A stretch of DNA of 64,000 bases from Chloroflexota bacterium (GCA_015478725.1 JADMIG010000010.1:1-64000), one strand, 5' to 3'; counted from the first letter of the stretch, positions 1 through 64,000 are shown. Notes: generated by a model from the sequence alone, not told the origin. Numbers and translations: made by a program.

Positions 1-46
1 CACCAGCCGCTCTCGTGCTCGAATGTGCCCACCGGGCGTTGGAAGT

Positions 47-67
47 TCGGGCTAGACTGGCCGAAGG
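47..67. repeat. Left copy of a 21-bp direct repeat bracketing the sugar-catabolic block
   Basis: The 21 bases here recur exactly and in the same orientation at 14902-14922. The unit contains CTAGACTGGCCGAAGG; its TAGACT looks like a -10 box. The two copies enclose the whole sugar-catabolic block (138-14661), whose last genes look less GC-rich than the later part of the window. The bases on either side of the two copies differ. A repeated attachment or insertion site is the favoured inference; a recurrent promoter motif is the alternative. No integrase gene is seen between the copies. Bases 1-137 otherwise hold nothing I can call. Confidence 0.5.
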
Positions 68-137
68 CTGCGGAACGACGGCGCTGGTTCGGCAGCGCTC
101 AACGTCCCTGGCACTCTGTATCCTCTTGCTGCCGCAC

Positions 138-1289
138 TCAGCGGGGGCTGACGGCACTCGCGGTCTCATGCGAGCGCAGCGCCGCGTCGAAGACCCGATG
201 CGCGGACAGGGCTTCCTCGACCGTCGCGGTTCCGAACCGGTCGCCAAGCGCGCCGGCACGCTCGGCGAGGAAGGTCGCCCACATCTGCAGGATCGCGTCG
301 AGGAAGCCGAACTCGAAGATGGCGCCGGTGAACGTCGGCCAGACCGACCGGTAGCCTGGCTGCACCGTCTCCCACACCTGCTCCCCGTCGGCGACCCGGA
401 AGCGCTCGACGATCGTGGATGTGCGCGTGCTGAAGCGCACACCGCCGTCCATGCCAAGCGCCTCGAACCACCATGTGTTGCCCTGTCCCGGCGCGATGCG
501 CTTGGTCTCCCACAGCATCGGAAACGTCCGGCCGTCCGAGCGCGTGGGCTCGGCCACGCGCATTGCGAGCAGCGCGTTGTCCCATGTGTCACACGGAACA
601 AGGAGGCCATCCGGGCCGGGCCGCTTCGGCACAACATTGTCGAGTATGGCGTAGACGCTCGCCGGCTCCCACCCCAGCCGGAGCGGTAAGTGCGCCACGT
701 GCATCCCGAGGTCACCCATCACGCCGATTCGCCCGCACGTGGAGGCCCGGCGCTTCCAGTTGATCGGCTTGGCGCGGTCGAGGTCCGAGGAGTGGCTCAG
801 GCCTGAGCGCACCTCGATCACCTCTCCGAGCCGTCCCGACCGCACCAGCTCCCATGCGGCGAGCGCCCCCGGGTAGAACGGCAACTCGCTGGAAACGCGT
901 ACGAACACTCCGGCACGCCGCACCGCCTCGGCGATCCGCTCGGCGGCCGCCAGGTCGATGCCGAAGGGCTTCTCGCCGAGGAAGTCCTTGCCGGCTTCGG
1001 CGGCCCCGATGTACACCTCTTCGTGCACGTCATGCGGGACCGCGAGGTAGAGAAGGTCGATCTCGGGGTCGTCGGCGAGCCGGCGCCAGTCGTCGGTCGA
1101 GATCCGCACGGTGCCCAACCGGTCGAACCAGCCGCGCGCAGCTGGCACGGGGTCGGCCACCGCGGTCACGACCGGCCGTACCGGGTGATCGACGAGCGAG
1201 ATCCAACGCTCGGCAGCGGCGGCGAACTCGCGCCCCATGAGACCGGCACCGACGATGCCGATCCGCACCGGCGGCGCGGCCGCCGTCAT
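138..1289 (-). CDS. Gfo/Idh/MocA family NAD(P)-dependent oxidoreductase
   Basis: This 383-residue protein probably oxidises or reduces a sugar, polyol or sugar acid in the cytoplasm. The N-terminus has the Rossmann motif GIVGAGLMGR (about 10-19). EKPFGIDLAAAERIAEA near residue 105 is the family's conserved EKP segment, whose lysine is usually catalytic. The C-terminal alpha/beta domain and the length are typical. It overlaps the upstream aldolase gene by 4 nt (ATGA), so the two are co-transcribed and translationally coupled. The substrate cannot be read from sequence; neighbouring kinases, aldolases and a sugar importer point to carbohydrate catabolism. The family call is firm. Confidence 0.9.
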   Translation of the reverse strand: MTAAAPPVRIGIVGAGLMGREFAAAAERWISLVDHPVRPVVTAVADPVPAARGWFDRLGTVRISTDDWRRLADDPEIDLLYLAVPHDVHEEVYIGAAEAGKDFLGEKPFGIDLAAAERIAEAVRRAGVFVRVSSELPFYPGALAAWELVRSGRLGEVIEVRSGLSHSSDLDRAKPINWKRRASTCGRIGVMGDLGMHVAHLPLRLGWEPASVYAILDNVVPKRPGPDGLLVPCDTWDNALLAMRVAEPTRSDGRTFPMLWETKRIAPGQGNTWWFEALGMDGGVRFSTRTSTIVERFRVADGEQVWETVQPGYRSVWPTFTGAIFEFGFLDAILQMWATFLAERAGALGDRFGTATVEEALSAHRVFDAALRSHETASAVSPR

Positions 1290-2134
1290 GCGCCCGTTCC
1301 CTCGCCCACGATCGCGAGTGCGTCGGCGACGGTGGCGTTTTCGTGGAGCATCGACATGAGGGCGTGCGTCATCCGGTCCGGGTGCGGGTGCTGGATGATG
1401 TTGCGCCCGTAGACGATACCCCGGGCGCCCTGAGCGAGCACGGCGGCGGTCCGCTCGAAAAGCTCCTGATCGGAGACGCGCCCACCACCGCGGACAAGGA
1501 CCGGCAGGTCGCCCGCGATCTCCACGACTCGGTGGTAGTCGTCGATGTCATCGGTCGGGTCGGCCTTGATGATGTCGGCGCCGAGTTCCACGGCCTGGCG
1601 CACGAGTGGGACGATCTGCTCAACATCGCCGTTGACGCCGTACCCGCCTGCATCCACCTCTCGCATGACGAGCGGTTCCACCATGAGCGGCATGCCGTAC
1701 CGGTCGCAGTCCGCCCGCGCTGCGAGCACGTTCGCGATGCACGCTTCCCGGATCTCCGGTCGGCCCGGCAGATCGAACAGGTTCACGACGACGCAGGCGG
1801 CGTCGAGGCGGACGCCGGTCAGCGCCGGCTCGGGGATCATCCGGCTGAACATCCGGTCCGGCAGCACCTGTCCGTAGACGTTCGCCACGTCGGTGCGCAG
1901 AACGAGGGCCGGCCGGGTGCGGCCGCCGGCCGACTGCAGGAGCCGCGCCGAGCCCGGCGTGAGCTGGATGGCGTCCGGAGCGGCGTCGACGAGGCGGCGC
2001 ATGGCCGAAGGAAGATCCTCGATGCCGGCGAGAAACCTGCCCTCGCCGAAGAAACCGTGGTCGATGGCGATGTCGAGGCAGCGCCCCGACCGCTCGTCGA
2101 ACAACCGGCGCATCCGGTACTCGATCCCTGTCAT
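1286..2134 (-). CDS. Class I aldolase, DeoC/FbaB/LsrF-like
   Basis: This 282-residue TIM-barrel aldolase likely cleaves a phosphorylated sugar into a triose phosphate and a second product via a lysine Schiff base. GADIIKADPTDD carries the probable Schiff-base Lys190. Other landmarks are the early DIAIDHGFF segment and the phosphate-binding stretches VLVRGGGRVS and GARGIVYGRNIIQHP, as in LsrF and archaeal-type FbaB. It is the first gene of a leftward pair with the Gfo/Idh/MocA gene. Its promoter region shares operator A (2259-2272) with the divergent PfkB gene. The exact substrate is unknown. Confidence 0.85.
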   Translation of the reverse strand: MTGIEYRMRRLFDERSGRCLDIAIDHGFFGEGRFLAGIEDLPSAMRRLVDAAPDAIQLTPGSARLLQSAGGRTRPALVLRTDVANVYGQVLPDRMFSRMIPEPALTGVRLDAACVVVNLFDLPGRPEIREACIANVLAARADCDRYGMPLMVEPLVMREVDAGGYGVNGDVEQIVPLVRQAVELGADIIKADPTDDIDDYHRVVEIAGDLPVLVRGGGRVSDQELFERTAAVLAQGARGIVYGRNIIQHPHPDRMTHALMSMLHENATVADALAIVGEGTGA

Positions 2135-2258
2135 CGGGGCTCCTGTCTTCTCCGTCGCGCCCGGTGGTGCACTGCCGCCGGACGCCCGCAGGATGGGGTT
2201 CCAACACGTTCGCCGAGAATTGACCGGCCGGCGTCGCGACGGTACCTTCAGGCTGCGG

Positions 2259-2272
2259 TGATATCGTTGTCA
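2259..2272 (+). promoter_or_regulatory. Putative LacI-family operator A
   Basis: TGATATCGTTGTCA is an imperfect palindrome with a central CG, as LacI-family proteins prefer. It lies between the divergent aldolase (2134, minus) and PfkB kinase (2295, plus) genes. The half-site CGTTGTCA recurs in sites B, C and F. On the minus strand a TTGACA (2273 to 2268) overlaps the site, so a bound repressor would cover a -35 element of the leftward unit; no convincing -10 was found. Confidence 0.6.
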
Positions 2273-2294
2273 ACCCACTGACCCGGAGGCTGCG

Positions 2295-3251
2295 GTGCTT
2301 GTGCTCGGCGCCAACCTCGCCGTGGACCGCACACTGCGGCTGTCCCGACTGGTGCCCGGCCAGGTGATCCGGCCGCGGGAGGCAGTGGCGACGGCGGGAG
2401 GCAAGGCGGTCAACGTCGTCCGGGCCGCCCGCGCCCACGGCATCCGCGCGGTCCTCATCGCCAACTTGCCCGGAAGCGCTGGGAGGCTTCTCGCCGAGCT
2501 TCTGGACGACGAGGGCCACGAGTTGCGACCGATCATCACAACCGGTGAGGCCCGCGCCGCAATCATCCTCATTGAGGACAGCGGACGGACCACTGTCCTC
2601 AACGAACCCGGCCCGGCGCTGACCCAGGACGACGCCACCCGACTTCTCGTCGCCGTCCGCGACGAGCTTGGGCCTGGCCGTCACCGGGTCGTGGTCGCCA
2701 CGGGCAGCCTGCCGCCGGGTGCGCCTGTGGATCTCTACCGGCAGGTGCTCGATCTGGCCCACGCGGCCGGATCCCTGTGCATCGTGGACGCGGCTGGGGG
2801 GGCGCTCGCGGCCACGCTGCCCCACGGCCCCGACGTCGTGTCACCAAACCTCGCCGAGGCCGAGACACTGCTGTTCGGGGTGGACGGCGAAGATGTCGCG
2901 GTGGAGGGCGACGATGTCTGCGCCCGGGCGACTGCGGCGGCGGCGAAGCTGGTCGCTGCCGGGGCGCGTGCCTCGCTCGTCAGCGTCGGGCGCCACGGCG
3001 TAGCCGGGCACGACGAAGCGGGTGGGTTCTGGATCGACGCGCCTGCCGTCGCCGTGCGCAACGCGATCGGTGCCGGCGACTCGCTCGTGGCCGGTCTCAG
3101 TGCCGTACTCGAGCACGGCGGATTGCTCCGCGACGCTGCCGCGGTCGGCGTCGCCACGGCGAGCGCCTCGGTCGCTCACGACCTCGCTGGCGGGGTGGAT
3201 CCGGTCTTGCTCGGCGAGCTCCTGAAGACGGTCCGGGTGGGTGCAGCGTGA
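2295..3251 (+). CDS. PfkB-family sugar-phosphate kinase, LacC/FruK (1-phosphofructokinase) type
   Basis: This 318-residue cytoplasmic kinase probably phosphorylates a keto-sugar phosphate, as tagatose-6-phosphate kinase or 1-phosphofructokinase do. AGGKAVNVVRA (about 34-44) and NEPGP (about 103-107) are hallmarks of the LacC/FruK branch. NAIGAGDSLVAG near residue 256 carries the catalytic base Asp262. The GTG start has a good GGAGG at 2285-2289, five bases upstream. The end overlaps the FGGY kinase start by 4 nt (GTGA). With the LacD-like aldolase nearby, a tagatose-1,6-bisphosphate-like route is plausible but unproven. Confidence 0.88.
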   Translation: MLVLGANLAVDRTLRLSRLVPGQVIRPREAVATAGGKAVNVVRAARAHGIRAVLIANLPGSAGRLLAELLDDEGHELRPIITTGEARAAIILIEDSGRTTVLNEPGPALTQDDATRLLVAVRDELGPGRHRVVVATGSLPPGAPVDLYRQVLDLAHAAGSLCIVDAAGGALAATLPHGPDVVSPNLAEAETLLFGVDGEDVAVEGDDVCARATAAAAKLVAAGARASLVSVGRHGVAGHDEAGGFWIDAPAVAVRNAIGAGDSLVAGLSAVLEHGGLLRDAAAVGVATASASVAHDLAGGVDPVLLGELLKTVRVGAA

Positions 3252-4660
3252 CCGGTCGGCAACGCGCCAGTCACGAGAAGAGTCCCGATCGCAAGCGGCG
3301 CATCGTGCCGGGCCTCGTGGGCGGCGACGGCCTGCTCGTCGGGGTCGACGTGGGAACCACGCGCGTCAAGGCGATCGCCGTGGACCTCGAGGGCGTCGTG
3401 CGCGCCGAGGCGCAGCACCCGATGCCCTGGCAGCACGATGGGAACCGTGCCTGGATTGACCCCTCGGCGATCGCACAGCTGGCCATCACCGTTGCAGCCG
3501 AGGCTGTCACCAACGCCACTACGGCCTCCGATGATGACCAGCTGGTGCTAGGCGTCGGGGTGACGAGCATGGCCGAGACCGGCGTCCTGGTCGACGGGTC
3601 CGACGTGCCCCTCGCGCCTGCCATCGCGTGGCACGATCCGCGGGGGGACGTGGAGACCGTGCGGCGTGAACTCGGCACGGAGCGATTCCAGTCGACGACG
3701 GGCATGACGCTCGGTCCACTTCCCTCGCTGGTCAAGCTGGTCTGGCTACGGCGGGAGATGCCCGAGACTGTACGCGCGGTGCGCTTCTATGCCGTGGCCG
3801 AGTGGGTCGTCCGCAGCCTTGGCGGCGAGCCGCTCGCGGAGCTGTCGCTGGCCAGCCGCACCGGCATGCTCGAGATCGCTGGCGCGCGTCCCTGGGACGA
3901 GGCGTTCGCCCTGCTTGGCTCGCCGTCGCTGATCCCCCAGCCGATGATCGCGGGCACCCCGGCTGGGACCGTGAGCGGCCCCGACGTCCCGCCCTCGCTG
4001 CGGGGCGCCGTCCTCACGGTTGCCGGCCACGACCACCAGGCCGCTGCCTACGGAGCCGGTGCGGTCGCCGACGGCGCGCTGTTCGACTCGATGGGCTCGG
4101 CCGAGGCGCTCGTGCGCACGGTCGGGGCTCCGCTGGCGCCCGAGCGAATCCACCGCCTCGCCGGCCACGGGATCACCGTCGGATGGGGAGTCGTCGAGGA
4201 TCACCTCTGCATCCTCTGCGGGATCGCGACCGGTCTCACGCTCGAGCGTGTCAGCCTGATGGTCGGCGCCACGACCCGTGAGGAGCGCCGGTTGCTTGGC
4301 GAGACCGCCGCGGCGCTGCCGGCCCGCGTACCCGGCCTCCGGCTTCGCGAGCCCAGGTTTGACGGAGTCGCGGTCGAGGGGATCACGGACAGCGTGAGTC
4401 CGGCCGCCCTGTGGCGGGCCGCTGTGGAGGACATGATCGAGCTCGCCGATCACCAACTCGCGCTCGTTGGGTCCGAGGCCGGCCCCTACACGGACGTCGT
4501 CGCCGGCGGTGGGTGGTTCAACAACCCGGCTGTCTGTGCAGCGAAGCAGCGCCAGTTCCCGCACCTGCGCACCACGGACCTGACTGAACCCGGCGCCTAC
4601 GGTGCCGCACTCATGGCGGCGCGGGCAGCCGGCTTCCTGAGGGACCACGCCGGGACCTGA
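3248..4660 (+). CDS. FGGY-family carbohydrate kinase
   Basis: This 470-residue ATP-dependent kinase belongs to the xylulokinase/gluconokinase-like FGGY superfamily. VGVDVGTTRVKAIAVD (about residue 35) is the N-terminal phosphate-binding loop. AWHDPRGD lies in the sugar-binding region, AGHDHQAAAYGAGA is the mid-protein ATPase motif, and AGGGWFNNP is the C-terminal adenosine motif. The GTG at 3248 overlaps the preceding stop by 4 nt, so the pair is coupled; the frame is open further upstream only as a shadow of the PfkB gene. At 470 residues it is slightly short for the family. The substrate is unknown. It converges with the LacD-like gene 36 nt downstream. Confidence 0.87.
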   Translation: MTGRQRASHEKSPDRKRRIVPGLVGGDGLLVGVDVGTTRVKAIAVDLEGVVRAEAQHPMPWQHDGNRAWIDPSAIAQLAITVAAEAVTNATTASDDDQLVLGVGVTSMAETGVLVDGSDVPLAPAIAWHDPRGDVETVRRELGTERFQSTTGMTLGPLPSLVKLVWLRREMPETVRAVRFYAVAEWVVRSLGGEPLAELSLASRTGMLEIAGARPWDEAFALLGSPSLIPQPMIAGTPAGTVSGPDVPPSLRGAVLTVAGHDHQAAAYGAGAVADGALFDSMGSAEALVRTVGAPLAPERIHRLAGHGITVGWGVVEDHLCILCGIATGLTLERVSLMVGATTREERRLLGETAAALPARVPGLRLREPRFDGVAVEGITDSVSPAALWRAAVEDMIELADHQLALVGSEAGPYTDVVAGGGWFNNPAVCAAKQRQFPHLRTTDLTEPGAYGAALMAARAAGFLRDHAGT

Positions 4661-4696
4661 GGCGCGAGACACCTCCGAGCCCGTGGCCCGCAGACG

Positions 4697-5599
4697 TCAC
4701 GCCCGTGTCACCTCCTGCCAGGACCGACCTCGACCGTCGGTCGCCTCCGCGAGCCCCGCCATTCGCTCGACGGCGATCGTCTTGAGGAAGTGGCTCCGCT
4801 CCGCTCCAGGAAGGCCGACCGCCTCGCCCCACAAGGCGCGGCCGGCGATGAAGCCCGAGGCCCCGGCGTCCATCGCGGTGACGACGCGCTCGACGAACTT
4901 CTCGTATTCGATCCCGGCCGAGAGCAACGCCCAAGGCACCGAGCCGCAGACCCTGGTGATCTCGAGGCAGCCGGCGTCATCACCGGGCCACTCGAGCTTG
5001 AGCAAGTCGGGTCCCACCGTCGAGAGTAGCTCGGCAGAGCGCACGACGAGCTTCCGCTTCTGCTTGGCGGTCAGGGGTCCTTCGCCCGGCAACGCCGCGA
5101 CGAGCGGCTCGATCACCGATGGCATCCCGTGCTGGCGGCACGCATCCACCACCGCCCGGACCGCGTCGAGGGCTTCCTGGGCCAGGTCGGGCTCACCCTC
5201 GCGGGGAGGACGGTCCGGGCGCCAGCGAACGAGGAACTTCAGCGCTACGCCGCCCGCCGCCTCCACGAACGCGGGGCCACGGTCCGGGGAGAACTCGGTT
5301 CGGTACTCGCTGTTCCACGTTGGCTGCGGCGAACGCTCGCTCGAGATGAGAAGGCCGGCTCCGGACGCAAGTGCGCCCGCTTGTCTCACTGCGCCGACGC
5401 CGTACTCGACATCGAGGAGAACGCCCGAGGATCTCGGGGACAGCGCCCGGACGACGTCGACCTTGAAGGAGCTGAGGTCGTCGTCGGATGAGGGCATACC
5501 GACGGTGCCGAGCATCGAGCGCAGCGTGCCTCGTTGATCCATCGCGAGGATGGCAATTTTCCCCTCGTCGTTCGCGATCTGATCGAGGTTGAAGAACAT
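4697..5599 (-). CDS. Tagatose-1,6-bisphosphate aldolase-like protein (LacD/DeoC family)
   Basis: From the ATG at 5599 this is a 300-residue class I aldolase resembling LacD. AILAMDQRGTLRSML near the N-terminus, VLLDVEYGVGAV, ALKFLVRW and the Schiff-base segment DLLKLEWPGD (Lys201) match LacD, as does the late segment GASGFIAGRALWGEAV. A GGGTG six bases upstream supports this start; the frame stays open to 5680, but the extension looks non-coding. It stands alone leftward under a promoter covered by operators D and B. Likely role: cleaving a ketohexose bisphosphate to triose phosphates. Substrate stereochemistry cannot be assigned. Confidence 0.87.
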   Translation of the reverse strand: MFFNLDQIANDEGKIAILAMDQRGTLRSMLGTVGMPSSDDDLSSFKVDVVRALSPRSSGVLLDVEYGVGAVRQAGALASGAGLLISSERSPQPTWNSEYRTEFSPDRGPAFVEAAGGVALKFLVRWRPDRPPREGEPDLAQEALDAVRAVVDACRQHGMPSVIEPLVAALPGEGPLTAKQKRKLVVRSAELLSTVGPDLLKLEWPGDDAGCLEITRVCGSVPWALLSAGIEYEKFVERVVTAMDAGASGFIAGRALWGEAVGLPGAERSHFLKTIAVERMAGLAEATDGRGRSWQEVTRA

Positions 5600-5779
5600 G
5601 GTCGTCACCCATTCTGTTGCCTGCTGTCGGCCGGCGACGGTCCACGCGGACCGAACGTCCATCTGGATCTTGGGCGGCACTCCTCGCCGAGCTGGACCGC
5701 ACCGCAGGCGTCGAATTCCAGGCCGAGGGTCGTGCGTATCCGTGGAAAACTGGCGGTGCTTCCGGTCAGTCCACTAGCG

Positions 5780-5793
5780 TGACAGCGTTGTCA
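5780..5793 (+). promoter_or_regulatory. Putative LacI-family operator B
   Basis: TGACAGCGTTGTCA is a near-perfect palindrome with CG at its centre. It is in the 372-nt divergent region (5600-5971) between the LacD-like gene and the cupin/importer operon, just downstream of the leftward promoter. It shares CGTTGTCA with sites A, C and F. Confidence 0.6.
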
Positions 5794-5796
5794 TCG

Positions 5797-5824
5797 ATGC
5801 TAACGGTACGAGAGCCTTTGTCAA
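5797..5824 (-). promoter_or_regulatory. Leftward promoter of the LacD-like gene
   Basis: On the minus strand a consensus TTGACA (5824 to 5819) is followed after 16 nt by TAGCAT (5802 to 5797), a reasonable sigma-70 -10 box. Operator D overlaps the -10 and operator B lies just downstream, a layout that fits repression. Confidence 0.55.
5798..5811 (+). promoter_or_regulatory. Putative LacI-family operator D (variant)
   Basis: TGCTAACGGTACGA starts like site C but its right half diverges. The 13-mer CGATGCTAACGGT covering it (5795-5807) is repeated exactly at 13605-13617, upstream of the phosphofructokinase-like gene (site E). The recurrence at two promoters supports function. It could be a weaker site for the same repressor or a site for another regulator. 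Confidence 0.5.
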
Positions 5825-5881
5825 GTTGCGTGCAGGTTCTGTGCAGGTTCCTGGCCGTCCACAAGGCGTATTCCAGGTTCT

Positions 5882-5895
5882 TGACAACGATACCA
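5882..5895 (-). promoter_or_regulatory. Putative LacI-family operator F
   Basis: Read on the minus strand this is TGGTATCGTTGTCA, one base different from site C and one from site A. It overlaps a plus-strand TTGACA (5881-5886), a possible -35 box for the rightward cupin/importer operon; the best -10 at 18-nt spacing is only TAGCGT (5905-5910), so that promoter is tentative. Confidence 0.58.
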
Positions 5896-5971
5896 ACCAA
5901 GGGGTAGCGTCGGCACCGCGTCGAGCCGCCCATCGCTGTCGAGATCATCCCGATGGAAGCGAGATCATCCT

Positions 5972-7012
5972 GTGAGACCCGTGCACCTGGCCGCCAACCA
6001 GCCGCGCCAGTTCTACCGCGGGGGCACGGCGATCGCCGAGTTCCGCTCGTTCGACGAGGGCGTCAACGTGCAGCAGGGCCCGGAAGACTGGGTCGGTTCC
6101 ACGGTCACGCGGTCCGGCACCAATGAGGGCCTCAGCCGGCTCCCTGGTGGCGGCCTCCTGCGCGACGCGATCGCTGCCGATCCCTGTGGCTACCTGGGTC
6201 CCGCCCACGTCGAGGCCTACGGCGACGACCCGTCGCTTTTGGTGAAGCTCCTCGATGCCGGCGAGCGCCTGCCCGTCCACTGCCACCCCAGCCGCGAGTT
6301 CGCCCAGATGCACCTCGGCAGTCGCCACGGCAAGACGGAGGCCTGGATCGTCATCGGAACGGTCGGCTCATCGCCGACCGTGTACCTCGGGTTTTCCTCC
6401 GACGTCGGCCAGGTGGAGCTCGACTCGTGGCTCGCGGTCCAGAACTCCGAGGCGCTGCTCGGCCATCTCAACGCGATCCAGGTGAGGGCCGGCGACAGCG
6501 TGCTCGTCCCGGCCGGAACGCCGCACGCCATCGGCGAGGGTGTCTTCGTGGTCGAGCTGCAGGAGCCCACCGACTTCTCGGTGATCCTCGAGTGGAAGCG
6601 CTTCGGCCTCCCCGACATCGCCGGCGGTCAGATCGGGCTCCCTGCCGACCTCGCCATGCGCTGCCTCGACCGCACCGCGTGGCGGGCCGCGCGACGTGAC
6701 GGATGCGTGACCCGGGCGGCGGCGAGCCGCGGTCTGCCGGGGTCGGCACCCGGCACGGCCCGCTTGCTGCCCGAAGCAGCAGATCCGTTCTTCCGGGCGG
6801 AGGAGGTCATCCTCGGCGCGGCGGCGCGATTGGACCCGTCCTTCGCCCTGCTCGTCGTCCTGGAGGGTGAGGGGCGCCTCGAGACCGAGAACGGGGACAC
6901 GGTCGATCTGCGGACCGGTGGCACCGTTCTCGTCCCGTGGAACGCAGGGGCGACCACTATCGGCGGCTCCTGCCGTGTCGTCCGCTGCCTCCCTCCGCTC
7001 CCACCCAGCTGA
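5972..7012 (+). CDS. Mannose-6-phosphate isomerase-like cupin protein (class I type)
   Basis: This 346-residue protein resembles class I phosphomannose isomerases, zinc cupins interconverting aldose and ketose phosphates. LPVHCHPSREFAQMHLG gives two zinc histidines, GKTEAW the zinc-binding glutamate, and VPAGTPHAIGEGVFVVELQEPTD the second-barrel histidine and core motif. A second, weaker cupin-like half ends in VVLEGEGRLETENGDTVDLR. The GTG start at 5972 lacks a well-spaced Shine-Dalgarno; GTG at 5981 is an alternative. It heads an operon with the ABC importer and probably isomerises the imported sugar after phosphorylation. The substrate may not be mannose 6-phosphate. Confidence 0.83.
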   Translation: MRPVHLAANQPRQFYRGGTAIAEFRSFDEGVNVQQGPEDWVGSTVTRSGTNEGLSRLPGGGLLRDAIAADPCGYLGPAHVEAYGDDPSLLVKLLDAGERLPVHCHPSREFAQMHLGSRHGKTEAWIVIGTVGSSPTVYLGFSSDVGQVELDSWLAVQNSEALLGHLNAIQVRAGDSVLVPAGTPHAIGEGVFVVELQEPTDFSVILEWKRFGLPDIAGGQIGLPADLAMRCLDRTAWRAARRDGCVTRAAASRGLPGSAPGTARLLPEAADPFFRAEEVILGAAARLDPSFALLVVLEGEGRLETENGDTVDLRTGGTVLVPWNAGATTIGGSCRVVRCLPPLPPS

Positions 7013-7015
7013 TCG

Positions 7016-7792
7016 GTGAACGCGATGGCCGAACCACTCCTGCAAGCCCGCGGCATCGTCAAGCACTACGGTCACGTCGAGGCTCTGCAGGGGGCCGATT
7101 TCGATGTCTACCCCGCCGAGATCGTCGCCCTCATCGGTGACAACGGCGCTGGCAAGAGCACGCTCGTGAGGATGCTGTCGGGCACCGAGCAGCCCGACGG
7201 CGGCGAGATCATTCTCGAGGGACGGGCCATCCAGATCGGCTCACCGGCTGTGGCGCAACAGCTTGGCATCGAGACGGTCTATCAGGACCTCGCCCTCGCC
7301 CCCGACCTCGACGGTGCGGCCAACCTGTACTTCGGCCGCGAGCTTGTTCGGTCGGGTCTGCTCGGCAAGCTGGGCTTCCTCGATGACAGGGCGATGCATG
7401 CCGGTGCCCGCAAGGTCTTTACCGAGCTGGGCGTCGACCTCCAGAACGCGTACAGCTCGGTGGCGAACCTCTCCGGAGGCCAGCGTCAGAGCGTTGCAGT
7501 GGCCCGGTCGGTTGCCTGGGCCAACAAGGTCGTGTTCCTCGACGAGCCGACCGCTGCGCTGGGCGCCGTACAGACCGCCCGCGTCCTCGACGTCATCCGG
7601 CGGATCCGGGACCGCGGCATCGCCACCGTCTTCGTCAGTCACAACATGCCCCAGGTCCTGCAGGTGGCCGACCGCGTCGAGGTGCTGCGACTCGGGCGCC
7701 GGGTGGCCCGGATGGATGCCGCCGGAACGACGGTCGAGCAGCTCGTTGCCGCGATGACCGGCGCTCTCGAGTCCCGGGAGGGCGCAGCGTGA
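7016..7792 (+). CDS. Sugar ABC transporter ATP-binding protein (single ABC domain, FrcA-like)
   Basis: This cytoplasmic ATPase energises sugar uptake. In its 258 residues are Walker A GDNGAGKST, the signature LSGGQRQ, Walker B VVFLDEPTAAL and the switch histidine in VFVSHNM. Most ribose-type importers use a double-domain ATPase of about 500 residues; a single-domain protein resembles the fructose system FrcA and presumably acts as a homodimer. GTG at 7016 follows the cupin stop by three bases; ATG at 7025 is an in-frame alternative. It overlaps the permease gene by 4 nt. Confidence 0.9.
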   Translation: MNAMAEPLLQARGIVKHYGHVEALQGADFDVYPAEIVALIGDNGAGKSTLVRMLSGTEQPDGGEIILEGRAIQIGSPAVAQQLGIETVYQDLALAPDLDGAANLYFGRELVRSGLLGKLGFLDDRAMHAGARKVFTELGVDLQNAYSSVANLSGGQRQSVAVARSVAWANKVVFLDEPTAALGAVQTARVLDVIRRIRDRGIATVFVSHNMPQVLQVADRVEVLRLGRRVARMDAAGTTVEQLVAAMTGALESREGAA

Positions 7793-8853
7793 ATCGCACC
7801 ATCGAAGAGCCGGACGCGTCGTCCCCGACGAACGGGCCTCAGGCACCGGTCAACGGGGCCGAGTCGACTGGACGTTCGGTCTGGCGACGACTGATGGGAT
7901 CCAATACTGCCTGGATCTTCGTCGTCCTCCTCGTTCTCGTCGCCATCTTCAGCGCGATCAAGCCGGACAACTTCCCAACCGAGTTCAATATCCGGGCCAT
8001 CGCGACCAACGCCTCGGTGCTCCTGATCATCGCCGTCGGCGAGACGTTCGTCATCACCACCGCGGGCATCGACCTGTCGGTGGGGTACGTGCTGCTGTTC
8101 TCCGGCGTGACGGCGGCCCAGGCGATGGCAGCCTTCGGCGACCCGACGAACAAGGGCTGGGACGTCATCCTGCTCGGTCTCCTCGTCGCGCTCGCCTCGG
8201 GACTCGCCTGGGGCATCCTCAACGGCGTCCTGGTCGCGAAGGCGAAGGTCCCCGCACTCATCGTCACCCTGGGCACGCTCGGCATGGCCTGGGGGTTGGC
8301 GCAGATCATCAGCAGCGGTCAGGACATCCGATACATCCCCCAGCAGATGGCAAACACCATCGGAAGCGGCCGGTTCTTCGCTCTGCCGTGGCTCGTGATC
8401 GTCGCGGCGCTGGTGGGGATCGCCGGCACCATCCTGCTGAACATGACGAAGTTCGGCCGGCACACCATTGGCATCGGCTCGAACCAGGAGGCTGCCAGGC
8501 GGGCCGGCATCAACGTCGAGCGGCACCTGATCAAGGTCTACGCGCTGAGCGGGCTGCTGGCGGGGCTCGGAGGCTTCCTGTCGCTGGCCTACTTCACGAC
8601 GACGACGATCTCCGGCCACGCCAACGACAACCTGAACGCCATCGCCGCGGTCGTCATCGGCGGTACCAGCCTCTTCGGCGGGGTCGGCACCGTCATCGGC
8701 ACCGCCATCGGCGTCTTCATCCCCGCGGTTCTTCAGAGCGGGTTCATCATCATCGGCACCCAGTCGTTCTGGCAGAACGTGGCCGTCGGCGCGGTCCTCA
8801 TCGGGGCCGTGTTCGTCGACCAGCTGCGTCGCCGTTCGCGCGAACGGCCGTAG
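7789..8853 (+). CDS. Sugar ABC transporter permease (RbsC/FrcC family)
   Basis: This 354-residue integral membrane protein forms the translocation pore of a ribose/fructose-type importer. Its roughly 40-residue N-terminal tail is polar, followed by multiple hydrophobic helices. Family features include ITTAGIDLSVGYVL, the GILNGVLVAKAKVPALIVTLGTLG region and the late loop AIAAVVIGGTSLFGGVGTV. The GTG start overlaps the ATPase stop (GTGA). The sugar is inferred to be the one metabolised by the neighbouring kinases and aldolases. Confidence 0.92.
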   Translation: MNRTIEEPDASSPTNGPQAPVNGAESTGRSVWRRLMGSNTAWIFVVLLVLVAIFSAIKPDNFPTEFNIRAIATNASVLLIIAVGETFVITTAGIDLSVGYVLLFSGVTAAQAMAAFGDPTNKGWDVILLGLLVALASGLAWGILNGVLVAKAKVPALIVTLGTLGMAWGLAQIISSGQDIRYIPQQMANTIGSGRFFALPWLVIVAALVGIAGTILLNMTKFGRHTIGIGSNQEAARRAGINVERHLIKVYALSGLLAGLGGFLSLAYFTTTTISGHANDNLNAIAAVVIGGTSLFGGVGTVIGTAIGVFIPAVLQSGFIIIGTQSFWQNVAVGAVLIGAVFVDQLRRRSRERP

Positions 8854-8915
8854 CACCAACCCACGTGCGCAAATAGCGCAGCAGTCCTTCGGGAACAGGC
8901 AGAGGAGGAGAAGTC

Positions 8916-9908
8916 ATGCGTGCACCAGTAGCCGTAACGGCGGTCGCGGTCCTTGCTCTGGTGGCGAGCGCCTGCTCGTCGTCCGCAAGCAGCACGCCGA
9001 GCGCGGCGAGCAGCAGCACCCCGGCCGCAGGCAAGGCCTACAAGCTAACCCTGATCCAGGGCGTCAAGGGCGATCCGTTCTACGTGACCATGGGCTGCGG
9101 CGCCCAGGCTGAGGCGACCAAGGAAGGCGCCACGCTGACGATCACCGGTGGCGACAAGTGGGACGCCGCCGTCCAGACGGTGATCGTCGACTCGGTGACC
9201 GCGAGCAAGCCGGACGGCGTCATGATCGCGCCGAACGACGCCAAGGCCATGTTCGCCCCGCTCAAGGCCATGAACGACGCCGGCATCAAGGTGACCCTCG
9301 TCGACACCGGCCTCGAGGATCTCTCGTTCGCCCAGTCGTTCATCACTTCGAACAACCTGCAGGGTGGTCAGCTGGCCGCCAAGGCGCTCGCCAAGCTCAT
9401 CGGCGACAAGGGCACCGTCCTGGTCGTCAACACCAATCCGGGCGTCACGACGGTCGACGCCCGCGTCAAGGGCTTCTACGACGAGCTGAAGAACCATCCG
9501 AACATCACGGCGCTCCCGGTCCAGTACGACCTGGACGACCCGACTGTGGCCACCACTATCACGACGTCCACCCTCGCTGCTCACCCCGACCTGGTCGGCA
9601 TCTTCGCGACAAACGTGCAGACTGCCGAGGGCGTGGCCACAGGCCTGAAGCAGGCCGGCAACACCAGCGTCCAGGTGATCGCCTTTGACGCCGGACCCAA
9701 GCAGATCGCAGACCTCAAGAGCGGCATCGTGCAGGGTCTCATCGCCCAGGACCCGTACACCATCGGCGTGGACGGCGTTCAGCAGACGATCCTGGCGCTC
9801 AACGGCCAGCCGACGACGAAGTCTATCCAGACGGACCTCGCCGTCATCACCAAGGACAACATGAACGACCCGAGCGTCCAGAAGTTCTTCTACAAGAGCT
9901 CCTGCTGA
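8916..9908 (+). CDS. Sugar ABC transporter substrate-binding lipoprotein (RbsB/FrcB-like)
   Basis: This 330-residue extracytoplasmic protein captures the sugar for the permease. The signal peptide ends in the lipobox LVASAC, so Cys20 is probably lipidated, then a Ser/Ala-rich tether. The body is a periplasmic-binding-protein (type 4) fold: DKWDAAVQTVIVDSV, DGVMIAPNDAKAM, TLVDTGL and VIAFDAGPKQ mark the alternating beta strands and hinge. AGGAGGAG (about 8903-8910) is a strong ribosome site. It is the last gene of the importer operon and is followed by a strong hairpin. Confidence 0.92.
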   Translation: MRAPVAVTAVAVLALVASACSSSASSTPSAASSSTPAAGKAYKLTLIQGVKGDPFYVTMGCGAQAEATKEGATLTITGGDKWDAAVQTVIVDSVTASKPDGVMIAPNDAKAMFAPLKAMNDAGIKVTLVDTGLEDLSFAQSFITSNNLQGGQLAAKALAKLIGDKGTVLVVNTNPGVTTVDARVKGFYDELKNHPNITALPVQYDLDDPTVATTITTSTLAAHPDLVGIFATNVQTAEGVATGLKQAGNTSVQVIAFDAGPKQIADLKSGIVQGLIAQDPYTIGVDGVQQTILALNGQPTTKSIQTDLAVITKDNMNDPSVQKFFYKSSC

Positions 9909-9917
9909 CCGACCGGA

Positions 9918-9949
9918 GCCGGCGTGGCCCGGACCCGGGCCACGCCGGC
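9918..9949 (+). terminator. Strong hairpin after the sugar importer operon
   Basis: A perfect 14-bp stem (9918-9931 with 9936-9949) closes a GACC loop ten bases after the stop codon. No U-tract follows, so it may act as a stabilising 3' end rather than a classical intrinsic terminator. It separates the importer operon from the repressor gene. Confidence 0.6.
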
Positions 9950-10050
9950 ATTGCGCCCCGGTAGTCGCCGCCCATGCTGGCTGCTCGGTGGGCGAGTGGT
10001 CATACGAGCCTGGGAATGGTGCGGGTCACGTGCAGGATCGATTTCACGGA

Positions 10051-10064
10051 TGGTAACGTTGTCA
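10051..10064 (+). promoter_or_regulatory. Putative LacI-family operator C (autoregulatory)
   Basis: TGGTAACGTTGTCA lies immediately before the favoured start codon (10068) of the LacI-type regulator. Its right half is the CGTTGTCA shared by sites A, B and F. Binding here would repress the regulator's own operon, which also encodes the RuBisCO-like protein and a kinase. Confidence 0.6.
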
Positions 10065-10067
10065 GAG

Positions 10068-11156
10068 ATGTCAGGATCAACATCGGCACGGCCCATCGAG
10101 CCTGCGAATGCGCGGCGATGGAGTGCGCGCCATCCGACCATTGGTGACGTGGCGCGACTCGCACGCGTATCTGCCATCACCGCGTCCCGGGTGGTCAACG
10201 GAAGCGTGCATGTCCGGCCGGAGACCCGCTCGCGCGTGGTAGCCGCGATCGAGGAGCTCCACTACCGCCCGAACGAGCTTGCCCGAAACCTGAAGACGCG
10301 ACGATCCCACGCAGTGGGTCTCTTGATTGACGTTTCCAACCCGTTCTATGCGGCTTGCGCCACCGGCGCGGAGAGTGTTCTTCGGGAACGGGGCTACGCC
10401 TTGATCCTTGCGTCTTCGCGGCCGAGCGCAGCCGAGGAGGAAGCGACGGTCGAACTATTGGGCAGCTACCAGGCCGACGGCCTCTTGATCGTCCCGACAG
10501 TAGGGTCGTATGAGTTCCTGGCTCGGCTACCGTCCGGTCAGCCTATCGTCGCTCTTGACCGTCCGTTCGATAGATTCGCTACCGATGTCGTTCTCGTCAA
10601 GAACTACGAGGGGGCACGCACAGCAGTAACGCATCTCCTCGGGCATGGCCGCGAGACGATCGCATTTGTCGGGGCAGACGAGACGGCATACACGACTCGG
10701 CTCCGCCTCGACGGGTACACCGATGCTGTCCGTGCTGCCGGCGTCCCGGACCTCATTCGGCTTGGTGCGATGGACGTCGCCGCGGCAGCATCAATCGCCC
10801 GAGAGCTCATTCACGGTGCGGATCGGCCGTCTGGGTTCTTCGCGATGAACAACCTGATCACGGTCGGGGTCCTTGAGGCGATAGCCGAGGCGGGTCTCCG
10901 GGTTCCGGACGACATCGCCGTGGTCGGCTTCGACGACGTCGTTCTGGCCGACGTTCTCCATCCGCGTCTGACAGTCGTCCGCCAGCCAGCCATGGAGATG
11001 GGGCGGCGCGCTGCCGAGCTCCTTCTGTCGCGGCTCTCCGGACACGAGCCAAGCCAACCCCAGACGATTCTCCTCGACGCGGAGCTCCTGATACGAGAGT
11101 CGTGCGGCTGCACCTCCGACCAGCAAGGCGGCGACACAACGAGAGGTGCGATATGA
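10068..11156 (+). CDS. LacI-family transcriptional regulator
   Basis: This 362-residue repressor is predicted to bind the TGNTANCG-type sites near its own and neighbouring genes. Its helix-turn-helix (TIGDVARLARVSAITASRVV) is followed by the hinge YRPNELARNLKTRR, whose leucine normally intercalates at the central CG of the operator. The effector-binding core has NPFYAACATGAESVLRERGY, FAMNNLITVGVLEA and VVGFDD. Two in-frame ATGs precede the domain (10050 and 10068); 10068 is favoured because 10050 would place operator C inside the gene. The stop overlaps the RuBisCO-like gene by 4 nt, so repressor and enzyme are coupled. Confidence 0.9.
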   Translation: MSGSTSARPIEPANARRWSARHPTIGDVARLARVSAITASRVVNGSVHVRPETRSRVVAAIEELHYRPNELARNLKTRRSHAVGLLIDVSNPFYAACATGAESVLRERGYALILASSRPSAAEEEATVELLGSYQADGLLIVPTVGSYEFLARLPSGQPIVALDRPFDRFATDVVLVKNYEGARTAVTHLLGHGRETIAFVGADETAYTTRLRLDGYTDAVRAAGVPDLIRLGAMDVAAAASIARELIHGADRPSGFFAMNNLITVGVLEAIAEAGLRVPDDIAVVGFDDVVLADVLHPRLTVVRQPAMEMGRRAAELLLSRLSGHEPSQPQTILLDAELLIRESCGCTSDQQGGDTTRGAI

Positions 11157-12586
11157 GAGCCAACGTGGCCACGGATCGGACGCTGGACATCCTGTGGATG
11201 GATCTCGACGAACGAGAGGCGGAACTTCGCCGGCTGGTCAAGGACGTTCTCGAGGAGAATCCTCCGCCGAGCAACCCGGACGCGGTCGTGGCCACCTACT
11301 TCCTCGCCCTTCGCTCGAAATCGCTCAAGCAGGCGGCAGAGGAGATCGCGTACCACGCGACAAGCGGGATCCACAACCCGCCTGCCGGCACCCTCCTGCA
11401 AGCATGCACGGGCTGGGCGGTCGGCACGATCCCGTTCGATTCCACCGGTCGGATCGGCCTACTGCACATGGCCTTTCCGGTCAAGATGCTCCTCCAGGCG
11501 GACGGTCATGTAACGAGCACCGACCTGCTTCACACGGTCGCGGCCGCGGTCATCTTTGACGTCTACGAGAACCAGGACGCTCGTCTCGTCGCTTTGACGA
11601 TCCCATCCGAGGTCCTGCGGACCTTCCCCGGCCCAGCTCACGGGGTGGCAGGTTTCCGATCCCTTGTCAGCCTTCCCGCAGGCGCGCCTGCGTTCGGGAC
11701 CATCCTCAAGCCGACGGCCGGGCTGACACCTGAGGATGTTGGCGCACTGGTCTCGCAGATAGCGGCGTCGTCGTTGTTGTCCTTCGTCAAGGAAGACGAG
11801 GACCTCTACCCGAACCTCCCGTACGCGCCGCTCCGACAAAGGACCCGGCGAGCAATGGAGGCGATCGAATCTGTCAGGTCCGAGCGGCCAGAATCCCTCC
11901 TGTTTGCACCGCATATCACAGGGTCGCCGGGGGAGCTGCTCGCGAACGTCGATGGCGCGCTCGAGGAAGGGGCTCGAGCCGTGATGTTCAGCGAAAGCTG
12001 GGCGCTGGGGGGCGTTCGACTCACTCGAGAACACACCCGACATCTGATTCGACCCCCTGCGATCTACGGACACAACGCAGGGATCGGCGTGCGCACGCGG
12101 GGGATCTGGCGCGAGGTCATCGACCTCCTTGCGCGACTCGACGGCATCGATTTCCGGCAGACGGCTCCGCTTTGCGCGGGTCCGCCATTCCTGCGTCCAT
12201 ATGGAGACGAATGGCGCGCGTCAGAATGGATTCTGGCGGCTCCACTCGCGGGGATACGGCCGACGGTCGTCGTCCGTGCCGGCGGGCTCGATCAAGGCAA
12301 CATCGGTCCGAACCTGCGGGACGTTGAGGACCGCGGGATCGTCGACAACGTGCTGTTCCTCGCGGGCTCAGCCATCAACTCGATCAAGGACCGCACCGGA
12401 CACCCGAGCCCAAGCTTGGGCGCCGAAGCGATGGTCGAGGCGATCGAGGTGCATCGATCAGGTGTGCTCCGGGACGTGTCTATCGATGATCACCCACGCG
12501 CGCTGCTCGGGGTCGCGCGCGGGCGTGGGGGCGGGCTGAGGGCGCTCGCTCAGGCCCTTCCGCAGCGCTACCCCGCCCTGCGCTGA
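11153..12586 (+). CDS. RuBisCO-like protein (form IV-type large-subunit homologue)
   Basis: This 477-residue protein has the RuBisCO large-subunit fold but not a full carboxylase active site. GTILKPTAG keeps the lysine equivalent to spinach Lys175 (Lys186 here) but has Thr for Lys177. FVKEDED keeps the carbamylatable lysine and two acidic metal ligands (Lys213, Asp215, Glu216). The asparagine of the GN motif near RuBisCO residue 123 is absent, and the C-terminal phosphate loop is RAGGLDQGNIGPN/LAGSA instead of SGGIH/GGG. Known relatives act as enolases, isomerases, or decarboxylases/transcarboxylases on phosphorylated sugar acids. Being between a LacI regulator and a PfkB kinase suggests sugar or sugar-acid catabolism; the reaction is unknown. 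ATG at 11153 has GAGAGG upstream and overlaps the regulator stop. Confidence 0.9.
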   Translation: MRANVATDRTLDILWMDLDEREAELRRLVKDVLEENPPPSNPDAVVATYFLALRSKSLKQAAEEIAYHATSGIHNPPAGTLLQACTGWAVGTIPFDSTGRIGLLHMAFPVKMLLQADGHVTSTDLLHTVAAAVIFDVYENQDARLVALTIPSEVLRTFPGPAHGVAGFRSLVSLPAGAPAFGTILKPTAGLTPEDVGALVSQIAASSLLSFVKEDEDLYPNLPYAPLRQRTRRAMEAIESVRSERPESLLFAPHITGSPGELLANVDGALEEGARAVMFSESWALGGVRLTREHTRHLIRPPAIYGHNAGIGVRTRGIWREVIDLLARLDGIDFRQTAPLCAGPPFLRPYGDEWRASEWILAAPLAGIRPTVVVRAGGLDQGNIGPNLRDVEDRGIVDNVLFLAGSAINSIKDRTGHPSPSLGAEAMVEAIEVHRSGVLRDVSIDDHPRALLGVARGRGGGLRALAQALPQRYPALR

Positions 12587-12589
12587 CGG

Positions 12590-13558
12590 ATGACCAGGCG
12601 CTCGATCGACGTCCTCGGGCTTGGCGTCGTCGCGGTCGACGAGGTCCTGTACGTCGATGAGTACCCGGCCGCCGACCGAAAGGCGCCGGTTCGCGAGTGG
12701 ATCCGTCGCTGCGGAGGGTTGACGGCGATCGCCCTCCAGGCGGCAGCTCAAATGGGCTCGCGGGTTGCGTACGCGGGTTGCCTCGGTACAGACCGGCTGT
12801 CACGAGATGCGATACGCCTGCTCCGTCAGGCAGGCGTCGGGACGGTACACCTCGTCATACGCCCAGAAGCCGGCCCGTATCACTCTGTCGTCCTGGTCGA
12901 TCGAGCACGGAGTACGCGAAACATCTTCTTCGACTCGCGGGCGCCGGGCGGCGCCTATCCCACATCCCCTTCGGACGAGGTCATCAGATCCGCTCGGGTA
13001 CTGCTCGTGGATGGTCACGGCCTGGAGGGAATGGTCCGGGCTGCATCAATCGCGCGCGACGATGGCGTCGCAGTCATCGGCGACCTGGAGAATCCTGAAG
13101 CACGCGGTGAAGCCGAGGCGCTCCTGCCGCTCGTCGACCATCTGGTCCTCTCCCTCGCGGTCGGCCAGCGTCTGACCGGAGAGACCGACCCTAACGTCGT
13201 CGCGCATGCCTTGTGGAGAGAGGGCCGTCACGCGGTCGTGCTTACGGACGGGGCGAACGGTACGTGGTTCATCTCGAGCGAACGTCAGGATCACCTGTCC
13301 CACCAGCCCGCATTTCCTGTCGACGCGGTCGACACAACGGGATGCGGAGACGTCTTTCACGGCGTATATGCACACGGCATCGCTCACGGATGGGGGATCG
13401 AAGACGCCATCCGCGCGGCGAGTGCGGCGGGTGCTGCCATGGCCGCTCGGAGCGGGACCGCTCACGTGCCGCCGAACCGCGAAATCGTAGAGCGAATGCT
13501 CTCCGCCCAGAACCTTGATGGTCGACGCGCAGTGAAGGTCGACGTGCAGCGTGGGTAG
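12590..13558 (+). CDS. PfkB/ribokinase-family sugar kinase
   Basis: This 322-residue kinase follows the RuBisCO-like gene after three bases. DTTGCGDVFHG (Asp248-Gly258) is the PfkB signature 2, with catalytic base Asp254 and the anion hole. It lacks the AGGK/NEPGP features of the first PfkB protein and is closer to ribokinase or KDG-kinase types; the GG of signature 1 appears as RRCGGLTAIALQAAAQMG. Coupling to the RuBisCO-like gene suggests it makes that enzyme's phosphorylated substrate. The specific sugar is unknown. Confidence 0.87.
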   Translation: MTRRSIDVLGLGVVAVDEVLYVDEYPAADRKAPVREWIRRCGGLTAIALQAAAQMGSRVAYAGCLGTDRLSRDAIRLLRQAGVGTVHLVIRPEAGPYHSVVLVDRARSTRNIFFDSRAPGGAYPTSPSDEVIRSARVLLVDGHGLEGMVRAASIARDDGVAVIGDLENPEARGEAEALLPLVDHLVLSLAVGQRLTGETDPNVVAHALWREGRHAVVLTDGANGTWFISSERQDHLSHQPAFPVDAVDTTGCGDVFHGVYAHGIAHGWGIEDAIRAASAAGAAMAARSGTAHVPPNREIVERMLSAQNLDGRRAVKVDVQRG

Positions 13559-13607
13559 AGGGAATCGCCCGACATGATGGCGTTCGGCCATCGGTCTTCG
13601 TTTGCGA

Positions 13608-13621
13608 TGCTAACGGTGATA
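13608..13621 (+). promoter_or_regulatory. Putative LacI-family operator E (variant)
   Basis: TGCTAACGGTGATA lies in the 140-nt gap upstream of the phosphofructokinase-like gene. The 13-mer CGATGCTAACGGT at 13605-13617 is identical to 5795-5807 over site D. This suggests the last gene of the block is controlled with the LacD-like gene. I could not assign -35 and -10 boxes here. Confidence 0.5.
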
Positions 13622-13698
13622 GCCCGGCCGGTCGCTCACGAGCGGGCTGAAGCACGAGAGCTCAGACAGCCGAGATTCACCGCGCTTCAGGCGAGGGA

Positions 13699-14661
13699 GT
13701 GGTGAAAACGAAGATGCGCGTAGGCGTCCTGACAAGTGGTGGCGATGCACCGGGGATGAACGCGGTCGTCTACGGTGCGTACGAAGCGGCCGTCCGAAGA
13801 TCGATCGCGATCATTGGAATCAATCTTGGCTTTGCTGGGTTGGTCGCAGGCAAGTACGTGGACCTGGGTGAGATTGGATTGGGTCTCGAGGTCATCGCTC
13901 GGGGCGGAACCCTTCTCGGCACGAGCCGGAGTCTCGACCTCCGCTCCGATGACGCGGCCGAAAGGTGCGTCGATGCGCTTGCCACTCTCGGGCTAGGAGG
14001 GCTCATCGTCATCGGAGGTACCGGGAGCTCGCGAGGAGTCGAGCGCCTGAGAGCCCGGACCGCGATCCCTATTGTGTTTGTGCCGGCGACGATCGACAAC
14101 GATGTGGAAGGCTCCGACGAAACGATCGGGTTTGATAGCGCAGTGAACTACGGCGTCGCAGCTATCGACGATCTACGGGTGACGGCCGAGGCGCTTCCGC
14201 ACCGTGCCTTCCTCGTCGAAGTCCTCGGCGCAGATATCGGGCGGCTTGCGGAAGCAATTCATGAGGCGGCCCCCGTCGACGCAGTCATGACGCCGGAGCA
14301 CCCGCTCGATCTGGACGCGGTCGCCAGCGCGATGCGCGACGCGATGGACCGACACTACGCGATCGCGCTCATGACCGAGGGGTGTGGCGAAGCTGGCGAG
14401 ATGGCACGCCGACTTGGCGAACTCATGGGTGCGCGCGTCCGCCCCTCGGTGCTCGGGCACAGCCAGCGCGGGTCACGGCCGTCGGCGCGAGACCGGCACC
14501 TTGGGTTGATGTGTGGCCGTGCGGCTATCGACATGCTCGCAACCGGAGCGGGCGGCGCCGTTCTCGTCTCCAAAGGAGTGCCATTGGTCCAGACCGTGGC
14601 ACGGCGACCACGAGACCCGCGGGGGACACGGCCCAACCGGGTGAGCCAGAGTCTCGACTGA
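13699..14661 (+). CDS. Atypical 6-phosphofructokinase (PfkA) family protein
   Basis: This 320-residue PfkA-fold kinase has GGDAPGMNA near the N-terminus and PATIDNDVEGSDETIGFDSA around the catalytic aspartate. VLGHSQRG keeps the histidine and arginine that bind fructose 6-phosphate in E. coli PfkA. It departs from the family elsewhere: the nucleotide loop is GGTGSSRG, not GGDGS, so a Mg-binding Asp is Thr; and VEVMGR is VEVLGA, losing an arginine. Donor (ATP or PPi) and substrate are therefore uncertain. Starts at GTG 13699, GTG 13702 or ATG 13714 are possible; GAGGG at 13693-13697 favours 13702. It is the last gene before the right repeat. Confidence 0.82.
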   Translation: MVKTKMRVGVLTSGGDAPGMNAVVYGAYEAAVRRSIAIIGINLGFAGLVAGKYVDLGEIGLGLEVIARGGTLLGTSRSLDLRSDDAAERCVDALATLGLGGLIVIGGTGSSRGVERLRARTAIPIVFVPATIDNDVEGSDETIGFDSAVNYGVAAIDDLRVTAEALPHRAFLVEVLGADIGRLAEAIHEAAPVDAVMTPEHPLDLDAVASAMRDAMDRHYAIALMTEGCGEAGEMARRLGELMGARVRPSVLGHSQRGSRPSARDRHLGLMCGRAAIDMLATGAGGAVLVSKGVPLVQTVARRPRDPRGTRPNRVSQSLD

Positions 14662-14968
14662 AGTCCGGGCGGTTTAGGTGGCGCCGGGACCGCAGCATCC
14701 ACGCACCCTTGCGTGAAACGCTGCGTGCACGCAGGCCGATTCGGGAAGCCGGTTGCACAACGTCCCTGGGTGCGAAAACGGGCAGACGCGCGATCGGCTG
14801 ACCACCTTCCGCCCGAACCGTCTCGTGCCCGACCGCCCGGGTCGCCCCATCCGTCACCTCCCCGGCCCCGACCGAGCCGGCCGTGACGAGGGCGGGAGCG
14901 ATCGGGCTAGACTGGCCGAAGGTCGGGTCGGTCGATCTCGATCGCGGCAGAGGAGCCAGCCAGCAGTG
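14662..14968. other. Gene-free stretch holding the right junction of the sugar block
   Basis: These 307 bases between the phosphofructokinase-like gene and the zincin gene contain no convincing gene. A local inverted element occurs near 14709-14745 (ACCCTTGCGTG...GCGTGCACGC). The main feature is the right copy of the 21-bp repeat at 14902-14922. Confidence 0.5.
14902..14922. repeat. Right copy of the 21-bp direct repeat, with promoter-like TAGACT
   Basis: It is identical to 47-67. TAGACT at 14908-14913 could be the -10 box of the downstream zincin gene (start near 14969), so the right copy may be the functional promoter and the left copy the piece cut off by insertion of the block. Confidence 0.5.
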
Positions 14969-15361
14969 ATGGTGGATCCGAACGGTTCGTCGAGGTTTGA
15001 CGCGATCGATGCGGCCGTCGAACGCGGGATCGATGAGGGTCTGGCGGACCTGCCGCCGGCGTTCGCGGAGCGTCTGGGCTCCGTGGCCATCGTCGTGGAG
15101 GACGAGCCGACGGTCTCCCAGCTGGCGAGCACCGGCGCCCAGGGCCTGTACGGGCTGTACCAGGGGGTGCCTCGGACCGCGTTCGCGGCGGACGGCGTCC
15201 CGATCCCGAGCAAGATCACCCTGTTCCGCGGGCCGCTGACGCGCTCCCACCCGGACCTGAACGACCTCCGCGCCGCGGTCATCGCGACCCTCCACCACGA
15301 GATCGCCCACCACTTCGGGATCTCCGACCGGCGGCTCGGTGAACTGCGGCGCGGCCGCTGA
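14969..15361 (+). CDS. Metallopeptidase family protein (minimal zincin, DUF1025-like)
   Basis: This 130-residue putative zinc peptidase carries HHEIAHHFGISDRRLGEL at its C-terminus. It matches HExxHxxGxxD: two histidines and the aspartate as metal ligands, the glutamate as catalytic base. The upstream segment VAIVVEDEPT, then GLYGLYQGVPRT and ITLFRGPLTR, matches the small Zincin_1 family of conserved bacterial proteins of 110-140 residues. The ATG at 14969 gives a family-sized protein; GTG at 14966 is equivalent. No signal peptide is seen. Its physiological substrate is not known. Confidence 0.85.
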   Translation: MVDPNGSSRFDAIDAAVERGIDEGLADLPPAFAERLGSVAIVVEDEPTVSQLASTGAQGLYGLYQGVPRTAFAADGVPIPSKITLFRGPLTRSHPDLNDLRAAVIATLHHEIAHHFGISDRRLGELRRGR

Positions 15362-15409
15362 GGTATCGTCGGGCCATCGCGTCCCGTAGGCCGACCCGAG
15401 GAGATCGCC

Positions 15410-15760
15410 GTGTCTGAGACCCAGCCGACATCGTGGCGTTCCATCGTCTACGGGACACCGGTCACCTCGAGCGACGGCGGGCCCGTGGGCACGGTCCTCG
15501 AGGTGCTCGGGTCCGATGCCGACGACATATTCCACGGCCTCCGCGTGGCGCTGGCCGGTGGACATCGGGACGTGATGGTCTCCGTCGACGATCTCGCGAC
15601 CCTGTCCGCGGACGTCGTGCGAACGAACCTCACGCGGTCCGAGCTCGAGGCACTCCCGTCGTATGACGATGAGGCGACGTACCACCTCGCCTCGGTCGGC
15701 TGGCTCCGCAAGCACATCGGCTGGCAGAGGGACTCGAAGAGCGACGAGGAGCCCGGCTGA
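15410..15760 (+). CDS. PRC-barrel-like domain protein, hypothetical
   Basis: This 116-residue soluble protein contains YGTPVTSSDGGPVGTVLEVLGSD, a start typical of PRC-barrel or DUF2171-type small beta-barrels, followed by an acidic, alpha-helical tail. A GTG start at 15410 follows GAGGAG (15398-15403) with good spacing. It lies 20 bases before the SnoaL-like gene, so the two are probably co-transcribed. No catalytic residues are evident and the role is unknown. Confidence 0.65.
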   Translation: MSETQPTSWRSIVYGTPVTSSDGGPVGTVLEVLGSDADDIFHGLRVALAGGHRDVMVSVDDLATLSADVVRTNLTRSELEALPSYDDEATYHLASVGWLRKHIGWQRDSKSDEEPG

Positions 15761-15780
15761 CCGGGCCTGAGAGGAGGCAC

Positions 15781-16200
15781 GTGTCGATCGAGGAGAACAA
15801 GGCGTTGGTACGCCGGTTCATCGACGAGGTCTTCGTCGCGGGCTCCTTCGCAGCGGTCGATGAGCTCATGGTCGAGGACTTCATGCCCCACACGTGGGGA
15901 TCGATGGGCTCGGGCCGGCAGGCCCTCAAGGATGCGATCACCCGCGTCTCGACTGGACTGACGGACACGAGCATGACGATCGAGGACATGATCGCCGAGG
16001 ACGACCGGGTCGCCGTGCGGCTGACGTCCCGCGCGGTCCAGGTCGGCCCGTTCATGGGGCTGCCGCCGAGCGGCAAGGCGTACTCGATCGGCGAGATCCA
16101 CATCTTTCGCCTCCGGGACGGCAGGGTCAGCGAGCACTGGCACGAGGCCGACTTCCTCGGCATGCTTCGCCAGCTTGGCGCGTTGCCTGAGCACTCCTGA
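15781..16200 (+). CDS. SnoaL-like / ester cyclase family protein
   Basis: This 139-residue protein has the NTF2/SnoaL-like pattern: ENKALVRRFIDEVFVAGSFAAVDELMVEDFMPH at the start, a middle TSRAVQVGPFMGLPPSGK beta region, and a closing GRVSEHWHEADFLGMLRQLGALP. Proteins of this group are annotated as ester cyclases or polyketide-cyclase-like, but most have no known substrate. GAGGAGG (15771-15777) lies three bases before the GTG start. It ends 24 nt before the convergent end of the cobalamin operon. Confidence 0.8.
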   Translation: MSIEENKALVRRFIDEVFVAGSFAAVDELMVEDFMPHTWGSMGSGRQALKDAITRVSTGLTDTSMTIEDMIAEDDRVAVRLTSRAVQVGPFMGLPPSGKAYSIGEIHIFRLRDGRVSEHWHEADFLGMLRQLGALPEHS

Positions 16201-16224
16201 CTGGCCGGGAGTCCGCCGCTCCCG

Positions 16225-16974
16225 TCAGAGCGCCTGACTCCCCCCGACGACCTCGAAGGTGAGGCGCGCCCGGAGCCGGGCGAGGGCGGCGAGGACCGGC
16301 GCGCCGGCGACGACCACGAGGATCCCGTTGCCGACCGCGCGGAACGCGTCGTACGCGAACGAGGTCACGAGGTAGAACCGGCCGAACCGGGCGATCGTCT
16401 CGCCGAGCGGGGCGCCGGGCACCCAGCCGAGGTCCGGTGATCCCGCGAAGAACGTCCAGTCCCAGACGTCCATGAGCGCACCGAAGGCGAAGCCGGTGAC
16501 CACCCCCACGGCGGCGAGGAGGACGAGGTCGCGACGGCTCGGCGCGGTCGTGAGGCGCCCGCCGACCACTCCCGCGGTGACGCCGACCCATCCCGCCGCG
16601 AACAGCTGGTACGGCAGCCACGGCCCGACGCCGCCGGTCGCGATCGCCGAGACGAGCATCGCGAGCGCGCCGGCCTCGAACCCGAAGGCCGGTCCGAACA
16701 CGTAGCCGGCACACAGGATGAGGAAGAAGATCGGGCTGAATCCGCCGATCCCGGACACGAGGGCGAGCCGGAGCGCCGCGTCGATCGCGGCGATCGCCGC
16801 CAGGAGCGCGAGCGCCCGCACATCGAGCCGGCGGGCGCCGAGCTCGATGAGCAAGAGCCCGCCGAGGGCCCCGAGCGCGACGGCGATCGCCGGGCTGTCC
16901 GACGGCATTCCGGCGCCGGCGAACGGCCAGAGGAAGAGGGCGAGGCCGCCGAGGGAGAGGATCACGAGCGTCAT
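16225..16974 (-). CDS. ECF transporter substrate-binding (S) component, probably for cobalamin
   Basis: This 249-residue integral membrane protein has about six hydrophobic segments. FSPIFFLILCAGYVFGPAFG and GPWLPYQLFAAGWVGVTAG are typical of the ECF S-component class that includes cobalamin transporters. It binds the vitamin and topples in the membrane during uptake. The start at 16974 overlaps the ATPase stop by 4 nt. It is the last gene of an operon led by a cobalamin riboswitch, which is the basis for predicting a B12 or corrinoid ligand. The extra-long frame upstream on this strand is a shadow of the ATPase gene. Confidence 0.85.
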   Translation of the reverse strand: MTLVILSLGGLALFLWPFAGAGMPSDSPAIAVALGALGGLLLIELGARRLDVRALALLAAIAAIDAALRLALVSGIGGFSPIFFLILCAGYVFGPAFGFEAGALAMLVSAIATGGVGPWLPYQLFAAGWVGVTAGVVGGRLTTAPSRRDLVLLAAVGVVTGFAFGALMDVWDWTFFAGSPDLGWVPGAPLGETIARFGRFYLVTSFAYDAFRAVGNGILVVVAGAPVLAALARLRARLTFEVVGGSQAL

Positions 16975-18581
16975 CGGCGGACGAGGAGGCCGTGGCCGGG
17001 GGCCACGTCGTCGCGGCCAAGGACGTCGCCGCGCTCGAGGGCGCCGAGGCGTTCGAGGACGTCGCGGACCGCGACGGGACCGCCCGGGTAGAGCTGGCCG
17101 ATCTGTGTCGTGTGGCGGCTCGGGGAGGAGAGGGAGCGGTCCGGCGGGCCGAGCTCCACGATGCGGCCGTCGGCGACCTCGACGACGCGGTCCGCGATCT
17201 CCGCGGCGAGATCGAGATCGTGGGTCGCCACGACCACCGAACCGCCGTCCGCCCGGAGTCGGGCGATGAGGCGGCCGATCGCGTCGCGGGCCGGCCGGTC
17301 CATCCCGCGCGTCGGCTCGTCGAGCAGGGCGAGCCGCGGCGAACCGGCGAGCACGGCCGCGATGGCGCCGCGCTGCCGCTCGCCGGCGCTCAGGTCGCGT
17401 GGGTAGCGCTCGGCGAGCCGGTCGAGGCCGAGGTCGGCGAGGATCGCCGTCGCCGGCTCGCGGCTCCCACTCCGCCTGAGCGTCAGCTCCACCTCGGCGC
17501 GGAGGGTCGGTCGATGGAGGAGGGACGTGGGGTCCTGGGGAACATACGCGGCGCGGCCCGCGGCTCGCTCGAGACGGCCGGCGAGCGGCGGGAGGAGACC
17601 GGCGAGTGTCCGCAGGATCGTCGTCTTGCCGCCCCCGTTCGGGCCGACGAGGACGACCACCTCGCCGCCGTGCCCGGCGAGATCGACCCGATCGAGGACG
17701 ACCGTTCCGCGCGGGCCGAGGCTCGCCGCCGTGAGCGTCCAGGCAACCGGTCCGCCGGACGTCGAACCTCCGGTCGGGGCCGGGTCGGCGAGCCGCGGCG
17801 CTCGCGCTCGGGCGGCCTCCACGGTGAGCGGCAGCGGCGTCCAGCCGAGCCGGAGTCCGAGCTCGACGATCGGCGGCGGTGATGCGATCCGCCCCGACCC
17901 AGCCGCCGCCGCGGCGGACACGTGCTCGACCCGGCCATGATCCACGAGGAGGACCCCGGACGCCGCCGGCAGAAGGCGCTCGAGACGGTGCTCGGCCACG
18001 ACGACGGCGAGACCGCCGGCCGCAAGCTCGATACAGGCCTCGACGACGGAGGCCGCCCCGGCCGCGTCGAGCTGCGAGGTGGGCTCGTCGAGGACGAGCA
18101 GTCCGGGTCGCGGGGCGAGGGCGGCGGCGAGGGCGACGCGCTGTCGCTCTCCGCCGGACAGCGTCGCGACCCGCCGGTCGCGGAGGTTGGGGATCGCAAG
18201 CCGCTCGAGCGACTCCTCCACCCGGGCGTGCATCTCGGGTGCTGCGACGCCGAGGTTCTCGAGGCTGAATGCGATCTCCCGCTCGACGGTTCCGTAGACG
18301 AACGACCGCTCCGGGTCCTGGAAGACGAAGCCGACGTGCGTCGCGAGGTGGCGTGTCGGGGTGACGATGACGTCGTGACCGGCCACCGTTGCCGTGCCGG
18401 CGATGCGGCCGCCGTGGAACTGCGGCACGAGTCCGTTGAGCAGGCGGAGGAGCGACGACTTGCCGCTTCCCGAGCCGCCGGCCACGATCGTCAGCCCGGC
18501 ACCGATCTCGACGGATACGGCATCGAGGGCCGGATCGACGCTCCCGGGATACCAGTAGCTCAGATCGTCGAGGCGGACCAT
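16971..18581 (-). CDS. ECF transporter ATPase with two fused ABC domains (A-A')
   Basis: This 536-residue protein fuses two ABC ATPase domains that in many ECF transporters are separate polypeptides. Domain 1: Walker A GGSGSGKSS, signature LSGGERQRV, Walker B LLVLDEPTSQLD. Domain 2: Walker A VGPNGGGKTT, signature LSAGERQRG, Walker B LALLDEPTRGMD. The start ATG at 18581 (MVRLDDLSYWYPG) gives a normal ABC N-terminus. It couples to the T component through EcfT motifs and overlaps both neighbouring genes. Confidence 0.92.
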   Translation of the reverse strand: MVRLDDLSYWYPGSVDPALDAVSVEIGAGLTIVAGGSGSGKSSLLRLLNGLVPQFHGGRIAGTATVAGHDVIVTPTRHLATHVGFVFQDPERSFVYGTVEREIAFSLENLGVAAPEMHARVEESLERLAIPNLRDRRVATLSGGERQRVALAAALAPRPGLLVLDEPTSQLDAAGAASVVEACIELAAGGLAVVVAEHRLERLLPAASGVLLVDHGRVEHVSAAAAAGSGRIASPPPIVELGLRLGWTPLPLTVEAARARAPRLADPAPTGGSTSGGPVAWTLTAASLGPRGTVVLDRVDLAGHGGEVVVLVGPNGGGKTTILRTLAGLLPPLAGRLERAAGRAAYVPQDPTSLLHRPTLRAEVELTLRRSGSREPATAILADLGLDRLAERYPRDLSAGERQRGAIAAVLAGSPRLALLDEPTRGMDRPARDAIGRLIARLRADGGSVVVATHDLDLAAEIADRVVEVADGRIVELGPPDRSLSSPSRHTTQIGQLYPGGPVAVRDVLERLGALERGDVLGRDDVAPGHGLLVRR

Positions 18582-19399
18582 CGTCGACCGATGAGCGGGG
18601 CCGCGAGGAGGAGGATGGCGCCGATGAGGACGGGCTCGACCGCGGGTGCGACGAGCGTGGGATACGGCCGCCAGTCGAGCGACGCGCCGGCGATCCGCCC
18701 GACGATGAAGCAACCGGCCGCCGCGATCGCCGCGACGACGACGAGCGCGTCGCCCCGGTTCCAGCGGCCCGGCGCGTAGCGCGTCCGCGGTCCGCTCCCG
18801 AATGCGCGCGACTCCATCGCCTCGGCGAGGCCGAGCGAATCCTCGATCGCACCGAGCATCGTCGGGACGAGGATCTCCGCCCATGACCGGGGGCCGCGAG
18901 GTCGCCAGCCGCGCATCGTCTCGGCGTCGCGGATGGCGACCGCGCTCCGCCCGATCGCCGGGGCGAGGTTGAGGGCGGACGCGACGACGAGGGCGCTCCG
19001 CTCGAGGCCACGGGGCAGGGCGTCGACGAGCTCGTGGGTCTCGAGGACGAGCGAGATCGGCGCCACCGCGAAGACCGCCCCGGCGATCCCGAGTCCGGCG
19101 GCGAGGCCGTACGCCGCCGCCTCCAGCGTGATCGGACCGCCGAGGAGGGGCCAGTCGACCGGCATCTCGACGAGGACATGGGTCCCGGTGTGGCTGAGCG
19201 CGAGGTTGAGACCGACGGCGAGGACGCCGATGACGACGACGACGGTGATGAGGGGTCGGAGCGACCGTGACGGCGGGACGAGGGCGAGCAGGACGTCGAC
19301 GCACACGAGCAGGAGCGTCGCGCGATAGACCGGGTCGTTCGTGGCGAGATCGACCGTGAGGGCAGCCGCGGACCAGACGACGACGACGCGCGCGTTCAT
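18560..19399 (-). CDS. ECF transporter transmembrane (T) component
   Basis: This 279-residue membrane protein bridges the ATPase and the S component. It has several hydrophobic helices and the two cytoplasmic coupling motifs of EcfT, RDAETMRGWRP and AEAMESRAFG. The ATG at 19399 overlaps the upstream secreted-protein gene by 4 nt; its 3' end overlaps the ATPase gene by 22 nt. Order in the operon is toroid, DUF4430-like, T, A-A', S. Confidence 0.9.
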   Translation of the reverse strand: MNARVVVVWSAAALTVDLATNDPVYRATLLLVCVDVLLALVPPSRSLRPLITVVVVIGVLAVGLNLALSHTGTHVLVEMPVDWPLLGGPITLEAAAYGLAAGLGIAGAVFAVAPISLVLETHELVDALPRGLERSALVVASALNLAPAIGRSAVAIRDAETMRGWRPRGPRSWAEILVPTMLGAIEDSLGLAEAMESRAFGSGPRTRYAPGRWNRGDALVVVAAIAAAGCFIVGRIAGASLDWRPYPTLVAPAVEPVLIGAILLLAAPLIGRRWSASTI

Positions 19400-20301
19400 C
19401 GACCGCTCGCCCCGCGGCGGCGTGCGAGCGCGATCCCGGCGACGACGAGGACCGTGAACGCCGCGACGGCGAGGGCGACTACGTCCCACGAGGGGCCATC
19501 GCCAGTCGCTCCGCTGCCGGCCCCGGACGATCCGGCGTCCAGCAGTGGCGCGCCCGCGATTCCCGCTCCGCTGTTCCCCGCGACTCCCGCCGAGTCGGTC
19601 GCTGCTCCGGGATCGCTCGCTGGCGACGTCGCGGGACCGGTCGCGGCGCCTGTCGTCGTCGCCGGGGTGACGGAAGCGGTCCGCGTCGGGCCCGCGACCC
19701 CGCCGGCCGCCGGGCGAGCGGTCGACGGGGCGACCGTCGCCGATGGCGCCGTGGTCGCGGGTGCCGATGTGAGCCGCGGCGGGGTCGGACCAGGCGTCGG
19801 GCCCGGCGTCGCGTCCGGACAGTGGCCGGGTGCGTCCGGCGGGGCGGCTGTCCCCGACTGCGGGTCATAGCGGAATCCCTCGGCGTCGCCATCGCGGAGA
19901 CGCAGGCTGCTCACCCCCAGGCTCGAGAGGCTCCACGACGCCCCGCTCCGAGCCACGAAGATGGCCCAGTAGGAGCCCCCTGTCCCGAAGCAGCTCGAGG
20001 GGTACGTGGCCGGCTCGCCATCGAGCTGGCAGACGGCCTGACCGAACCCGCCGAATCCCTCCGTCGCGTATCCGATGCCGCTCGAGGCGAGGGCGTCGAT
20101 CCCGGAGATCGCGTCGGTCGCGAAGCCGACGCAGGCGGTCACGATCGTCCCGTCGCCGTGCTCGACGACGATCGCGACCCGATGCGAAGCGCCGGCCGCG
20201 GCGCACGCCGGCGGTCCGGCGCCGACCGGTGCAACGACGCCGAGGCCCGCGACCGCGACCGCGACGAGGCAGCCGCCGAGCCGGCGTCCGAACCGGGTCA
20301 T
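19396..20301 (-). CDS. Secreted membrane-anchored DUF4430/transcobalamin-C-terminal-like protein
   Basis: This 301-residue protein has a signal peptide (MTRFGRRLGG then a hydrophobic core, about 1-35), a small beta-rich domain (about 39-150), a long Pro/Thr/Ala/Ser-rich linker and a C-terminal membrane segment (about 273-292) with an RRR stop. In the beta domain, SGIDALASSGI, YWAIFV and LRLRDGDAEGFRY match the transcobalamin C-terminal-like DUF4430 pattern. Four cysteines at 57, 91, 104 and 161 could form disulfides. Placement under a cobalamin riboswitch between the toroid gene and an ECF importer suggests surface corrinoid capture. The domain call is by pattern only. Confidence 0.75.
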   Translation of the reverse strand: MTRFGRRLGGCLVAVAVAGLGVVAPVGAGPPACAAAGASHRVAIVVEHGDGTIVTACVGFATDAISGIDALASSGIGYATEGFGGFGQAVCQLDGEPATYPSSCFGTGGSYWAIFVARSGASWSLSSLGVSSLRLRDGDAEGFRYDPQSGTAAPPDAPGHCPDATPGPTPGPTPPRLTSAPATTAPSATVAPSTARPAAGGVAGPTRTASVTPATTTGAATGPATSPASDPGAATDSAGVAGNSGAGIAGAPLLDAGSSGAGSGATGDGPSWDVVALAVAAFTVLVVAGIALARRRGASGR

Positions 20302-22325
20302 GCGCGGCGCGGTCGGCGGAGCGCGAGGATCGAGCCGAGGATGGCGGCGAGGATCGCGACGATCCACCCCGGTCCCGTGGTCGAGGTCGCCGGCGGCGCG
20401 ACCGTCGAGGTGGGCGGCGGAGTCGATCCGCCGGGCGGAGTCACGGCCCCGGGGCAGGCCCGTCCCGGGACCGCGAGGCCGGACGTCCAGCGGTCCGTGC
20501 CAGGGAACGGCACCCGCTCGAGAGCCATCGGGACCTGGCTCGTGGTGAACGCGTCCGGTGCGGTGTTGCCGGGGAAGACGAAGCCGCCGTTCGTCGCCTG
20601 GTGGCGGACGATGTCGTCGAGCAGGGTGTGACCGCCGATCGTCCAGCTTGGGGCGGTCGGCGACTCGCGGAGCGCCGTGAGCGCCTCGAGGACGAGTGCG
20701 TCCGAATCCGGGTCGCTCGTCGCGCCCGGTCCAGCCCGGTAGGGGAACCCGCCGTCCGCACCCTGCTGGCGGTGGAGCCAGGCGAGTCCGGCCGCGACCC
20801 GACTGCGGTCGCCGACGGCGGCGAGCGCCATGAGCGCGATCGCCGTCGAATTCGTGTCACCGGCCGTCCCGTTGGCGACGGCCTGGTAGTTCCAGCTTCC
20901 GTCGGTGCCCTGGAGACCGTTCAGGTGGGCGACGGCGGCGGCCGGCACCGGTCGGCCGGTCCCGGTGAGGGTGAGGATCGCGAGCGACTGGCCGAATGTC
21001 GAACCGTCGCCGTACCTGCCGGTCGCCGGATCGTAGAAGCCGTCGAGTCGGCCGAAGAGGTCGCGACCACCGAACGTGCCCGGGTTCCAGCGTCCGGCCA
21101 CGACGGCGAGGATGAGCTTCGCTGTGGATCCCGCGTCCGCCGTGACGTGGTCGACAGCCGAGGCGAGGTAGCTGTACGACGACCGTCCGCCGCATGTCCG
21201 AACAGTCGACGGGTCGTAGCCGGCGGCCGCCGCTCCGAGGAGGAGATCCTCCGTCGCGCCGGTCGAGCCGTCCAGCGAACCGTCACTCTTCAGCGCGCCC
21301 TCGAGATAGCGGAGCGCCGCTGTCGCGCGACTGCTGTACGTGGTGAGGCCCGCGCCGGCGGCGAAATGGCCCACCACGGGCAGCGGCGCCTGGGCGAGGC
21401 CCTGCGGCACCTCGCTCGTGGTGAACGTATCCGGGGCGGTCTTGCCGGGATAGTGGAAGCCGCCGCTCGCGGCGTCCTGGAAACGCAGGAGGTCGCCATA
21501 CGGCGTGGCCGTCCCGACGGTCCAGGCCGGGCCGGCCGCGTCGGCTCCGAGCGCGGCGAGGGCCTCGAGGACGAGGGCGTCGGAGTCCGGATCGCTCACG
21601 GCACCGGCCCCACCCTGGTAGGGAAAGCCGCCGTCCGGCTGCTGGACGCTGTGGAGGTAGCCCGTGGCGGCGGTGAGGGGGGCAGAGGTCGCCACGCGAC
21701 CACCGGCCACGAGGGCCATGATCGCCACGGCGGTCGAATTCGAGTCGCCGCCGAGCGGGGCGTCCCTGAAGCCGGTGTAGTTCCAGCTGCCGTCGCCATC
21801 CTGGGCCGCGACGAGCGCATCCAGCGCTCGGGTCGGGAGCGGCACGTCCGGCGCCGCCGCGCCCGCGAGGGCGAGGATCGCGAGTGCCTGGGTGAACGTC
21901 GACCCGTCGCCGAAGTGGCCGCTCGTGGCGTCGTATGCCGCGCCGAGGCGGGCGACGAGGTCGAGGCCGCCGAAGGTCCGCGGGTCGCGTCCGCCGGCGA
22001 TGAGGGCGAGGATGAGCTTGGCCGTCCCGCCGGCGTCGGCCGTGGCGGCGGGGAGCCTGGTCGCGAGGTAGTCGAACGGCGTCTTCCCAGCGGTCGACGT
22101 GAGGGTCGCCGGATCGTAGCCGCTGGCGGCCGCGCCGAGGACGAGGTCCTCCGTCTCGCCGATCGAACCGTCGAGAGAGCCGTCGGCCGCCTGGTGGGCC
22201 GCGAGGTAGCTGACGGCCCGCGATCCGGGGTCGACCTGGGCCCGGGTGGCCGGGGCGAAGACGAAGACGGCGAGGAGAGCGGAAGTGGCCAGTATCGCGC
22301 TGGCCCTGCCCGTTCGGGCACGCAT
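20298..22325 (-). CDS. Secreted membrane-anchored double alpha/alpha-toroid protein, intrinsic-factor/transcobalamin-like
   Basis: This 675-residue protein has a signal peptide (1-30), two tandem toroid halves (about 31-335 and 340-620), a Pro/Thr linker and a C-terminal membrane anchor (GWIVAILAAILGSILALRR). Each half repeats the same landmarks: DGSLDGS.GxTEDLxLGAAAxGYDP, a TAKLILA segment, DGSTFxQxLAIL, DGSWNY, DGGFPY and DPDSDALVLEAL. The repeats resemble prenyltransferase/squalene-cyclase-type and transcobalamin alpha domains. No terpene-cyclase DxDD motif is evident, which argues against a cyclase. GGAGG precedes the ATG at 22325. It is the first gene after the cobalamin riboswitch, so corrinoid binding outside the cell is the best inference. 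Confidence 0.78.
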   Translation of the reverse strand: MRARTGRASAILATSALLAVFVFAPATRAQVDPGSRAVSYLAAHQAADGSLDGSIGETEDLVLGAAASGYDPATLTSTAGKTPFDYLATRLPAATADAGGTAKLILALIAGGRDPRTFGGLDLVARLGAAYDATSGHFGDGSTFTQALAILALAGAAAPDVPLPTRALDALVAAQDGDGSWNYTGFRDAPLGGDSNSTAVAIMALVAGGRVATSAPLTAATGYLHSVQQPDGGFPYQGGAGAVSDPDSDALVLEALAALGADAAGPAWTVGTATPYGDLLRFQDAASGGFHYPGKTAPDTFTTSEVPQGLAQAPLPVVGHFAAGAGLTTYSSRATAALRYLEGALKSDGSLDGSTGATEDLLLGAAAAGYDPSTVRTCGGRSSYSYLASAVDHVTADAGSTAKLILAVVAGRWNPGTFGGRDLFGRLDGFYDPATGRYGDGSTFGQSLAILTLTGTGRPVPAAAVAHLNGLQGTDGSWNYQAVANGTAGDTNSTAIALMALAAVGDRSRVAAGLAWLHRQQGADGGFPYRAGPGATSDPDSDALVLEALTALRESPTAPSWTIGGHTLLDDIVRHQATNGGFVFPGNTAPDAFTTSQVPMALERVPFPGTDRWTSGLAVPGRACPGAVTPPGGSTPPPTSTVAPPATSTTGPGWIVAILAAILGSILALRRPRRA

Positions 22326-22424
22326 GAGCGGTCCTCCAGCGGCGGTGCGATCCACCTGCCGATGGGGGGCCCTGCCACGGGAGCCTCCCTTCGCCGATCC
22401 GCGCAGGCGGGGGGAATCAGGCCG

Positions 22425-22590
22425 CCATGGACCGGGTCTCCTGACTCGCGGATCGACGCTTCGGGCCGCCTTCCCGGGTGGATGAGACCCAGTGGCAGAT
22501 GGCCGGTCGCTCCCCGCTCACAGTTGCGCGACAGTGCCGGATTCGCACCGGCTTCCCCGTCTCCGAGCGGCTCTTCGGTTGTCCGCGGAT
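22425..22590 (-). ncRNA. Cobalamin (adenosylcobalamin-type) riboswitch
   Basis: On the minus strand the conserved core GGTGCGAATCCGGCACTGTC (22549 to 22530) is followed directly by GCGCAACTGTGAGCGG. The B12 box AGTCAGGAGACCCGG lies further down (22446 to 22432). These are the diagnostic cobalamin riboswitch elements in the right order. The aptamer ends about 100 nt before the toroid gene start, so it should control the five-gene operon down to 16225, with repression when cobalamin is plentiful. I could not fix the exact ends or choose between transcriptional and translational control. Confidence 0.95.
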
Positions 22591-22633
22591 GATAGTCCGC
22601 GGCGAGGCGCGGTGTTGTGCGCCGACGGGACGC

Positions 22634-25369
22634 TCAGGCCCCGGCGAGTCGGCGGAGCACGGTCGGCAGGATGCCGCCGCCCCGGAAATATTCGACATCG
22701 ATGTCGCCGTCGAGCCGCGCGATGGCGGTGAAGCGGCGCTCTTCCCCGTCGTCGGAGCGGGTCGCGACCTCGACCCGCTCGCGGGGGCCGATCTGGTCGA
22801 GACCCTCGATCGTGTAGCGTTCGCGCCCGCTCAGTCGCAGCGAGGCGGCGCTCTCGCCGGGCTCGAACTGCAGCGGCAGGACGCCCATCCCGACGAGATT
22901 CGAGCGGTGGATCCGCTCGTAGCTCTCGGCGAGCACCGCCCTGATGCCGAGGAGGGCGGTACCCTTCGCCGCCCAGTCGCGCGATGAGCCGGAGCCGTAC
23001 TCCCTGCCGGCGATGACGAGCAGCGGCGTTCCCTCGTCCCGATAGCGCATGGCGGTCTCGTAGATCGTCCCGGGTGTGTCGTCCGGGAGGTGGACCGTGA
23101 ACGGCCCCTCACGCCCGCCGGCCAGCGCGTTCCGAAGGCGGATGTTCGCGAACGTCCCCCGGATCATGACCTCGTGATGGCCGCGCCGGGCGCCGTAGGA
23201 GTTGAAGTCGAGCGGCCCGACGCCGTGCTCCTGGAGCCACCTCCCGGCGGGGGACGACGGGGCGATCGAGCCCGCCGGGCTGATGTGATCCGTGGTCACC
23301 GAATCGCCGAGTACCGCGAGGACCCGCCCATTCTCGATGTCGGCGACCGGCGCCGGTGTCGCCGCCAGGCCATCGAAGAACGGCGAGCGGGCGATGTACG
23401 TCGAGGCGGGGTCCCAGTCGTACCGCGAGCCGGCCGGGATCGGCAGCGCCCGCCAGCGGTCGTCGCCGTCGAAGACGGTCGCGTAGGTCCGTTCGAAGAG
23501 GGCCGGATCGATCGCCGTCCGGATGACCTCGCGGATCTCGGTCGCCGACGGCCACAGGTCGGCGAGGAAGACGGGCCGTCCGTCGCGATCGATGCCGAGC
23601 GGCTCGCTCGTGAGGTCGATGTCCACCCTGCCGGCGAGCGCGAAGGCGACGACGAGCGGCGGAGACGCGAGGTACGACGCTCGGGCGAGGGGATGGATCC
23701 GCCCCTCGAAGTTCCGGTTGCCGGAGAGGACGGCGGCGACGACGAGGTCGTGTCCCTCGATCGCCCGGGCGACGGCCTCCTCGAGCGGCCCGGAGTTGCC
23801 GATGCACGTCGTGCAGCCGTAACCGGTGAGCCCGAACCCGAGGGCCTCGAGCGACGTCATGAGCCCGGCGGCCTCGAGATACGCGGTCACCGCCTTCGAT
23901 CCGGGCGCGAGCGAGGTCTTCACGACGGGGCTGACCGAGAGCCCGCGCGCGACGGCGTTCCGGGCGAGGAGGGCGGCACCCACCATGACCGTCGGGTTCG
24001 AGGTGTTCGTGCACGAGGTGATCGCGGCGATGGCGACCGAGCCGGCCCGCACGACCGCGGACCGTCCGCCGATCTCGATGGCGACCGCCCCATTCTCCGT
24101 CGAGCCGGTGAGGCCGCCCTCGTCGGCGAGGCGCGACTGGTCGGCCGTGCTCTCCGCGGTCGGTGCGGCCGACGGAAACGCCGCCCGGAAGTTCGCCGGC
24201 AGGTCGGCGAGGACGACCCGGTCCTGCGGCCGACGTGGTCCCGCCACGGACGGGACGATGGACGACAGGTCGAGCTCGACGACGTCGTCGAAGTCCGGTC
24301 CGGGGCCCGGCTCCCGCCACAGCCCCTGGCGCCTGGCGTAGCGCTCGACGAGATCGACGAGCGCGGCCGGGCGGCCGGTGAGGCGGAGGTAGGCGAGCGT
24401 CTCCTCGTCGATCGGGAAGAGGGTCGCGGTGGCCCCGAATTCGGGACTCATGTTCGCGATCGTCGCCCGGTCGGCCAGGCCCAGGCCGGCGAGCCCGTCG
24501 CCGGCGAACTCGACGAACGCGCCGACCACGCCGAACGCCCGCAGCTGCTCCGTCACGACGAGGACGAGGTCGGTCGCCGTGGAGCCGCTCGGGAGCTCGC
24601 CGCGCAGTCGGACGCCGACGATCCGCGGCATCGGCTGGTACAGCGGCTGGCCGAGGAGCACGGCCTCGGCCTCGATCCCGCCGACGCCGTAGCCGAGGAC
24701 GCCGAGGCCGTTGATCATCGTCGTGTGCGAGTCCGTCCCGACGAGCGTGTCCGGGAAGGCCACGCCGTCGCGGGTCGTGACGACGGAGGCGAGGTACTCG
24801 AGGTTCACCTGGTGGACGATGCCGGTGCCCGGCGGCACGACGCGGAGGCCGCGGAACGCCGTCTGGGCCCACCGGAGGAACTGGTACCGCTCGGTGTTCC
24901 GCTCATACTCGCGAGCGACGTTGAAGAGGAACGCGGCCGGCGTGCCGTACGCATCCACCTGGACGGAATGATCGATGACGAGATCGGCCGGGACGAGCGG
25001 GTCGACCCGGGTGGGATCCCCGCCCAGGGCGGCCATGGCATCCCGCATGACCGCCAGGTCCACGACGGCCGGAACGCCGGTGAAGTCCTGGAGGATGACC
25101 CGCGACGGCATGAACGGGATCTCGGCCTCGGCTGCGCGGCCCGGCTTCCAGGCCACGAGGGTCGCGACGTCCGCTTCACGGACGATGCCGCCGCCGGCGT
25201 GGCGGAGGAGGTTCTCGAGGAGGATTCGCCAGGTCACGGGCGCCCGCCCGAGCTCGACGCCGAGCTCGAGGCCCGAGCGCTCAATCGCATCGAGGGCGAA
25301 GATGTCCGGCCACCCGGCACCGAGACTCGTCCGTGCCCCGAATGGGTCCGTGCCTGCCACCGCGTCCAT
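22634..25369 (-). CDS. acnA: Aconitate hydratase (AcnA type)
   Basis: This 911-residue [4Fe-4S] enzyme isomerises citrate and isocitrate in the TCA cycle. SCTNTSNP and GCTTCIGNSG supply the three cluster cysteines. VGTDSHTTMINGLGVLGYGVGGIEAE and GREYGSGSSRDWAAKG are the AcnA/IRP1-type substrate motifs. Length and domain order fit AcnA; an RNA-binding role cannot be judged. The ATG at 25369 begins MDAVAGTDPFGARTSL; the frame continues upstream to 25525 but that part looks non-coding and faces the divergent DUF2520 gene. Its 3' end is about 44 nt from the riboswitch on the same strand. Confidence 0.95.
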   Translation of the reverse strand: MDAVAGTDPFGARTSLGAGWPDIFALDAIERSGLELGVELGRAPVTWRILLENLLRHAGGGIVREADVATLVAWKPGRAAEAEIPFMPSRVILQDFTGVPAVVDLAVMRDAMAALGGDPTRVDPLVPADLVIDHSVQVDAYGTPAAFLFNVAREYERNTERYQFLRWAQTAFRGLRVVPPGTGIVHQVNLEYLASVVTTRDGVAFPDTLVGTDSHTTMINGLGVLGYGVGGIEAEAVLLGQPLYQPMPRIVGVRLRGELPSGSTATDLVLVVTEQLRAFGVVGAFVEFAGDGLAGLGLADRATIANMSPEFGATATLFPIDEETLAYLRLTGRPAALVDLVERYARRQGLWREPGPGPDFDDVVELDLSSIVPSVAGPRRPQDRVVLADLPANFRAAFPSAAPTAESTADQSRLADEGGLTGSTENGAVAIEIGGRSAVVRAGSVAIAAITSCTNTSNPTVMVGAALLARNAVARGLSVSPVVKTSLAPGSKAVTAYLEAAGLMTSLEALGFGLTGYGCTTCIGNSGPLEEAVARAIEGHDLVVAAVLSGNRNFEGRIHPLARASYLASPPLVVAFALAGRVDIDLTSEPLGIDRDGRPVFLADLWPSATEIREVIRTAIDPALFERTYATVFDGDDRWRALPIPAGSRYDWDPASTYIARSPFFDGLAATPAPVADIENGRVLAVLGDSVTTDHISPAGSIAPSSPAGRWLQEHGVGPLDFNSYGARRGHHEVMIRGTFANIRLRNALAGGREGPFTVHLPDDTPGTIYETAMRYRDEGTPLLVIAGREYGSGSSRDWAAKGTALLGIRAVLAESYERIHRSNLVGMGVLPLQFEPGESAASLRLSGRERYTIEGLDQIGPRERVEVATRSDDGEERRFTAIARLDGDIDVEYFRGGGILPTVLRRLAGA

Positions 25370-25439
25370 CCCTCGCTGAGTACACTCGTGGAGTGGAACA
25401 GTATCGCGCGAACCGGCCCGGACGTCGCCGGAGGACCCG

Positions 25440-26504
25440 GTGAGGGCCTGGCGCGAGGAACGGCCGCGCGGACCGGGCGGCCACGTCGACCCGGAGGTGC
25501 TCGCGGACATCGAGGCGGCCGGCATCGACCTCGATCCGGCGACCCCGGCGGACCGCCGTGAGCGGGTCGACGGCCCCGATCATCCGCCCGGCCTCGACGT
25601 CGTCCACGCCCATCCGCACCAGCACGCGGAACCCGGCCAGCCGCCGCTCATCGGGATCGTCGGCGCCGGTGCGGTCGGCACGGCGCTCGGCGTGGCGCTC
25701 ACCCGGGCAGGCTGGCCGATCGCCGCCGTCGCGAGTCGCGATCCGGCACGGCGCGAGCGATTCCGGTCCCTCGTCGGTGGGACCCGCGCCTTCGCCGAGG
25801 CGACCGCGCTGCTCGACGAGGTCGAGCTCGTCGTCGTCGCCGTGCCGGACGACGCGATCGCGTCCGTCGCCGGGACGATCCAGCTGTACAGCGGGCAGGC
25901 GATCGTCCACACGAGTGGCCTTCTCGGCGCCGAGGTGCTCGCTCCGACAATGGCGGCCGGGACACAGATCGGCGCGTTCCACCCGCTCGTCGCCTTCGCC
26001 GATCTCGAGCGGGCCGTCGAGGGGCTCCACGGTGCGACGATCGCGATCGAGGGCGACGATCAGCTCGGCGACCTGCTCGCCCGGATGGCGGAGGCGATCG
26101 GCGGCGTGCCCGTCCGGCTGGCGCCCGGCTCGAAGGCGGCGTACCACGCCGCCGCGGTCCTCGCGGCTGGAGGCGTCGTCGCGCTCCTCGACGCGATCGC
26201 CGAGCTCGGTCGGGTCGCCGGCCTCGATGAGCCCGCGGCCCTCGCCGTCTACTCGCCGCTCATCCTCCAGACGCTCGGCAACGCCTCGGCCGTCGGCATC
26301 CGGGCGGCGCTCACGGGCCCCATGACCCGAGGCGACGTCGGAACCCTGCGGGCGCACCTCGCGGAGCTGCGACTGGACGCGCCGGGTGTCCTCGAGGTGT
26401 ATCTCGCCCTGGCCCGCCGCGAGGTCGCGCTCGCCGAAGACCGTGGCGCCCTCGCACCGGACGTCGCGGCGCGGCTCCGGGCGTCACTTGCAAACCCGGC
26501 CTGA
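25440..26504 (+). CDS. Rossmann-fold DUF2520 protein, putative NADP-dependent oxidoreductase
   Basis: This 354-residue protein has a polar N-terminal extension of about 65 residues, then the nucleotide-binding IGIVGAGAVGTALGVAL, the strand end VVVAVPDDAI and the GAFHPLVAF segment typical of Rossmann-like/DUF2520 proteins. The C-terminal helical half (GSKAAYHAAAVLAAGGVVALLDAI) resembles 6-phosphogluconate-dehydrogenase-like domains. The substrate is unknown. Starts at GTG 25440 or GTG 25497 are possible. It diverges from acnA across 70 nt. Confidence 0.8.
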   Translation: MRAWREERPRGPGGHVDPEVLADIEAAGIDLDPATPADRRERVDGPDHPPGLDVVHAHPHQHAEPGQPPLIGIVGAGAVGTALGVALTRAGWPIAAVASRDPARRERFRSLVGGTRAFAEATALLDEVELVVVAVPDDAIASVAGTIQLYSGQAIVHTSGLLGAEVLAPTMAAGTQIGAFHPLVAFADLERAVEGLHGATIAIEGDDQLGDLLARMAEAIGGVPVRLAPGSKAAYHAAAVLAAGGVVALLDAIAELGRVAGLDEPAALAVYSPLILQTLGNASAVGIRAALTGPMTRGDVGTLRAHLAELRLDAPGVLEVYLALARREVALAEDRGALAPDVAARLRASLANPA

Positions 26505-26516
26505 CAGGATAGGATT
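26489..26516 (+). promoter_or_regulatory. Putative promoter for a leaderless transcript
   Basis: TTGCAA (26489-26494), a 16-nt spacer and TAGGAT (26511-26516) lie just upstream of an ATG at 26523. Transcription would start at or next to that ATG, giving a leaderless message. Confidence 0.4.
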
Positions 26517-26522
26517 GCCGCC

Positions 26523-26846
26523 ATGCAGCACAGCATCGCCGCGAAGTACACGGCACGACCCGCGGCGAGCTTCGTCCGTCCCTCCGCGCGCGTCCGCGAA
26601 CGGCAGCTCGGCCTCCGCGCCCGCGGGACGTTCCAGCCCGCGTCGCCGTGGCCGACCGTCCTCCGGCGCACGGACCTTCCGCCCCTCGTCCGGTTGCGGG
26701 CGAGTTGGCGGGCGGTGCGTCCGGCACGCTCGAGCCGGGCATCCAGCGGCCGGCTCGCTCCGGTCGCCCGGATGTCGTGGGCGAGGTCCGACCGCCCGGG
26801 TGCCGGCCGGCGCAGGGGCGCGGCCGCGGCTCCGTGGCTCGGCTGA
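26523..26846 (+). CDS. Hypothetical Arg/Ala-rich 107-residue protein
   Basis: This small open frame begins at an ATG seven bases after a -10-like TAGGAT and ends 13 nt inside the Nudix gene. The predicted protein is very basic (about one residue in five is Arg) with no recognisable domain, which is also what a chance frame in GC-rich DNA looks like. Evidence in favour is the promoter position and overlap with the next gene, which would allow translational coupling. It is equally possible that the segment is only a leader for the Nudix gene. Confidence 0.3.
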   Translation: MQHSIAAKYTARPAASFVRPSARVRERQLGLRARGTFQPASPWPTVLRRTDLPPLVRLRASWRAVRPARSSRASSGRLAPVARMSWARSDRPGAGRRRGAAAAPWLG

Positions 26847-27319
26847 GGACCGCCACCGCCACCTCCGCCGGCGGCATCGTCATCTCGTACGAGTCGGGAC
26901 GCCCGAGCTTCGTCGCGGGCCGCCGGCGACGCGACCGCGATGTGGTCACCTGGACGCTTCCCAAGGGCACCCCGAAAGCCGGTGAGACGACGGAGGAGAC
27001 GGCCCTCCGGGAGGTGACCGAGGAGACCGGGCTGGCCGTCAGGATCACGGCGCCGTTCGAATCGATCGCCTACACGTTCGTCCAGCACGGAACGCGGATC
27101 CAGAAGACGGTCCACTACTTCCTCATGGAGCCGACCGGGGGCGATCTCGCTGACCACGATCACGAATTCGACGAGGTCCGCTGGGTGCCGTTCACGGACG
27201 CGCACGGTCTGCTCACGTTCGAGACCGAACGTGAACTCGTCGGGCGGGCCGCGGCAGGCATCGCCGCGGTGGATCCAGCCACGACGACCGGCCCCGCCGG
27301 ATCGGGCGGCGAGCGATGA
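26834..27319 (+). CDS. Nudix hydrolase
   Basis: From the GTG at 26834 this is a 161-residue protein. It has a full Nudix box, G-x5-E-x7-REVTEETGL, coordinating Mg and hydrolysing a nucleoside-diphosphate-linked substrate. GGIVISYES begins the fold, and VHYFLMEPTGG and FDEVRWVPF are the typical later strands. The substrate is unassigned; the WTLPKG entry to the box resembles diadenosine polyphosphate or MutT-like hydrolases. The frame is open further upstream but that overlaps the small Arg-rich ORF. gcvT starts 16 nt downstream, so the genes are probably co-transcribed. Confidence 0.88.
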   Translation: MARLRTATATSAGGIVISYESGRPSFVAGRRRRDRDVVTWTLPKGTPKAGETTEETALREVTEETGLAVRITAPFESIAYTFVQHGTRIQKTVHYFLMEPTGGDLADHDHEFDEVRWVPFTDAHGLLTFETERELVGRAAAGIAAVDPATTTGPAGSGGER

Positions 27320-27335
27320 CCGTCGACCCCCGCCC

Positions 27336-28451
27336 GTGACGGACGCCGCAGAGTCGTCGCCGCGACCGACGCCGCTCGCCGACCGGCACGCTGCCCTCGG
27401 GGCGAAGCTCATCGAATTCAGCGGCTGGCTCATGCCGGTCCAGTACCGCGGCATCATCGAGGAGCATCGCGCGGTCCGCGAACGGGCCGGCGTCTTCGAC
27501 CTCTCGCACATGGGCGAGCTGTTCATCGAGGGTCCGGAGGCCGGTGCCGGCCTCGCAGCCGCGCTCGTGAGCGACCCGCCGAGCCTCGCCGAAGGCCGGG
27601 CCCACTATTCGATGATCTGCGCCGAGGACGGCGGGATCCTCGACGATCTGATCGTCTACCGCCTCGCCGACGAACGCTTCCTCGTGGTCGCCAACGCGGG
27701 CAACGCGCAGCTCGTGAGTGACGCCCTCGCCGAGCGGCTCGAGGGATTCCGGGCGGTCCTCGACGATCGCTCACTGGCGACCGCACTGTGTGCGATCCAG
27801 GGTCCGCTCGCGGCGGCCATCCTCCAGCCGTTGACCGACGTCGACGTCGCTGCGCTGCGCTACTACGCGATCGCCGAAGGCGCGGTCGCCGGCATCCCGT
27901 CCCTCGTCGCGCGCACCGGATACACCGGCGAGGACGGTTTCGAGGTCTTCGTCGACGCGGCTCGCGGCGGCGAGTTGTGGGACGCTCTCCTCTCCGCCGG
28001 GGAGCCACGAGGCGCGATGCCCGTCGGACTCGGGGCCCGCGACACCCTTCGCCTCGAGGCGGGCATGCCGCTCTACGGGAACGATCTCGACCGCTCCACG
28101 AACCCGTACGAGGCGAACCTCGGCCGCGTGGTCCGGCTCGGGAAGCCCGCTGACTTCGTGGGTCGGGCGGCGCTCGAACGCGTGGCGGGCGAGGGCCCCG
28201 GGCGGCTGCTCGTCGGCCTCGTCGTCCGCGGCCGGGGCATCGCCCGGCACGGCTACCCGGTGGTCGCCGGGGACCGCCCGAGTGGGGTCGTCACGAGCGG
28301 CACCCAGTCTCCGACCCTCGGCCTGCCGATCGCGATGGCCTACGTCGCGCCGGGCGACGCGCGACCGGGTACGATGCTCGGCGTCGAGATCCGCGAGCGA
28401 GCCGTCGAGGCGGAGGTCGTCCCGCTGCCGTTCTATCGACGGGCCCGCTGA
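27336..28451 (+). CDS. gcvT: Glycine cleavage system T protein (aminomethyltransferase)
   Basis: This 371-residue enzyme transfers the methylene group from the aminomethyl-lipoyl H protein to tetrahydrofolate, releasing ammonia. FSGWLMPVQYRGIIEEHRAVRERAGVFDLSHMGE is the folate-binding N-terminus; RTGYTGEDGFEVF and LGARDTLRLEAGMPLYGNDLD are family signatures, the latter with the catalytic aspartate region. The GTG at 27336 is chosen because the protein then begins shortly before the conserved LADRHAALGAKLIEFSGW. First of four gcv genes. No glycine riboswitch fits in the 16-nt gap before it. Confidence 0.94.
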   Translation: MTDAAESSPRPTPLADRHAALGAKLIEFSGWLMPVQYRGIIEEHRAVRERAGVFDLSHMGELFIEGPEAGAGLAAALVSDPPSLAEGRAHYSMICAEDGGILDDLIVYRLADERFLVVANAGNAQLVSDALAERLEGFRAVLDDRSLATALCAIQGPLAAAILQPLTDVDVAALRYYAIAEGAVAGIPSLVARTGYTGEDGFEVFVDAARGGELWDALLSAGEPRGAMPVGLGARDTLRLEAGMPLYGNDLDRSTNPYEANLGRVVRLGKPADFVGRAALERVAGEGPGRLLVGLVVRGRGIARHGYPVVAGDRPSGVVTSGTQSPTLGLPIAMAYVAPGDARPGTMLGVEIRERAVEAEVVPLPFYRRAR

Positions 28452-28575
28452 CGAGATCGGAGCCGTCCGCGAGTCCGGCCGGACGGACACCACGAACCAT
28501 GACGGTGCGACCCAGGAGAGGGTCCACGGTCCAAGGAGCCGCGGTGTGACCGTGGCGAGGAGGGTTTCCCGCGCG

Positions 28576-28953
28576 ATGGTCCCGCCGGATCTCCGCTACA
28601 CGAAGGACCATGAGTGGGTCCGCCTCGCCGGCGACGAGGCGATCGTCGGCATCACCGCCTTCGCCGCCGGGCAGCTTGGTGACATCGTCTTCGTCGAGCT
28701 GCCGGACGCCGGCCGGGTCCTCGAGCAGTTCGCGACCTTCGGGGTCGTCGAGTCCGTGAAGGCCGTGAGCGACCTGTTCGCGCCGATCGGCGGGGAGGTC
28801 CTCGAGACGAACGGAGCGCTGGCCGCCCGCCCTGAGCTGGTGAACGAGGAGCCGTACGGCGGCGGCTGGATGCTCCGCGTCCGGGTCGCCGATCGACGCC
28901 AGTTCGACGAGCTGCTCGAACCGGCCGCGTACGACGCGCTCGTCGCCGGCTGA
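28576..28953 (+). CDS. gcvH: Glycine cleavage system H protein
   Basis: This 125-residue lipoyl carrier shuttles the aminomethyl group between the P, T and L proteins. It starts LRYTKDHEWVRL, and GVVESVKAVSDLFAPIGGEV carries the lipoylated lysine. FAAGQLGDIVFVELPD and the C-terminal GGGWMLRVRV are also conserved. ATG at 28576 gives the usual length; GTG at 28546, with a better spaced AAGGAG, would add ten residues. gcvPA begins eight bases downstream. Confidence 0.94.
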   Translation: MVPPDLRYTKDHEWVRLAGDEAIVGITAFAAGQLGDIVFVELPDAGRVLEQFATFGVVESVKAVSDLFAPIGGEVLETNGALAARPELVNEEPYGGGWMLRVRVADRRQFDELLEPAAYDALVAG

Positions 28954-28961
28954 CCGCCGCG

Positions 28962-30356
28962 ATGCCGTACGGACCGCACACCGCCGAGGCCCGCGAACGG
29001 ATGCTCCGGACCATCGGCGTCCCGGACGTCGAGGCCCTCTTCGCCGACATCCCGGGCGAGCTGCGGGCAAGCGCGCTCCGCCTTCCCGGGCCCGTCCCGG
29101 AGCTCGAGCTCGCGGCCCGGCTCGAGGCCCTCGCGGCGCGAAACCGGACGGATCTCGCCTCGTTCCTCGGCGCGGGCGTCTACCGCCACTGGACGCCGCC
29201 GGCAGTGGATCAGCTCCTCCTCCGCGGCGAGTGGTACACGGCATACACCCCGTACCAGCCGGAGGTGAGCCAGGGGACGCTCCAGTCGATCTACGAGTAC
29301 GAGTCACTCCTCGCCGAGCTGACCGGCCTCGACGTCGTGTCCGCCTCGCACTATGACGGCGCTGCCGCCACGGCGGAGGCGGCCCTCATGGCGTGTCGCC
29401 AGACGCGCCGCGAACGGGTCCTCGTCTCGCGCGGTGTCCATCGCCACTACCGCGAGACACTCGCGACGTACTTCGGCGGTGGCGGCCTCCTTGCCGAGGA
29501 GATCCCGCTCGTCGTGGGCGGTCCGGATGCCGGCACGACGGATCTCGTCGCGCTCGAGCGCCGGCTCGCCGATGGGGACCGCCCGGTCGCCGCTGTCGTG
29601 GCGGCCCAGCCGAACGTCCTCGGCCTCCTCGAGCCGATGGCCGAGATCGGCCGGCTCGCCCACACCGCCGGCGCGCTCTTCGTCGCCGTCGTGGAGCCGG
29701 TGAGCCTCGCTGTCCTCGCGCCGCCCGGGTCCTACGGCGCCGACATCGCGGCCGGCGAGGGTCAGCCGCTCGGGATCGCGCCGCAGTATGGCGGGCCGTA
29801 CCTCGGGATCCTCGCCACGTCGGACGCGCTCGTCCGCCAGATCCCCGGCCGCCTCGTGGGGATGACCACGGACCTCGACGGCCGGCGCGCGTTCGTCATG
29901 ACCATGCGCGCTCGCGAGCAGGACATCCGCCGCGACCGGGCGGCGAGCAACATCTGCACGAACCAGGCGCTCCTCGCCCTGGCGGCGTCCATCTACCTCG
30001 CCACGATCGGGCCGCACGGGCTGCGCGACGTCGCTGCCGGCGGCGCGGCCCGCGCGACCGCCCTCGAGACCGCCCTGTCCGCAGCCGGCGCGCCACGGCT
30101 CCATCCGGGTCCGTACCTCAACGAGTTCGCGATCCGGGTCCCGGACGCGCCGGATGTCCATCGCCGGCTCCTCGACCGGGGGATCCTCGCCGGCGTCCCG
30201 CTCGCCGACCTGGAACCGGACGACGCCGACCTCGAGGACGGGCTCCTCGTCTGCGCGACAGAGGTGACGACGGAGGCGGAGATCGAGCGCTTCGCCGCTG
30301 CGCTCCGGATCGAGCTCGCCGCGGCCCGCTCCCGCGAGACGGCGGCCGTCCGATGA
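28962..30356 (+). CDS. gcvPA: Glycine dehydrogenase (decarboxylating) subunit 1
   Basis: This 464-residue protein is the N-terminal half of the P protein as a separate subunit, found in many Gram-positive and thermophilic bacteria. Landmarks are MPYGPHTAEARERML, FLGAGVYRHWTPPAV, YTAYTPYQPEVSQGTLQSIYEYES and SNICTNQALLALAASIYL. It pairs with subunit 2 to decarboxylate glycine with PLP and load the H protein. It overlaps gcvPB by 4 nt (ATGA), in keeping with a 1:1 complex. Confidence 0.95.
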   Translation: MPYGPHTAEARERMLRTIGVPDVEALFADIPGELRASALRLPGPVPELELAARLEALAARNRTDLASFLGAGVYRHWTPPAVDQLLLRGEWYTAYTPYQPEVSQGTLQSIYEYESLLAELTGLDVVSASHYDGAAATAEAALMACRQTRRERVLVSRGVHRHYRETLATYFGGGGLLAEEIPLVVGGPDAGTTDLVALERRLADGDRPVAAVVAAQPNVLGLLEPMAEIGRLAHTAGALFVAVVEPVSLAVLAPPGSYGADIAAGEGQPLGIAPQYGGPYLGILATSDALVRQIPGRLVGMTTDLDGRRAFVMTMRAREQDIRRDRAASNICTNQALLALAASIYLATIGPHGLRDVAAGGAARATALETALSAAGAPRLHPGPYLNEFAIRVPDAPDVHRRLLDRGILAGVPLADLEPDDADLEDGLLVCATEVTTEAEIERFAAALRIELAAARSRETAAVR

Positions 30357-31852
30357 GCGTCACCGGCGAGCGCCTCCAGCCGACGCTCTTCGAGCGATCC
30401 AGACCCGGGCGCGGCGGCGGGAAGATCCCGCATCCGCCGGCGGATGCCCTCGATCGGATCCCGGCGGCGGCGCGCCGAACGCGGCCACCCGCGCTCCCCG
30501 AGCTCAACGAGCCGGACGTCGTCCGCCACTACGTCAACCTCAGCCAGCTCAACTACGCGGTCGACACGGGTTTCTACCCGCTCGGGTCGTGCACCATGAA
30601 GTTCAACCCGAAGCTCAACGAGTGGGCCGCACGACTGCCCGGCTTCGCGAACCTGCACCCGCTCGTCCCGGATGCCCTCGCCCAGGGGACGCTCGATCTC
30701 CTGTGGAGCCTCGAGGGGTCGCTCGCCGAGATCGGCGGGATGGACGCGGTGACCCTCCAGCCCGCCGCCGGTGCCCAGGGCGAGCTGACCGGGATCCTCA
30801 TGATCCGGGCCTACCATCGGGCCCGCGGCGACACCGATCGCTCGGAGGTCCTCGTCCCGGATAGTTCGCACGGAACGAACCCGGCGACCGCGTCCATGGC
30901 CGGCTTCCGGACCGTGACGATCCCCTCCGCGGCGGACGGCGGCGTCGATCTCGACGCGTTCCGGGCGGCGCTCGGACCGCGGACGGCGGCGGTCATGATC
31001 ACGAATCCGTCGACCCTCGGCCTCTTCGAGCGACGGATCGGTGAGCTCCTCCGGGAGGTCCACGCCGTGGGGGCCCTCGCCTACATGGACGGTGCGAACC
31101 TCAACGCGATCCTCGGCCGGTTCAAGCCAGGCGAGGCGGGATTCGACGTCATGCATTTCAACGTCCACAAGACGTTCAGCACGCCGCATGGAGGTGGCGG
31201 TCCGGGCGCCGGTCCCGTCGGCGTGCGGGCGACGCTCGCTCCCTTCCTGCCCGGGCCCCGCGTCCTTCGCGAGGCGGACGGGACGTTCCGGCTCGAGCGG
31301 CCGGGTGAGCGACCCACGAGCATCGGCCGCCTCCGCAGCTTCGTCGGCAACACCGGCGTCCTCGTCCGGGCCTGGACGTACATCGCGGCGCATGGGGCGA
31401 GCGGCCTGCGGGAGGTGAGCGACGACGCCGTCCTCGCCGCCAACTACCTGAAGGCGCGGCTCGCGGGGGCCTACGACATCCCGTACGACCGGCCGTGCAA
31501 GCACGAGTTCGTCGCCTCCGCGGCGACGATCAGGCGGGAGACGGGAGTCCGGACACTCGACATCGCGAAACGGCTCATCGACCACGGCTTCCATCCGCCG
31601 ACGATCTACTTTCCCCTCATCACGGAGGAGGGGATGCTCATCGAGCCGACCGAGACCGAGTCGATCGAGACCCTCGACGCGTTCGCCGAGGCGCTCATCG
31701 AGATCGCCGCCGAGGCATACAAGGCGCCCGAGCTCGTGACCGGGGCCCCGCACACGGCTCCCGTCCGGCGGCTCGACGAGGCGACGGCGGCGCGCCAGCC
31801 GAACCTGCGCTGGCGACCGATGGCGGGGGCCGAGACCCCGTGCCCGGATTGA
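30353..31852 (+). CDS. gcvPB: Glycine dehydrogenase (decarboxylating) subunit 2
   Basis: This 499-residue subunit carries the PLP site: the lysine in MHFNVHKTFSTPHGGGGPG forms the internal aldimine. LNYAVDTGFYPLGSCTMKFNPK and PDSSHGTNPATASMAGF are strongly conserved. Start at ATG 30353 follows from the overlap with subunit 1; longer open frame upstream is a shadow. The C-terminus (PVRRLDEATAARQPNLRWRP) matches the family end. The lipoamide dehydrogenase (L protein) is not in the window. Confidence 0.95.
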   Translation: MSVTGERLQPTLFERSRPGRGGGKIPHPPADALDRIPAAARRTRPPALPELNEPDVVRHYVNLSQLNYAVDTGFYPLGSCTMKFNPKLNEWAARLPGFANLHPLVPDALAQGTLDLLWSLEGSLAEIGGMDAVTLQPAAGAQGELTGILMIRAYHRARGDTDRSEVLVPDSSHGTNPATASMAGFRTVTIPSAADGGVDLDAFRAALGPRTAAVMITNPSTLGLFERRIGELLREVHAVGALAYMDGANLNAILGRFKPGEAGFDVMHFNVHKTFSTPHGGGGPGAGPVGVRATLAPFLPGPRVLREADGTFRLERPGERPTSIGRLRSFVGNTGVLVRAWTYIAAHGASGLREVSDDAVLAANYLKARLAGAYDIPYDRPCKHEFVASAATIRRETGVRTLDIAKRLIDHGFHPPTIYFPLITEEGMLIEPTETESIETLDAFAEALIEIAAEAYKAPELVTGAPHTAPVRRLDEATAARQPNLRWRPMAGAETPCPD

Positions 31853-31913
31853 ACCTCCCGGCCCATCCCGGCGTATCGTCATGCGGGGCTCGGACCGGGG
31901 TCGCGGAGTCGGG

Positions 31914-32558
31914 ATGACGACGACGGACGAACCGCTGGCGGCGACGCGCGACGAGTCGATGGTGGCGGACGACCGCGAGCTGGTCCGCCGGATGCAGGGG
32001 GACGACCTGGACGCGTTCGAGGCACTGTTCCGCCGTCACCGCCTGGCCATCCTGCGGACGGCGTACGGACTCACCGGCGACCGGCTCGCCGCCGAGGAGG
32101 TCCTCCAGGACACCTTCGCGCGAGCGTATCTGCGCCGCTCGATCCTCCGGGCGGACGTGTCGCCCGCGCCGTGGCTCCACCGCGTCGCGATGAACCTCTG
32201 CTACTCGCGGCTCGGTCGCCGGCGCCTGATCTCGGGACCGATCGAGGAGGCCGAGGCGCGACCGTCCCGCGACGATCTCGGGCAGCCTGCCGAGCGAGCC
32301 GAACAGGCCGAGCTCCGGCGGATCGTCCGTGAGGGCGTCGCCGCACTTCCCGAGAAGCAACAGCGCGTCGTGGTCCTCTACTACCTTCAGGGCCTGTCGC
32401 TGCGGGAGACGGCGGTCGCGCTCGACCTGCGTCTCGGCACCGTGAAGTCGAGACTCCACTACGCCCTCCGGAGCCTACGCTCGCGACTCGAGCAGGACGA
32501 TCGCTTCGGCGGCGCGTACGGTCCGACCGGCGAGCCGGTCCGGGAGGTCGGACGATGA
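31914..32558 (+). CDS. RNA polymerase sigma factor, ECF subfamily
   Basis: This 214-residue regulator has sigma region 2 (DLDAFEALFRRHRLAILRTAYGLTGDRLAAEEVLQDTF with its -10 recognition helix) and region 4 (LPEKQQRVVVLYYLQGLSLRETAVALDLRLGTVKSRLHYAL, binding the -35). An acidic linker of about 40 residues joins them. ATG at 31914 has GGAG upstream; ATG at 31881 would add 11 residues. It overlaps its anti-sigma gene by 4 nt. The regulated genes are unknown; the peptide importer genes just downstream are candidates by position only. Confidence 0.9.
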   Translation: MTTTDEPLAATRDESMVADDRELVRRMQGDDLDAFEALFRRHRLAILRTAYGLTGDRLAAEEVLQDTFARAYLRRSILRADVSPAPWLHRVAMNLCYSRLGRRRLISGPIEEAEARPSRDDLGQPAERAEQAELRRIVREGVAALPEKQQRVVVLYYLQGLSLRETAVALDLRLGTVKSRLHYALRSLRSRLEQDDRFGGAYGPTGEPVREVGR

Positions 32559-33151
32559 TCGGACCGCGAGACGCCTGTTCCCGGCATCGAGCGGCCCTCG
32601 AGGCGTTCGTCGAGCGTCGCGAGATCGACTCCTCGACCGGCGCCGCGCTCGCCCACCTCGCGACGTGCCGCCGCTGCGATGCCGAGCTCGCGGCGTTCGC
32701 CCTGACGGCGACGGCGCTCAGGCGGCTCGCCGCGGACGCCGCGGCCGGGTCGCGGTCGAGGCCGTCGACCGCTGCCGGCGACGGGTCCATCGGTTGGCCC
32801 GAGCTGCGGGCGCAGATCGAGCGAGGTCGGGAGCCCCGCTGGCGGTGGCGGAGTCAGCTCGGCGGCGCCGTCGCGGCCATCGGGCTGGTCGCGGCCCTCA
32901 TCGGCCCGGCATCGATCCTGTCCGTCGCCCAGCCGTCGCTCGACGAGGCGGGCGCGGTGGCGGTCGCGAGCGCGGACGCCGGGCGCCATGACGCAGCGGT
33001 CGAAGCCGCCTGGATCCGCCAGAACATCAGGGTAGGAAAGGAGGCCGCGATCGACGGGGCCGCCCCCGCGCCGCGCCCGAACGCGGCGGTCTTCGGACCG
33101 GAGGCGCGCCCGCTGCCGCCGCCCGCGCCGATCGGGCCGGTCGCCCGCTGA
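32555..33151 (+). CDS. Membrane-bound zinc-finger anti-sigma factor
   Basis: This 198-residue protein begins with a ZAS-type domain: the histidine and two cysteines in HLATCRRCDAEL fit the H-x3-C-x2-C motif that binds zinc and clamps ECF sigma factors. One membrane segment lies at about 103-124 (LGGAVAAIGLVAALIGPASIL). The Ala/Pro-rich extracellular tail of about 70 residues has no recognised sensor. The start overlaps the sigma gene stop, the usual arrangement for such pairs. Confidence 0.82.
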   Translation: MIGPRDACSRHRAALEAFVERREIDSSTGAALAHLATCRRCDAELAAFALTATALRRLAADAAAGSRSRPSTAAGDGSIGWPELRAQIERGREPRWRWRSQLGGAVAAIGLVAALIGPASILSVAQPSLDEAGAVAVASADAGRHDAAVEAAWIRQNIRVGKEAAIDGAAPAPRPNAAVFGPEARPLPPPAPIGPVAR

Positions 33152-33213
33152 TGCCGCGCCAGCGGTTCGGCGACGGACCCGGTGACACCGCCCGGCGGGG
33201 TCCCGTCGGAAAG

Positions 33214-33242
33214 TTGACACGCCTCTGACGCGTCCGCATAGT
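33214..33242 (+). promoter_or_regulatory. Promoter for the first peptide importer operon
   Basis: A consensus TTGACA (33214-33219), a 17-nt spacer and CATAGT (33237-33242) form a good sigma-70-type promoter. Transcription would start near 33249, leaving a leader of about 180 nt before the binding-protein gene. Confidence 0.55.
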
Positions 33243-33308
33243 ACCGCCAGCGTAGTGACCGCCGTGCATCGTGCCACGTCGCTCGCCCCCCCCGATCGTC
33301 CGTGTCGG

Positions 33309-33337
33309 CGACGGTCCCGCCCAAAGCGGGACCGTCG
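33309..33337 (+). other. Leader hairpin upstream of the first peptide-binding protein gene
   Basis: A perfect 12-bp stem (33309-33320 with 33326-33337) closes a CCAAA loop inside the predicted 5' leader. No U-run follows, so it is not an obvious terminator. It may stabilise the message or be part of a regulatory leader; I do not recognise a known riboswitch here. Confidence 0.45.
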
Positions 33338-33429
33338 GGAATGATCGCAGGAGCGCCGCGACCCGCCGATGCAGCGCGGTTGTCATCAGTGGGAGTGACA
33401 GGGTAGGAAACCCGTTGGGAGGATCTTGC

Positions 33430-35268
33430 ATGCACAAGCGTCTATTCGGGCTGCTCGCGAGCGCGGGAATCGTGTTCGCGGCCTGCTCCGGCAGTGCGAC
33501 CCCGTCGCCGTCGGCGAGCAGCGCTCCGTCGGCCGCGCCCGCGACCGCATCCACCGCGCCGACCCCCGTGCCGACGGCGCCGCCGATCGACCTCGGCAAG
33601 ACGGACTACTTCACGAAGGTGACGCCGGCCGCCCACACGGGCGGGGTCCTCGTCATGGCCGAGTGGCAGACGGTCTCGACGTTCAACCCGTACTACGCCC
33701 AGGCGAACGCCGACGTCGAGGCCCAGGCCCCCTCGTTCGACTCGCTCCTCACCGTCGGCTACGACCTCAGCTACATCCCGGACATGGCGACGGGCATCCC
33801 GACCGTGGCCAACGGGGGCGTCGTCCTCAACGGGGCCGGCATGGACGTCACGTGGACGCTCAAGACCGGGATGAAGTGGTCGGACGGCCAGCCGATCACG
33901 TGCGACGACCTCACCGCCACCTGGCAATGGGTCATGGACAAGGCGAACACCGGCCTCTCCGCCGGGACGACCGGCTGGGACCAGATCACCGGCATCGATG
34001 GTGGCACCGGCACGACGTGCGTCATGCACTTCAAGAGCACGTACAGCGCGTACCTCCTCCTCTACACCGCCGTCCTGCCGAAGCACTACATCACGACGGT
34101 CGCGGTGAAGGACGCCCCGAAGAAGCTCTATCCGCTCATCGCCCCCAAGACCGCCGTCTTCAGCGGGCCGTACATCCCGACGGACATCAAGCCGGACGCG
34201 CAGATCACCTACGCCCCGAACCCGAACTGGCAGACCATCGGCTACGGCGCCGACACCTCCAAGAACCACGCGCCGTACCTCGACAAGCTCATCTTCCAGT
34301 ACTTCGGTGACTCGCCGGGAATGATCGCGGCCTTCCGCAACGGCTCGATCGACCTCGCGATGGACCTCTCGGACTCGGACATCGACTCGGTCAAGGACAT
34401 CCCGGCGAGCCAGCAGCTCATCCAGGATGCTCTGTTCAGCGAGCTGAACGCGTTCAACCACGCGAGCTTCGCGAAGAAGTTCGGCGCGGACGCCGACGCG
34501 ATCATCCGGTCGCTCATGGAGGCGACGAACGTCGACGCCATCATCGCCGGACCGATGGGTGGCTCCGTCACCCGTTCGTGCGAGAGCATCGCCTCACCGC
34601 TCGTCTGGTTCTACAAGAAGGTGGCCTGCATCCAGCAGAACCCGCAGGATGCTGCCGCCAAGCTCGACGCCCTCGGCTGGGCCGTTGACCCGAGCAGCGG
34701 CATCCGGACCAAGAACGGCGTCAAGCTCGTCGTCGACTACTGCACGACGAACCGGCCATACCGCGCCGACGCGATCACGCTCATCAGCTCGCAGCTGAAG
34801 GCGATCGGCATCCAGGCCAACGTCCTCGTCAAGCCGGCCGTGCCCGACGTGTTCGGCGGCTGGAACGATGTCCCGGCCGACGCGAAGTGCAACCTCGTCC
34901 ACGGCAACTTTGACGTGGCGATGTTCGGCTACGTCAGCAGCCCGGACCCGACGGCGGGCTACAACGTGTATACGACCCAGGGGATCCCGGACGCCGCGCC
35001 GCACAACGGCCAGAACGTTACGCGGACCTCCATCCCCGCCCTCGACGCCGCCTACCAGATCGTCAACACGTCGCTCGATCCGCAGAAGATCCGCGACGCC
35101 ATGGGGACGATCCAGGACATCTACGCGTCCGATCAGAACACGTTCGAGCTGCCGCTCTTCAACCACCGGAACCTCTGGCTCGTCGGCTCGAGGGTCCACA
35201 ACTTCTTCGGCAACCCGTCCAACACGACCGGTAACTGGAATGCCGGTGACTGGTGGGTCAGCCAGTAG
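33430..35268 (+). CDS. Peptide/nickel-type ABC transporter substrate-binding lipoprotein (system 1)
   Basis: This 612-residue SBP_bac_5 family protein binds peptides or related solutes outside the membrane. The signal peptide ends in VFAAC (lipobox), followed by a Ser/Pro/Thr/Ala tether. DVTWTLKTGMKWSDGQPITCDDLTATWQW is the typical early family segment; the large two-lobed domain continues to the end. GGGAGG (33417-33422) and the lipoprotein signal fix the ATG at 33430. It heads an SBP-B-C-D-F set. The ligand cannot be predicted. Confidence 0.92.
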   Translation: MHKRLFGLLASAGIVFAACSGSATPSPSASSAPSAAPATASTAPTPVPTAPPIDLGKTDYFTKVTPAAHTGGVLVMAEWQTVSTFNPYYAQANADVEAQAPSFDSLLTVGYDLSYIPDMATGIPTVANGGVVLNGAGMDVTWTLKTGMKWSDGQPITCDDLTATWQWVMDKANTGLSAGTTGWDQITGIDGGTGTTCVMHFKSTYSAYLLLYTAVLPKHYITTVAVKDAPKKLYPLIAPKTAVFSGPYIPTDIKPDAQITYAPNPNWQTIGYGADTSKNHAPYLDKLIFQYFGDSPGMIAAFRNGSIDLAMDLSDSDIDSVKDIPASQQLIQDALFSELNAFNHASFAKKFGADADAIIRSLMEATNVDAIIAGPMGGSVTRSCESIASPLVWFYKKVACIQQNPQDAAAKLDALGWAVDPSSGIRTKNGVKLVVDYCTTNRPYRADAITLISSQLKAIGIQANVLVKPAVPDVFGGWNDVPADAKCNLVHGNFDVAMFGYVSSPDPTAGYNVYTTQGIPDAAPHNGQNVTRTSIPALDAAYQIVNTSLDPQKIRDAMGTIQDIYASDQNTFELPLFNHRNLWLVGSRVHNFFGNPSNTTGNWNAGDWWVSQ

Positions 35269-35292
35269 ACCGACCCCGTCGGTAGGTACTGG

Positions 35293-35325
35293 GGGCTGCG
35301 GCGCCGCTCGTCGGCGCCGCAGCCC
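35293..35325 (+). terminator. Intra-operon hairpin after the first binding-protein gene
   Basis: A perfect 14-bp stem (35293-35306 with 35312-35325) closes a CTCGT loop between the binding protein and the permease genes. Such hairpins usually cause partial termination or protect the upstream mRNA so the binding protein is made in excess. Confidence 0.6.
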
Positions 35326-35348
35326 TTCCCACATCGGGACCGAGGACC

Positions 35349-36452
35349 ATGGGCAAGTACATCCTGCGGCGGCTCATCCAGACGATCCCCGTCCTCATCG
35401 GCATCTCCCTCGTCACGTACGGCATCCTCCGCATCGCGCCGGGTGGCCCGACGTCCCGCTTCGCCCAGAATCCCCGCATCACGCAGGCCCAGATCGACGC
35501 CTTCAAGCACCGCTGGGGCCTCGACGATCCGATCCCCATCGCGTATCTCAAGTGGCTCGGTGTGCTCGGCGATCAGCCGCCGCTCATCAACGCCCTGCCC
35601 GGCGGCACGCTCAACATCGCGGGCCTCTCGATCACCCTGCCGGGCGGCGACAACGGGATCCTTCACGGTGACTTCGGCTTCAGCGTCGCGGACGGGCGCC
35701 CGGTCACCGCGGTCATCGCGGACCGGTTGTGGCCGACCGTCATCCTCGCCGGGACGGCCTACGTGATCTGGGTCCTCCTCGCCCTCATCCTCGGCGTCTA
35801 CGCGGCCGTCCGGCGGTACAGCTTCTTCGACTCGGCGCTGACGATCTTCAACTACATCGGGTACTCGCTGCCGACCTTCTGGCTCGGCCTCATCCTCATC
35901 ACGTTGTTCAGCCAGGGCACGCCGTTCAAATGGTTCCCTGCCGGCGGCATGTGGGACCCGCGGACCGTGCCGATCTTCGGGACCTCGGACTACTGGGCGT
36001 TCTTCGGCCAGAAGCCGTTCGCCGCGCTGGGCGACCTCGCCTACCACCTCGCGCTGCCGGTGTTCACGCTCGTGATCGTCAACATCGCCTTCGACTCGCG
36101 GTTCATCCGGGCGAGCATGCTCGACGCGCTCAACCAGGATTTCGTGCGGACCGCCCGGGCGAAGGGTGTCACGGAACGGCGGGTCATCTTCCGCCACGCG
36201 CTGCGGAACGCGCTCCTGCCGGTCGTCACGAACATCGGGCTGGAGATCCCGTTCCTCTTCACCGGCGCCATCGTCACCGAGACGATCTTCAGCTGGCCGG
36301 GGATGGGTCGACAGTTCATCGAGGCGGTCGGCCACTTCGACTACCCGGTGCTCATGGGCATCCTCATCGTGACCGCGGTCATCGTCGTCGGGGCGAACCT
36401 CGTGGCGGACATCGCGTACGCGATCGTCGACCCGCGCGTCCAGTACGACTGA
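35349..36452 (+). CDS. Peptide ABC transporter permease, DppB-like (system 1)
   Basis: This 367-residue membrane protein begins with the DppB-type MGKYILRRLIQTIPVLIGISLVTYGILRIAPGGP. The coupling EAA-like loop FVRTARAKGVTERRVIFRHALRNALLPVVTNIG contacts the ATPase. A substrate-side insert between helices 1 and 2 (about residues 60-125) makes it longer than the usual 310-340 residues. Together with the next gene it forms the pore. Confidence 0.92.
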   Translation: MGKYILRRLIQTIPVLIGISLVTYGILRIAPGGPTSRFAQNPRITQAQIDAFKHRWGLDDPIPIAYLKWLGVLGDQPPLINALPGGTLNIAGLSITLPGGDNGILHGDFGFSVADGRPVTAVIADRLWPTVILAGTAYVIWVLLALILGVYAAVRRYSFFDSALTIFNYIGYSLPTFWLGLILITLFSQGTPFKWFPAGGMWDPRTVPIFGTSDYWAFFGQKPFAALGDLAYHLALPVFTLVIVNIAFDSRFIRASMLDALNQDFVRTARAKGVTERRVIFRHALRNALLPVVTNIGLEIPFLFTGAIVTETIFSWPGMGRQFIEAVGHFDYPVLMGILIVTAVIVVGANLVADIAYAIVDPRVQYD

Positions 36453-36462
36453 GGAGCGATCC

Positions 36463-37437
36463 GTGGATCCCGCCCTGTCCGTGATCCCGGCTCCCGGTGC
36501 CGGGACATCGCCGAGCCCGACGCCGGGCGAGGACTACGAGGTCAACCTCGTCTCCCTCAACCAGTGGCAGATCGCCTGGCGGCGCTTCAAGCGCCACCGG
36601 CTCGCCGTCTTCGGCGCGGTCCTGTTCCTTTCGATCTGCGTCATCGCGATCGTGGGTCCGTTCATCCTCCCGTACGACTTCCAGAAGATTCCGACCCCGC
36701 AGCTCAAGTGCGCCGGGACGGAGATCAAGGCGACGTACGGCTGTCCGCCGTCGCTCGACCATCTCATGGGCACCACCGCCCGTCTCCAGCGCGACGTCCT
36801 CACCCTCGTCGTGAACGGAGCCCGCATCTCGCTCGCGATCGGTGTCGGCGCCTCCGTCTTCTCGGCGATCATCGGGGCCATCGTCGGCGGGATCGCCGGG
36901 TACTTCGGCGGCTGGATCGACAACCTCCTCATGCGGATCGTCGACGTCCTCCTCAGCCTGCCGCTCCTCTTCGTCATCCTCGTCGTCGCGAAGTTCATCG
37001 GCTCGGGGAACTGGGTCATCATCCTCGTCGTCTTCGCCGCCTTCGGCTGGCCGGGCATCGCGAGGCTCGTTCGGAGTCTCTTCCTGTCGCTCCGGGGCGA
37101 GGTGTTCGTGGAGGCCGCCCGCGCCGTCGGTGTGAGCAACCTGCGGATCATCTTCCGCCATATCCTCCCCAACGCCGTGAGCCCGATCATCGTTGCCACG
37201 ACCCTCTCGGTGGCCGGCGTCATCGTCGGCGAGGCGTTCGTCAGCTACCTCGGCTTCGGTGTCGATATCACCCAGCCGACGTGGGGGAACGCCCTCTCGG
37301 ACTCGCAGAGCTCGATCATCAACGGCGACTGGTGGTGGCCGTTCTTCCCGGGCATGGCGATCGTGCTCACGGTCCTCGGCATCAACTTCATGGGCGACGG
37401 TCTCCGCGACGCCCTCGACCCGAAGTCCCGGGTGTGA
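36463..37437 (+). CDS. Peptide ABC transporter permease, DppC-like (system 1)
   Basis: This 324-residue membrane protein is the DppC partner. After a polar N-terminus it has [25 protein letters not shown], the usual entry to the first helix, and the coupling loop [30 protein letters not shown]. It ends [15 protein letters not shown], a typical DppC C-terminus. The GTG start follows the DppB stop by ten bases. Confidence 0.92.
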
Positions 37438-37478
37438 CCGGCACGGGTGGGTCGATCGGCATGCGCGATGGGGAGACC

Positions 37479-38552
37479 ATGAGCGATCCGGTGGGATCGG
37501 CGGCTGTCGGCCGCGATCCGAACCTGCTCCTCGACGTCCGGAACCTGCGGACCTATTTCCACGTGATGGACGGCACGGTGAAGGCCGTCGACGGCGTGGA
37601 CTTCCGGCTCGGCCGCGGCGAGACGCTCGGCATCGTCGGCGAGTCGGGCTGCGGAAAGAGCGTCACCGCCCACACGATCATGCGTCTCATCGAGATGCCA
37701 CCCGGCGAGATCGTCGACGGCGAGATCTGGTTCGACGGCCGCGACCTGCTCGAGCTGCCGATGGACGAGATGCGCAAGGTCCGCGGCAACGACATCGCGA
37801 TGATCTTCCAGGAACCGATGACGAGCCTCAACCCGGTCTTCACGGTCGGCGACCAGATCTCGGAGGCCGTGAAGCTCCACCAGCGGGTGAGCCGCAAGGA
37901 GGCGTGGGATCGCGCGGTCGACTCGCTGCGGCTCGTCGGCGTTTCCGCCCCCGAGCGGCGGGCGAAACAGTACCCGCACGAGATGTCCGGCGGGATGCGG
38001 CAGCGGGTCATGATCGCGATGGCGCTGTCGTGCAACCCGAAGCTGCTCATCGCGGACGAGCCCACGACCGCCCTCGATGTGACGATCCAGGCCCAGATCC
38101 TCGAGCTCATCAAGAAGCTCCAGGAGGACACCGGGACCGCGCTCCTCCTCATCACCCACGACCTCGCCGTGGTGGCGGAGACGGTCCAGCACATCGCTGT
38201 CATGTACGCCGGCCGGGTGGTCGAGACCGGGACCGTGGAGGAGGTCCTGCTCCACCCGAAGCACCCGTACACGCAGGGGCTCCTCAACTCGATCCCTGGC
38301 GAGAAGAAGCGCGGCAGGGAGCTGACGGCGATCAGCGGGGTCGTGCCGAACCCGTTCCGGATGCCGCCGGGATGCAAGTTCCAGCCGCGCTGCCCATACG
38401 CCTGGGAGCGCTGCGCGACCGAGCCGGAGCTCATCCAGGTCGGCGGACCGGATCGCCGGGCCCGCTGCTGGATCCAGGCCCCGGAGGAGATGGAACGCCG
38501 TCGAGCGTACGAGGTGGCGGCCGCCGCGACGGTGAACGATGTCGTCGGTTGA
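37479..38552 (+). CDS. Peptide ABC transporter ATPase, DppD-like (system 1)
   Basis: This 357-residue ATPase has Walker [10 protein letters not shown], signature [15 protein letters not shown], Walker [13 protein letters not shown] and the C-terminal cysteine-rich oligopeptide-transporter motif [14 protein letters not shown]. It pairs with the DppF-like ATPase downstream. ATG at 37479 is preceded by GGGGAG with good spacing; ATG at 37461 is an alternative. The longer open frame upstream is a shadow of the DppC gene. Confidence 0.93.
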
Positions 38553-38592
38553 CGTGGGTGGCACCGGTGACCGCACGCTGCAGGGAGCGAGC

Positions 38593-39858
38593 ATGACGGG
38601 ACCCGCGACGGGTCCGACCGCGGACTCCTCGGACTCCCGTGCGGCCCGCGCCGCATGGCGGGCGGCCGGGCGCGCCGAGGACACGCTCCTCTCGATCCGC
38701 GGGCTGAAGAAGTACTTCCCGATCACGGGCGGGATCCTCAAGCGGACCCTCGGCCAGGTGTACGCGGTGGACGACGTGAGCCTCGACATCCGGCGCGGGG
38801 AGACGTTCGGCCTCGTCGGCGAATCCGGCTGCGGCAAGACGACACTCGGCCGGACGGTCATCAAGCTGGTTCCGCCGAGCGCGGGCGAGGTCGTGTTCGA
38901 CGGCGTCGACGTCTTCACGCTTCGCGGCGAGGCGCTCAAGCGGATGCGTCGCCGGATGCAGATCATCTTCCAGGACCCGGTCGCCTCACTCAATCCGCGG
39001 ATGCCGGTGAGCGATCTCATCGGCGAGGGGCTCCTCGCCCAGGCGGATCGCGAGAACGGCTGGGGCAGGCGCAGCGTCCGCGACCAGCGGGTCGGCGATT
39101 ACCTCGAGGCGGTGGGGCTGCGTCGCGACTACGCCAGACGCTACCCGCACGAGTTCTCCGGCGGTCAGCGCCAGCGGATCGGGATCGCCCGGGCACTCGC
39201 CCTCGAGCCGGAGTTCATCGTCTGCGACGAGCCGGTCTCCGCCCTCGACGTGTCGATCCAGAGCCAGATCATCAACCTCCTCGTGGATCTCCGGACACGG
39301 TTCAACCTGACGTACCTGTTCGTTGCCCACAACCTCTCGGTCATCGAGTACATCAGCGACCGGGTCGGCGTGATGTACCTCGGCAAGCTCGCCGAGCTGG
39401 CCGACGTCGTCGAGCTGTACAAGCGGCCTCGCCACCCGTACACCATCGCCCTCCTGTCAGCGGTGCCGAACCCGGATCCGCGGGTCCGCAAGAAGCGCCT
39501 CGTGCTCGAGGGGGACGTCCCGTCACCGGCGAACCCGCCGTCGGGTTGCCGCTTCCACACCCGCTGCTGGCTCCGGACGAGGCTCGGCAACCCCGAGAAC
39601 TGTGCGACGGATGAGCCGGCCTTCCGAGATATCGGCGCGGGCCACCGGGTCGCCTGTCACTATTCCGAGCAGATCACGGACGCGACGGTCGCGGAGCTCG
39701 TGCCGATCGCGAGATTCGCCACCGCGACGCCCGCCGACGATGGCGGGGCGGGAGAGATCGGCGCGGTGCGCGGAGGAGCACCGATCGCCGGACCGGGCGG
39801 GTCGGCGCTGCCGGCCGTGCCTCCGACGAGGCCCGACGTCGCCGCCGGCGGCGTGTGA
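38593..39858 (+). CDS. Peptide ABC transporter ATPase, DppF-like (system 1)
   Basis: This 421-residue partner ATPase has FPITGGILKRTLGQVYAVDDVSLDI (typical DppF opening), Walker A GESGCGKTT, signature [15 protein letters not shown] and Walker [20 protein letters not shown]. The tail carries [20 protein letters not shown]. About 60 extra low-complexity residues follow at the C-terminus. ATG at 38593 has GGGAG five bases upstream. Last gene of system 1; system 2 begins 89 nt downstream. Confidence 0.93.
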   Translation: MTGPATGPTADSSDSRAARAAWRAAGRAEDTLLSIRGLKKYFPITGGILKRTLGQVYAVDDVSLDIRRGETFGLVGESGCGKTTLGRTVIKLVPPSAGEVVFDGVDVFTLRGEALKRMRRRMQIIFQDPVASLNPRMPVSDLIGEGLLAQADRENGWGRRSVRDQRVGDYLEAVGLRRDYARRYPHEFSGGQRQRIGIARALALEPEFIVCDEPVSALDVSIQSQIINLLVDLRTRFNLTYLFVAHNLSVIEYISDRVGVMYLGKLAELADVVELYKRPRHPYTIALLSAVPNPDPRVRKKRLVLEGDVPSPANPPSGCRFHTRCWLRTRLGNPENCATDEPAFRDIGAGHRVACHYSEQITDATVAELVPIARFATATPADDGGAGEIGAVRGGAPIAGPGGSALPAVPPTRPDVAAGGV

Positions 39859-39947
39859 GTATGATGCCCGCGGCGCGGGGAGCGCCGGGAGCGCAAGGGA
39901 TGGTCGGCCGCCGAACGGATTGGCGGCCGCAGGCAGGAGGAGACCAC

Positions 39948-41693
39948 ATGGTTCGGTTCCGCATGGGCGCGCTCGTCGCGACCGCCGCGATGCTCTTCGC
40001 GGCGTGTTCGGGCGCTGCGACCCCCAGTCCATCGACGAGTTCGGCCGCCCCGAGCGCGGCCGCCCCGAGCGCGGGGACATCCAGCGCGCCGAGCCCGAGC
40101 GGGCCGACGCCGGTCAACGGCGGGACGTGGATCTTCGGCTCTGCGTCCGACCCGGCGACACTCGACGCGATCCTCATCCAGGACGGCGAGTCGTTCCGGA
40201 TCGCCCAGCAGATCTACGAGACCCTCATCAAGCTCAAGCCCGGCACGACGTCCGATCTCGTGCCCGGTCTCGCGAAGTCGTGGGACGTGAGCGCGGACGG
40301 CCTGACCTACACGTTCCATCTCCAGTCGCCGGTCACGTTCAGTGACGGCACGCCGTTCAACGCGGATGCCGCCGTCTACAACGTCAACCGCTGGAAGAAC
40401 CTGCCGGTGCCGCTCCAGGGTGACGACTACTACGACGTCACCGTCTTCGGCGGCTACGGCGCGAAATCGCTCATCAGCAGCGTCCAGAAGGTCGATGACA
40501 CGACGTTCTCGATGACGCTGACGACCAGGAAGGCGGACTTCCTCACGGCGATGACGCTCGCTCCGTTCGCCATGCAGAGCCCGACCGCGCTCAAGGCGCA
40601 CAATGCCGACCTCGGGTCGAAGGATCCGAAGAACGACTACTGGCAGAAGGCCCCGACGGGCACCGGGCCGTTCATGTTCAGCGGCGACTTCGTTCCCGGC
40701 GACCACTACACGATCGTCAAGAACCCGAACTACTGGGACGCGGCGAACGCCGCTCACCTCGACAAGATCATCTTCAAGCCGATCGCCGACGCCGCCTCGC
40801 GCCTCGCCGCGCTCAAGTCCGGCACGGTCGACACGATCGACTTCGTCGACGCGAACCAGGTCAACGACATCAAGAGCGACCCGACCCTCCAGCTTCTCAC
40901 CCGGACGCCGCTTGCCATCGGGAAGCTCGCCTTCAACCAGACCCACAAGCCGTTCAACGACATCAAGGTCCGCCAGGCGATCGCCTACGCCATCGACAAG
41001 AACGCGCTCGTCCAGGCGTTCTTCCCCAACGGTGCCGGCTCCGTGGCCGACTCGGACCTCATCAACACGATGCCGGCGTACGAGCCGAACGCGACGATCA
41101 GTGGCTACGACCCGGCGAAGGCGAAGAGCCTCCTCGCGAGCTCGAGCTGCCCCGCGCCGTGCGCGGTCGACTTCTGGTACCCGGACAGCGTCTCGCGGCC
41201 GTACATGGTCGATCCCAAGGGCGAGTTCGAGGCGATCCGGACGATGCTCGAGGCGGTCGGCTTCAAGGTCACCCCGCAGCACAAGCCGTGGCGCGGCGGC
41301 TACCTCACCGATGAGGCGAACGGCGTCTACGGCATGTTCTTCATCGGCTGGATCTACGACTATGCGGACCCGGCAGACGGTCCGGGCCTGTTCTACGCGA
41401 CCTCAACGTCGGACTGCAACGGGGTGAAGGTGACGACCCCCCACAACTGCGAGTTCGGCGAGGACAATCCGGCTGTCGCCGCGGCGATCGCCAAGGCGAT
41501 CTCCGAGACCGACCTGGCCACCCGGACGCAGGACTGGAAGGACGCGATGAAGCTCATCAACGCGGACGTCACGGACGTGCCGCTCGTGTGGGCCGGCTCG
41601 TTCCTTGGCGCGACGATCCACGTCCACGGGTACATCCCGAGCCCGACCCAGTCGGAGTACTTCAACCTCGTCTGGAAGGACGCGGGCTCCTGA
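39948..41693 (+). CDS. Peptide/nickel-type ABC transporter substrate-binding lipoprotein (system 2)
   Basis: This 581-residue SBP_bac_5 protein has a lipoprotein signal ending FAAC and a Ser/Ala/Pro-rich tether. GTWIFGSASDPATLDAILIQDGESFRIAQQIYETL and GLAKSWDVSADGLTYTFHL are classic family segments; IKVRQAIAYAIDKNALV marks the second lobe. AGGAGGAG (39935-39942) supports ATG 39948. It is only distantly similar to the system 1 binding protein, so the two systems probably import different solutes. Confidence 0.93.
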   Translation: MVRFRMGALVATAAMLFAACSGAATPSPSTSSAAPSAAAPSAGTSSAPSPSGPTPVNGGTWIFGSASDPATLDAILIQDGESFRIAQQIYETLIKLKPGTTSDLVPGLAKSWDVSADGLTYTFHLQSPVTFSDGTPFNADAAVYNVNRWKNLPVPLQGDDYYDVTVFGGYGAKSLISSVQKVDDTTFSMTLTTRKADFLTAMTLAPFAMQSPTALKAHNADLGSKDPKNDYWQKAPTGTGPFMFSGDFVPGDHYTIVKNPNYWDAANAAHLDKIIFKPIADAASRLAALKSGTVDTIDFVDANQVNDIKSDPTLQLLTRTPLAIGKLAFNQTHKPFNDIKVRQAIAYAIDKNALVQAFFPNGAGSVADSDLINTMPAYEPNATISGYDPAKAKSLLASSSCPAPCAVDFWYPDSVSRPYMVDPKGEFEAIRTMLEAVGFKVTPQHKPWRGGYLTDEANGVYGMFFIGWIYDYADPADGPGLFYATSTSDCNGVKVTTPHNCEFGEDNPAVAAAIAKAISETDLATRTQDWKDAMKLINADVTDVPLVWAGSFLGATIHVHGYIPSPTQSEYFNLVWKDAGS

Positions 41694-41718
41694 GCCCCGC
41701 CTGACCTCGCGATCATCC

Positions 41719-41751
41719 ATCCCCGGGGGAGCCGCCGGCTCCCCCGGGGAT
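41719..41751 (+). terminator. Intra-operon hairpin after the second binding-protein gene
   Basis: A perfect 15-bp stem (41719-41733 with 41737-41751) closes a three-base GCC loop 25 nt after the stop codon and 45 nt before the next permease gene. The same arrangement occurs after the system 1 binding protein. Confidence 0.65.
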
Positions 41752-41796
41752 GTTGTTCATCCACCCACCGTGTGCGCGAGGACCTGAGCTTCGTCC

Positions 41797-42810
41797 GTGC
41801 TGAAGTACATCCTCCGCCGGCTGCTGCTCCTCATCCCGATCCTGCTCGGGCTGTCCGTGTTCATGATCGTGTTCGTGCACGCCCTGCCCGGTGATCCGTG
41901 CGCCTCGATCCTCGGCGAGCACACGAACACGGATCGGCTCGCCGCGTGTCGTCACGGACTCGGCCTCGACAAGCCCCTCTGGCAGCAGTACCTCGACTAC
42001 ATGGCGGGCGTCCTCCACGGCGACCTCGGCACGTCGGCAACGAACCGCCTGCCGATCCTCGGCACGTTCCTCACGCGGTTCCCGGCGACCGTCGAACTGA
42101 CCCTCGCCGCGATGACCGTCGCGCTCGGGATCGGGATCCCGCTCGGCATCGCCGCCGCGAAGCGGCAGGGATCCCTGTTCGACAACTTCGCGACCGTCAC
42201 CTCGCTCATCGGGATCAGCATCCCGATCTTCTTCCTCGGCCTGCTCCTCGCGTACATCTTCGGGGTCTGGCTCCACTGGCTCCCCACAGCGGGCCGCTAC
42301 GACCTGCGGGTCTACAACTTCGACGGCGCCGGGACGAACTTCCTCCTCTGGGAGTCGCTCGTCATCGATCACAACCTCGGCAAGTTCGCCGACGTCGTGC
42401 GGCACCTCATCCTGCCCGCCCTTGCCCTCGGCACGATCCCGCTCGCGGTCGTCGCGCGGATCACCCGCTCGGCGGTCATCGAGGTCCTCAACGAGGACTA
42501 CGTCCGGACGGCGCGTGCGAAGGGCCTGACGAGCCGCCGCATCGACGACCGCCACATCCTCCGCAACGCGATGCTCCCGATCTCGACCGTCATCGGCCTC
42601 CAGACGGGGCTGCTCCTCGGCGGCGCCGTCCTCACCGAGACGATCTTCTCGTGGGGCGGCATCGGATCGTGGCTGTTCGAGGCCGCTGTCGACAAGGACT
42701 TCCTCGTCATCCAGAGCGGGACGCTCATCCTCGCGACGCTGTTCGTCCTCGTGAATCTCAGCGTCGACGTGAGCTATGCCTACCTCAATCCGCGGATCCG
42801 CTACACCTGA
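41797..42810 (+). CDS. Peptide ABC transporter permease, DppB-like (system 2)
   Basis: This 337-residue membrane protein starts with MLKYILRRLLLLIPILLGLSVFMIVFVHALPGDP. The coupling loop DYVRTARAKGLTSRRIDDRHILRNAMLPISTVIG is the family signature, and SVDVSYAYLNPRIRYT the usual C-terminus. GTG start at 41797. Its stop shares a base with the next ATG (TGATG), so translation is coupled. Confidence 0.92.
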   Translation: MLKYILRRLLLLIPILLGLSVFMIVFVHALPGDPCASILGEHTNTDRLAACRHGLGLDKPLWQQYLDYMAGVLHGDLGTSATNRLPILGTFLTRFPATVELTLAAMTVALGIGIPLGIAAAKRQGSLFDNFATVTSLIGISIPIFFLGLLLAYIFGVWLHWLPTAGRYDLRVYNFDGAGTNFLLWESLVIDHNLGKFADVVRHLILPALALGTIPLAVVARITRSAVIEVLNEDYVRTARAKGLTSRRIDDRHILRNAMLPISTVIGLQTGLLLGGAVLTETIFSWGGIGSWLFEAAVDKDFLVIQSGTLILATLFVLVNLSVDVSYAYLNPRIRYT

Positions 42811-43703
42811 TGGCCGAGATCGCGCTGCCGTCCGCCGCCGAGCCGGCCGTCCGCGGGACGAGCCTCTGGCGCGATGCCGCCCACCGGCTCCTCCGCAATC
42901 GGGCCGCGCTCGTCGGCATCGGCCTCATCGGGTTGTTCGTCGTGGTGGCCGTGGCGGCGCCGCTCCTCGCCCCGTACAGCCCGACGGACGGCTCGATCGT
43001 GAACCGCTTCAAGCCGCCGAGCCTCAGCCACCTCCTCGGCACGGACCTCCAGGGTCGCGACATCCTCAGCCGGATCATCTGGGGCGCCCGCTCGTCCCTG
43101 TGGGTCGCGGTCCTCTCCGTCGCCTCGGGCCTGTCCATCGGCGTGGTCTATGGCTCGATCAGCGGCTTTGTCGGCGGCTGGCTGGACTTCTGGCTCATGC
43201 GCGTCGTCGATATCGTCCTCGCCCTGCCAGGCCTGCTCCTCACGATCACGATCGTGCTCTTCCTCGGCCCGGGCCTCAACACGATCGCCTTCGCGATCGC
43301 GGTGGAGAACATCCCGATCTTCGCCCGGATCCTCCGCTCGAGCATCCTCGGCCTCAAGGAGAGCGACTACGTCCTCGCGGCACGGGCGATCGGGGTGCCG
43401 CGCCGGCGGATCCTCCTCGCCCACATCCTCCCGAACGCCCTCACCCCGGTCATCGTGGCGGCGACCCTTGCCCTCGCCACGGCGATCGTGGACGCGGCCG
43501 GCCTCGGCTTCCTCGGCTTCGGCCCGCAGGACCCGGCGACGCCGGAATGGGGGACGATGCTCACCGACACGTATCGCTACCTCACCTCCGGGGCGGCGTT
43601 CACCGCCCTGTTCCCGGGCATCGCGATCATCCTGTCGGTCCTCGGCTTCAACCTCCTCGGCGACGGACTCCGCGAGGCCCTCGACCCGAGGCTCCGCCGA
43701 TGA
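42810..43703 (+). CDS. Peptide ABC transporter permease, DppC-like (system 2)
   Basis: This 297-residue membrane protein pairs with the preceding permease. [38 protein letters not shown] leads into the first helix. [26 protein letters not shown] and [31 protein letters not shown] are the DppC hallmarks. It ends [16 protein letters not shown] and overlaps the next gene by 4 nt. The frame is open upstream only as a shadow. Confidence 0.93.
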
Positions 43704-44854
43704 CGGCGATCGGCGCGCGGGCCCGAGGCTGGATGGATGGGTCGCGCGAGGCCCTCCTGTCCGTCCGCGACCTGCGGGTCGAGTTCTCGTCCTCATCGGG
43801 CCGGGTCCGCGCGGTGAACGGCGTGAGCTTCGACCTCGAGCCGCACGAGATGCTCGGGATCGTCGGGGAATCGGGCTGCGGCAAGAGCGTCACCTCGCTC
43901 GCCATCCTCCGCCTGCTCCCCAAGCCGGCCGGGCGGATCGTCGGCGGGTCCGTCGAGTTCGAAGGGCGCGACCTCGTTGACCTGTCGGAGAACGACATCC
44001 GCGATCTTCGCGGTCGTGACGTGGCGATGATCTTCCAGGACCCGATGACCTCGCTCAACCCGGTCATCACGATCGGGGAACAGCTCGTCGAGGTGATCCT
44101 CGCTCATCGGTCCATGAAACGCGCCGATGCGGAGCGCCGGGCGGTGGAGATGCTCGAGCTCGTCGGAATCCCGAATGCCCGACCCCGTCTGCGGAGCTTC
44201 CCCCACCAGTTCAGCGGCGGCATGCGCCAGCGGGTGATGATCGCGATGGCCCTCGCCCTCGGACCCAAGCTCCTCATCGCGGACGAGCCCACGACGGCCC
44301 TCGACGTGACGATCCAGGCCCAGATCCTCGATCTCATCCGGAAGGTCGCCGCCGAGACGGGAACGGCCGTCATGCTCATCACCCATGACCTCGGCGTCGT
44401 CGCCGGAATGACCCAGCGGATCCAGGTGATGTACGCGGGACGGATCGTCGAGACGGCGACGACCGGCGAGCTCTTCGCCCATCCGCGACACCCGTACACG
44501 GTCGGCCTCCTCCGATCCATCCCGCGGCTCGACGACGACGGCGCGACCCGCGAGCTCATCTCGATCGAGGGGCTGCCGCCCGATCTCACGAGATTGCCGC
44601 CTGGGTGCCCGTTCGCGCCGCGCTGCGCGTGGGCGATCGAACGCTGTGGGACGGACGACCCGGCACTCACCCCGGTCGTTCCCGGCGAGCGGGTCGTCGT
44701 GTCCGGTCCCGAGGCGACCCACCGAGTCGCCTGCTGGAACCCGGCCACCGACGAGGAGGCCCGGGAGGGCGCGCCGGCGAGCGGCAGGATCTCCGCCGCG
44801 GCCGCCGCAGTGGCCGAGCGCGCTCGACGCGCCGGTCTCGGCGACACCCGATGA
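43700..44854 (+). CDS. Peptide ABC transporter ATPase, DppD-like (system 2)
   Basis: This 384-residue ATPase has Walker [10 protein letters not shown], signature [15 protein letters not shown], Walker [20 protein letters not shown] and the C-terminal [14 protein letters not shown] motif. The conserved [20 protein letters not shown] is the Q-loop region. Start ATG 43700 overlaps the DppC stop; the end overlaps the DppF-like gene by 4 nt, so the four-gene tail of system 2 is tightly coupled. Confidence 0.93.
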
Positions 44855-46080
44855 CCGGCATGCCCCAGGCCGTCGAGGACCCGGACCGGCCGCCGGCCGA
44901 CCCGACGGTGACGGGGTCCGACGCAGCCTCCGGCGCCGCAGCGGCATCGAAGGCGGATGCGGGCCACCCGCTCCTCTCGGTCACCGATCTCCGGATGTGG
45001 TTCCCGGTCACCGAGGGGCTGATCTTCGAACGTCATGTCGGCGACGTGCGGGCGGTGGACGACGTGACCTTCGATGTGCGGCGGGGCGAGACCCTCGGCC
45101 TCGTCGGCGAGTCCGGCTGCGGCAAGTCGACGACCGGCCGGACGGTCCTCCGCCTCTACCGGCCGACGGCCGGCCGGATCGAGTTCGACGGGCAGGACAT
45201 CACGCGCCTCGAGGGAGAGGCGCTTCGCCGCATCCGCCGCCGGATGCAGATGATCTTCCAGGATCCGTATGCGAGCCTCAACCCGCGCCAGACCGTGGGC
45301 GGCATCGTCGGCGAACCGCTCCTCGTCCACGGCATGGGATCGTCGGCCGAACGGCGCGAGAAGATCGCGGACCTGCTCGACGTGGTGGGGCTCAACCCGG
45401 AGTTCCTCAACCGCTATCCGCACGAGTTCAGTGGCGGCCAGCGGCAGCGGATCGGCGTCGCCCGCGCGCTCGCCCTCAATCCGGAGCTCATCGTCGCCGA
45501 CGAGCCGATCAGCGCCCTCGACGTGAGCATCCAGGCCCAGATCATCAATCTCCTCGTGCGGCTCCAGGACCGCTTCGGCCTCACCTACCTCTTCATCGCC
45601 CACGATCTCTCGGTCGTCCGCCACGTGAGCGACCGCATCGCCGTCATGTATCTCGGGCGGATCGTCGAGATCGCCTCTTCGCGGGAGCTGTACGAGCGGC
45701 CGCTCCATCCATATGCCGTCGCCCTCCTCTCGGCGGTGCCGATCCCGGACCCGGTCGTCGAGTCGCGGCGGCGGCGGATCATCCTCAGCGGCGACGTGCC
45801 GAGTCCGCTCTCACCACCCTCCGGCTGTCGATTCCACACGCGCTGCTGGCTGCGCGAGCGGCTCGGGAACCCGGAGCGATGCGTGGCGGAGGACCCGGCG
45901 CTCCGCCCGCTCGCGACGGGTCACAGCGTCGCCTGCCACTTCGCCGAGCAGGTGGACGACTCGCCGGAGCAGCTCCAGGTCACCGGCCGGCCGGTCGCTC
46001 GCGGCCGGGCCGACGGCGCAGCGGTGGACCCGGCGCCGGACGGGGAGGGGACCGCGGGAGCGTCGCCGGCCGCGGGGTAG
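44851..46080 (+). CDS. Peptide ABC transporter ATPase, DppF-like (system 2)
   Basis: This 409-residue ATPase has an Ala/Pro-rich N-terminal tail of about 38 residues, then [24 protein letters not shown]. Walker A is GESGCGKST, the signature [15 protein letters not shown] and Walker [20 protein letters not shown]. The tail has [20 protein letters not shown]. It closes system 2; the NAD synthetase pair starts nine bases later and could be read through from this operon. Confidence 0.93.
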
Positions 46081-46089
46081 ACTCCGGAC

Positions 46090-47031
46090 GTGCAACCACT
46101 TCGCATCGCACTCGCCCAGATCGCTCCGCGCCTCGGCGACCTGGAGGCGAATCTCGATCGGCACCGCTCGATCCTCGAGACGGCGCGGTCCGAGGGGGCC
46201 GGACTGGTCGTCTTTCCCGAGCTCGGCCTCACGGGATACCTCCTCCAGGACCTTGCCGCGGAGGTGGCGATGCGGCGCGACGATCCGCGCCTCATCGCGC
46301 TCGCGGCCGCAGCCGACGGACTCTCCGCGATCGTCTCGTTCGTCGAGGAATCGGCGGACCACCGGCTCTACATCGCCGTGGCCCTCCTCGAGGAGGGCGA
46401 GGTCCGGCACGTCCACCGGAAGCTCTTCCTCCCGACCTACGGCCTCTTCGACGAACGGCGATTCTTCGCCGCCGGCGACGCGATCCGTGCCGTGCCGTCG
46501 CGACTCGGCGTCCAGCTTGGGCTCTCCGTCTGCGAGGACTTCTGGCATCTCGGGGTCCCGAACGTGCTCGCCCTCGATGGTGCCCAGATCCTCGTCAACG
46601 TCTCGTCGTCGCCCGGTCGCGACCTCGCGGCCACGAACGCGGTCGGCCTCGGAACGGCCGCCTCGTGGCAGACGATCATGCGGACGTACGCCCAGCTGAC
46701 GACGAGCCTCGTGGTCTTCTGCAACCGCGTCGGGGTGGACGAGTCGATCAGCTTCTGGGGCGGCTCGGAGGTCGTCGCGCCGTCCGGTCGGCCCATCTTC
46801 AGTGCCCCGCTGTGGGACGAGGGGCTGTTCACGGTGGACGTCGACCTCGCGGACCTCCGGCGCGAGCGGATCGCGCTGCCGATCCTCCGCGACGAGCGCC
46901 CGGAACTCATGGCGCGCGAGCTCGAACGGATCGTCGCGATGCGGGCGGATCTCCGCACCGCCGACGACACGGACGGTGGTCCGGTGAGCCAGGCTCGCCG
47001 GCCGGCTGTCGCGGGCGGGAAGCGGCGATGA
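46090..47031 (+). CDS. Glutaminase (carbon-nitrogen hydrolase) subunit of a split NAD synthetase
   Basis: This 313-residue nitrilase-fold protein probably releases ammonia from glutamine for the next gene's product. The catalytic triad is visible: Glu in VFPELGLTGY, Lys in HRKLFLPTYG and Cys in LSVCEDFW. FLPTYGLFDERRFF is characteristic of the amidase domain of glutamine-dependent NAD synthetase. That domain is usually fused to NadE; here a 4-nt overlap joins two genes. GTG start at 46090. A free-standing amidase role is less likely given the context. Confidence 0.88.
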   Translation: MQPLRIALAQIAPRLGDLEANLDRHRSILETARSEGAGLVVFPELGLTGYLLQDLAAEVAMRRDDPRLIALAAAADGLSAIVSFVEESADHRLYIAVALLEEGEVRHVHRKLFLPTYGLFDERRFFAAGDAIRAVPSRLGVQLGLSVCEDFWHLGVPNVLALDGAQILVNVSSSPGRDLAATNAVGLGTAASWQTIMRTYAQLTTSLVVFCNRVGVDESISFWGGSEVVAPSGRPIFSAPLWDEGLFTVDVDLADLRRERIALPILRDERPELMARELERIVAMRADLRTADDTDGGPVSQARRPAVAGGKRR

Positions 47032-47927
47032 ACGGATCCTCGGCGACGGGTCGGGCGTCCTCCGTCGCGGCCCGGGCGCCACGCTTCGAGCTGCCGGCGG
47101 AGCTCGCGATCGATGCGGCGGTCGCCCGGCGGGTCATCGTCGCCTTCATCCGGGGTCAGCTCGAGCAGGCGGGCTTCGAGCGGGCGGTCCTCGGCCTGTC
47201 CGGGGGGATCGATTCGGCGCTCGTCGCCCACCTGACCGCCGAGGCGATCGGGCCGGCGCGCCTCCTGGCGGTCCTCATGCCGTACCGGACATCGGCGGCC
47301 ACCTCCGCCGCGGACGCCCTGGACGTCGTTCGCGGACTCGACTGCGCGAGCGAGATCGTCGACATCAGCCCGATGGTCGACGGCTATCTCGCCGCTCGCC
47401 CGGACGCGGGTCCGCTCCGCCGCGGGAACTTCATGGCCCGCCAGCGGATGGCCGTCCTCTACGACCGCTCGGCGGTATGGGGCGGGCTCGTCGTCGGGAC
47501 TGGCAACAAGACCGAGACGCTCATCGGCTACACGACGCTCTTCGGCGACTCGGCCTGCGCGTTCAACCCGATCGGAGACCTGTACAAGAGCCAGGTCCGC
47601 CAGCTCGCCGCCGCGATGGGGGTCCCCGACGCCATCATCGGCAAGGCCCCCTCGGCGGACCTCTGGCCGGGCCAGACGGACGAGGCAGAGGCGGAATTCA
47701 GCTATCCCGAGCTCGATCGACTCCTGTTCTGGATGATCGATCGCCGGCGGGACCGCGACGAGCTCGCGGCGATGGGCTTCGATCCCGCGTTCATCGAGCG
47801 CGTCGAGCGGATGGTAGCGGTGTCCGAGTTCAAGCGGCAGGTGCCGCCGGTCGCCAAGCTTGGGCCACGGACGGCGGGCGTGGACTATCTCTATCCGCGA
47901 CGGCGGCCGGGTTCGGCGCGCGCTTGA
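47028..47927 (+). CDS. nadE: NAD(+) synthetase, synthetase subunit
   Basis: This 299-residue protein adenylates and amidates nicotinic acid adenine dinucleotide to NAD. VLGLSGGIDSALVAHL is the PP-loop; GTGNKTETLIGYTTLFGDSACAFNPIGDLYKSQV and GKAPSADLWPGQTDE are NadE signatures. ATG at 47028 overlaps the glutaminase stop; the very long open frame upstream is a shadow. It is about the size of ammonia-dependent NadE, but its coupling to the glutaminase gene suggests a two-subunit glutamine-dependent enzyme. Confidence 0.93.
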   Translation: MNGSSATGRASSVAARAPRFELPAELAIDAAVARRVIVAFIRGQLEQAGFERAVLGLSGGIDSALVAHLTAEAIGPARLLAVLMPYRTSAATSAADALDVVRGLDCASEIVDISPMVDGYLAARPDAGPLRRGNFMARQRMAVLYDRSAVWGGLVVGTGNKTETLIGYTTLFGDSACAFNPIGDLYKSQVRQLAAAMGVPDAIIGKAPSADLWPGQTDEAEAEFSYPELDRLLFWMIDRRRDRDELAAMGFDPAFIERVERMVAVSEFKRQVPPVAKLGPRTAGVDYLYPRRRPGSARA

Positions 47928-47946
47928 TCGCGGAGCCGACGGGCGC

Positions 47947-48951
47947 GTGACGGGATCGGTCGGCGGTCGGCTCTACCTCGTCGCGACACCGATCGGCAAT
48001 CTCGGCGACGTCACCCACCGGGCCCTCGAGGTCCTCGCCGCCGTGCCCCTCATCGCCGCCGAGGACACGCGGGTCAGCCGGCGGCTGCTCGACCGGTACG
48101 CGATCGCCACCCGCCTCACGAGCTACCACGCCCGCAGCACCCCGGGACGGACGATGGTGCTGCTCGAGCACCTGCGGGGCGGCGCGGATCTCGCCCTCGT
48201 GACGGATGCCGGGACGCCAGGCGTCTCGGATCCGGGAGAGCGTCTCGCCCGTGCGTGGGTCGAGGAGGGCGGACTCGTCGTCCCGATCCCCGGCCCGTCC
48301 GCGGTCGTCGCCGCGATCGTCGCGAGCGCCATCGCCGGGCCGCGCTGGGCATTCGAGGGGTTCCTGCCACGGCACGGCCGGGAGCGACGGGCGCGCCTGG
48401 CGGCGATCGCCGCCGACGAGCGGGCGACCGCCGTCTTCGAGGCACCCGGCCGGATCGCGGCAACGCTCGCCGACCTCGCCGCGACCTGCGGTCCGGACCG
48501 GCCCGCGGCCGTCTGCCGCGAGCTGACGAAACTCCACGAGGAGATCCGGCGCGCTTCGCTCGGCGAGCTCGCCGCCGCGGCCGCGGCCGGCACGCTGACG
48601 CTCCGCGGCGAATTCGTCATCGTCGTCGGCGCCGCGGCCGCTCCGACGGCGGTAACCGACCCGTCGGCGGCGGTCGGGGCGGGGACCGGACACGATCCGG
48701 CCGGGCCCCCTACGGCACTGGCGGCGGCTCGCGAAGAGGTTGGCCGGCTCGTCGACGCGGGCATCGCCCGAGGCGAGGCGGCTCGGCGCGCCGCCGCCGC
48801 CCACGGCGTCCCGCGGCGTCGCCTCTACGACGCGCCGGATCGGGTCGATCGCGGAGCCGGCGGCCCGCCCGTGCGTGAGACAGGTGGGAGCGCGGGTGGA
48901 GAGGACGGCGGCGGGCGAGAGGGGGAGCGCCCGCCGCCGTCGAGGGGATGA
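47947..48951 (+). CDS. rsmI: 16S rRNA (cytidine(1402)-2'-O)-methyltransferase
   Basis: This 334-residue SAM-dependent enzyme methylates the 2'-O of C1402 in 16S rRNA. GRLYLVATPIGNLGDVTHRALEVL, AEDTRVSRRLL, VTDAGTPGVSDPG and IPGPSAVVAAI are the RsmI/tetrapyrrole-methylase landmarks. A Gly/Glu-rich tail beyond the usual 280-290 residues includes AREEVGRLVDAGIARGEAARRAAAAHGVPRRRLYDA, resembling the family's C-terminal helical domain. The GTG at 47947 follows nadE by 19 nt. Confidence 0.92.
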   Translation: MTGSVGGRLYLVATPIGNLGDVTHRALEVLAAVPLIAAEDTRVSRRLLDRYAIATRLTSYHARSTPGRTMVLLEHLRGGADLALVTDAGTPGVSDPGERLARAWVEEGGLVVPIPGPSAVVAAIVASAIAGPRWAFEGFLPRHGRERRARLAAIAADERATAVFEAPGRIAATLADLAATCGPDRPAAVCRELTKLHEEIRRASLGELAAAAAAGTLTLRGEFVIVVGAAAAPTAVTDPSAAVGAGTGHDPAGPPTALAAAREEVGRLVDAGIARGEAARRAAAAHGVPRRRLYDAPDRVDRGAGGPPVRETGGSAGGEDGGGREGERPPPSRG

Positions 48952-48958
48952 GCGTCTG

Positions 48959-49390
48959 TCAGGCTGCCTCGGCGGCCGGCCCCGGCGCTTCGGCGATCGG
49001 TTCGGACGCCTCGACGCCGAGAGAGCTCGCCTGCGCCGCCAGCGCCTCGGCCGAGGCCTCCGCCTCGTAGTCCTTCTTGCGGCGACCGGAGAGCATCTCG
49101 ACGTGCGTCGCGACGACCTCCGTCTTCCAGTGCCGGGCACCGCGCTCGTCGTCCCAGGAACGGGTCTGGAGGCGGCCCTCGAGGGCGACCTGCTGGCCCT
49201 TCCCGAGATAGGTGCCGCAGATCTCGGCGAGCCGATCCCAGGTGACGATGCTGTGGAACTCCGACTTCTCCTGGCCGTTGGTCCGGTACTCGTTCGTCGC
49301 GACGTTGAACTGGGTGACGGTCTTGCCGCTGGCAAGACTCCGCAGTTCGGGGTCGCGCGTGAGGCGACCGGTGAGGAGGACCTTGTTCAC
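48959..49390 (-). CDS. ssb: Single-stranded DNA-binding protein (short, no acidic tip)
   Basis: This 143-residue OB-fold protein starts VNKVLLTGRLTRDPELR at a GTG (49390) and has FHSIVTWDRLAEICGTYLGKGQQVALEGRLQTRSW, the core SSB pattern. The C-terminal 40 residues are Ala/Glu-rich, ending PGPAAEAA, without the DDDIPF-like acidic tip that recruits partner proteins in most bacterial SSBs. A GGAG about nine bases upstream supports the start. It converges with rsmI. Confidence 0.9.
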   Translation of the reverse strand: MNKVLLTGRLTRDPELRSLASGKTVTQFNVATNEYRTNGQEKSEFHSIVTWDRLAEICGTYLGKGQQVALEGRLQTRSWDDERGARHWKTEVVATHVEMLSGRRKKDYEAEASAEALAAQASSLGVEASEPIAEAPGPAAEAA

Positions 49391-49622
49391 GGTCCGGGTC
49401 TCCTTCCCGGCCGGCCGACGGGGATCGGGCCGGCCCTGCGTGGCGGGTGTGTCACGGCGGGAACAGATCGGACGGTACGACGCGCCCCTCACCACCCACT
49501 CATCGCCCGGGCGTGCCGCGAGGTCGTCTCCTCACCGCCGACTCAACCAAGCGGGTCGGGCCGGGCGCGGTCCGGGGATCTGGCCCGGTCCGGACGCGGA
49601 CCCGGGCCGAGCTGCGGGGACG

Positions 49623-51242
49623 TCAGCCGGTGGCGATGGTGGGCCCCGGATGGAGGGTGGTGGCGGGATCCGTCGCTCGGTGGCCTCGACGCGGCAATGA
49701 GCTCGTGCCGACGGACACGGTCGCCGGCTCGTGGGTTCGCTCGCTGCCGGTGATCAGGCCGACCGTCGCGTCGGCCACCGGCGCGCTGTCTGCGTAGAGG
49801 TCGCAGAAGAGCTGGACGAGTTCCGGGTCGAACTGGGTCCCGGCATGCTGGCGCAGCTCGCGGAGCGCGGCGACGTGGCCGATCGCCCGTTTGTACGGCC
49901 GATCGTGAGTCATCGCGTCGTAGGCGTCGGCGATCGCCACGATCCGCGCCCCGAGCGGGATGTCGTTGCCGCGCAGTCCGTACGGGTACCCGTGGCCGCT
50001 GAACCGTTCATGGTGATGGAGGATGATCGGGACAGCGTCGCGGAGCGCCGTCGCGTGCTCGAGGATCACCTGGCCGATGCGCGGATGCTGGACGACGGTC
50101 CGCCACTCGGCCGCCGTGAGGGCCCCCGGCTTCTCGAGGATCTCCTCGGGGACGGCGAGCTTGCCGACGTCGTGGAGGAGGGCGGCGACCCGGATCCGAT
50201 CGACCTCCGCGTCCGGCAGGTCGAGGTGCCTCGCGAGCTCGACGACGATCGTCGCGATGAGGGCGGACGGTTGACCGCGGTAGTGGGGGAGCGGGTCGAT
50301 GAACGCCGCGAGCGCGGACTGGGTCGCATCCCGCGCCGAACGGCCGACCTCCTGGGCGCGCGAGCGGCCGCTCTGCGAGATCGAGGCACGCGGGACCCGG
50401 GCGTCATCGTCCGGCTCGGCGAACACGTACGTCTGGTTTCGACCGAGGCCCTTCGCCGAGTACATCGCCGCGTCGGCGTCGCGGACGAGGTCGTCGACTC
50501 GGAGCTGGCGGCCCTGGCCGCCGGCGAGCCCGATCGAGACGGTGACCGAGAGGCCCGTGTTGCCGTCGACATCGAACCGCTCACGCTGGACGAGGCCGCG
50601 GATCTTCTCGGCGAGAGCCGTCGCGTCGTCGATGGCGGTTTCCGCGAGCAGGACCATGAACTCCTCGCCGCCGTAGCGTCCGAGGACGTCGCTGCTCCGG
50701 AGGTTCGAGCGGATGGTCTCGGCGACCCCCCGCAGGACGACGTCGCCGGCGTGGTGGCCGTACGTGTCGTTCACCTGCTTGAAATGATCGATGTCGACGA
50801 AGGCGACGGACAATGGCCGGTTGTAGCGACTCGAACGCTCGACCTCGGAGAAGAGGGCGGCGAGGAGCGCCTGACGGTTCCAGACTCCGGTCAGGCGATC
50901 GACCGTCGCCGCGGTGTGCGTCTCCGTGAGCGCCGCCGACAACGCGGCGAGGGCGACCGCGAGGCGGCGTTCGACGCCCCGACCGTGGATCACGACGGGA
51001 GCATCGAGATCGCCGGCGGCGAGCCGTTCGGCGGTGCGAACGAGCGGGTCGAGGCGGAGCCGGACGAAGTACCACGATACGGCGGCTGCCAGGGCCAGGG
51101 CGAAGACGACCGCGGTCAGTCGCGCGAGCCCGCCGCGCATCCACGCATCGCCGGCCGGCCCGAATACACCGGGAGCGAAGGAGAGGAGCCCGAGCACGAC
51201 CGTCGCGACGGTCAGGCCGACGCCCGTCAGGGAACGGATCAC
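49623..51242 (-). CDS. Diguanylate cyclase / HD-GYP phosphodiesterase, membrane-anchored
   Basis: This 539-residue protein has two N-terminal membrane helices and a HAMP-like linker (RLAAGDLDAPV). A GGDEF domain follows with GGEEF and an upstream inhibitory RSSD (RxxD) site, then an HD-GYP domain with LLHDVGKLAVPEEIL and HHERFSGHGYPYGLRG. Both active sites look intact, so it could both make and degrade c-di-GMP, with feedback inhibition. GTG at 51242 is favoured because upstream residues look non-coding. It diverges from purA. Confidence 0.92.
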   Translation of the reverse strand: MIRSLTGVGLTVATVVLGLLSFAPGVFGPAGDAWMRGGLARLTAVVFALALAAAVSWYFVRLRLDPLVRTAERLAAGDLDAPVVIHGRGVERRLAVALAALSAALTETHTAATVDRLTGVWNRQALLAALFSEVERSSRYNRPLSVAFVDIDHFKQVNDTYGHHAGDVVLRGVAETIRSNLRSSDVLGRYGGEEFMVLLAETAIDDATALAEKIRGLVQRERFDVDGNTGLSVTVSIGLAGGQGRQLRVDDLVRDADAAMYSAKGLGRNQTYVFAEPDDDARVPRASISQSGRSRAQEVGRSARDATQSALAAFIDPLPHYRGQPSALIATIVVELARHLDLPDAEVDRIRVAALLHDVGKLAVPEEILEKPGALTAAEWRTVVQHPRIGQVILEHATALRDAVPIILHHHERFSGHGYPYGLRGNDIPLGARIVAIADAYDAMTHDRPYKRAIGHVAALRELRQHAGTQFDPELVQLFCDLYADSAPVADATVGLITGSERTHEPATVSVGTSSLPRRGHRATDPATTLHPGPTIATG

Positions 51243-51405
51243 CGGGGCATCGTACCGACGCGAGGTACCCCTGCGGAGCGCCACGAAAGTACCGCACACC
51301 GGGCCGAAAGGTCCGGCCCGTCGCCTCGGCCGGTGGTCCGAGGTCGGCTCCGTCCGCCATCCGGCTGGCGAATGCGCGGCTGGCGGGTGCGCCGTTCGGC
51401 GCTGG

Positions 51406-51411
51406 TATACT
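51406..51411 (+). promoter_or_regulatory. Extended -10 promoter of the purine operon
   Basis: TGGTATACT (51403-51411) is a perfect extended -10 element. Transcription would start near 51418, about 180 nt before the purA ATG. No PurR-like or PRPP-responsive site was recognised in the 358-nt gap 51243-51600. A 5-bp stem GGGCC/GGCCC with an eight-base TTTTCGTT loop sits directly before purA and might mask its ribosome site. Confidence 0.6.
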
Positions 51412-51424
51412 CCGCGGGTCATCG

Positions 51425-51601
51425 ATGCCTGCGGGTCCGCCCGCGACGGAGGAGAACGACGATCGCCCGATGCGCCACGTCCGCCCCGTGAGACGGACGC
51501 GCACCGCCGACGAGCCGCAGCGCCGCACGGACGGCGACTCGAGGGGGCAGTCTACCCAGGTCCCGAGCCGAACGGCCGGGGCCTTTTCGTTGGCCCGCTG
51601 A
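51425..51601 (+). CDS. Possible 58-codon leader ORF coupled to purA
   Basis: An ATG lies about seven bases after the predicted transcription start. Its frame runs 58 codons to a TGA that shares one base with the purA ATG (TGATG). The product would be basic and polar, with no recognised domain. The TGATG junction is the usual signature of translational coupling. Against it: GC-rich DNA easily stays open over such a length, and no Shine-Dalgarno fits in the short leader. Confidence 0.35.
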   Translation: MPAGPPATEENDDRPMRHVRPVRRTRTADEPQRRTDGDSRGQSTQVPSRTAGAFSLAR

Positions 51602-52938
51602 TGCCGGCCACCGTCATCGTCGGCCTCCAGTGGGGCGACGAGGGGAAGGGCAAGACGACCGACTTCCTCGCCGAGCAGGTGGCGATGACCGTCCGCTACC
51701 AGGGCGGCGACAACGCCGGTCACACGATCGTGCTCGGTGACGAGGTCTTCAAGCTCCACCTCGTCCCGTCGGGGGTCCTCTACCCGCACATCGCCTGCGT
51801 CATCGGGCCCGGCGTCGTCGTGAATCCGGCGACGCTCATCGGCGAGCTCGACGGACTCGCCGCCCGGGGGATCGACGTCTCGCAGGTCCGGGTGAGCCGC
51901 AGCGCCCACGTCATCATGCCGTACCATCCGGCGCTCGACCGCCTGTCGGAGGCCCGGCTCGGCGGCGAGGCGGTCGGCACGACGCATCGCGGGATCGGCC
52001 CGGCCTATGCCGATCGCGCGGCCCGGATCGGGCTGCGCATGGAGGACCTCCTCGACGAGGGGGTGCTCCGACACAAGCTCGAGCGAGTCCTGCCGGACAA
52101 GAACCTGCTCCTCGGGACGGCCCCTGATGCGCCGCGCTTCGAGCTCGAACCCCTCGTCGCGGCGGCCGCCGCCTGGGGCAGGCGCCTGCAGCCGCACATG
52201 GCCGACACGACGCGTCTCGTCCAGGACGCGCTCCGCCGCGGCGAACACGTCCTCCTCGAAGGCGCCCAGGGCACGCTCCTCGATCTCGACCACGGGAGCT
52301 ATCCGTTCGTCACCTCTTCGAGCCCGATCGCCGGCGGGGCGTGCACCGGTGGCGGCATCGGGCCCCTCCAGGTCGACGAGGTCATCGGCGTCATGAAGGC
52401 GTACTCGACACGGGTCGGGGCCGGTCCGTTCCCGACGGAGCTGGCAGACGCGACCGGCGACGGCATCGCCGAGCGCGGTCGCGAGGTCGGCACCACGACC
52501 GGGCGCCGTCGACGGGTCGGCTGGTTCGACGCGGTGCCGCTCCACTACGCGGTGGAGGTCAACTCGGTGAGCGCGATCATGCTCAACAAGCTCGACATCC
52601 TGTCCGGCCTCGACGCGATCCGGCTATGTGTCGCCTATGAGATCGACGGTGAGCGGGTGGACGCCTGGCCGACGTCGGCCGATGTCCTCGCCCGGGCGCG
52701 CCCCGTGTACGAGACCTTCCCCGGCTGGCCGGAGCCGCTCCACGACGTCCGTGCGCTCGCCGATCTGCCCGAGCCCGCCCGCCGCTATGTCGCGGCGCTC
52801 GAGGAGCACGCCGGCGTGCCGATCGTCCTCGTCTCCGTCGGCCCCGAGCGGACGCAGACGATCGAACGGGCATGGCGACCGATGCGCCGATCCGCCGCGC
52901 TGTTTGGCGCCGGCCGGCCTGTCGGGCCGGTGAGCTGA
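51601..52938 (+). CDS. purA: Adenylosuccinate synthase
   Basis: This 445-residue GTP-dependent enzyme joins IMP and aspartate on the way to AMP. VIVGLQWGDEGKGKTTDFLAE is the N-terminal GTP loop with catalytic Asp and Lys; QGGDNAGHT, GTTHRGIGPAY, LLEGAQGTLLDLDHGSYPFVTSS and TTTGRRRRVGWFD are all conserved. Start ATG 51601 matches the family N-terminus. It is the first main gene of the purine operon, an unusual place for purA. purD follows closely. Confidence 0.95.
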   Translation: MPATVIVGLQWGDEGKGKTTDFLAEQVAMTVRYQGGDNAGHTIVLGDEVFKLHLVPSGVLYPHIACVIGPGVVVNPATLIGELDGLAARGIDVSQVRVSRSAHVIMPYHPALDRLSEARLGGEAVGTTHRGIGPAYADRAARIGLRMEDLLDEGVLRHKLERVLPDKNLLLGTAPDAPRFELEPLVAAAAAWGRRLQPHMADTTRLVQDALRRGEHVLLEGAQGTLLDLDHGSYPFVTSSSPIAGGACTGGGIGPLQVDEVIGVMKAYSTRVGAGPFPTELADATGDGIAERGREVGTTTGRRRRVGWFDAVPLHYAVEVNSVSAIMLNKLDILSGLDAIRLCVAYEIDGERVDAWPTSADVLARARPVYETFPGWPEPLHDVRALADLPEPARRYVAALEEHAGVPIVLVSVGPERTQTIERAWRPMRRSAALFGAGRPVGPVS

Positions 52939-52946
52939 CCGCGACG

Positions 52947-54311
52947 ATGGCGCTGCCCGTCATGCCGACCCGGATCCTCATCGTCGGCGGTGGCGCGCGC
53001 GAGCATGCCCTGGCCTGGAAGCTCGCCGCGGAGCCGGGGGTGAACGAGGTCGTCGTGGCCCCCGGAAATGACGCGATGGCGGCCGAACCCCGGGTCCGCT
53101 GCGTCGCCCTGCCGACGACCGACGCGCGGCAGGCCGTCGTCGGACTCGCCCGCCGCGAGGCGATCGAGCTCGTCGTCGTCGGCCCCGAGGAGCCGCTCGC
53201 GGACGGGCTCGTGGACGCCCTCGAGGCGGCCGGCGTCCTCGCCTTCGGCCCGACGGCGGCCGCCGCCCGGATCGAGACGTCGAAGTCGTTCTGCCACGAG
53301 ATCGCCGCGGCCGCCGGGGTCCGGATGGCGTCGGCCGTCGTGGCCCGCTCGCGCGCCGAGGCCGGAGCCGCCGTCGAGGCGCTCCGTGGCGATGGCCGTG
53401 GCTACGTCCTCAAGGAGGACGGCCTTGCCGCGGGCAAGGGCGTGGCGGTCTTCGGTCCGCACGAGGCGGACCGTGCGGCCGCCGCCGACCGGCTCGACGC
53501 GCTCTTCGCCGCTCCGGGTCAGGTCGTGCTCGTCGAGGAGCGCCTCGACGGACCCGAGGCGAGCGTCATCGCCCTGTGCGACGGCCGCACCGCGCTCGGG
53601 CTGCCGGCGGCCCGCGACCACAAGCGGCTGGGCGACGGGGATGACGGACCGAACACCGGCGGCATGGGCGCGTATTCGCCGCTCCCCGATCTCTCGGCTT
53701 CGGACGTCGAGCGGATCCTCGCGACGGTCCACCGGCCGATCCTCGCCGAGCTCGCCCGTCGCGGGACGCCGTTCCGTGGCGCCCTGTACGCCGGCCTCAT
53801 CCTCACCGTCGAAGGCCCGGCGCTCCTCGAATGCAACGCCCGCTTCGGCGATCCGGAGACGGAGGCGATCGTGCCGCGGCTGGCCGTCCCGCTCGGGCCG
53901 CTCCTCCGGGCCGCCGCCGCCGGTGCCCTCCCGCCGACGATCGACGACCGGCCCATCGTCCCGGCGCTGCCCGGCGCGACCGTCGCGATCGTCCTCGCCG
54001 GCCGGGACTATCCCGCAGGTTCTGCCGATGGCGACGCGATCTCCGGGCTGGAGGAGGCAGCGGTGCTCGGTGGCATCGTCTTCCACGCCGGAACCCGCCG
54101 CACGGGTGACGGTGGTTTCGTCACCCACGGCGGTCGAATCGTCACCGTCGTCGGCCGAGGACCGGATCTCGCGGCGGCCCGCGCTGTCGCCGAACGGGCG
54201 ACCGGCGCGATCGCGTTCGCGGGCCTCCAGCGTCGCCATGACATCGGGCTCCCGGTGGACGCGGATCGACAGCTCCACATGGCCCCCGTCGCGGCCGGAG
54301 GCGGCCGATGA
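52947..54311 (+). CDS. purD: Phosphoribosylamine--glycine ligase (GARS)
   Basis: This 454-residue ATP-grasp enzyme makes glycinamide ribonucleotide. ILIVGGGAREHALAWKL is the N-terminal motif, VVVGPEEPLADGLVD the next strand, and RDHKRLGDGDDGPNTGGMGAYSP and LECNARFGDPETEAI the catalytic and metal-binding signatures. Starts at ATG 52947 or 52962 are both plausible; the frame also opens at 52872 inside purA. It overlaps purB by 4 nt. Confidence 0.95.
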   Translation: MALPVMPTRILIVGGGAREHALAWKLAAEPGVNEVVVAPGNDAMAAEPRVRCVALPTTDARQAVVGLARREAIELVVVGPEEPLADGLVDALEAAGVLAFGPTAAAARIETSKSFCHEIAAAAGVRMASAVVARSRAEAGAAVEALRGDGRGYVLKEDGLAAGKGVAVFGPHEADRAAAADRLDALFAAPGQVVLVEERLDGPEASVIALCDGRTALGLPAARDHKRLGDGDDGPNTGGMGAYSPLPDLSASDVERILATVHRPILAELARRGTPFRGALYAGLILTVEGPALLECNARFGDPETEAIVPRLAVPLGPLLRAAAAGALPPTIDDRPIVPALPGATVAIVLAGRDYPAGSADGDAISGLEEAAVLGGIVFHAGTRRTGDGGFVTHGGRIVTVVGRGPDLAAARAVAERATGAIAFAGLQRRHDIGLPVDADRQLHMAPVAAGGGR

Positions 54312-55630
54312 TCCCGCGCTACACGCTCCCCGAGATGGGCGCGATCTGGACGGACGAGGCTCGCTTCGCGGCGATGCTCAGGGTGGAGATCGCCGTCGCT
54401 CGGGCGGAGGCGGGACGGGGCCTCGTCCCGGCCGAGGCGCTCGCCGCCATCGAGGGCCGGGCGCGCGTGGATCCGTCCCGCATCGCCGAGATCGAGCGGA
54501 TCACCGATCACGACGTCATCGCCTTCGTCAGCGCCGTCGCGGAGACCGTCGGGCCGGCAGGTCGCTATCTTCACCTCGGGCTCACGAGCAGCGATGTCGT
54601 GGACACGGCGCTCGCGCTCCAGCTTCGGGCGGCCGGCGACCGTCTTCTCGCCGACTGCGACGCACTCGTCCGGGTGCTCGTCCGGCGGGCCCGTGCCGAG
54701 GCGGGGACGACGATCATGGGACGGACCCACAGCGTCCACGCCGAACCGACGACGTTCGGGGCGAAGCTCGCCGGCTGGGCCTTCGAGGTCGACCGGGGTC
54801 GACGCCGCCTGGCGGCCGCGGTGGACGAGATCGGGACCGGGAAGATCAGCGGTCCCGTCGGGACGTACAGCCACCTCGATCCCGACGTCGAGGCGGAGGT
54901 CCTCGCCGCCCTCGGTCTGCATGCCGATCCGGTGAGCACCCAGATCGTGCAGCGCGACCGCCACGCCGCGCTCCTTGCCGCGATCGCCATCCTCGGCGGA
55001 TCCCTCGAGCGGTTCGCGACGGAGATCCGCAACCTCCAGCACACGGAGATCGGCGAGGTCCAGGAACCGTTCCGGTCGGGTCAGAAGGGTTCGAGCGCGA
55101 TGCCGCACAAGCGGAACCCGATCCTCAGCGAGCGGGTGGCGGGCCTCGCCAGGCTGCTCCGCGGCTACGCCCAGACCGCGTTCGAGGACCAGCCGCTGTG
55201 GCACGAGCGGGACATCAGCCACAGCTCGGCGGAGCGCGTCATCCTCCCCGACGCGACGATCGTCCTCGACTATCTGCTCGTGAAGATGGCCGGCCTGGTG
55301 GACGGCCTCGTCGTCCGGGCCGACCGGATGCGGGAGAACATCGAACGGGGTCTCGGGCTCCATGCGAGCGGTCGCGTCCTCCTCGCCCTCGTGGAGTCCG
55401 GCGGGCGCTCCCGCGAGGAGGCGTACGCGATCGTCCAGGCGGCGGCGATCCGAGCGGCCGACGAGCGCCGGCCCCTCCGCGATCTCCTGGCGCTCGATCC
55501 AGCCGTCGCCGGCCGACTCCCGCTCGCGACGCTCGACGCGTGCTTCGACGAAGCGACGACCCTGCGGCACGTGCCGGCGATCATTGCCCGCCTGGACCGC
55601 CTGGAGGCTTCGACCGATGTCGCTCGCTGA
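54308..55630 (+). CDS. purB: Adenylosuccinate lyase
   Basis: This 440-residue homotetrameric lyase acts twice in purine synthesis, cleaving SAICAR and adenylosuccinate. GSSAMPHKRNPILSERV is the fumarase-superfamily signature with the catalytic serine. HLGLTSSDVVDTALALQL and MGRTHSVHAEPTTFGAKLAGW carry the other active-site residues. ATG 54308 overlaps the purD stop; purC begins 14 nt before its end. Confidence 0.95.
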   Translation: MIPRYTLPEMGAIWTDEARFAAMLRVEIAVARAEAGRGLVPAEALAAIEGRARVDPSRIAEIERITDHDVIAFVSAVAETVGPAGRYLHLGLTSSDVVDTALALQLRAAGDRLLADCDALVRVLVRRARAEAGTTIMGRTHSVHAEPTTFGAKLAGWAFEVDRGRRRLAAAVDEIGTGKISGPVGTYSHLDPDVEAEVLAALGLHADPVSTQIVQRDRHAALLAAIAILGGSLERFATEIRNLQHTEIGEVQEPFRSGQKGSSAMPHKRNPILSERVAGLARLLRGYAQTAFEDQPLWHERDISHSSAERVILPDATIVLDYLLVKMAGLVDGLVVRADRMRENIERGLGLHASGRVLLALVESGGRSREEAYAIVQAAAIRAADERRPLRDLLALDPAVAGRLPLATLDACFDEATTLRHVPAIIARLDRLEASTDVAR

Positions 55631-56537
55631 GCGATTCGTCCGCTCCGGCAAGGTTCGCGACCTCTACCGGCTCGGCGACGGTCGCCTCCTCCTCGTCGCC
55701 TCCGACCGGCTGTCCGCCTTCGACGTCGTCCTGCCGACGCCGATCGCGGATAAGGGTCGCGTCCTCACCGGCCTCTCCCGGTTCTGGTTTGCGGAGACGG
55801 CTCCGATCGTGCCGAACCATCTCGTCGCGACCGATCCGGCGGTCCTTCCCGAAGGTCTCGCGTCAGCCGACGCGCTGCGGGGCCGGATCATGGTCTGTCA
55901 GGAGGTCGAGATCCTGCCGGTCGAGGTCATCGTGCGGGGCTATCTCGCCGGGAGCGGCTGGGCCGCGTATCGGGCGACCGGCGAGCTGTGCGGGATCCGC
56001 TTGCCGGCCGGGCTCCGCGAGAGCGAGCGACTCCCGGAGCCGATCCTCACACCGTCCACCAAGGCACTCCCCGGCACCCACGACGAGAACATCCCGTTCG
56101 ACGCCATGGTGAGTCTCCTCGGCGGCGACCGGGCGGCCGGCGAGCTCGCCGAGCAGGTGCGAGCCACCGCCATCGCGCTGTACCGCCGCACTGCCGCCGT
56201 CGCAGCGCGTGGCGGCATCCTCGTCGCCGACACGAAGTTCGAGTTCGGCCTGGATGCGGCGACCGGTGAGCTCGTCCTCGCCGACGAGGTCCTCACCCCG
56301 GACTCGTCGCGGTTCTGGGACGCCGCGACGTACGAGGCGGGCCGCCCGCAGGCGAGCTTCGACAAGCAGTACGTGCGGGACTGGCTCGATGCGACCGGCT
56401 GGGCCCGGACCGCGCCGGGCCCCGATCTTCCGCCGGAGGTCGTGGCCGGCACCCGGGCCCGCTACGTCGCCGCCTTCGAGCGAATCACGGGCGCGAGCTT
56501 CGGACGATATCTGAGGGAGGACGTGATCGCCCCATGA
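55617..56537 (+). CDS. purC: Phosphoribosylaminoimidazole-succinocarboxamide synthase
   Basis: This 306-residue SAICAR synthetase condenses CAIR and aspartate. SGKVRDLYRLGDGRLLLVASDRLSAFDVVLPTPI opens the ATP site; EVIVRGYLAGSGW and LADEVLTPDSSRFWD are signatures. It belongs to the longer, yeast-like length class rather than the 240-residue type. Its start lies inside the end of purB (14-nt overlap) and its end overlaps purS by 4 nt. Confidence 0.95.
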   Translation: MSLAERFVRSGKVRDLYRLGDGRLLLVASDRLSAFDVVLPTPIADKGRVLTGLSRFWFAETAPIVPNHLVATDPAVLPEGLASADALRGRIMVCQEVEILPVEVIVRGYLAGSGWAAYRATGELCGIRLPAGLRESERLPEPILTPSTKALPGTHDENIPFDAMVSLLGGDRAAGELAEQVRATAIALYRRTAAVAARGGILVADTKFEFGLDAATGELVLADEVLTPDSSRFWDAATYEAGRPQASFDKQYVRDWLDATGWARTAPGPDLPPEVVAGTRARYVAAFERITGASFGRYLREDVIAP

Positions 56538-56824
56538 CCGTGCCGATTCGCTACCGCTTCGCCGTCAACGTCGTCCCGCGAGCGGGGATCCTCGATCCCC
56601 AGGGTCGGGCGGTGGAGGGCAGCCTCGTCCACCTCGGGCTCGCCGGGATCTCGGAGATCCGGGTGGGGCGGCGGGTGGAGCTCACCGTCGAGGCGGACAC
56701 CGAGGACGACGCGCGGCGGACGGTCGATCGGCTCGCCGGCGAACTCCTCGCGAATCCGCTCATCGAGGCATACGCGATCGAGCTGCTCGGCGCGATCGCT
56801 CCGCTCGCCGAGGCCGGTCGATGA
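56534..56824 (+). CDS. purS: Phosphoribosylformylglycinamidine synthase subunit PurS
   Basis: This 96-residue small subunit bridges PurQ and PurL in the three-part FGAM synthetase. RYRFAVNVVPRAGILDPQGRAVEGSLVHLG and ISEIRVGRRVEL are its typical segments, ending NPLIEAYAIELL. Start and stop overlap both neighbours by 4 nt, in keeping with fixed stoichiometry of the complex. Confidence 0.95.
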   Translation: MTVPIRYRFAVNVVPRAGILDPQGRAVEGSLVHLGLAGISEIRVGRRVELTVEADTEDDARRTVDRLAGELLANPLIEAYAIELLGAIAPLAEAGR

Positions 56825-57564
56825 CCGTGCGGATCGGGGTCGTCGTCTTCCCGGGCAGCAACTGCGACGCCGACACGCTCCACGCCCTCACGATCGTCGG
56901 GGCGGAAGCCGTGCCCCTGTGGCACGAGTCCGTCGACCTCGGCGGTGCGGCGGCGGTCGTCCTGCCGGGTGGCTTCGCCTATGGCGACTACCTCCGCGCC
57001 GGCGTCATCGCCCGATTCAGCCCGGTCATGCGGAGCGTGGCCGCCTTCGCGTCCGGCGGCGGCCTCGTCCTCGGCATCTGCAACGGCTTCCAGGTCCTCG
57101 CGGAGGCGGGCCTCGTGCCGGGAGCCCTGCTCCGCAATCGCGGCCTGCGCTTCCTCGGACGGGACGTCCACGTCGTGCCGGAGCGCCTCGACACGCCGTT
57201 CACCCGCGCCCTCCCGGATCGCCGGCCGCTCCGCCTCCCGATCGCCCACGGCGAGGGGGCGTATTTCGCGGACGAGGCGTCGCTTGACGCGATCGAGGCG
57301 GCCGGCGGCGTCCTCTTCCGGTATGCGACCGCCGACGGACGAGCCGTCGCCGCGGATGACCGGGAGGCGAATCCGAACGGCTCGCTCCGCGCGATCGCCG
57401 GCGTCGTCGCCCCGAACGGCAACGTCGCCGGCCTCATGCCGCACCCGGAGCGCGCCACGGAGGCGGTCCTCGGCTCGGATGACGGTCGGCTCCTCCTGCG
57501 GTCCCTCGTCGAGGCGGCGGCCGAACGAGCGTCCGGTGCGGCGGTCGCCGTGGGCGCCCGATGA
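56821..57564 (+). CDS. purQ: Phosphoribosylformylglycinamidine synthase subunit PurQ (glutaminase)
   Basis: This 247-residue class I glutamine amidotransferase supplies ammonia to PurL. IGVVVFPGSNCDADTLHAL opens the protein, GGFAYGDYLRAGVIARFSP gives the oxyanion region, GICNGFQVLAEAGLVPGAL has the nucleophile cysteine, and NVAGLMPHPERATE the catalytic histidine and glutamate. Overlaps purS and purL by 4 nt each. Confidence 0.95.
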   Translation: MTVRIGVVVFPGSNCDADTLHALTIVGAEAVPLWHESVDLGGAAAVVLPGGFAYGDYLRAGVIARFSPVMRSVAAFASGGGLVLGICNGFQVLAEAGLVPGALLRNRGLRFLGRDVHVVPERLDTPFTRALPDRRPLRLPIAHGEGAYFADEASLDAIEAAGGVLFRYATADGRAVAADDREANPNGSLRAIAGVVAPNGNVAGLMPHPERATEAVLGSDDGRLLLRSLVEAAAERASGAAVAVGAR

Positions 57565-59879
57565 CAATCGCCTCGGCGGCCGAGCCGCTGCACCGGACGC
57601 TCGGCCTCACGGACGAGGAGCTCGAGGCGATCCGCGAGCGCATCGGGCGTGATCCGAACGAGCTCGAGCTCGCGATGTTCAGCGTCATGTGGAGCGAGCA
57701 CTGCAGCTACAAGAGCTCGCGACCGCTCCTGCGGACCCTGCCGACCGGCGGGCCGGGCATCGTCGCCGGACCGGGCGACAACGCCGGCGTCGTCGACATC
57801 GGCGACGGGATGGGCGTCGCCTTCAAGATCGAGTCGCACAATCACCCGAGCGCGGTCGAGCCGTACCAGGGGGCGGCGACCGGCGTCGGCGGGATCCTCC
57901 GCGATATCTTCACGATGGGGGCGCGGCCGATCGCCGTCCTCGATGCCCTCCGCTTCGGCGACCCGGCCGAGGCGCGAACCCGCCATCTCGTCGACGGCGT
58001 CGTCCGCGGCGTCGGTGGGTACGGCAACTGCGTCGGTGTCCCGACCGTCGGCGGCGAGCTCGTCTTCGATCCGAGCTATGCCGGCAATCCTCTCGTCAAC
58101 GTGATGGCCATCGGGGTCCTCGACATCGCCCGTCTCACGCGCGCTCGGGCGGCCCGTCCCGGCGACCTCGTGGTCCTCTTCGGATCGGCGACCGGCCGCG
58201 ACGGCATCGGTGGCGCGTCCGTCCTCGCGAGCGCGACGTTCACGGACGCCGATCCGTCTCGACGACCGGCCGTCCAGGTCGGCGATCCGTTCGCCGAGAA
58301 GCTCCTCATCGAGGCGAGCCTCGAGCTCATCGAGGCGGGCCTCGTCGAGGGGCTCCAGGATCTCGGCGCCGGCGGCATCACGTGCGCGACGTCGGAGCTC
58401 GCGGACGCCGGCGGGACCGGCATCGCCGTCGACCTCGACGCGATCCCCCGGCGGGAGCCGGGGATGGCGCCGTTCGAGGTGATGATCTCCGAGAGCCAGG
58501 AACGGATGTGCGCCGTCGTCCGACCGGAACGCTACGCGGCCGTCCGGGGGGTCTGCGAACGCTGGGGGCTGCCGGTCGCGGAAGTCGGCCGGGTGACGCC
58601 GGACGGCGCGCTCGTCGTCGTCGAGGGCGGGCTGGACGGGGCGGGCAGGCCGCGTGAGGGCGCCCGGGTCCTCGCCGACGTGCCCGCGCATGCGCTCGCA
58701 TCCGGAGCGATCGTCCACTCCCGGCTCGCCGCGCCACCGCCCCGACGGCGGGCGGCCCCGGCCCCCGGACTCATCGAGGCGGCGGACGACGGTCTGCCGG
58801 AGCGGGGGATGGACCCCGGGGCGGTCCTCCTCGCCCTCCTCGGTTCGCCCAACCTCGCCTCGCGACGCTGGGTGACCGAGCAGTACGACTCGACGGTCCA
58901 GACGAACACGGTCGTCGGCCCGGGGCACGGTGCGGCGGTGCTCCGGATCAAGGGGACGACGAAGGCGCTCGTCGCCACGACGGATGGGAACCACGGCGTC
59001 GGGCTCGTCGATCCGTGGCTCGGGGCCGTCCTCAGCGTCGCCGAGGCGACCCGCAACGTGTCGATCACCGGCGCACGGCCGCTCGGCGTGACGAACTGCC
59101 TCAACTACGGGGATCCGACGCGGGCCGAGGCGTTCTGGCAGCTGAGCGAGGCGGTCCGCGGCGTCGGCGACGCGTGCCGGGCGCTGGATCTGCCGGTCAC
59201 CGGGGGGAACGTCTCGCTCTACAACGAGTCGCCGGCCGGGGCGATCGCGCCCACGCCGGAGATCGGGGTCGTCGGGCTTCTCCAGGATGTCGCCCGGCGG
59301 GTCGGCCCGGCGTTCGTCGCCGTTGGCGACCGCATCGTCCTCATCGGCTCGGCGGTCCCGGGCCTCGTCGGGAGTGCCTATGCGGCCCTCGCCGGCGTCG
59401 CCTCGGAGGACGGCCCGCCGACGATCGATCTCGCCCGGGAAGCGGCGACGCAGGCGTTCGTCCGGGAGGCAGTGGAACAGTGTCTCGTCGCCTCCGCCCA
59501 GGACGTGTCCGGCGGTGGCCTCGCCGTCGCCCTCGCAGAAGCCGCCATGTGGGGCGACGTCGGGGCGTCGGTCCGTATCCCCGTCGCCGGCTCTCCGGCG
59601 GTGGAGCTGTTCGGCGAGAGCCCGTCGCGACTCGTCCTCGGCTGCTCGCCGGGTCACGCTCCTGCCCTCATCCTCCTCGCCGGACGGTTCGGGCTGCCGG
59701 TCAGGGAGATCGGCGCCGTCGGCGGCGAGCGGCTCGTGATCGAACTCGCCGGACATGGCGCCACCGGCGCCGCGGAGGAGCGGGGTTCGGGTGTCGCCGA
59801 TGCGCTCGACGTCGGACTCATCGACCTCCGCCACGCGTGGGACCATGGACTCGGGCGAGCGCTCGGGATGGAGGCCTGA
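57561..59879 (+). CDS. purL: Phosphoribosylformylglycinamidine synthase subunit PurL (short type)
   Basis: This 772-residue synthetase converts FGAR to FGAM with ATP and ammonia from PurQ. MWSEHCSYKSSRPLLRTLPT, FKIESHNHPSAVEPYQGAATGVGGI and GGITCATSELADAGGTGI are core motifs; the second half repeats the fold (STVQTNTVVGPGHGAAVLRI). The length is typical of the small PurL that works with PurS and PurQ. purF begins with the ATG two bases after its stop region. Confidence 0.95.
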   Translation: MTIASAAEPLHRTLGLTDEELEAIRERIGRDPNELELAMFSVMWSEHCSYKSSRPLLRTLPTGGPGIVAGPGDNAGVVDIGDGMGVAFKIESHNHPSAVEPYQGAATGVGGILRDIFTMGARPIAVLDALRFGDPAEARTRHLVDGVVRGVGGYGNCVGVPTVGGELVFDPSYAGNPLVNVMAIGVLDIARLTRARAARPGDLVVLFGSATGRDGIGGASVLASATFTDADPSRRPAVQVGDPFAEKLLIEASLELIEAGLVEGLQDLGAGGITCATSELADAGGTGIAVDLDAIPRREPGMAPFEVMISESQERMCAVVRPERYAAVRGVCERWGLPVAEVGRVTPDGALVVVEGGLDGAGRPREGARVLADVPAHALASGAIVHSRLAAPPPRRRAAPAPGLIEAADDGLPERGMDPGAVLLALLGSPNLASRRWVTEQYDSTVQTNTVVGPGHGAAVLRIKGTTKALVATTDGNHGVGLVDPWLGAVLSVAEATRNVSITGARPLGVTNCLNYGDPTRAEAFWQLSEAVRGVGDACRALDLPVTGGNVSLYNESPAGAIAPTPEIGVVGLLQDVARRVGPAFVAVGDRIVLIGSAVPGLVGSAYAALAGVASEDGPPTIDLAREAATQAFVREAVEQCLVASAQDVSGGGLAVALAEAAMWGDVGASVRIPVAGSPAVELFGESPSRLVLGCSPGHAPALILLAGRFGLPVREIGAVGGERLVIELAGHGATGAAEERGSGVADALDVGLIDLRHAWDHGLGRALGMEA

Positions 59880-59880
59880 C

Positions 59881-61353
59881 ATGTGCGGCGTCTTCGGCGC
59901 GGTGCTCCCGGCGTCGTTCGGCACGACCGGGACGGAGGCAGGCTCGGTCGCCGCCCTCGGCCTCTTCGCCCTCCAGCACCGGGGCCAGGAATCGGCCGGG
60001 CTGGCCGTCAGCGACGGCGAGCAGCTCATGCTCTACAAGGACCTCGGCCTCATCTCGAGCGTCCTCGACGAGCGCCGCCTGCCGTCGCTCCGTGGCCGCC
60101 TTGCGATCGCCCACTGCCGCTATTCGACGACCGGGTCGACGGTCTGGGAGAACGCCCAGCCGACCCTCCGCCTCGGTCCTCGTCGGGCGCTCGCCATCGG
60201 CCACAACGGCAACCTCGTCAACACCCGGGAGCTGCTCGGGCGCCTCCGCGGCGGTCGGACACGGCTGCCGGCCTCGACCGACACGGAGCTGCTCACGGCG
60301 CTCCTCGCCGACGAGCCCGCCGCGGACACGGTCGATGCGCTGTGCCGGGTCCTGCCGACGGTCCGCGGCGCGTACAGCCTCGTCGTGCTCGACGAGCGGC
60401 GCGTCATCGGCGTCCGCGATCCGCACGGCTTCCGGCCCCTCGTCCTCGGCCGGCTGCCGGCGCCCGACGAGGCGGGCCTGGGTCGCGGCCTGTGGCCCGA
60501 CGCCGCGACCGCGGACGGCTGGTGCCTGTCGTCCGAGACGGCGGGCCTCGACATCGTCGGCGCCGAGTACGTCCGGGACGTCGAGCCGGGCGAGCTGGTC
60601 ATCCTCGAGGAGGGACGGCTGCCGCGATCGGTCCGCTTCGCGCCGGCCGACCCCGCCCTCTGCGTGTTCGAGCTCATCTACTTCGCCCGGCCCGACTCGT
60701 ACATGGAGGGCCGCAACCTCTACGAGGTCCGGCGGCGGATGGGGATGGAGCTGGCCCGCGAGCATCCGACCGAGACGGATCTCGTCATGCCGGTCCCCGA
60801 CACCGGCGCCCCCGCGGCCGCCGGCTTCGCCGAGGCGATCGGGATCCCGTATCGGGAGGGTCTCGTCCGCAATCGCTACACCGGACGGAGCTTCATCCAG
60901 CCGTCGCAGACGATGCGCCAGCGGGGCGTCACGATCAAGCTCAACCCGCTTCGGGAGGTCGTGCGGGGCCGGCGCCTCACCGTCGTCGACGACTCGATCG
61001 TGCGGGGCACGACGACCAGGCAGATCGTCGAGATCCTCCGCCGCGCCGGCGCGACCGAGGTCCACGTGCGGATCAGCGCACCGCCCATCTTCCACCCATG
61101 CTTCTACGGGATCGACACGCAGATCGAGACCGAGCTCATCGCCGGCTCGCGGTCGCTCGAGGAGATCCGGGCGTTCATCGGTGCGGATTCGCTCGGCTAC
61201 CTCTCGATCGGCGGCGTCCTCGCCGCCCTCGACCTGCCATACGAGCAGTTCTGCTTCGCCTGCTTCGACGGGCGGTACCCGGAGCCGGTGCCATACGACG
61301 CGGCCCGCCGCAAGTTCGTGCTCGAGGAGGCGTCGGTCGAGGTCGGTGGCTGA
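59881..61353 (+). CDS. purF: Amidophosphoribosyltransferase
   Basis: This 490-residue enzyme makes phosphoribosylamine from PRPP and glutamine, the first committed step. MCGVFGAV has the N-terminal nucleophile Cys2 directly after Met, so no propeptide is needed. VVDDSIVRGTTT (about 368-379) is the PRPP loop. Cys261, Cys407, Cys458 and Cys461 align with the four [4Fe-4S] ligands of the Bacillus-type enzyme, so an oxygen-sensitive cluster is likely. It overlaps purM by 8 nt. Confidence 0.95.
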   Translation: MCGVFGAVLPASFGTTGTEAGSVAALGLFALQHRGQESAGLAVSDGEQLMLYKDLGLISSVLDERRLPSLRGRLAIAHCRYSTTGSTVWENAQPTLRLGPRRALAIGHNGNLVNTRELLGRLRGGRTRLPASTDTELLTALLADEPAADTVDALCRVLPTVRGAYSLVVLDERRVIGVRDPHGFRPLVLGRLPAPDEAGLGRGLWPDAATADGWCLSSETAGLDIVGAEYVRDVEPGELVILEEGRLPRSVRFAPADPALCVFELIYFARPDSYMEGRNLYEVRRRMGMELAREHPTETDLVMPVPDTGAPAAAGFAEAIGIPYREGLVRNRYTGRSFIQPSQTMRQRGVTIKLNPLREVVRGRRLTVVDDSIVRGTTTRQIVEILRRAGATEVHVRISAPPIFHPCFYGIDTQIETELIAGSRSLEEIRAFIGADSLGYLSIGGVLAALDLPYEQFCFACFDGRYPEPVPYDAARRKFVLEEASVEVGG

Positions 61354-62554
61354 GGACGGCAAGGGCGCCGCTCCACGACCCGCCTATGGTCGGGCCGGCG
61401 TCGACGTGGCCGCCGGCGATCGGGCGGTCGCGCTCATGGCGGCCCACGTCGCGTCGACCCGACGACCGGAGGTCGTCGGCGGGATCGGCGGCTTCGGCGC
61501 GGCCGTCGCGATCCCGGCCGGATATCGCGAGCCGCTCCTCGTCTCGTCGACCGACGGTGTCGGGACGAAGACGGCGATCGCCAGCCGCCTGGGCCGCTAC
61601 GACACGATCGGCCGTGATCTCGTCGCGGCGATCGCGGACGATGTCGTGTGCTCGGGCGCGAGGCCGCTGTTCCTCCTCGACTACATCGCCGTCGGCCGGC
61701 TCGACCCGACGATCGTCGCGGAGCTCGTCGGTGGGGTGGCGGCCGGCTGTCGCGACGCCGGGTGCGCGCTCGTCGGCGGTGAGACGGCGGAGCATCCGGG
61801 TCTCATGGCGGCGGACACGTTCGATCTCGCCGGCTGCTGTGTCGGGGTGGTCGAGCGGGACGAGCTCATCGACGGTCGTTCGGCGGCGGAGGGCGACGTG
61901 ATCGTCGGCCTCGCTGCCTCCGGCCTCCACGCGAACGGCTTCTCGCTCGTGCGGTCCGTCGTGGACGCCCACGGTCTCGACCTCCGGGCGTCGTATCGCG
62001 AGACGCTCGAGCGGGTCCTCGGTGACGACGCGACCGACGCGACGCTCGCCGCGGACGTCGCGCTCGGCATCGCCACGGACGTGGCAGTCACCTCCGCCGT
62101 CCAGGACACCGGCATCCCCGCGGTCCGGGCGGAGCGGACCCTCGGGGATGTCCTCCTCACGCCGACGACGATCTACAGCGCCGCGATCCTCGACCTCGGC
62201 GACGCCCTTGCGGGGTTCGGCGGCCTCCGCGGCGTCGCCCACATCACGGGCGGCGGGCTGCCGGGCAACGCGCCACGCGCCGTCCCGACGGGTCTCGGCG
62301 TCCGCCTCGACCCGTCGCGCTGGCCGATGCCGTCGGCGATGCGGCTCATTGGCAGGCTCGGCGGTCTCGACGAGCCTGAGCTCCGGGCGACCTTCAACGG
62401 CGGGCTCGGCATGATCGCGATCGTCGCCCCGACGGCGGCGCGGGCGGCGATCGCGTCGCTCGCCCGATCCGGCATCGGGTCGTGGGTCGTCGGGGAGGTC
62501 GTCGCCGGAGCGTCCCTCGACGGCGTCCGGTACGTGGAGGGACCACTCGGATGA
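61346..62554 (+). CDS. purM: Phosphoribosylformylglycinamidine cyclo-ligase (AIR synthetase)
   Basis: This 402-residue enzyme closes the imidazole ring to give AIR. STDGVGTKTAIA, LVGGETAEHPGLM and AHITGGGLPGNAPRAVP are the AIRS signatures. The N-terminal YGRAGVDVAAGDRAVALM is typical. It is longer than the usual 340-350 residues. The GTG at 61346, inside purF, is the only start just upstream of the conserved region; the very long open frame upstream is a shadow. It overlaps purN by 4 nt. Confidence 0.93.
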   Translation: MAEDGKGAAPRPAYGRAGVDVAAGDRAVALMAAHVASTRRPEVVGGIGGFGAAVAIPAGYREPLLVSSTDGVGTKTAIASRLGRYDTIGRDLVAAIADDVVCSGARPLFLLDYIAVGRLDPTIVAELVGGVAAGCRDAGCALVGGETAEHPGLMAADTFDLAGCCVGVVERDELIDGRSAAEGDVIVGLAASGLHANGFSLVRSVVDAHGLDLRASYRETLERVLGDDATDATLAADVALGIATDVAVTSAVQDTGIPAVRAERTLGDVLLTPTTIYSAAILDLGDALAGFGGLRGVAHITGGGLPGNAPRAVPTGLGVRLDPSRWPMPSAMRLIGRLGGLDEPELRATFNGGLGMIAIVAPTAARAAIASLARSGIGSWVVGEVVAGASLDGVRYVEGPLG

Positions 62555-64000
62555 CGGCGCCGCTCGTGGCCAGCTCCGGTGGCCGGATCGCCGTCGCCGT
62601 GAGCGGCGCGGGGAGCAATCTGCGGGCGCTCGTCGAGGCCGAGCGGCGGGGGGCGCTCGGCGGCGGCCGGATCGTCCTCGTGGTTGCCGACCGACGGTGC
62701 CCGGCGCTCGCCTGGGCGGCAGCGGAGGGGATCGACACGGCGCTCGTGGCGGGTGGTCCGGACGGGGCCGTCCGCGACGCGCTCGACGGCGCGACCCCCG
62801 ACGTCGTCGTCCTCGCGGGCTACCTCCGGATCGTCGGGCGGCTGACGCTCGAGGCGTATGCCGGCCGGATCCTCAACGTCCATCCCTCCCTCCTGCCGGC
62901 GTTTCCGGGCGCCCATGCCGTCCGGGACGCCCTCCGTCACGGCGTCCGGGTGACGGGGGTCACCGTCCATCGCGTCGATGCGACGCTCGATGGGGGGCCG
63001 ATCGTCGCCCAGGAGGCGCTGGCGATCCTCGACGGTGACGACGAGGCGAGCCTCCTCGACCGCCTCCACGCGGTCGAGCATCGACTCCTGCCGCGGGTCG
63101 TGGCGGCGGCGCTCGGCGGCGGCGACCGGCCGCCGCGCCGGGCGCTCCTCTCGGTGAGCGACAAGACGGGACTCGTCGCGTTCGCCGGCGCGCTCGTCCG
63201 CCACCGGTTCGAGCTCGTCTCGACCGGCGGCACCGCCCGCGCCCTCCGCGACGCCGGTCTGGCCGTGATCGACGTGGCGGCCGTGACGGGCTTCCCGGAG
63301 ATGCTCGATGGCCGGGTCAAGACGCTCCACCCGCGGATCCATGCCGGGATCCTCGCCGATCGGCGCCGCCCGGACCATCGTGCGGCGCTCCGTGCCGCGG
63401 GGATCGACGCGTTCGAGGTGGTCGTCGTCAACCTGTACCCGTTCGCCGCGGCTGCCGAACGTCCCGGGACGACGATCGACGAGCTCATCGAGGAGATCGA
63501 CATCGGCGGACCGTCGCTCATCCGGGCGGCGGCCAAGAACCAGGCGTCGGTCGCGGTCGTCGTCTCGCCCGCGCGGTATCCCGCGGTGGTGGCAGCGCTG
63601 GACGCCGACGGGGCTATCCCGGCGGCTATTCGGGCGGCGCTCGCCATCGAGGCATTCCGCCTCACTGCAGCATACGACTCCCGCGTCGCCGCCGAGCTGC
63701 CGAGCCGGCTGGCCGCGGCCGGGATCATCGAGCCAGACGAGCCGGGGACGCCCGGAGCCGCGGATCCGTATCCGCCGCTGCTCACGGTGGCCCTCGAGAA
63801 GGTCGAGACGCTTCGCTACGGCGAGAATCCGCACCAACCGGCGGCGCGCTACCGGCGGCCGGGCGCGACGGATCGCGACGGTCCCTTCGCGACGGATCGG
63901 CCGCCCGTCCAGGGCAAGCCGCTCAGCTACAACAACGTCCTCGATGCCTCGGCCGCCGCGACGATCGCCCGCACCCTCCGGGGACCGGCCGCGGTCGTCG
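62551..64000 (+). CDS. PurN-PurH fusion: GAR formyltransferase joined to AICAR formyltransferase/IMP cyclohydrolase (3' end outside window)
   Basis: One reading frame starts at ATG 62551 and stays open to the window end (483 codons). Residues about 10-193 are GAR transformylase: VAVSGAGSNLRAL, ILNVHPSLLPAFPG with catalytic Asn and His, and TLDGGPIVAQEAL with the catalytic Asp. With no stop the frame continues through GGDRPPRRALLSVSDKTGLVAFA, the usual N-terminus of PurH, then VSTGGTARAL, GRVKTLHPRIHAGIL, NLYPF and EIDIGGPSLIRAAAKN of the IMP cyclohydrolase domain. The AICAR transformylase half begins at RYGENPHQPA. In Bacillus-type operons purN and purH are separate neighbours; here the linker is only a few residues. 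No in-frame ATG or GTG at the junction would give a normal PurH start until GTG within LLSVSDK. Confidence 0.9.
   Translation, partial: MTAPLVASSGGRIAVAVSGAGSNLRALVEAERRGALGGGRIVLVVADRRCPALAWAAAEGIDTALVAGGPDGAVRDALDGATPDVVVLAGYLRIVGRLTLEAYAGRILNVHPSLLPAFPGAHAVRDALRHGVRVTGVTVHRVDATLDGGPIVAQEALAILDGDDEASLLDRLHAVEHRLLPRVVAAALGGGDRPPRRALLSVSDKTGLVAFAGALVRHRFELVSTGGTARALRDAGLAVIDVAAVTGFPEMLDGRVKTLHPRIHAGILADRRRPDHRAALRAAGIDAFEVVVVNLYPFAAAAERPGTTIDELIEEIDIGGPSLIRAAAKNQASVAVVVSPARYPAVVAALDADGAIPAAIRAALAIEAFRLTAAYDSRVAAELPSRLAAAGIIEPDEPGTPGAADPYPPLLTVALEKVETLRYGENPHQPAARYRRPGATDRDGPFATDRPPVQGKPLSYNNVLDASAAATIARTLRGPAAVV

Follow-up and report, generated by a model that had tools for sequence, protein, structure and literature searches.

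A transcobalamin-like clade of SLBB domains, fused to alpha/alpha toroids, was described by Burroughs et al. in 2007 from operons that also contain CbiO and CbiQ and from hosts without key enzymes of B12 synthesis, and the Gram-positive SLBB/toroid surface proteins were predicted to scavenge B12 and to have been transferred to animals (PMC1796856). Separately, CbrT has been demonstrated to import B12 and cobinamide (PMC5997447), and in Lactobacillus a protein carries the annotation "additional lipoprotein component of putative cobalamin ECF transporter," in a paper that also describes a DUF4430 protein encoded beside rtpR (PMC9963975).

The locus analyzed here lies in a window of 64,000 nucleotides from a Chloroflexota bacterium and most likely encodes a cobalamin-repressed system for corrinoid capture and import. 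It shares with the system of Burroughs et al. a secreted beta-grasp domain and toroid, an operon with an ECF-type ATPase and T component, and the prediction that B12 is scavenged; the interpretation is thus not new in outline (PMC1796856). However, the toroid and beta proteins of the window are separate membrane-anchored polypeptides found in Chloroflexota (and Actinomycetota), the beta protein is missed by the DUF4430 model, the toroid is duplicated, and a riboswitch, a CbrT-type S component, and displacement of BtuFC are added to the picture. No earlier description seems to exist of the split, anchored branch in Chloroflexota and Actinomycetota, of its connection with CbrT, or of the displacement of BtuFC. 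With ECF-CbrT and CbrTUV (PMC5997447, PMC6593275), the locus has in common the S component family, EcfT, EcfA/A', and the B12 context, but it is a dedicated operon that encodes a fused ATPase of its own as well as two surface proteins, and the profile match of its branch to CbrT runs only through Bacillota intermediates. The Lactobacillus DUF4430 protein is likewise extracellular and assigned to a B12 ECF transporter, but it is a lipoprotein, is known by annotation alone, and is described without mention of a toroid (PMC9963975). Animal transcobalamin, intrinsic factor, and haptocorrin also combine an alpha/alpha toroid with a C-terminal beta domain, whose fold is matched here, but they are single soluble polypeptides, and the toroid of the window resembles cyclases more closely, both in sequence and in fold. 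Finally, BtuFCD fills the same riboswitch slot in relatives, but its binding protein and permease are unrelated to the system in the window.

An operon downstream of a cobalamin riboswitch

A cobalamin riboswitch aptamer (RF00174; positions 22417-22597, minus strand) was matched over the full-length model (1-189) with 101.5 bits (E = 3e-24) against a gathering score of 31.5 bits, and a covariance-model search found a single copy across the 3.45-Mb genome. Five minus-strand genes follow on the 3' side, encoding, in this order, a toroid protein, a beta protein, EcfT, a fused EcfA-A', and an S component. Because stop and start codons overlap at all junctions, we regard the five genes as one operon. 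This layout, in which two secreted, C-terminally anchored proteins precede the importer, is as given in a preliminary description of the window and is supported by RF00174, by Pfam and family models, and by hydropathy. A GGAGG ribosome site lies just 5' of the ATG, and folding of the leader RNA was no more stable than that of shuffled sequences. We note that the stop codon of an aconitase gene on the same strand is separated from the riboswitch by only ~36 bp (22598-22633), and the operon promoter must therefore sit in this gap or within the aconitase gene.

Homologues of the operon were found in 24 related genomes. Wherever a related locus includes sufficient upstream sequence (21 loci), RF00174 lies directly 5' of the operon; the remaining 3 of the 24 begin at or near a contig end, and the recurrence of RF00174 at the same place is more than chance would give. 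The order of the five genes is conserved. The beta, EcfT, EcfA, and S genes occur together in 17 related loci; the toroid gene is a remnant in one of these (L048) and off the contig in another (L055). In L048 (7140-7600), where the riboswitch and the beta gene are present, all that is left of the toroid gene is its signal peptide, which runs directly into a tail-like end and may reflect a real deletion or an assembly collapse.

Further, among 149 other genomes sampled from the phylum to which an Acidimicrobiia MAG belongs (Actinomycetota), 23 encode a beta homologue. All three ECF genes are present in 17 of the 20 loci that were fetched from this phylum, the toroid in 16, and RF00174 above the gathering score in 8. 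A lenient search of 11 more of these loci, which left out L087, returned nine weaker but correctly placed matches to the cobalamin clan (17.6 to 38 bits); the weakest of the nine, in L085, is not significant on its own. Of the other two loci, L098 gave only a fragment, located at a contig edge, and L083 gave no riboswitch match. The preliminary description had proposed a survey of co-occurrence with cobalamin riboswitches; such a riboswitch was found at each of the 21 related loci and at most of the Actinomycetota loci, in some cases at or below the gathering score. The arrangement also varies. In L101, the toroid-beta pair, on whose side the riboswitch lies, is divergent from the ECF genes; in L102, beta-toroid-beta comes after the riboswitch, and the fetched 12 kb contain no ECF genes; and in L179 (G092:C39), a second riboswitch and a second toroid gene are followed by an unrelated ABC system, the beta, EcfT, and S genes not being found in the fetched 8.5 kb.

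The importer is related to CbrT through Bacillota intermediates

EcfT (18560-19399, minus strand) is a transmembrane component of the CbiQ family (PF02361, E = 1.8e-6). The fused ATPase EcfA-A' (16971-18581, minus strand; about 536 amino acids) contains two ABC_tran stretches (1e-49) and matches ECF_ATPase (8e-74), and the S component (16225-16974, minus strand) matches ECF_trnsprt (4e-7). We looked for a direct profile match between the S branch of the window and CbrT and found none: a profile of the Chloroflexota and Actinomycetota S components, searched against the PDB, listed folate S components alone, weakly, and not the solved CbrT structure 6fnp. The same branch matches the S family of the Bacillota operons (hhalign E = 1.4e-35 over 203 columns), and the latter matches 6fnp at E = 3.2e-29, with the next S component at 8e-3. 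We therefore place the S component of the window in the CbrT (B12) family via these intermediates. The Cbr names reportedly originate with Rodionov et al. 2009.

The beta protein has the predicted fold of a transcobalamin beta domain

By hydropathy, the beta protein (19396-20301, minus strand; 301 amino acids) starts with a signal-like hydrophobic stretch and has near its C terminus one hydrophobic helix with arginines behind it, which we take as its membrane anchor (19426-19482, minus strand; hydropathy 2.82). It resembles the SCO2322 family, whose model (SCO2322_fam) is matched by 18 of 20 relatives. SCO2322, like SCO2321, whose model is matched by the toroid protein below its cut-off, is listed by NCBI without an assigned function, and a literature search for the two names returned nothing relevant. 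The preliminary description had called the protein DUF4430-like. As far as Pfam is concerned, direct membership had to be abandoned, because PF14478 matched neither the window protein nor 19 relatives; in predicted fold, the likeness is upheld. A model of the 139-residue ectodomain (19807-20223, minus strand; mean pLDDT 90.4) retrieved from the PDB, at ranks 1-12, only 3u7z, transcobalamin, and haptocorrin (E = 1.9e-4 to 2.4e-2), with an unrelated protein at rank 13 (E = 0.11), in agreement with the transcobalamin-type domain originally suggested. TM-scores on the target were 0.74 for 3u7z, a DUF4430-like protein of Ruminococcus gnavus, and 0.60 for 5np4, the isolated human transcobalamin beta domain with cyanocobalamin. 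The model further has two extra strands (52-56 and 62-67) after a helix (41-47), as read from the predicted order of elements; a beta-hairpin insert after the helix is a feature of transcobalamin-like SLBB domains (PMC1796856). Comparison of the beta protein with the DUF4430 domains of Bacillota B12 operons gave a modest match (hhalign probability 55, E = 1.2e-4, 70 columns), and the Bacillota DUF4430 profile, when searched against the PDB, matched 3u7z best and reached haptocorrin and transcobalamin at E = 0.02.

The toroid protein is duplicated and nearer to squalene cyclases

The toroid protein (20298-22325, minus strand; 675 amino acids) matches SQHop_cyclase_C (1e-9) and SCO2321_fam (3e-38, which falls below the cut-off of that model). 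Hydropathy indicates a signal-like hydrophobic stretch at the N terminus and, close to the C terminus, a single hydrophobic helix with arginines behind it; this helix, at 20319-20375 (minus strand; hydropathy 2.11), would be the membrane anchor, and its basic tail is kept in relatives. The protein contains two toroid copies with 51% identity and approximate boundaries at 21372-22235 (first) and 20442-21344 (second), both on the minus strand, whereas its orthologues carry one. The earlier account of a secreted, anchored alpha/alpha toroid is therefore sound in fold, signal, and anchor and needs correction in copy number. It went too far in equating the domain exactly with the barrel of transcobalamin: with a model of the second copy (mean pLDDT 94.3), which gave toroid fold matches, the nearest solved folds were squalene-hopene cyclases and prenyltransferases, rat transcobalamin appeared at rank 50 (E = 1e-4), and PF01122 did not match the toroid. 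As modeled, the domain has a generic alpha/alpha-toroid fold that resembles squalene cyclases more than transcobalamin. In L083, L084, and L085, from large actinomycete genomes, the toroids look circularly permuted relative to those of Chloroflexota, whose N-terminal repeats align at the C-terminal end of the former.

Proposed capture of cobalamin at the cell surface

When B12 is scarce, the riboswitch would permit expression of the CbrT-type ECF importer together with the two tethered surface proteins. The beta protein, whose predicted fold is that of the C-terminal domain in transcobalamin and intrinsic factor, would capture cobalamin outside the membrane; the toroid protein would most likely close on the other face of cobalamin, as in transcobalamin; and the beta protein may then pass cobalamin to the S component for ATP-driven import. 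We consider the beta protein the likely B12 binder and the likely partner of the S component; the second half of the clamp would probably be the toroid. The complete arrangement, a two-piece membrane-tethered transcobalamin in which toroid and beta proteins close round B12 and dock on a CbrT-type S component, has in our judgment about an even chance of being correct.

The forms found in Bacillota bear on this point. In a sample of 101 genomes from this phylum, that of G160 (a Ruminococcaceae MAG), DUF4430 occurs in 31, and 53 of 68 DUF4430 matches (25 genomes) lie on the strand of RF00174 and ≤7 kb downstream of it, where ~0.5% would be expected by chance. In the Bacillota operons, a large SLH-anchored protein in which a toroid and DUF4430 are fused is accompanied by a further DUF4430 protein and, in many cases, by an additional toroid; genes for EcfT, a fused EcfA-A', and an S component follow. 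Because the toroid is missing from some loci, capture by the beta or DUF4430 protein alone, which would bind B12 for the CbrT-type S component with the toroid as an auxiliary surface or wall protein that makes no contact with B12, is a serious rival, although we consider it clearly the less probable of the two. It would account for the minimal DUF4430-S gene pairs without a toroid (L158 and L160) and for the operons in which beta is present and the toroid is missing or a remnant (L048, L086, L087, and L089), and it is in keeping with the crystallization of the human beta domain alone with cyanocobalamin (5np4). It sits less well with the presence of the toroid beside the beta protein in most complete loci of two phyla and with the toroid-DUF4430 fusion of Bacillota, which resembles animal transcobalamin in joining the two domains in one chain.

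If the two-piece clamp is correct, an ECF transporter would have gained an extracellular capture module, which ECF transporters normally lack, and the way in which the B12 carriers of animals were assembled would be shown by the fused form of Bacillota and the split form of Chloroflexota and Actinomycetota. Clamp halves that are naturally separate would bear on the acquisition of capture proteins by ECF transporters and on the origin of animal intrinsic factor. The proposal also offers a concrete role for the SCO2321 and SCO2322 families and joins the transcobalamin-like prediction of 2007 to the characterized CbrT importer.

The operon takes the place of BtuFC

RF00174 was present in 27 of 28 family genomes examined, usually as one copy. 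The riboswitch region was fetched from 16 family genomes that lack the operon, and in all 16 BtuF- and BtuC-like genes lie behind the riboswitch, Peripla_BP_2 and FecCD being confirmed by Pfam in two of these 16 loci. That either BtuFC or the toroid/beta/ECF operon fills the same riboswitch slot is the strongest functional argument for the proposed role, and the two occupants of one slot within one bacterial family provide a clean natural comparison. We note that one genome, G033 (L180), contains both the operon and a riboswitch-linked BtuFC-like set and is a possible replacement intermediate.

The source genome is a draft, 96% complete, and absences from it are not proof. It has no FecCD (BtuC-type permease) match genome-wide, which extends the initial remark that no BtuB or BtuF was in view to the whole genome for the BtuC/FecCD permease alone. 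There was also no match to CbiC or CobS, and the genome encodes a B12-dependent MetH. Corrinoid uptake, as first suggested for this locus, is thus favored by the riboswitch, the CbrT-family S component, the replacement of BtuFC in the slot of relatives, and the absence of matches to markers of B12 synthesis. The substrate could in principle be a B12 precursor or another cobamide (cobinamide or pseudocobalamin) and not cobalamin itself, given that riboswitch control is common to all these substrates and that CbrT also transports cobinamide (PMC5997447); we think this improbable, because the genome has no match to CobS or CbiC, so that the usual route for completing cobinamide would be closed, and because MetH needs a finished cobamide.

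Two further readings depart from corrinoid uptake altogether. Squalene-hopene cyclases are the best sequence and fold matches of the toroid, which could suggest a secreted terpene-cyclase-like enzyme with no transport role. This is very unlikely, however, because DSNS and DTNS stand where the DVDD of class II cyclases aligns, so that the DxDD general acid motif is absent and cyclase function was rejected, and because the toroid is secreted, anchored, and encoded behind a B12 riboswitch, mostly alongside ECF genes. Equally hard to credit is a B12-controlled ECF importer for cobalt or nickel: EcfT matches CbiQ and cobalt importers are also under riboswitch control, but the S component is CbrT-like and not CbiM, for which reason we rejected a cobalt importer, and the genome has no match to CbiC, a marker of cobalt-using corrin synthesis.

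Elsewhere in the window, a plus-strand gene at 11102-12586 encodes a RuBisCO-like protein (RuBisCO_large, 7e-15), which lies in a sugar-catabolism-like cluster with genes for an ABC transporter, a LacI-type regulator, an aldolase-like protein, and a kinase.
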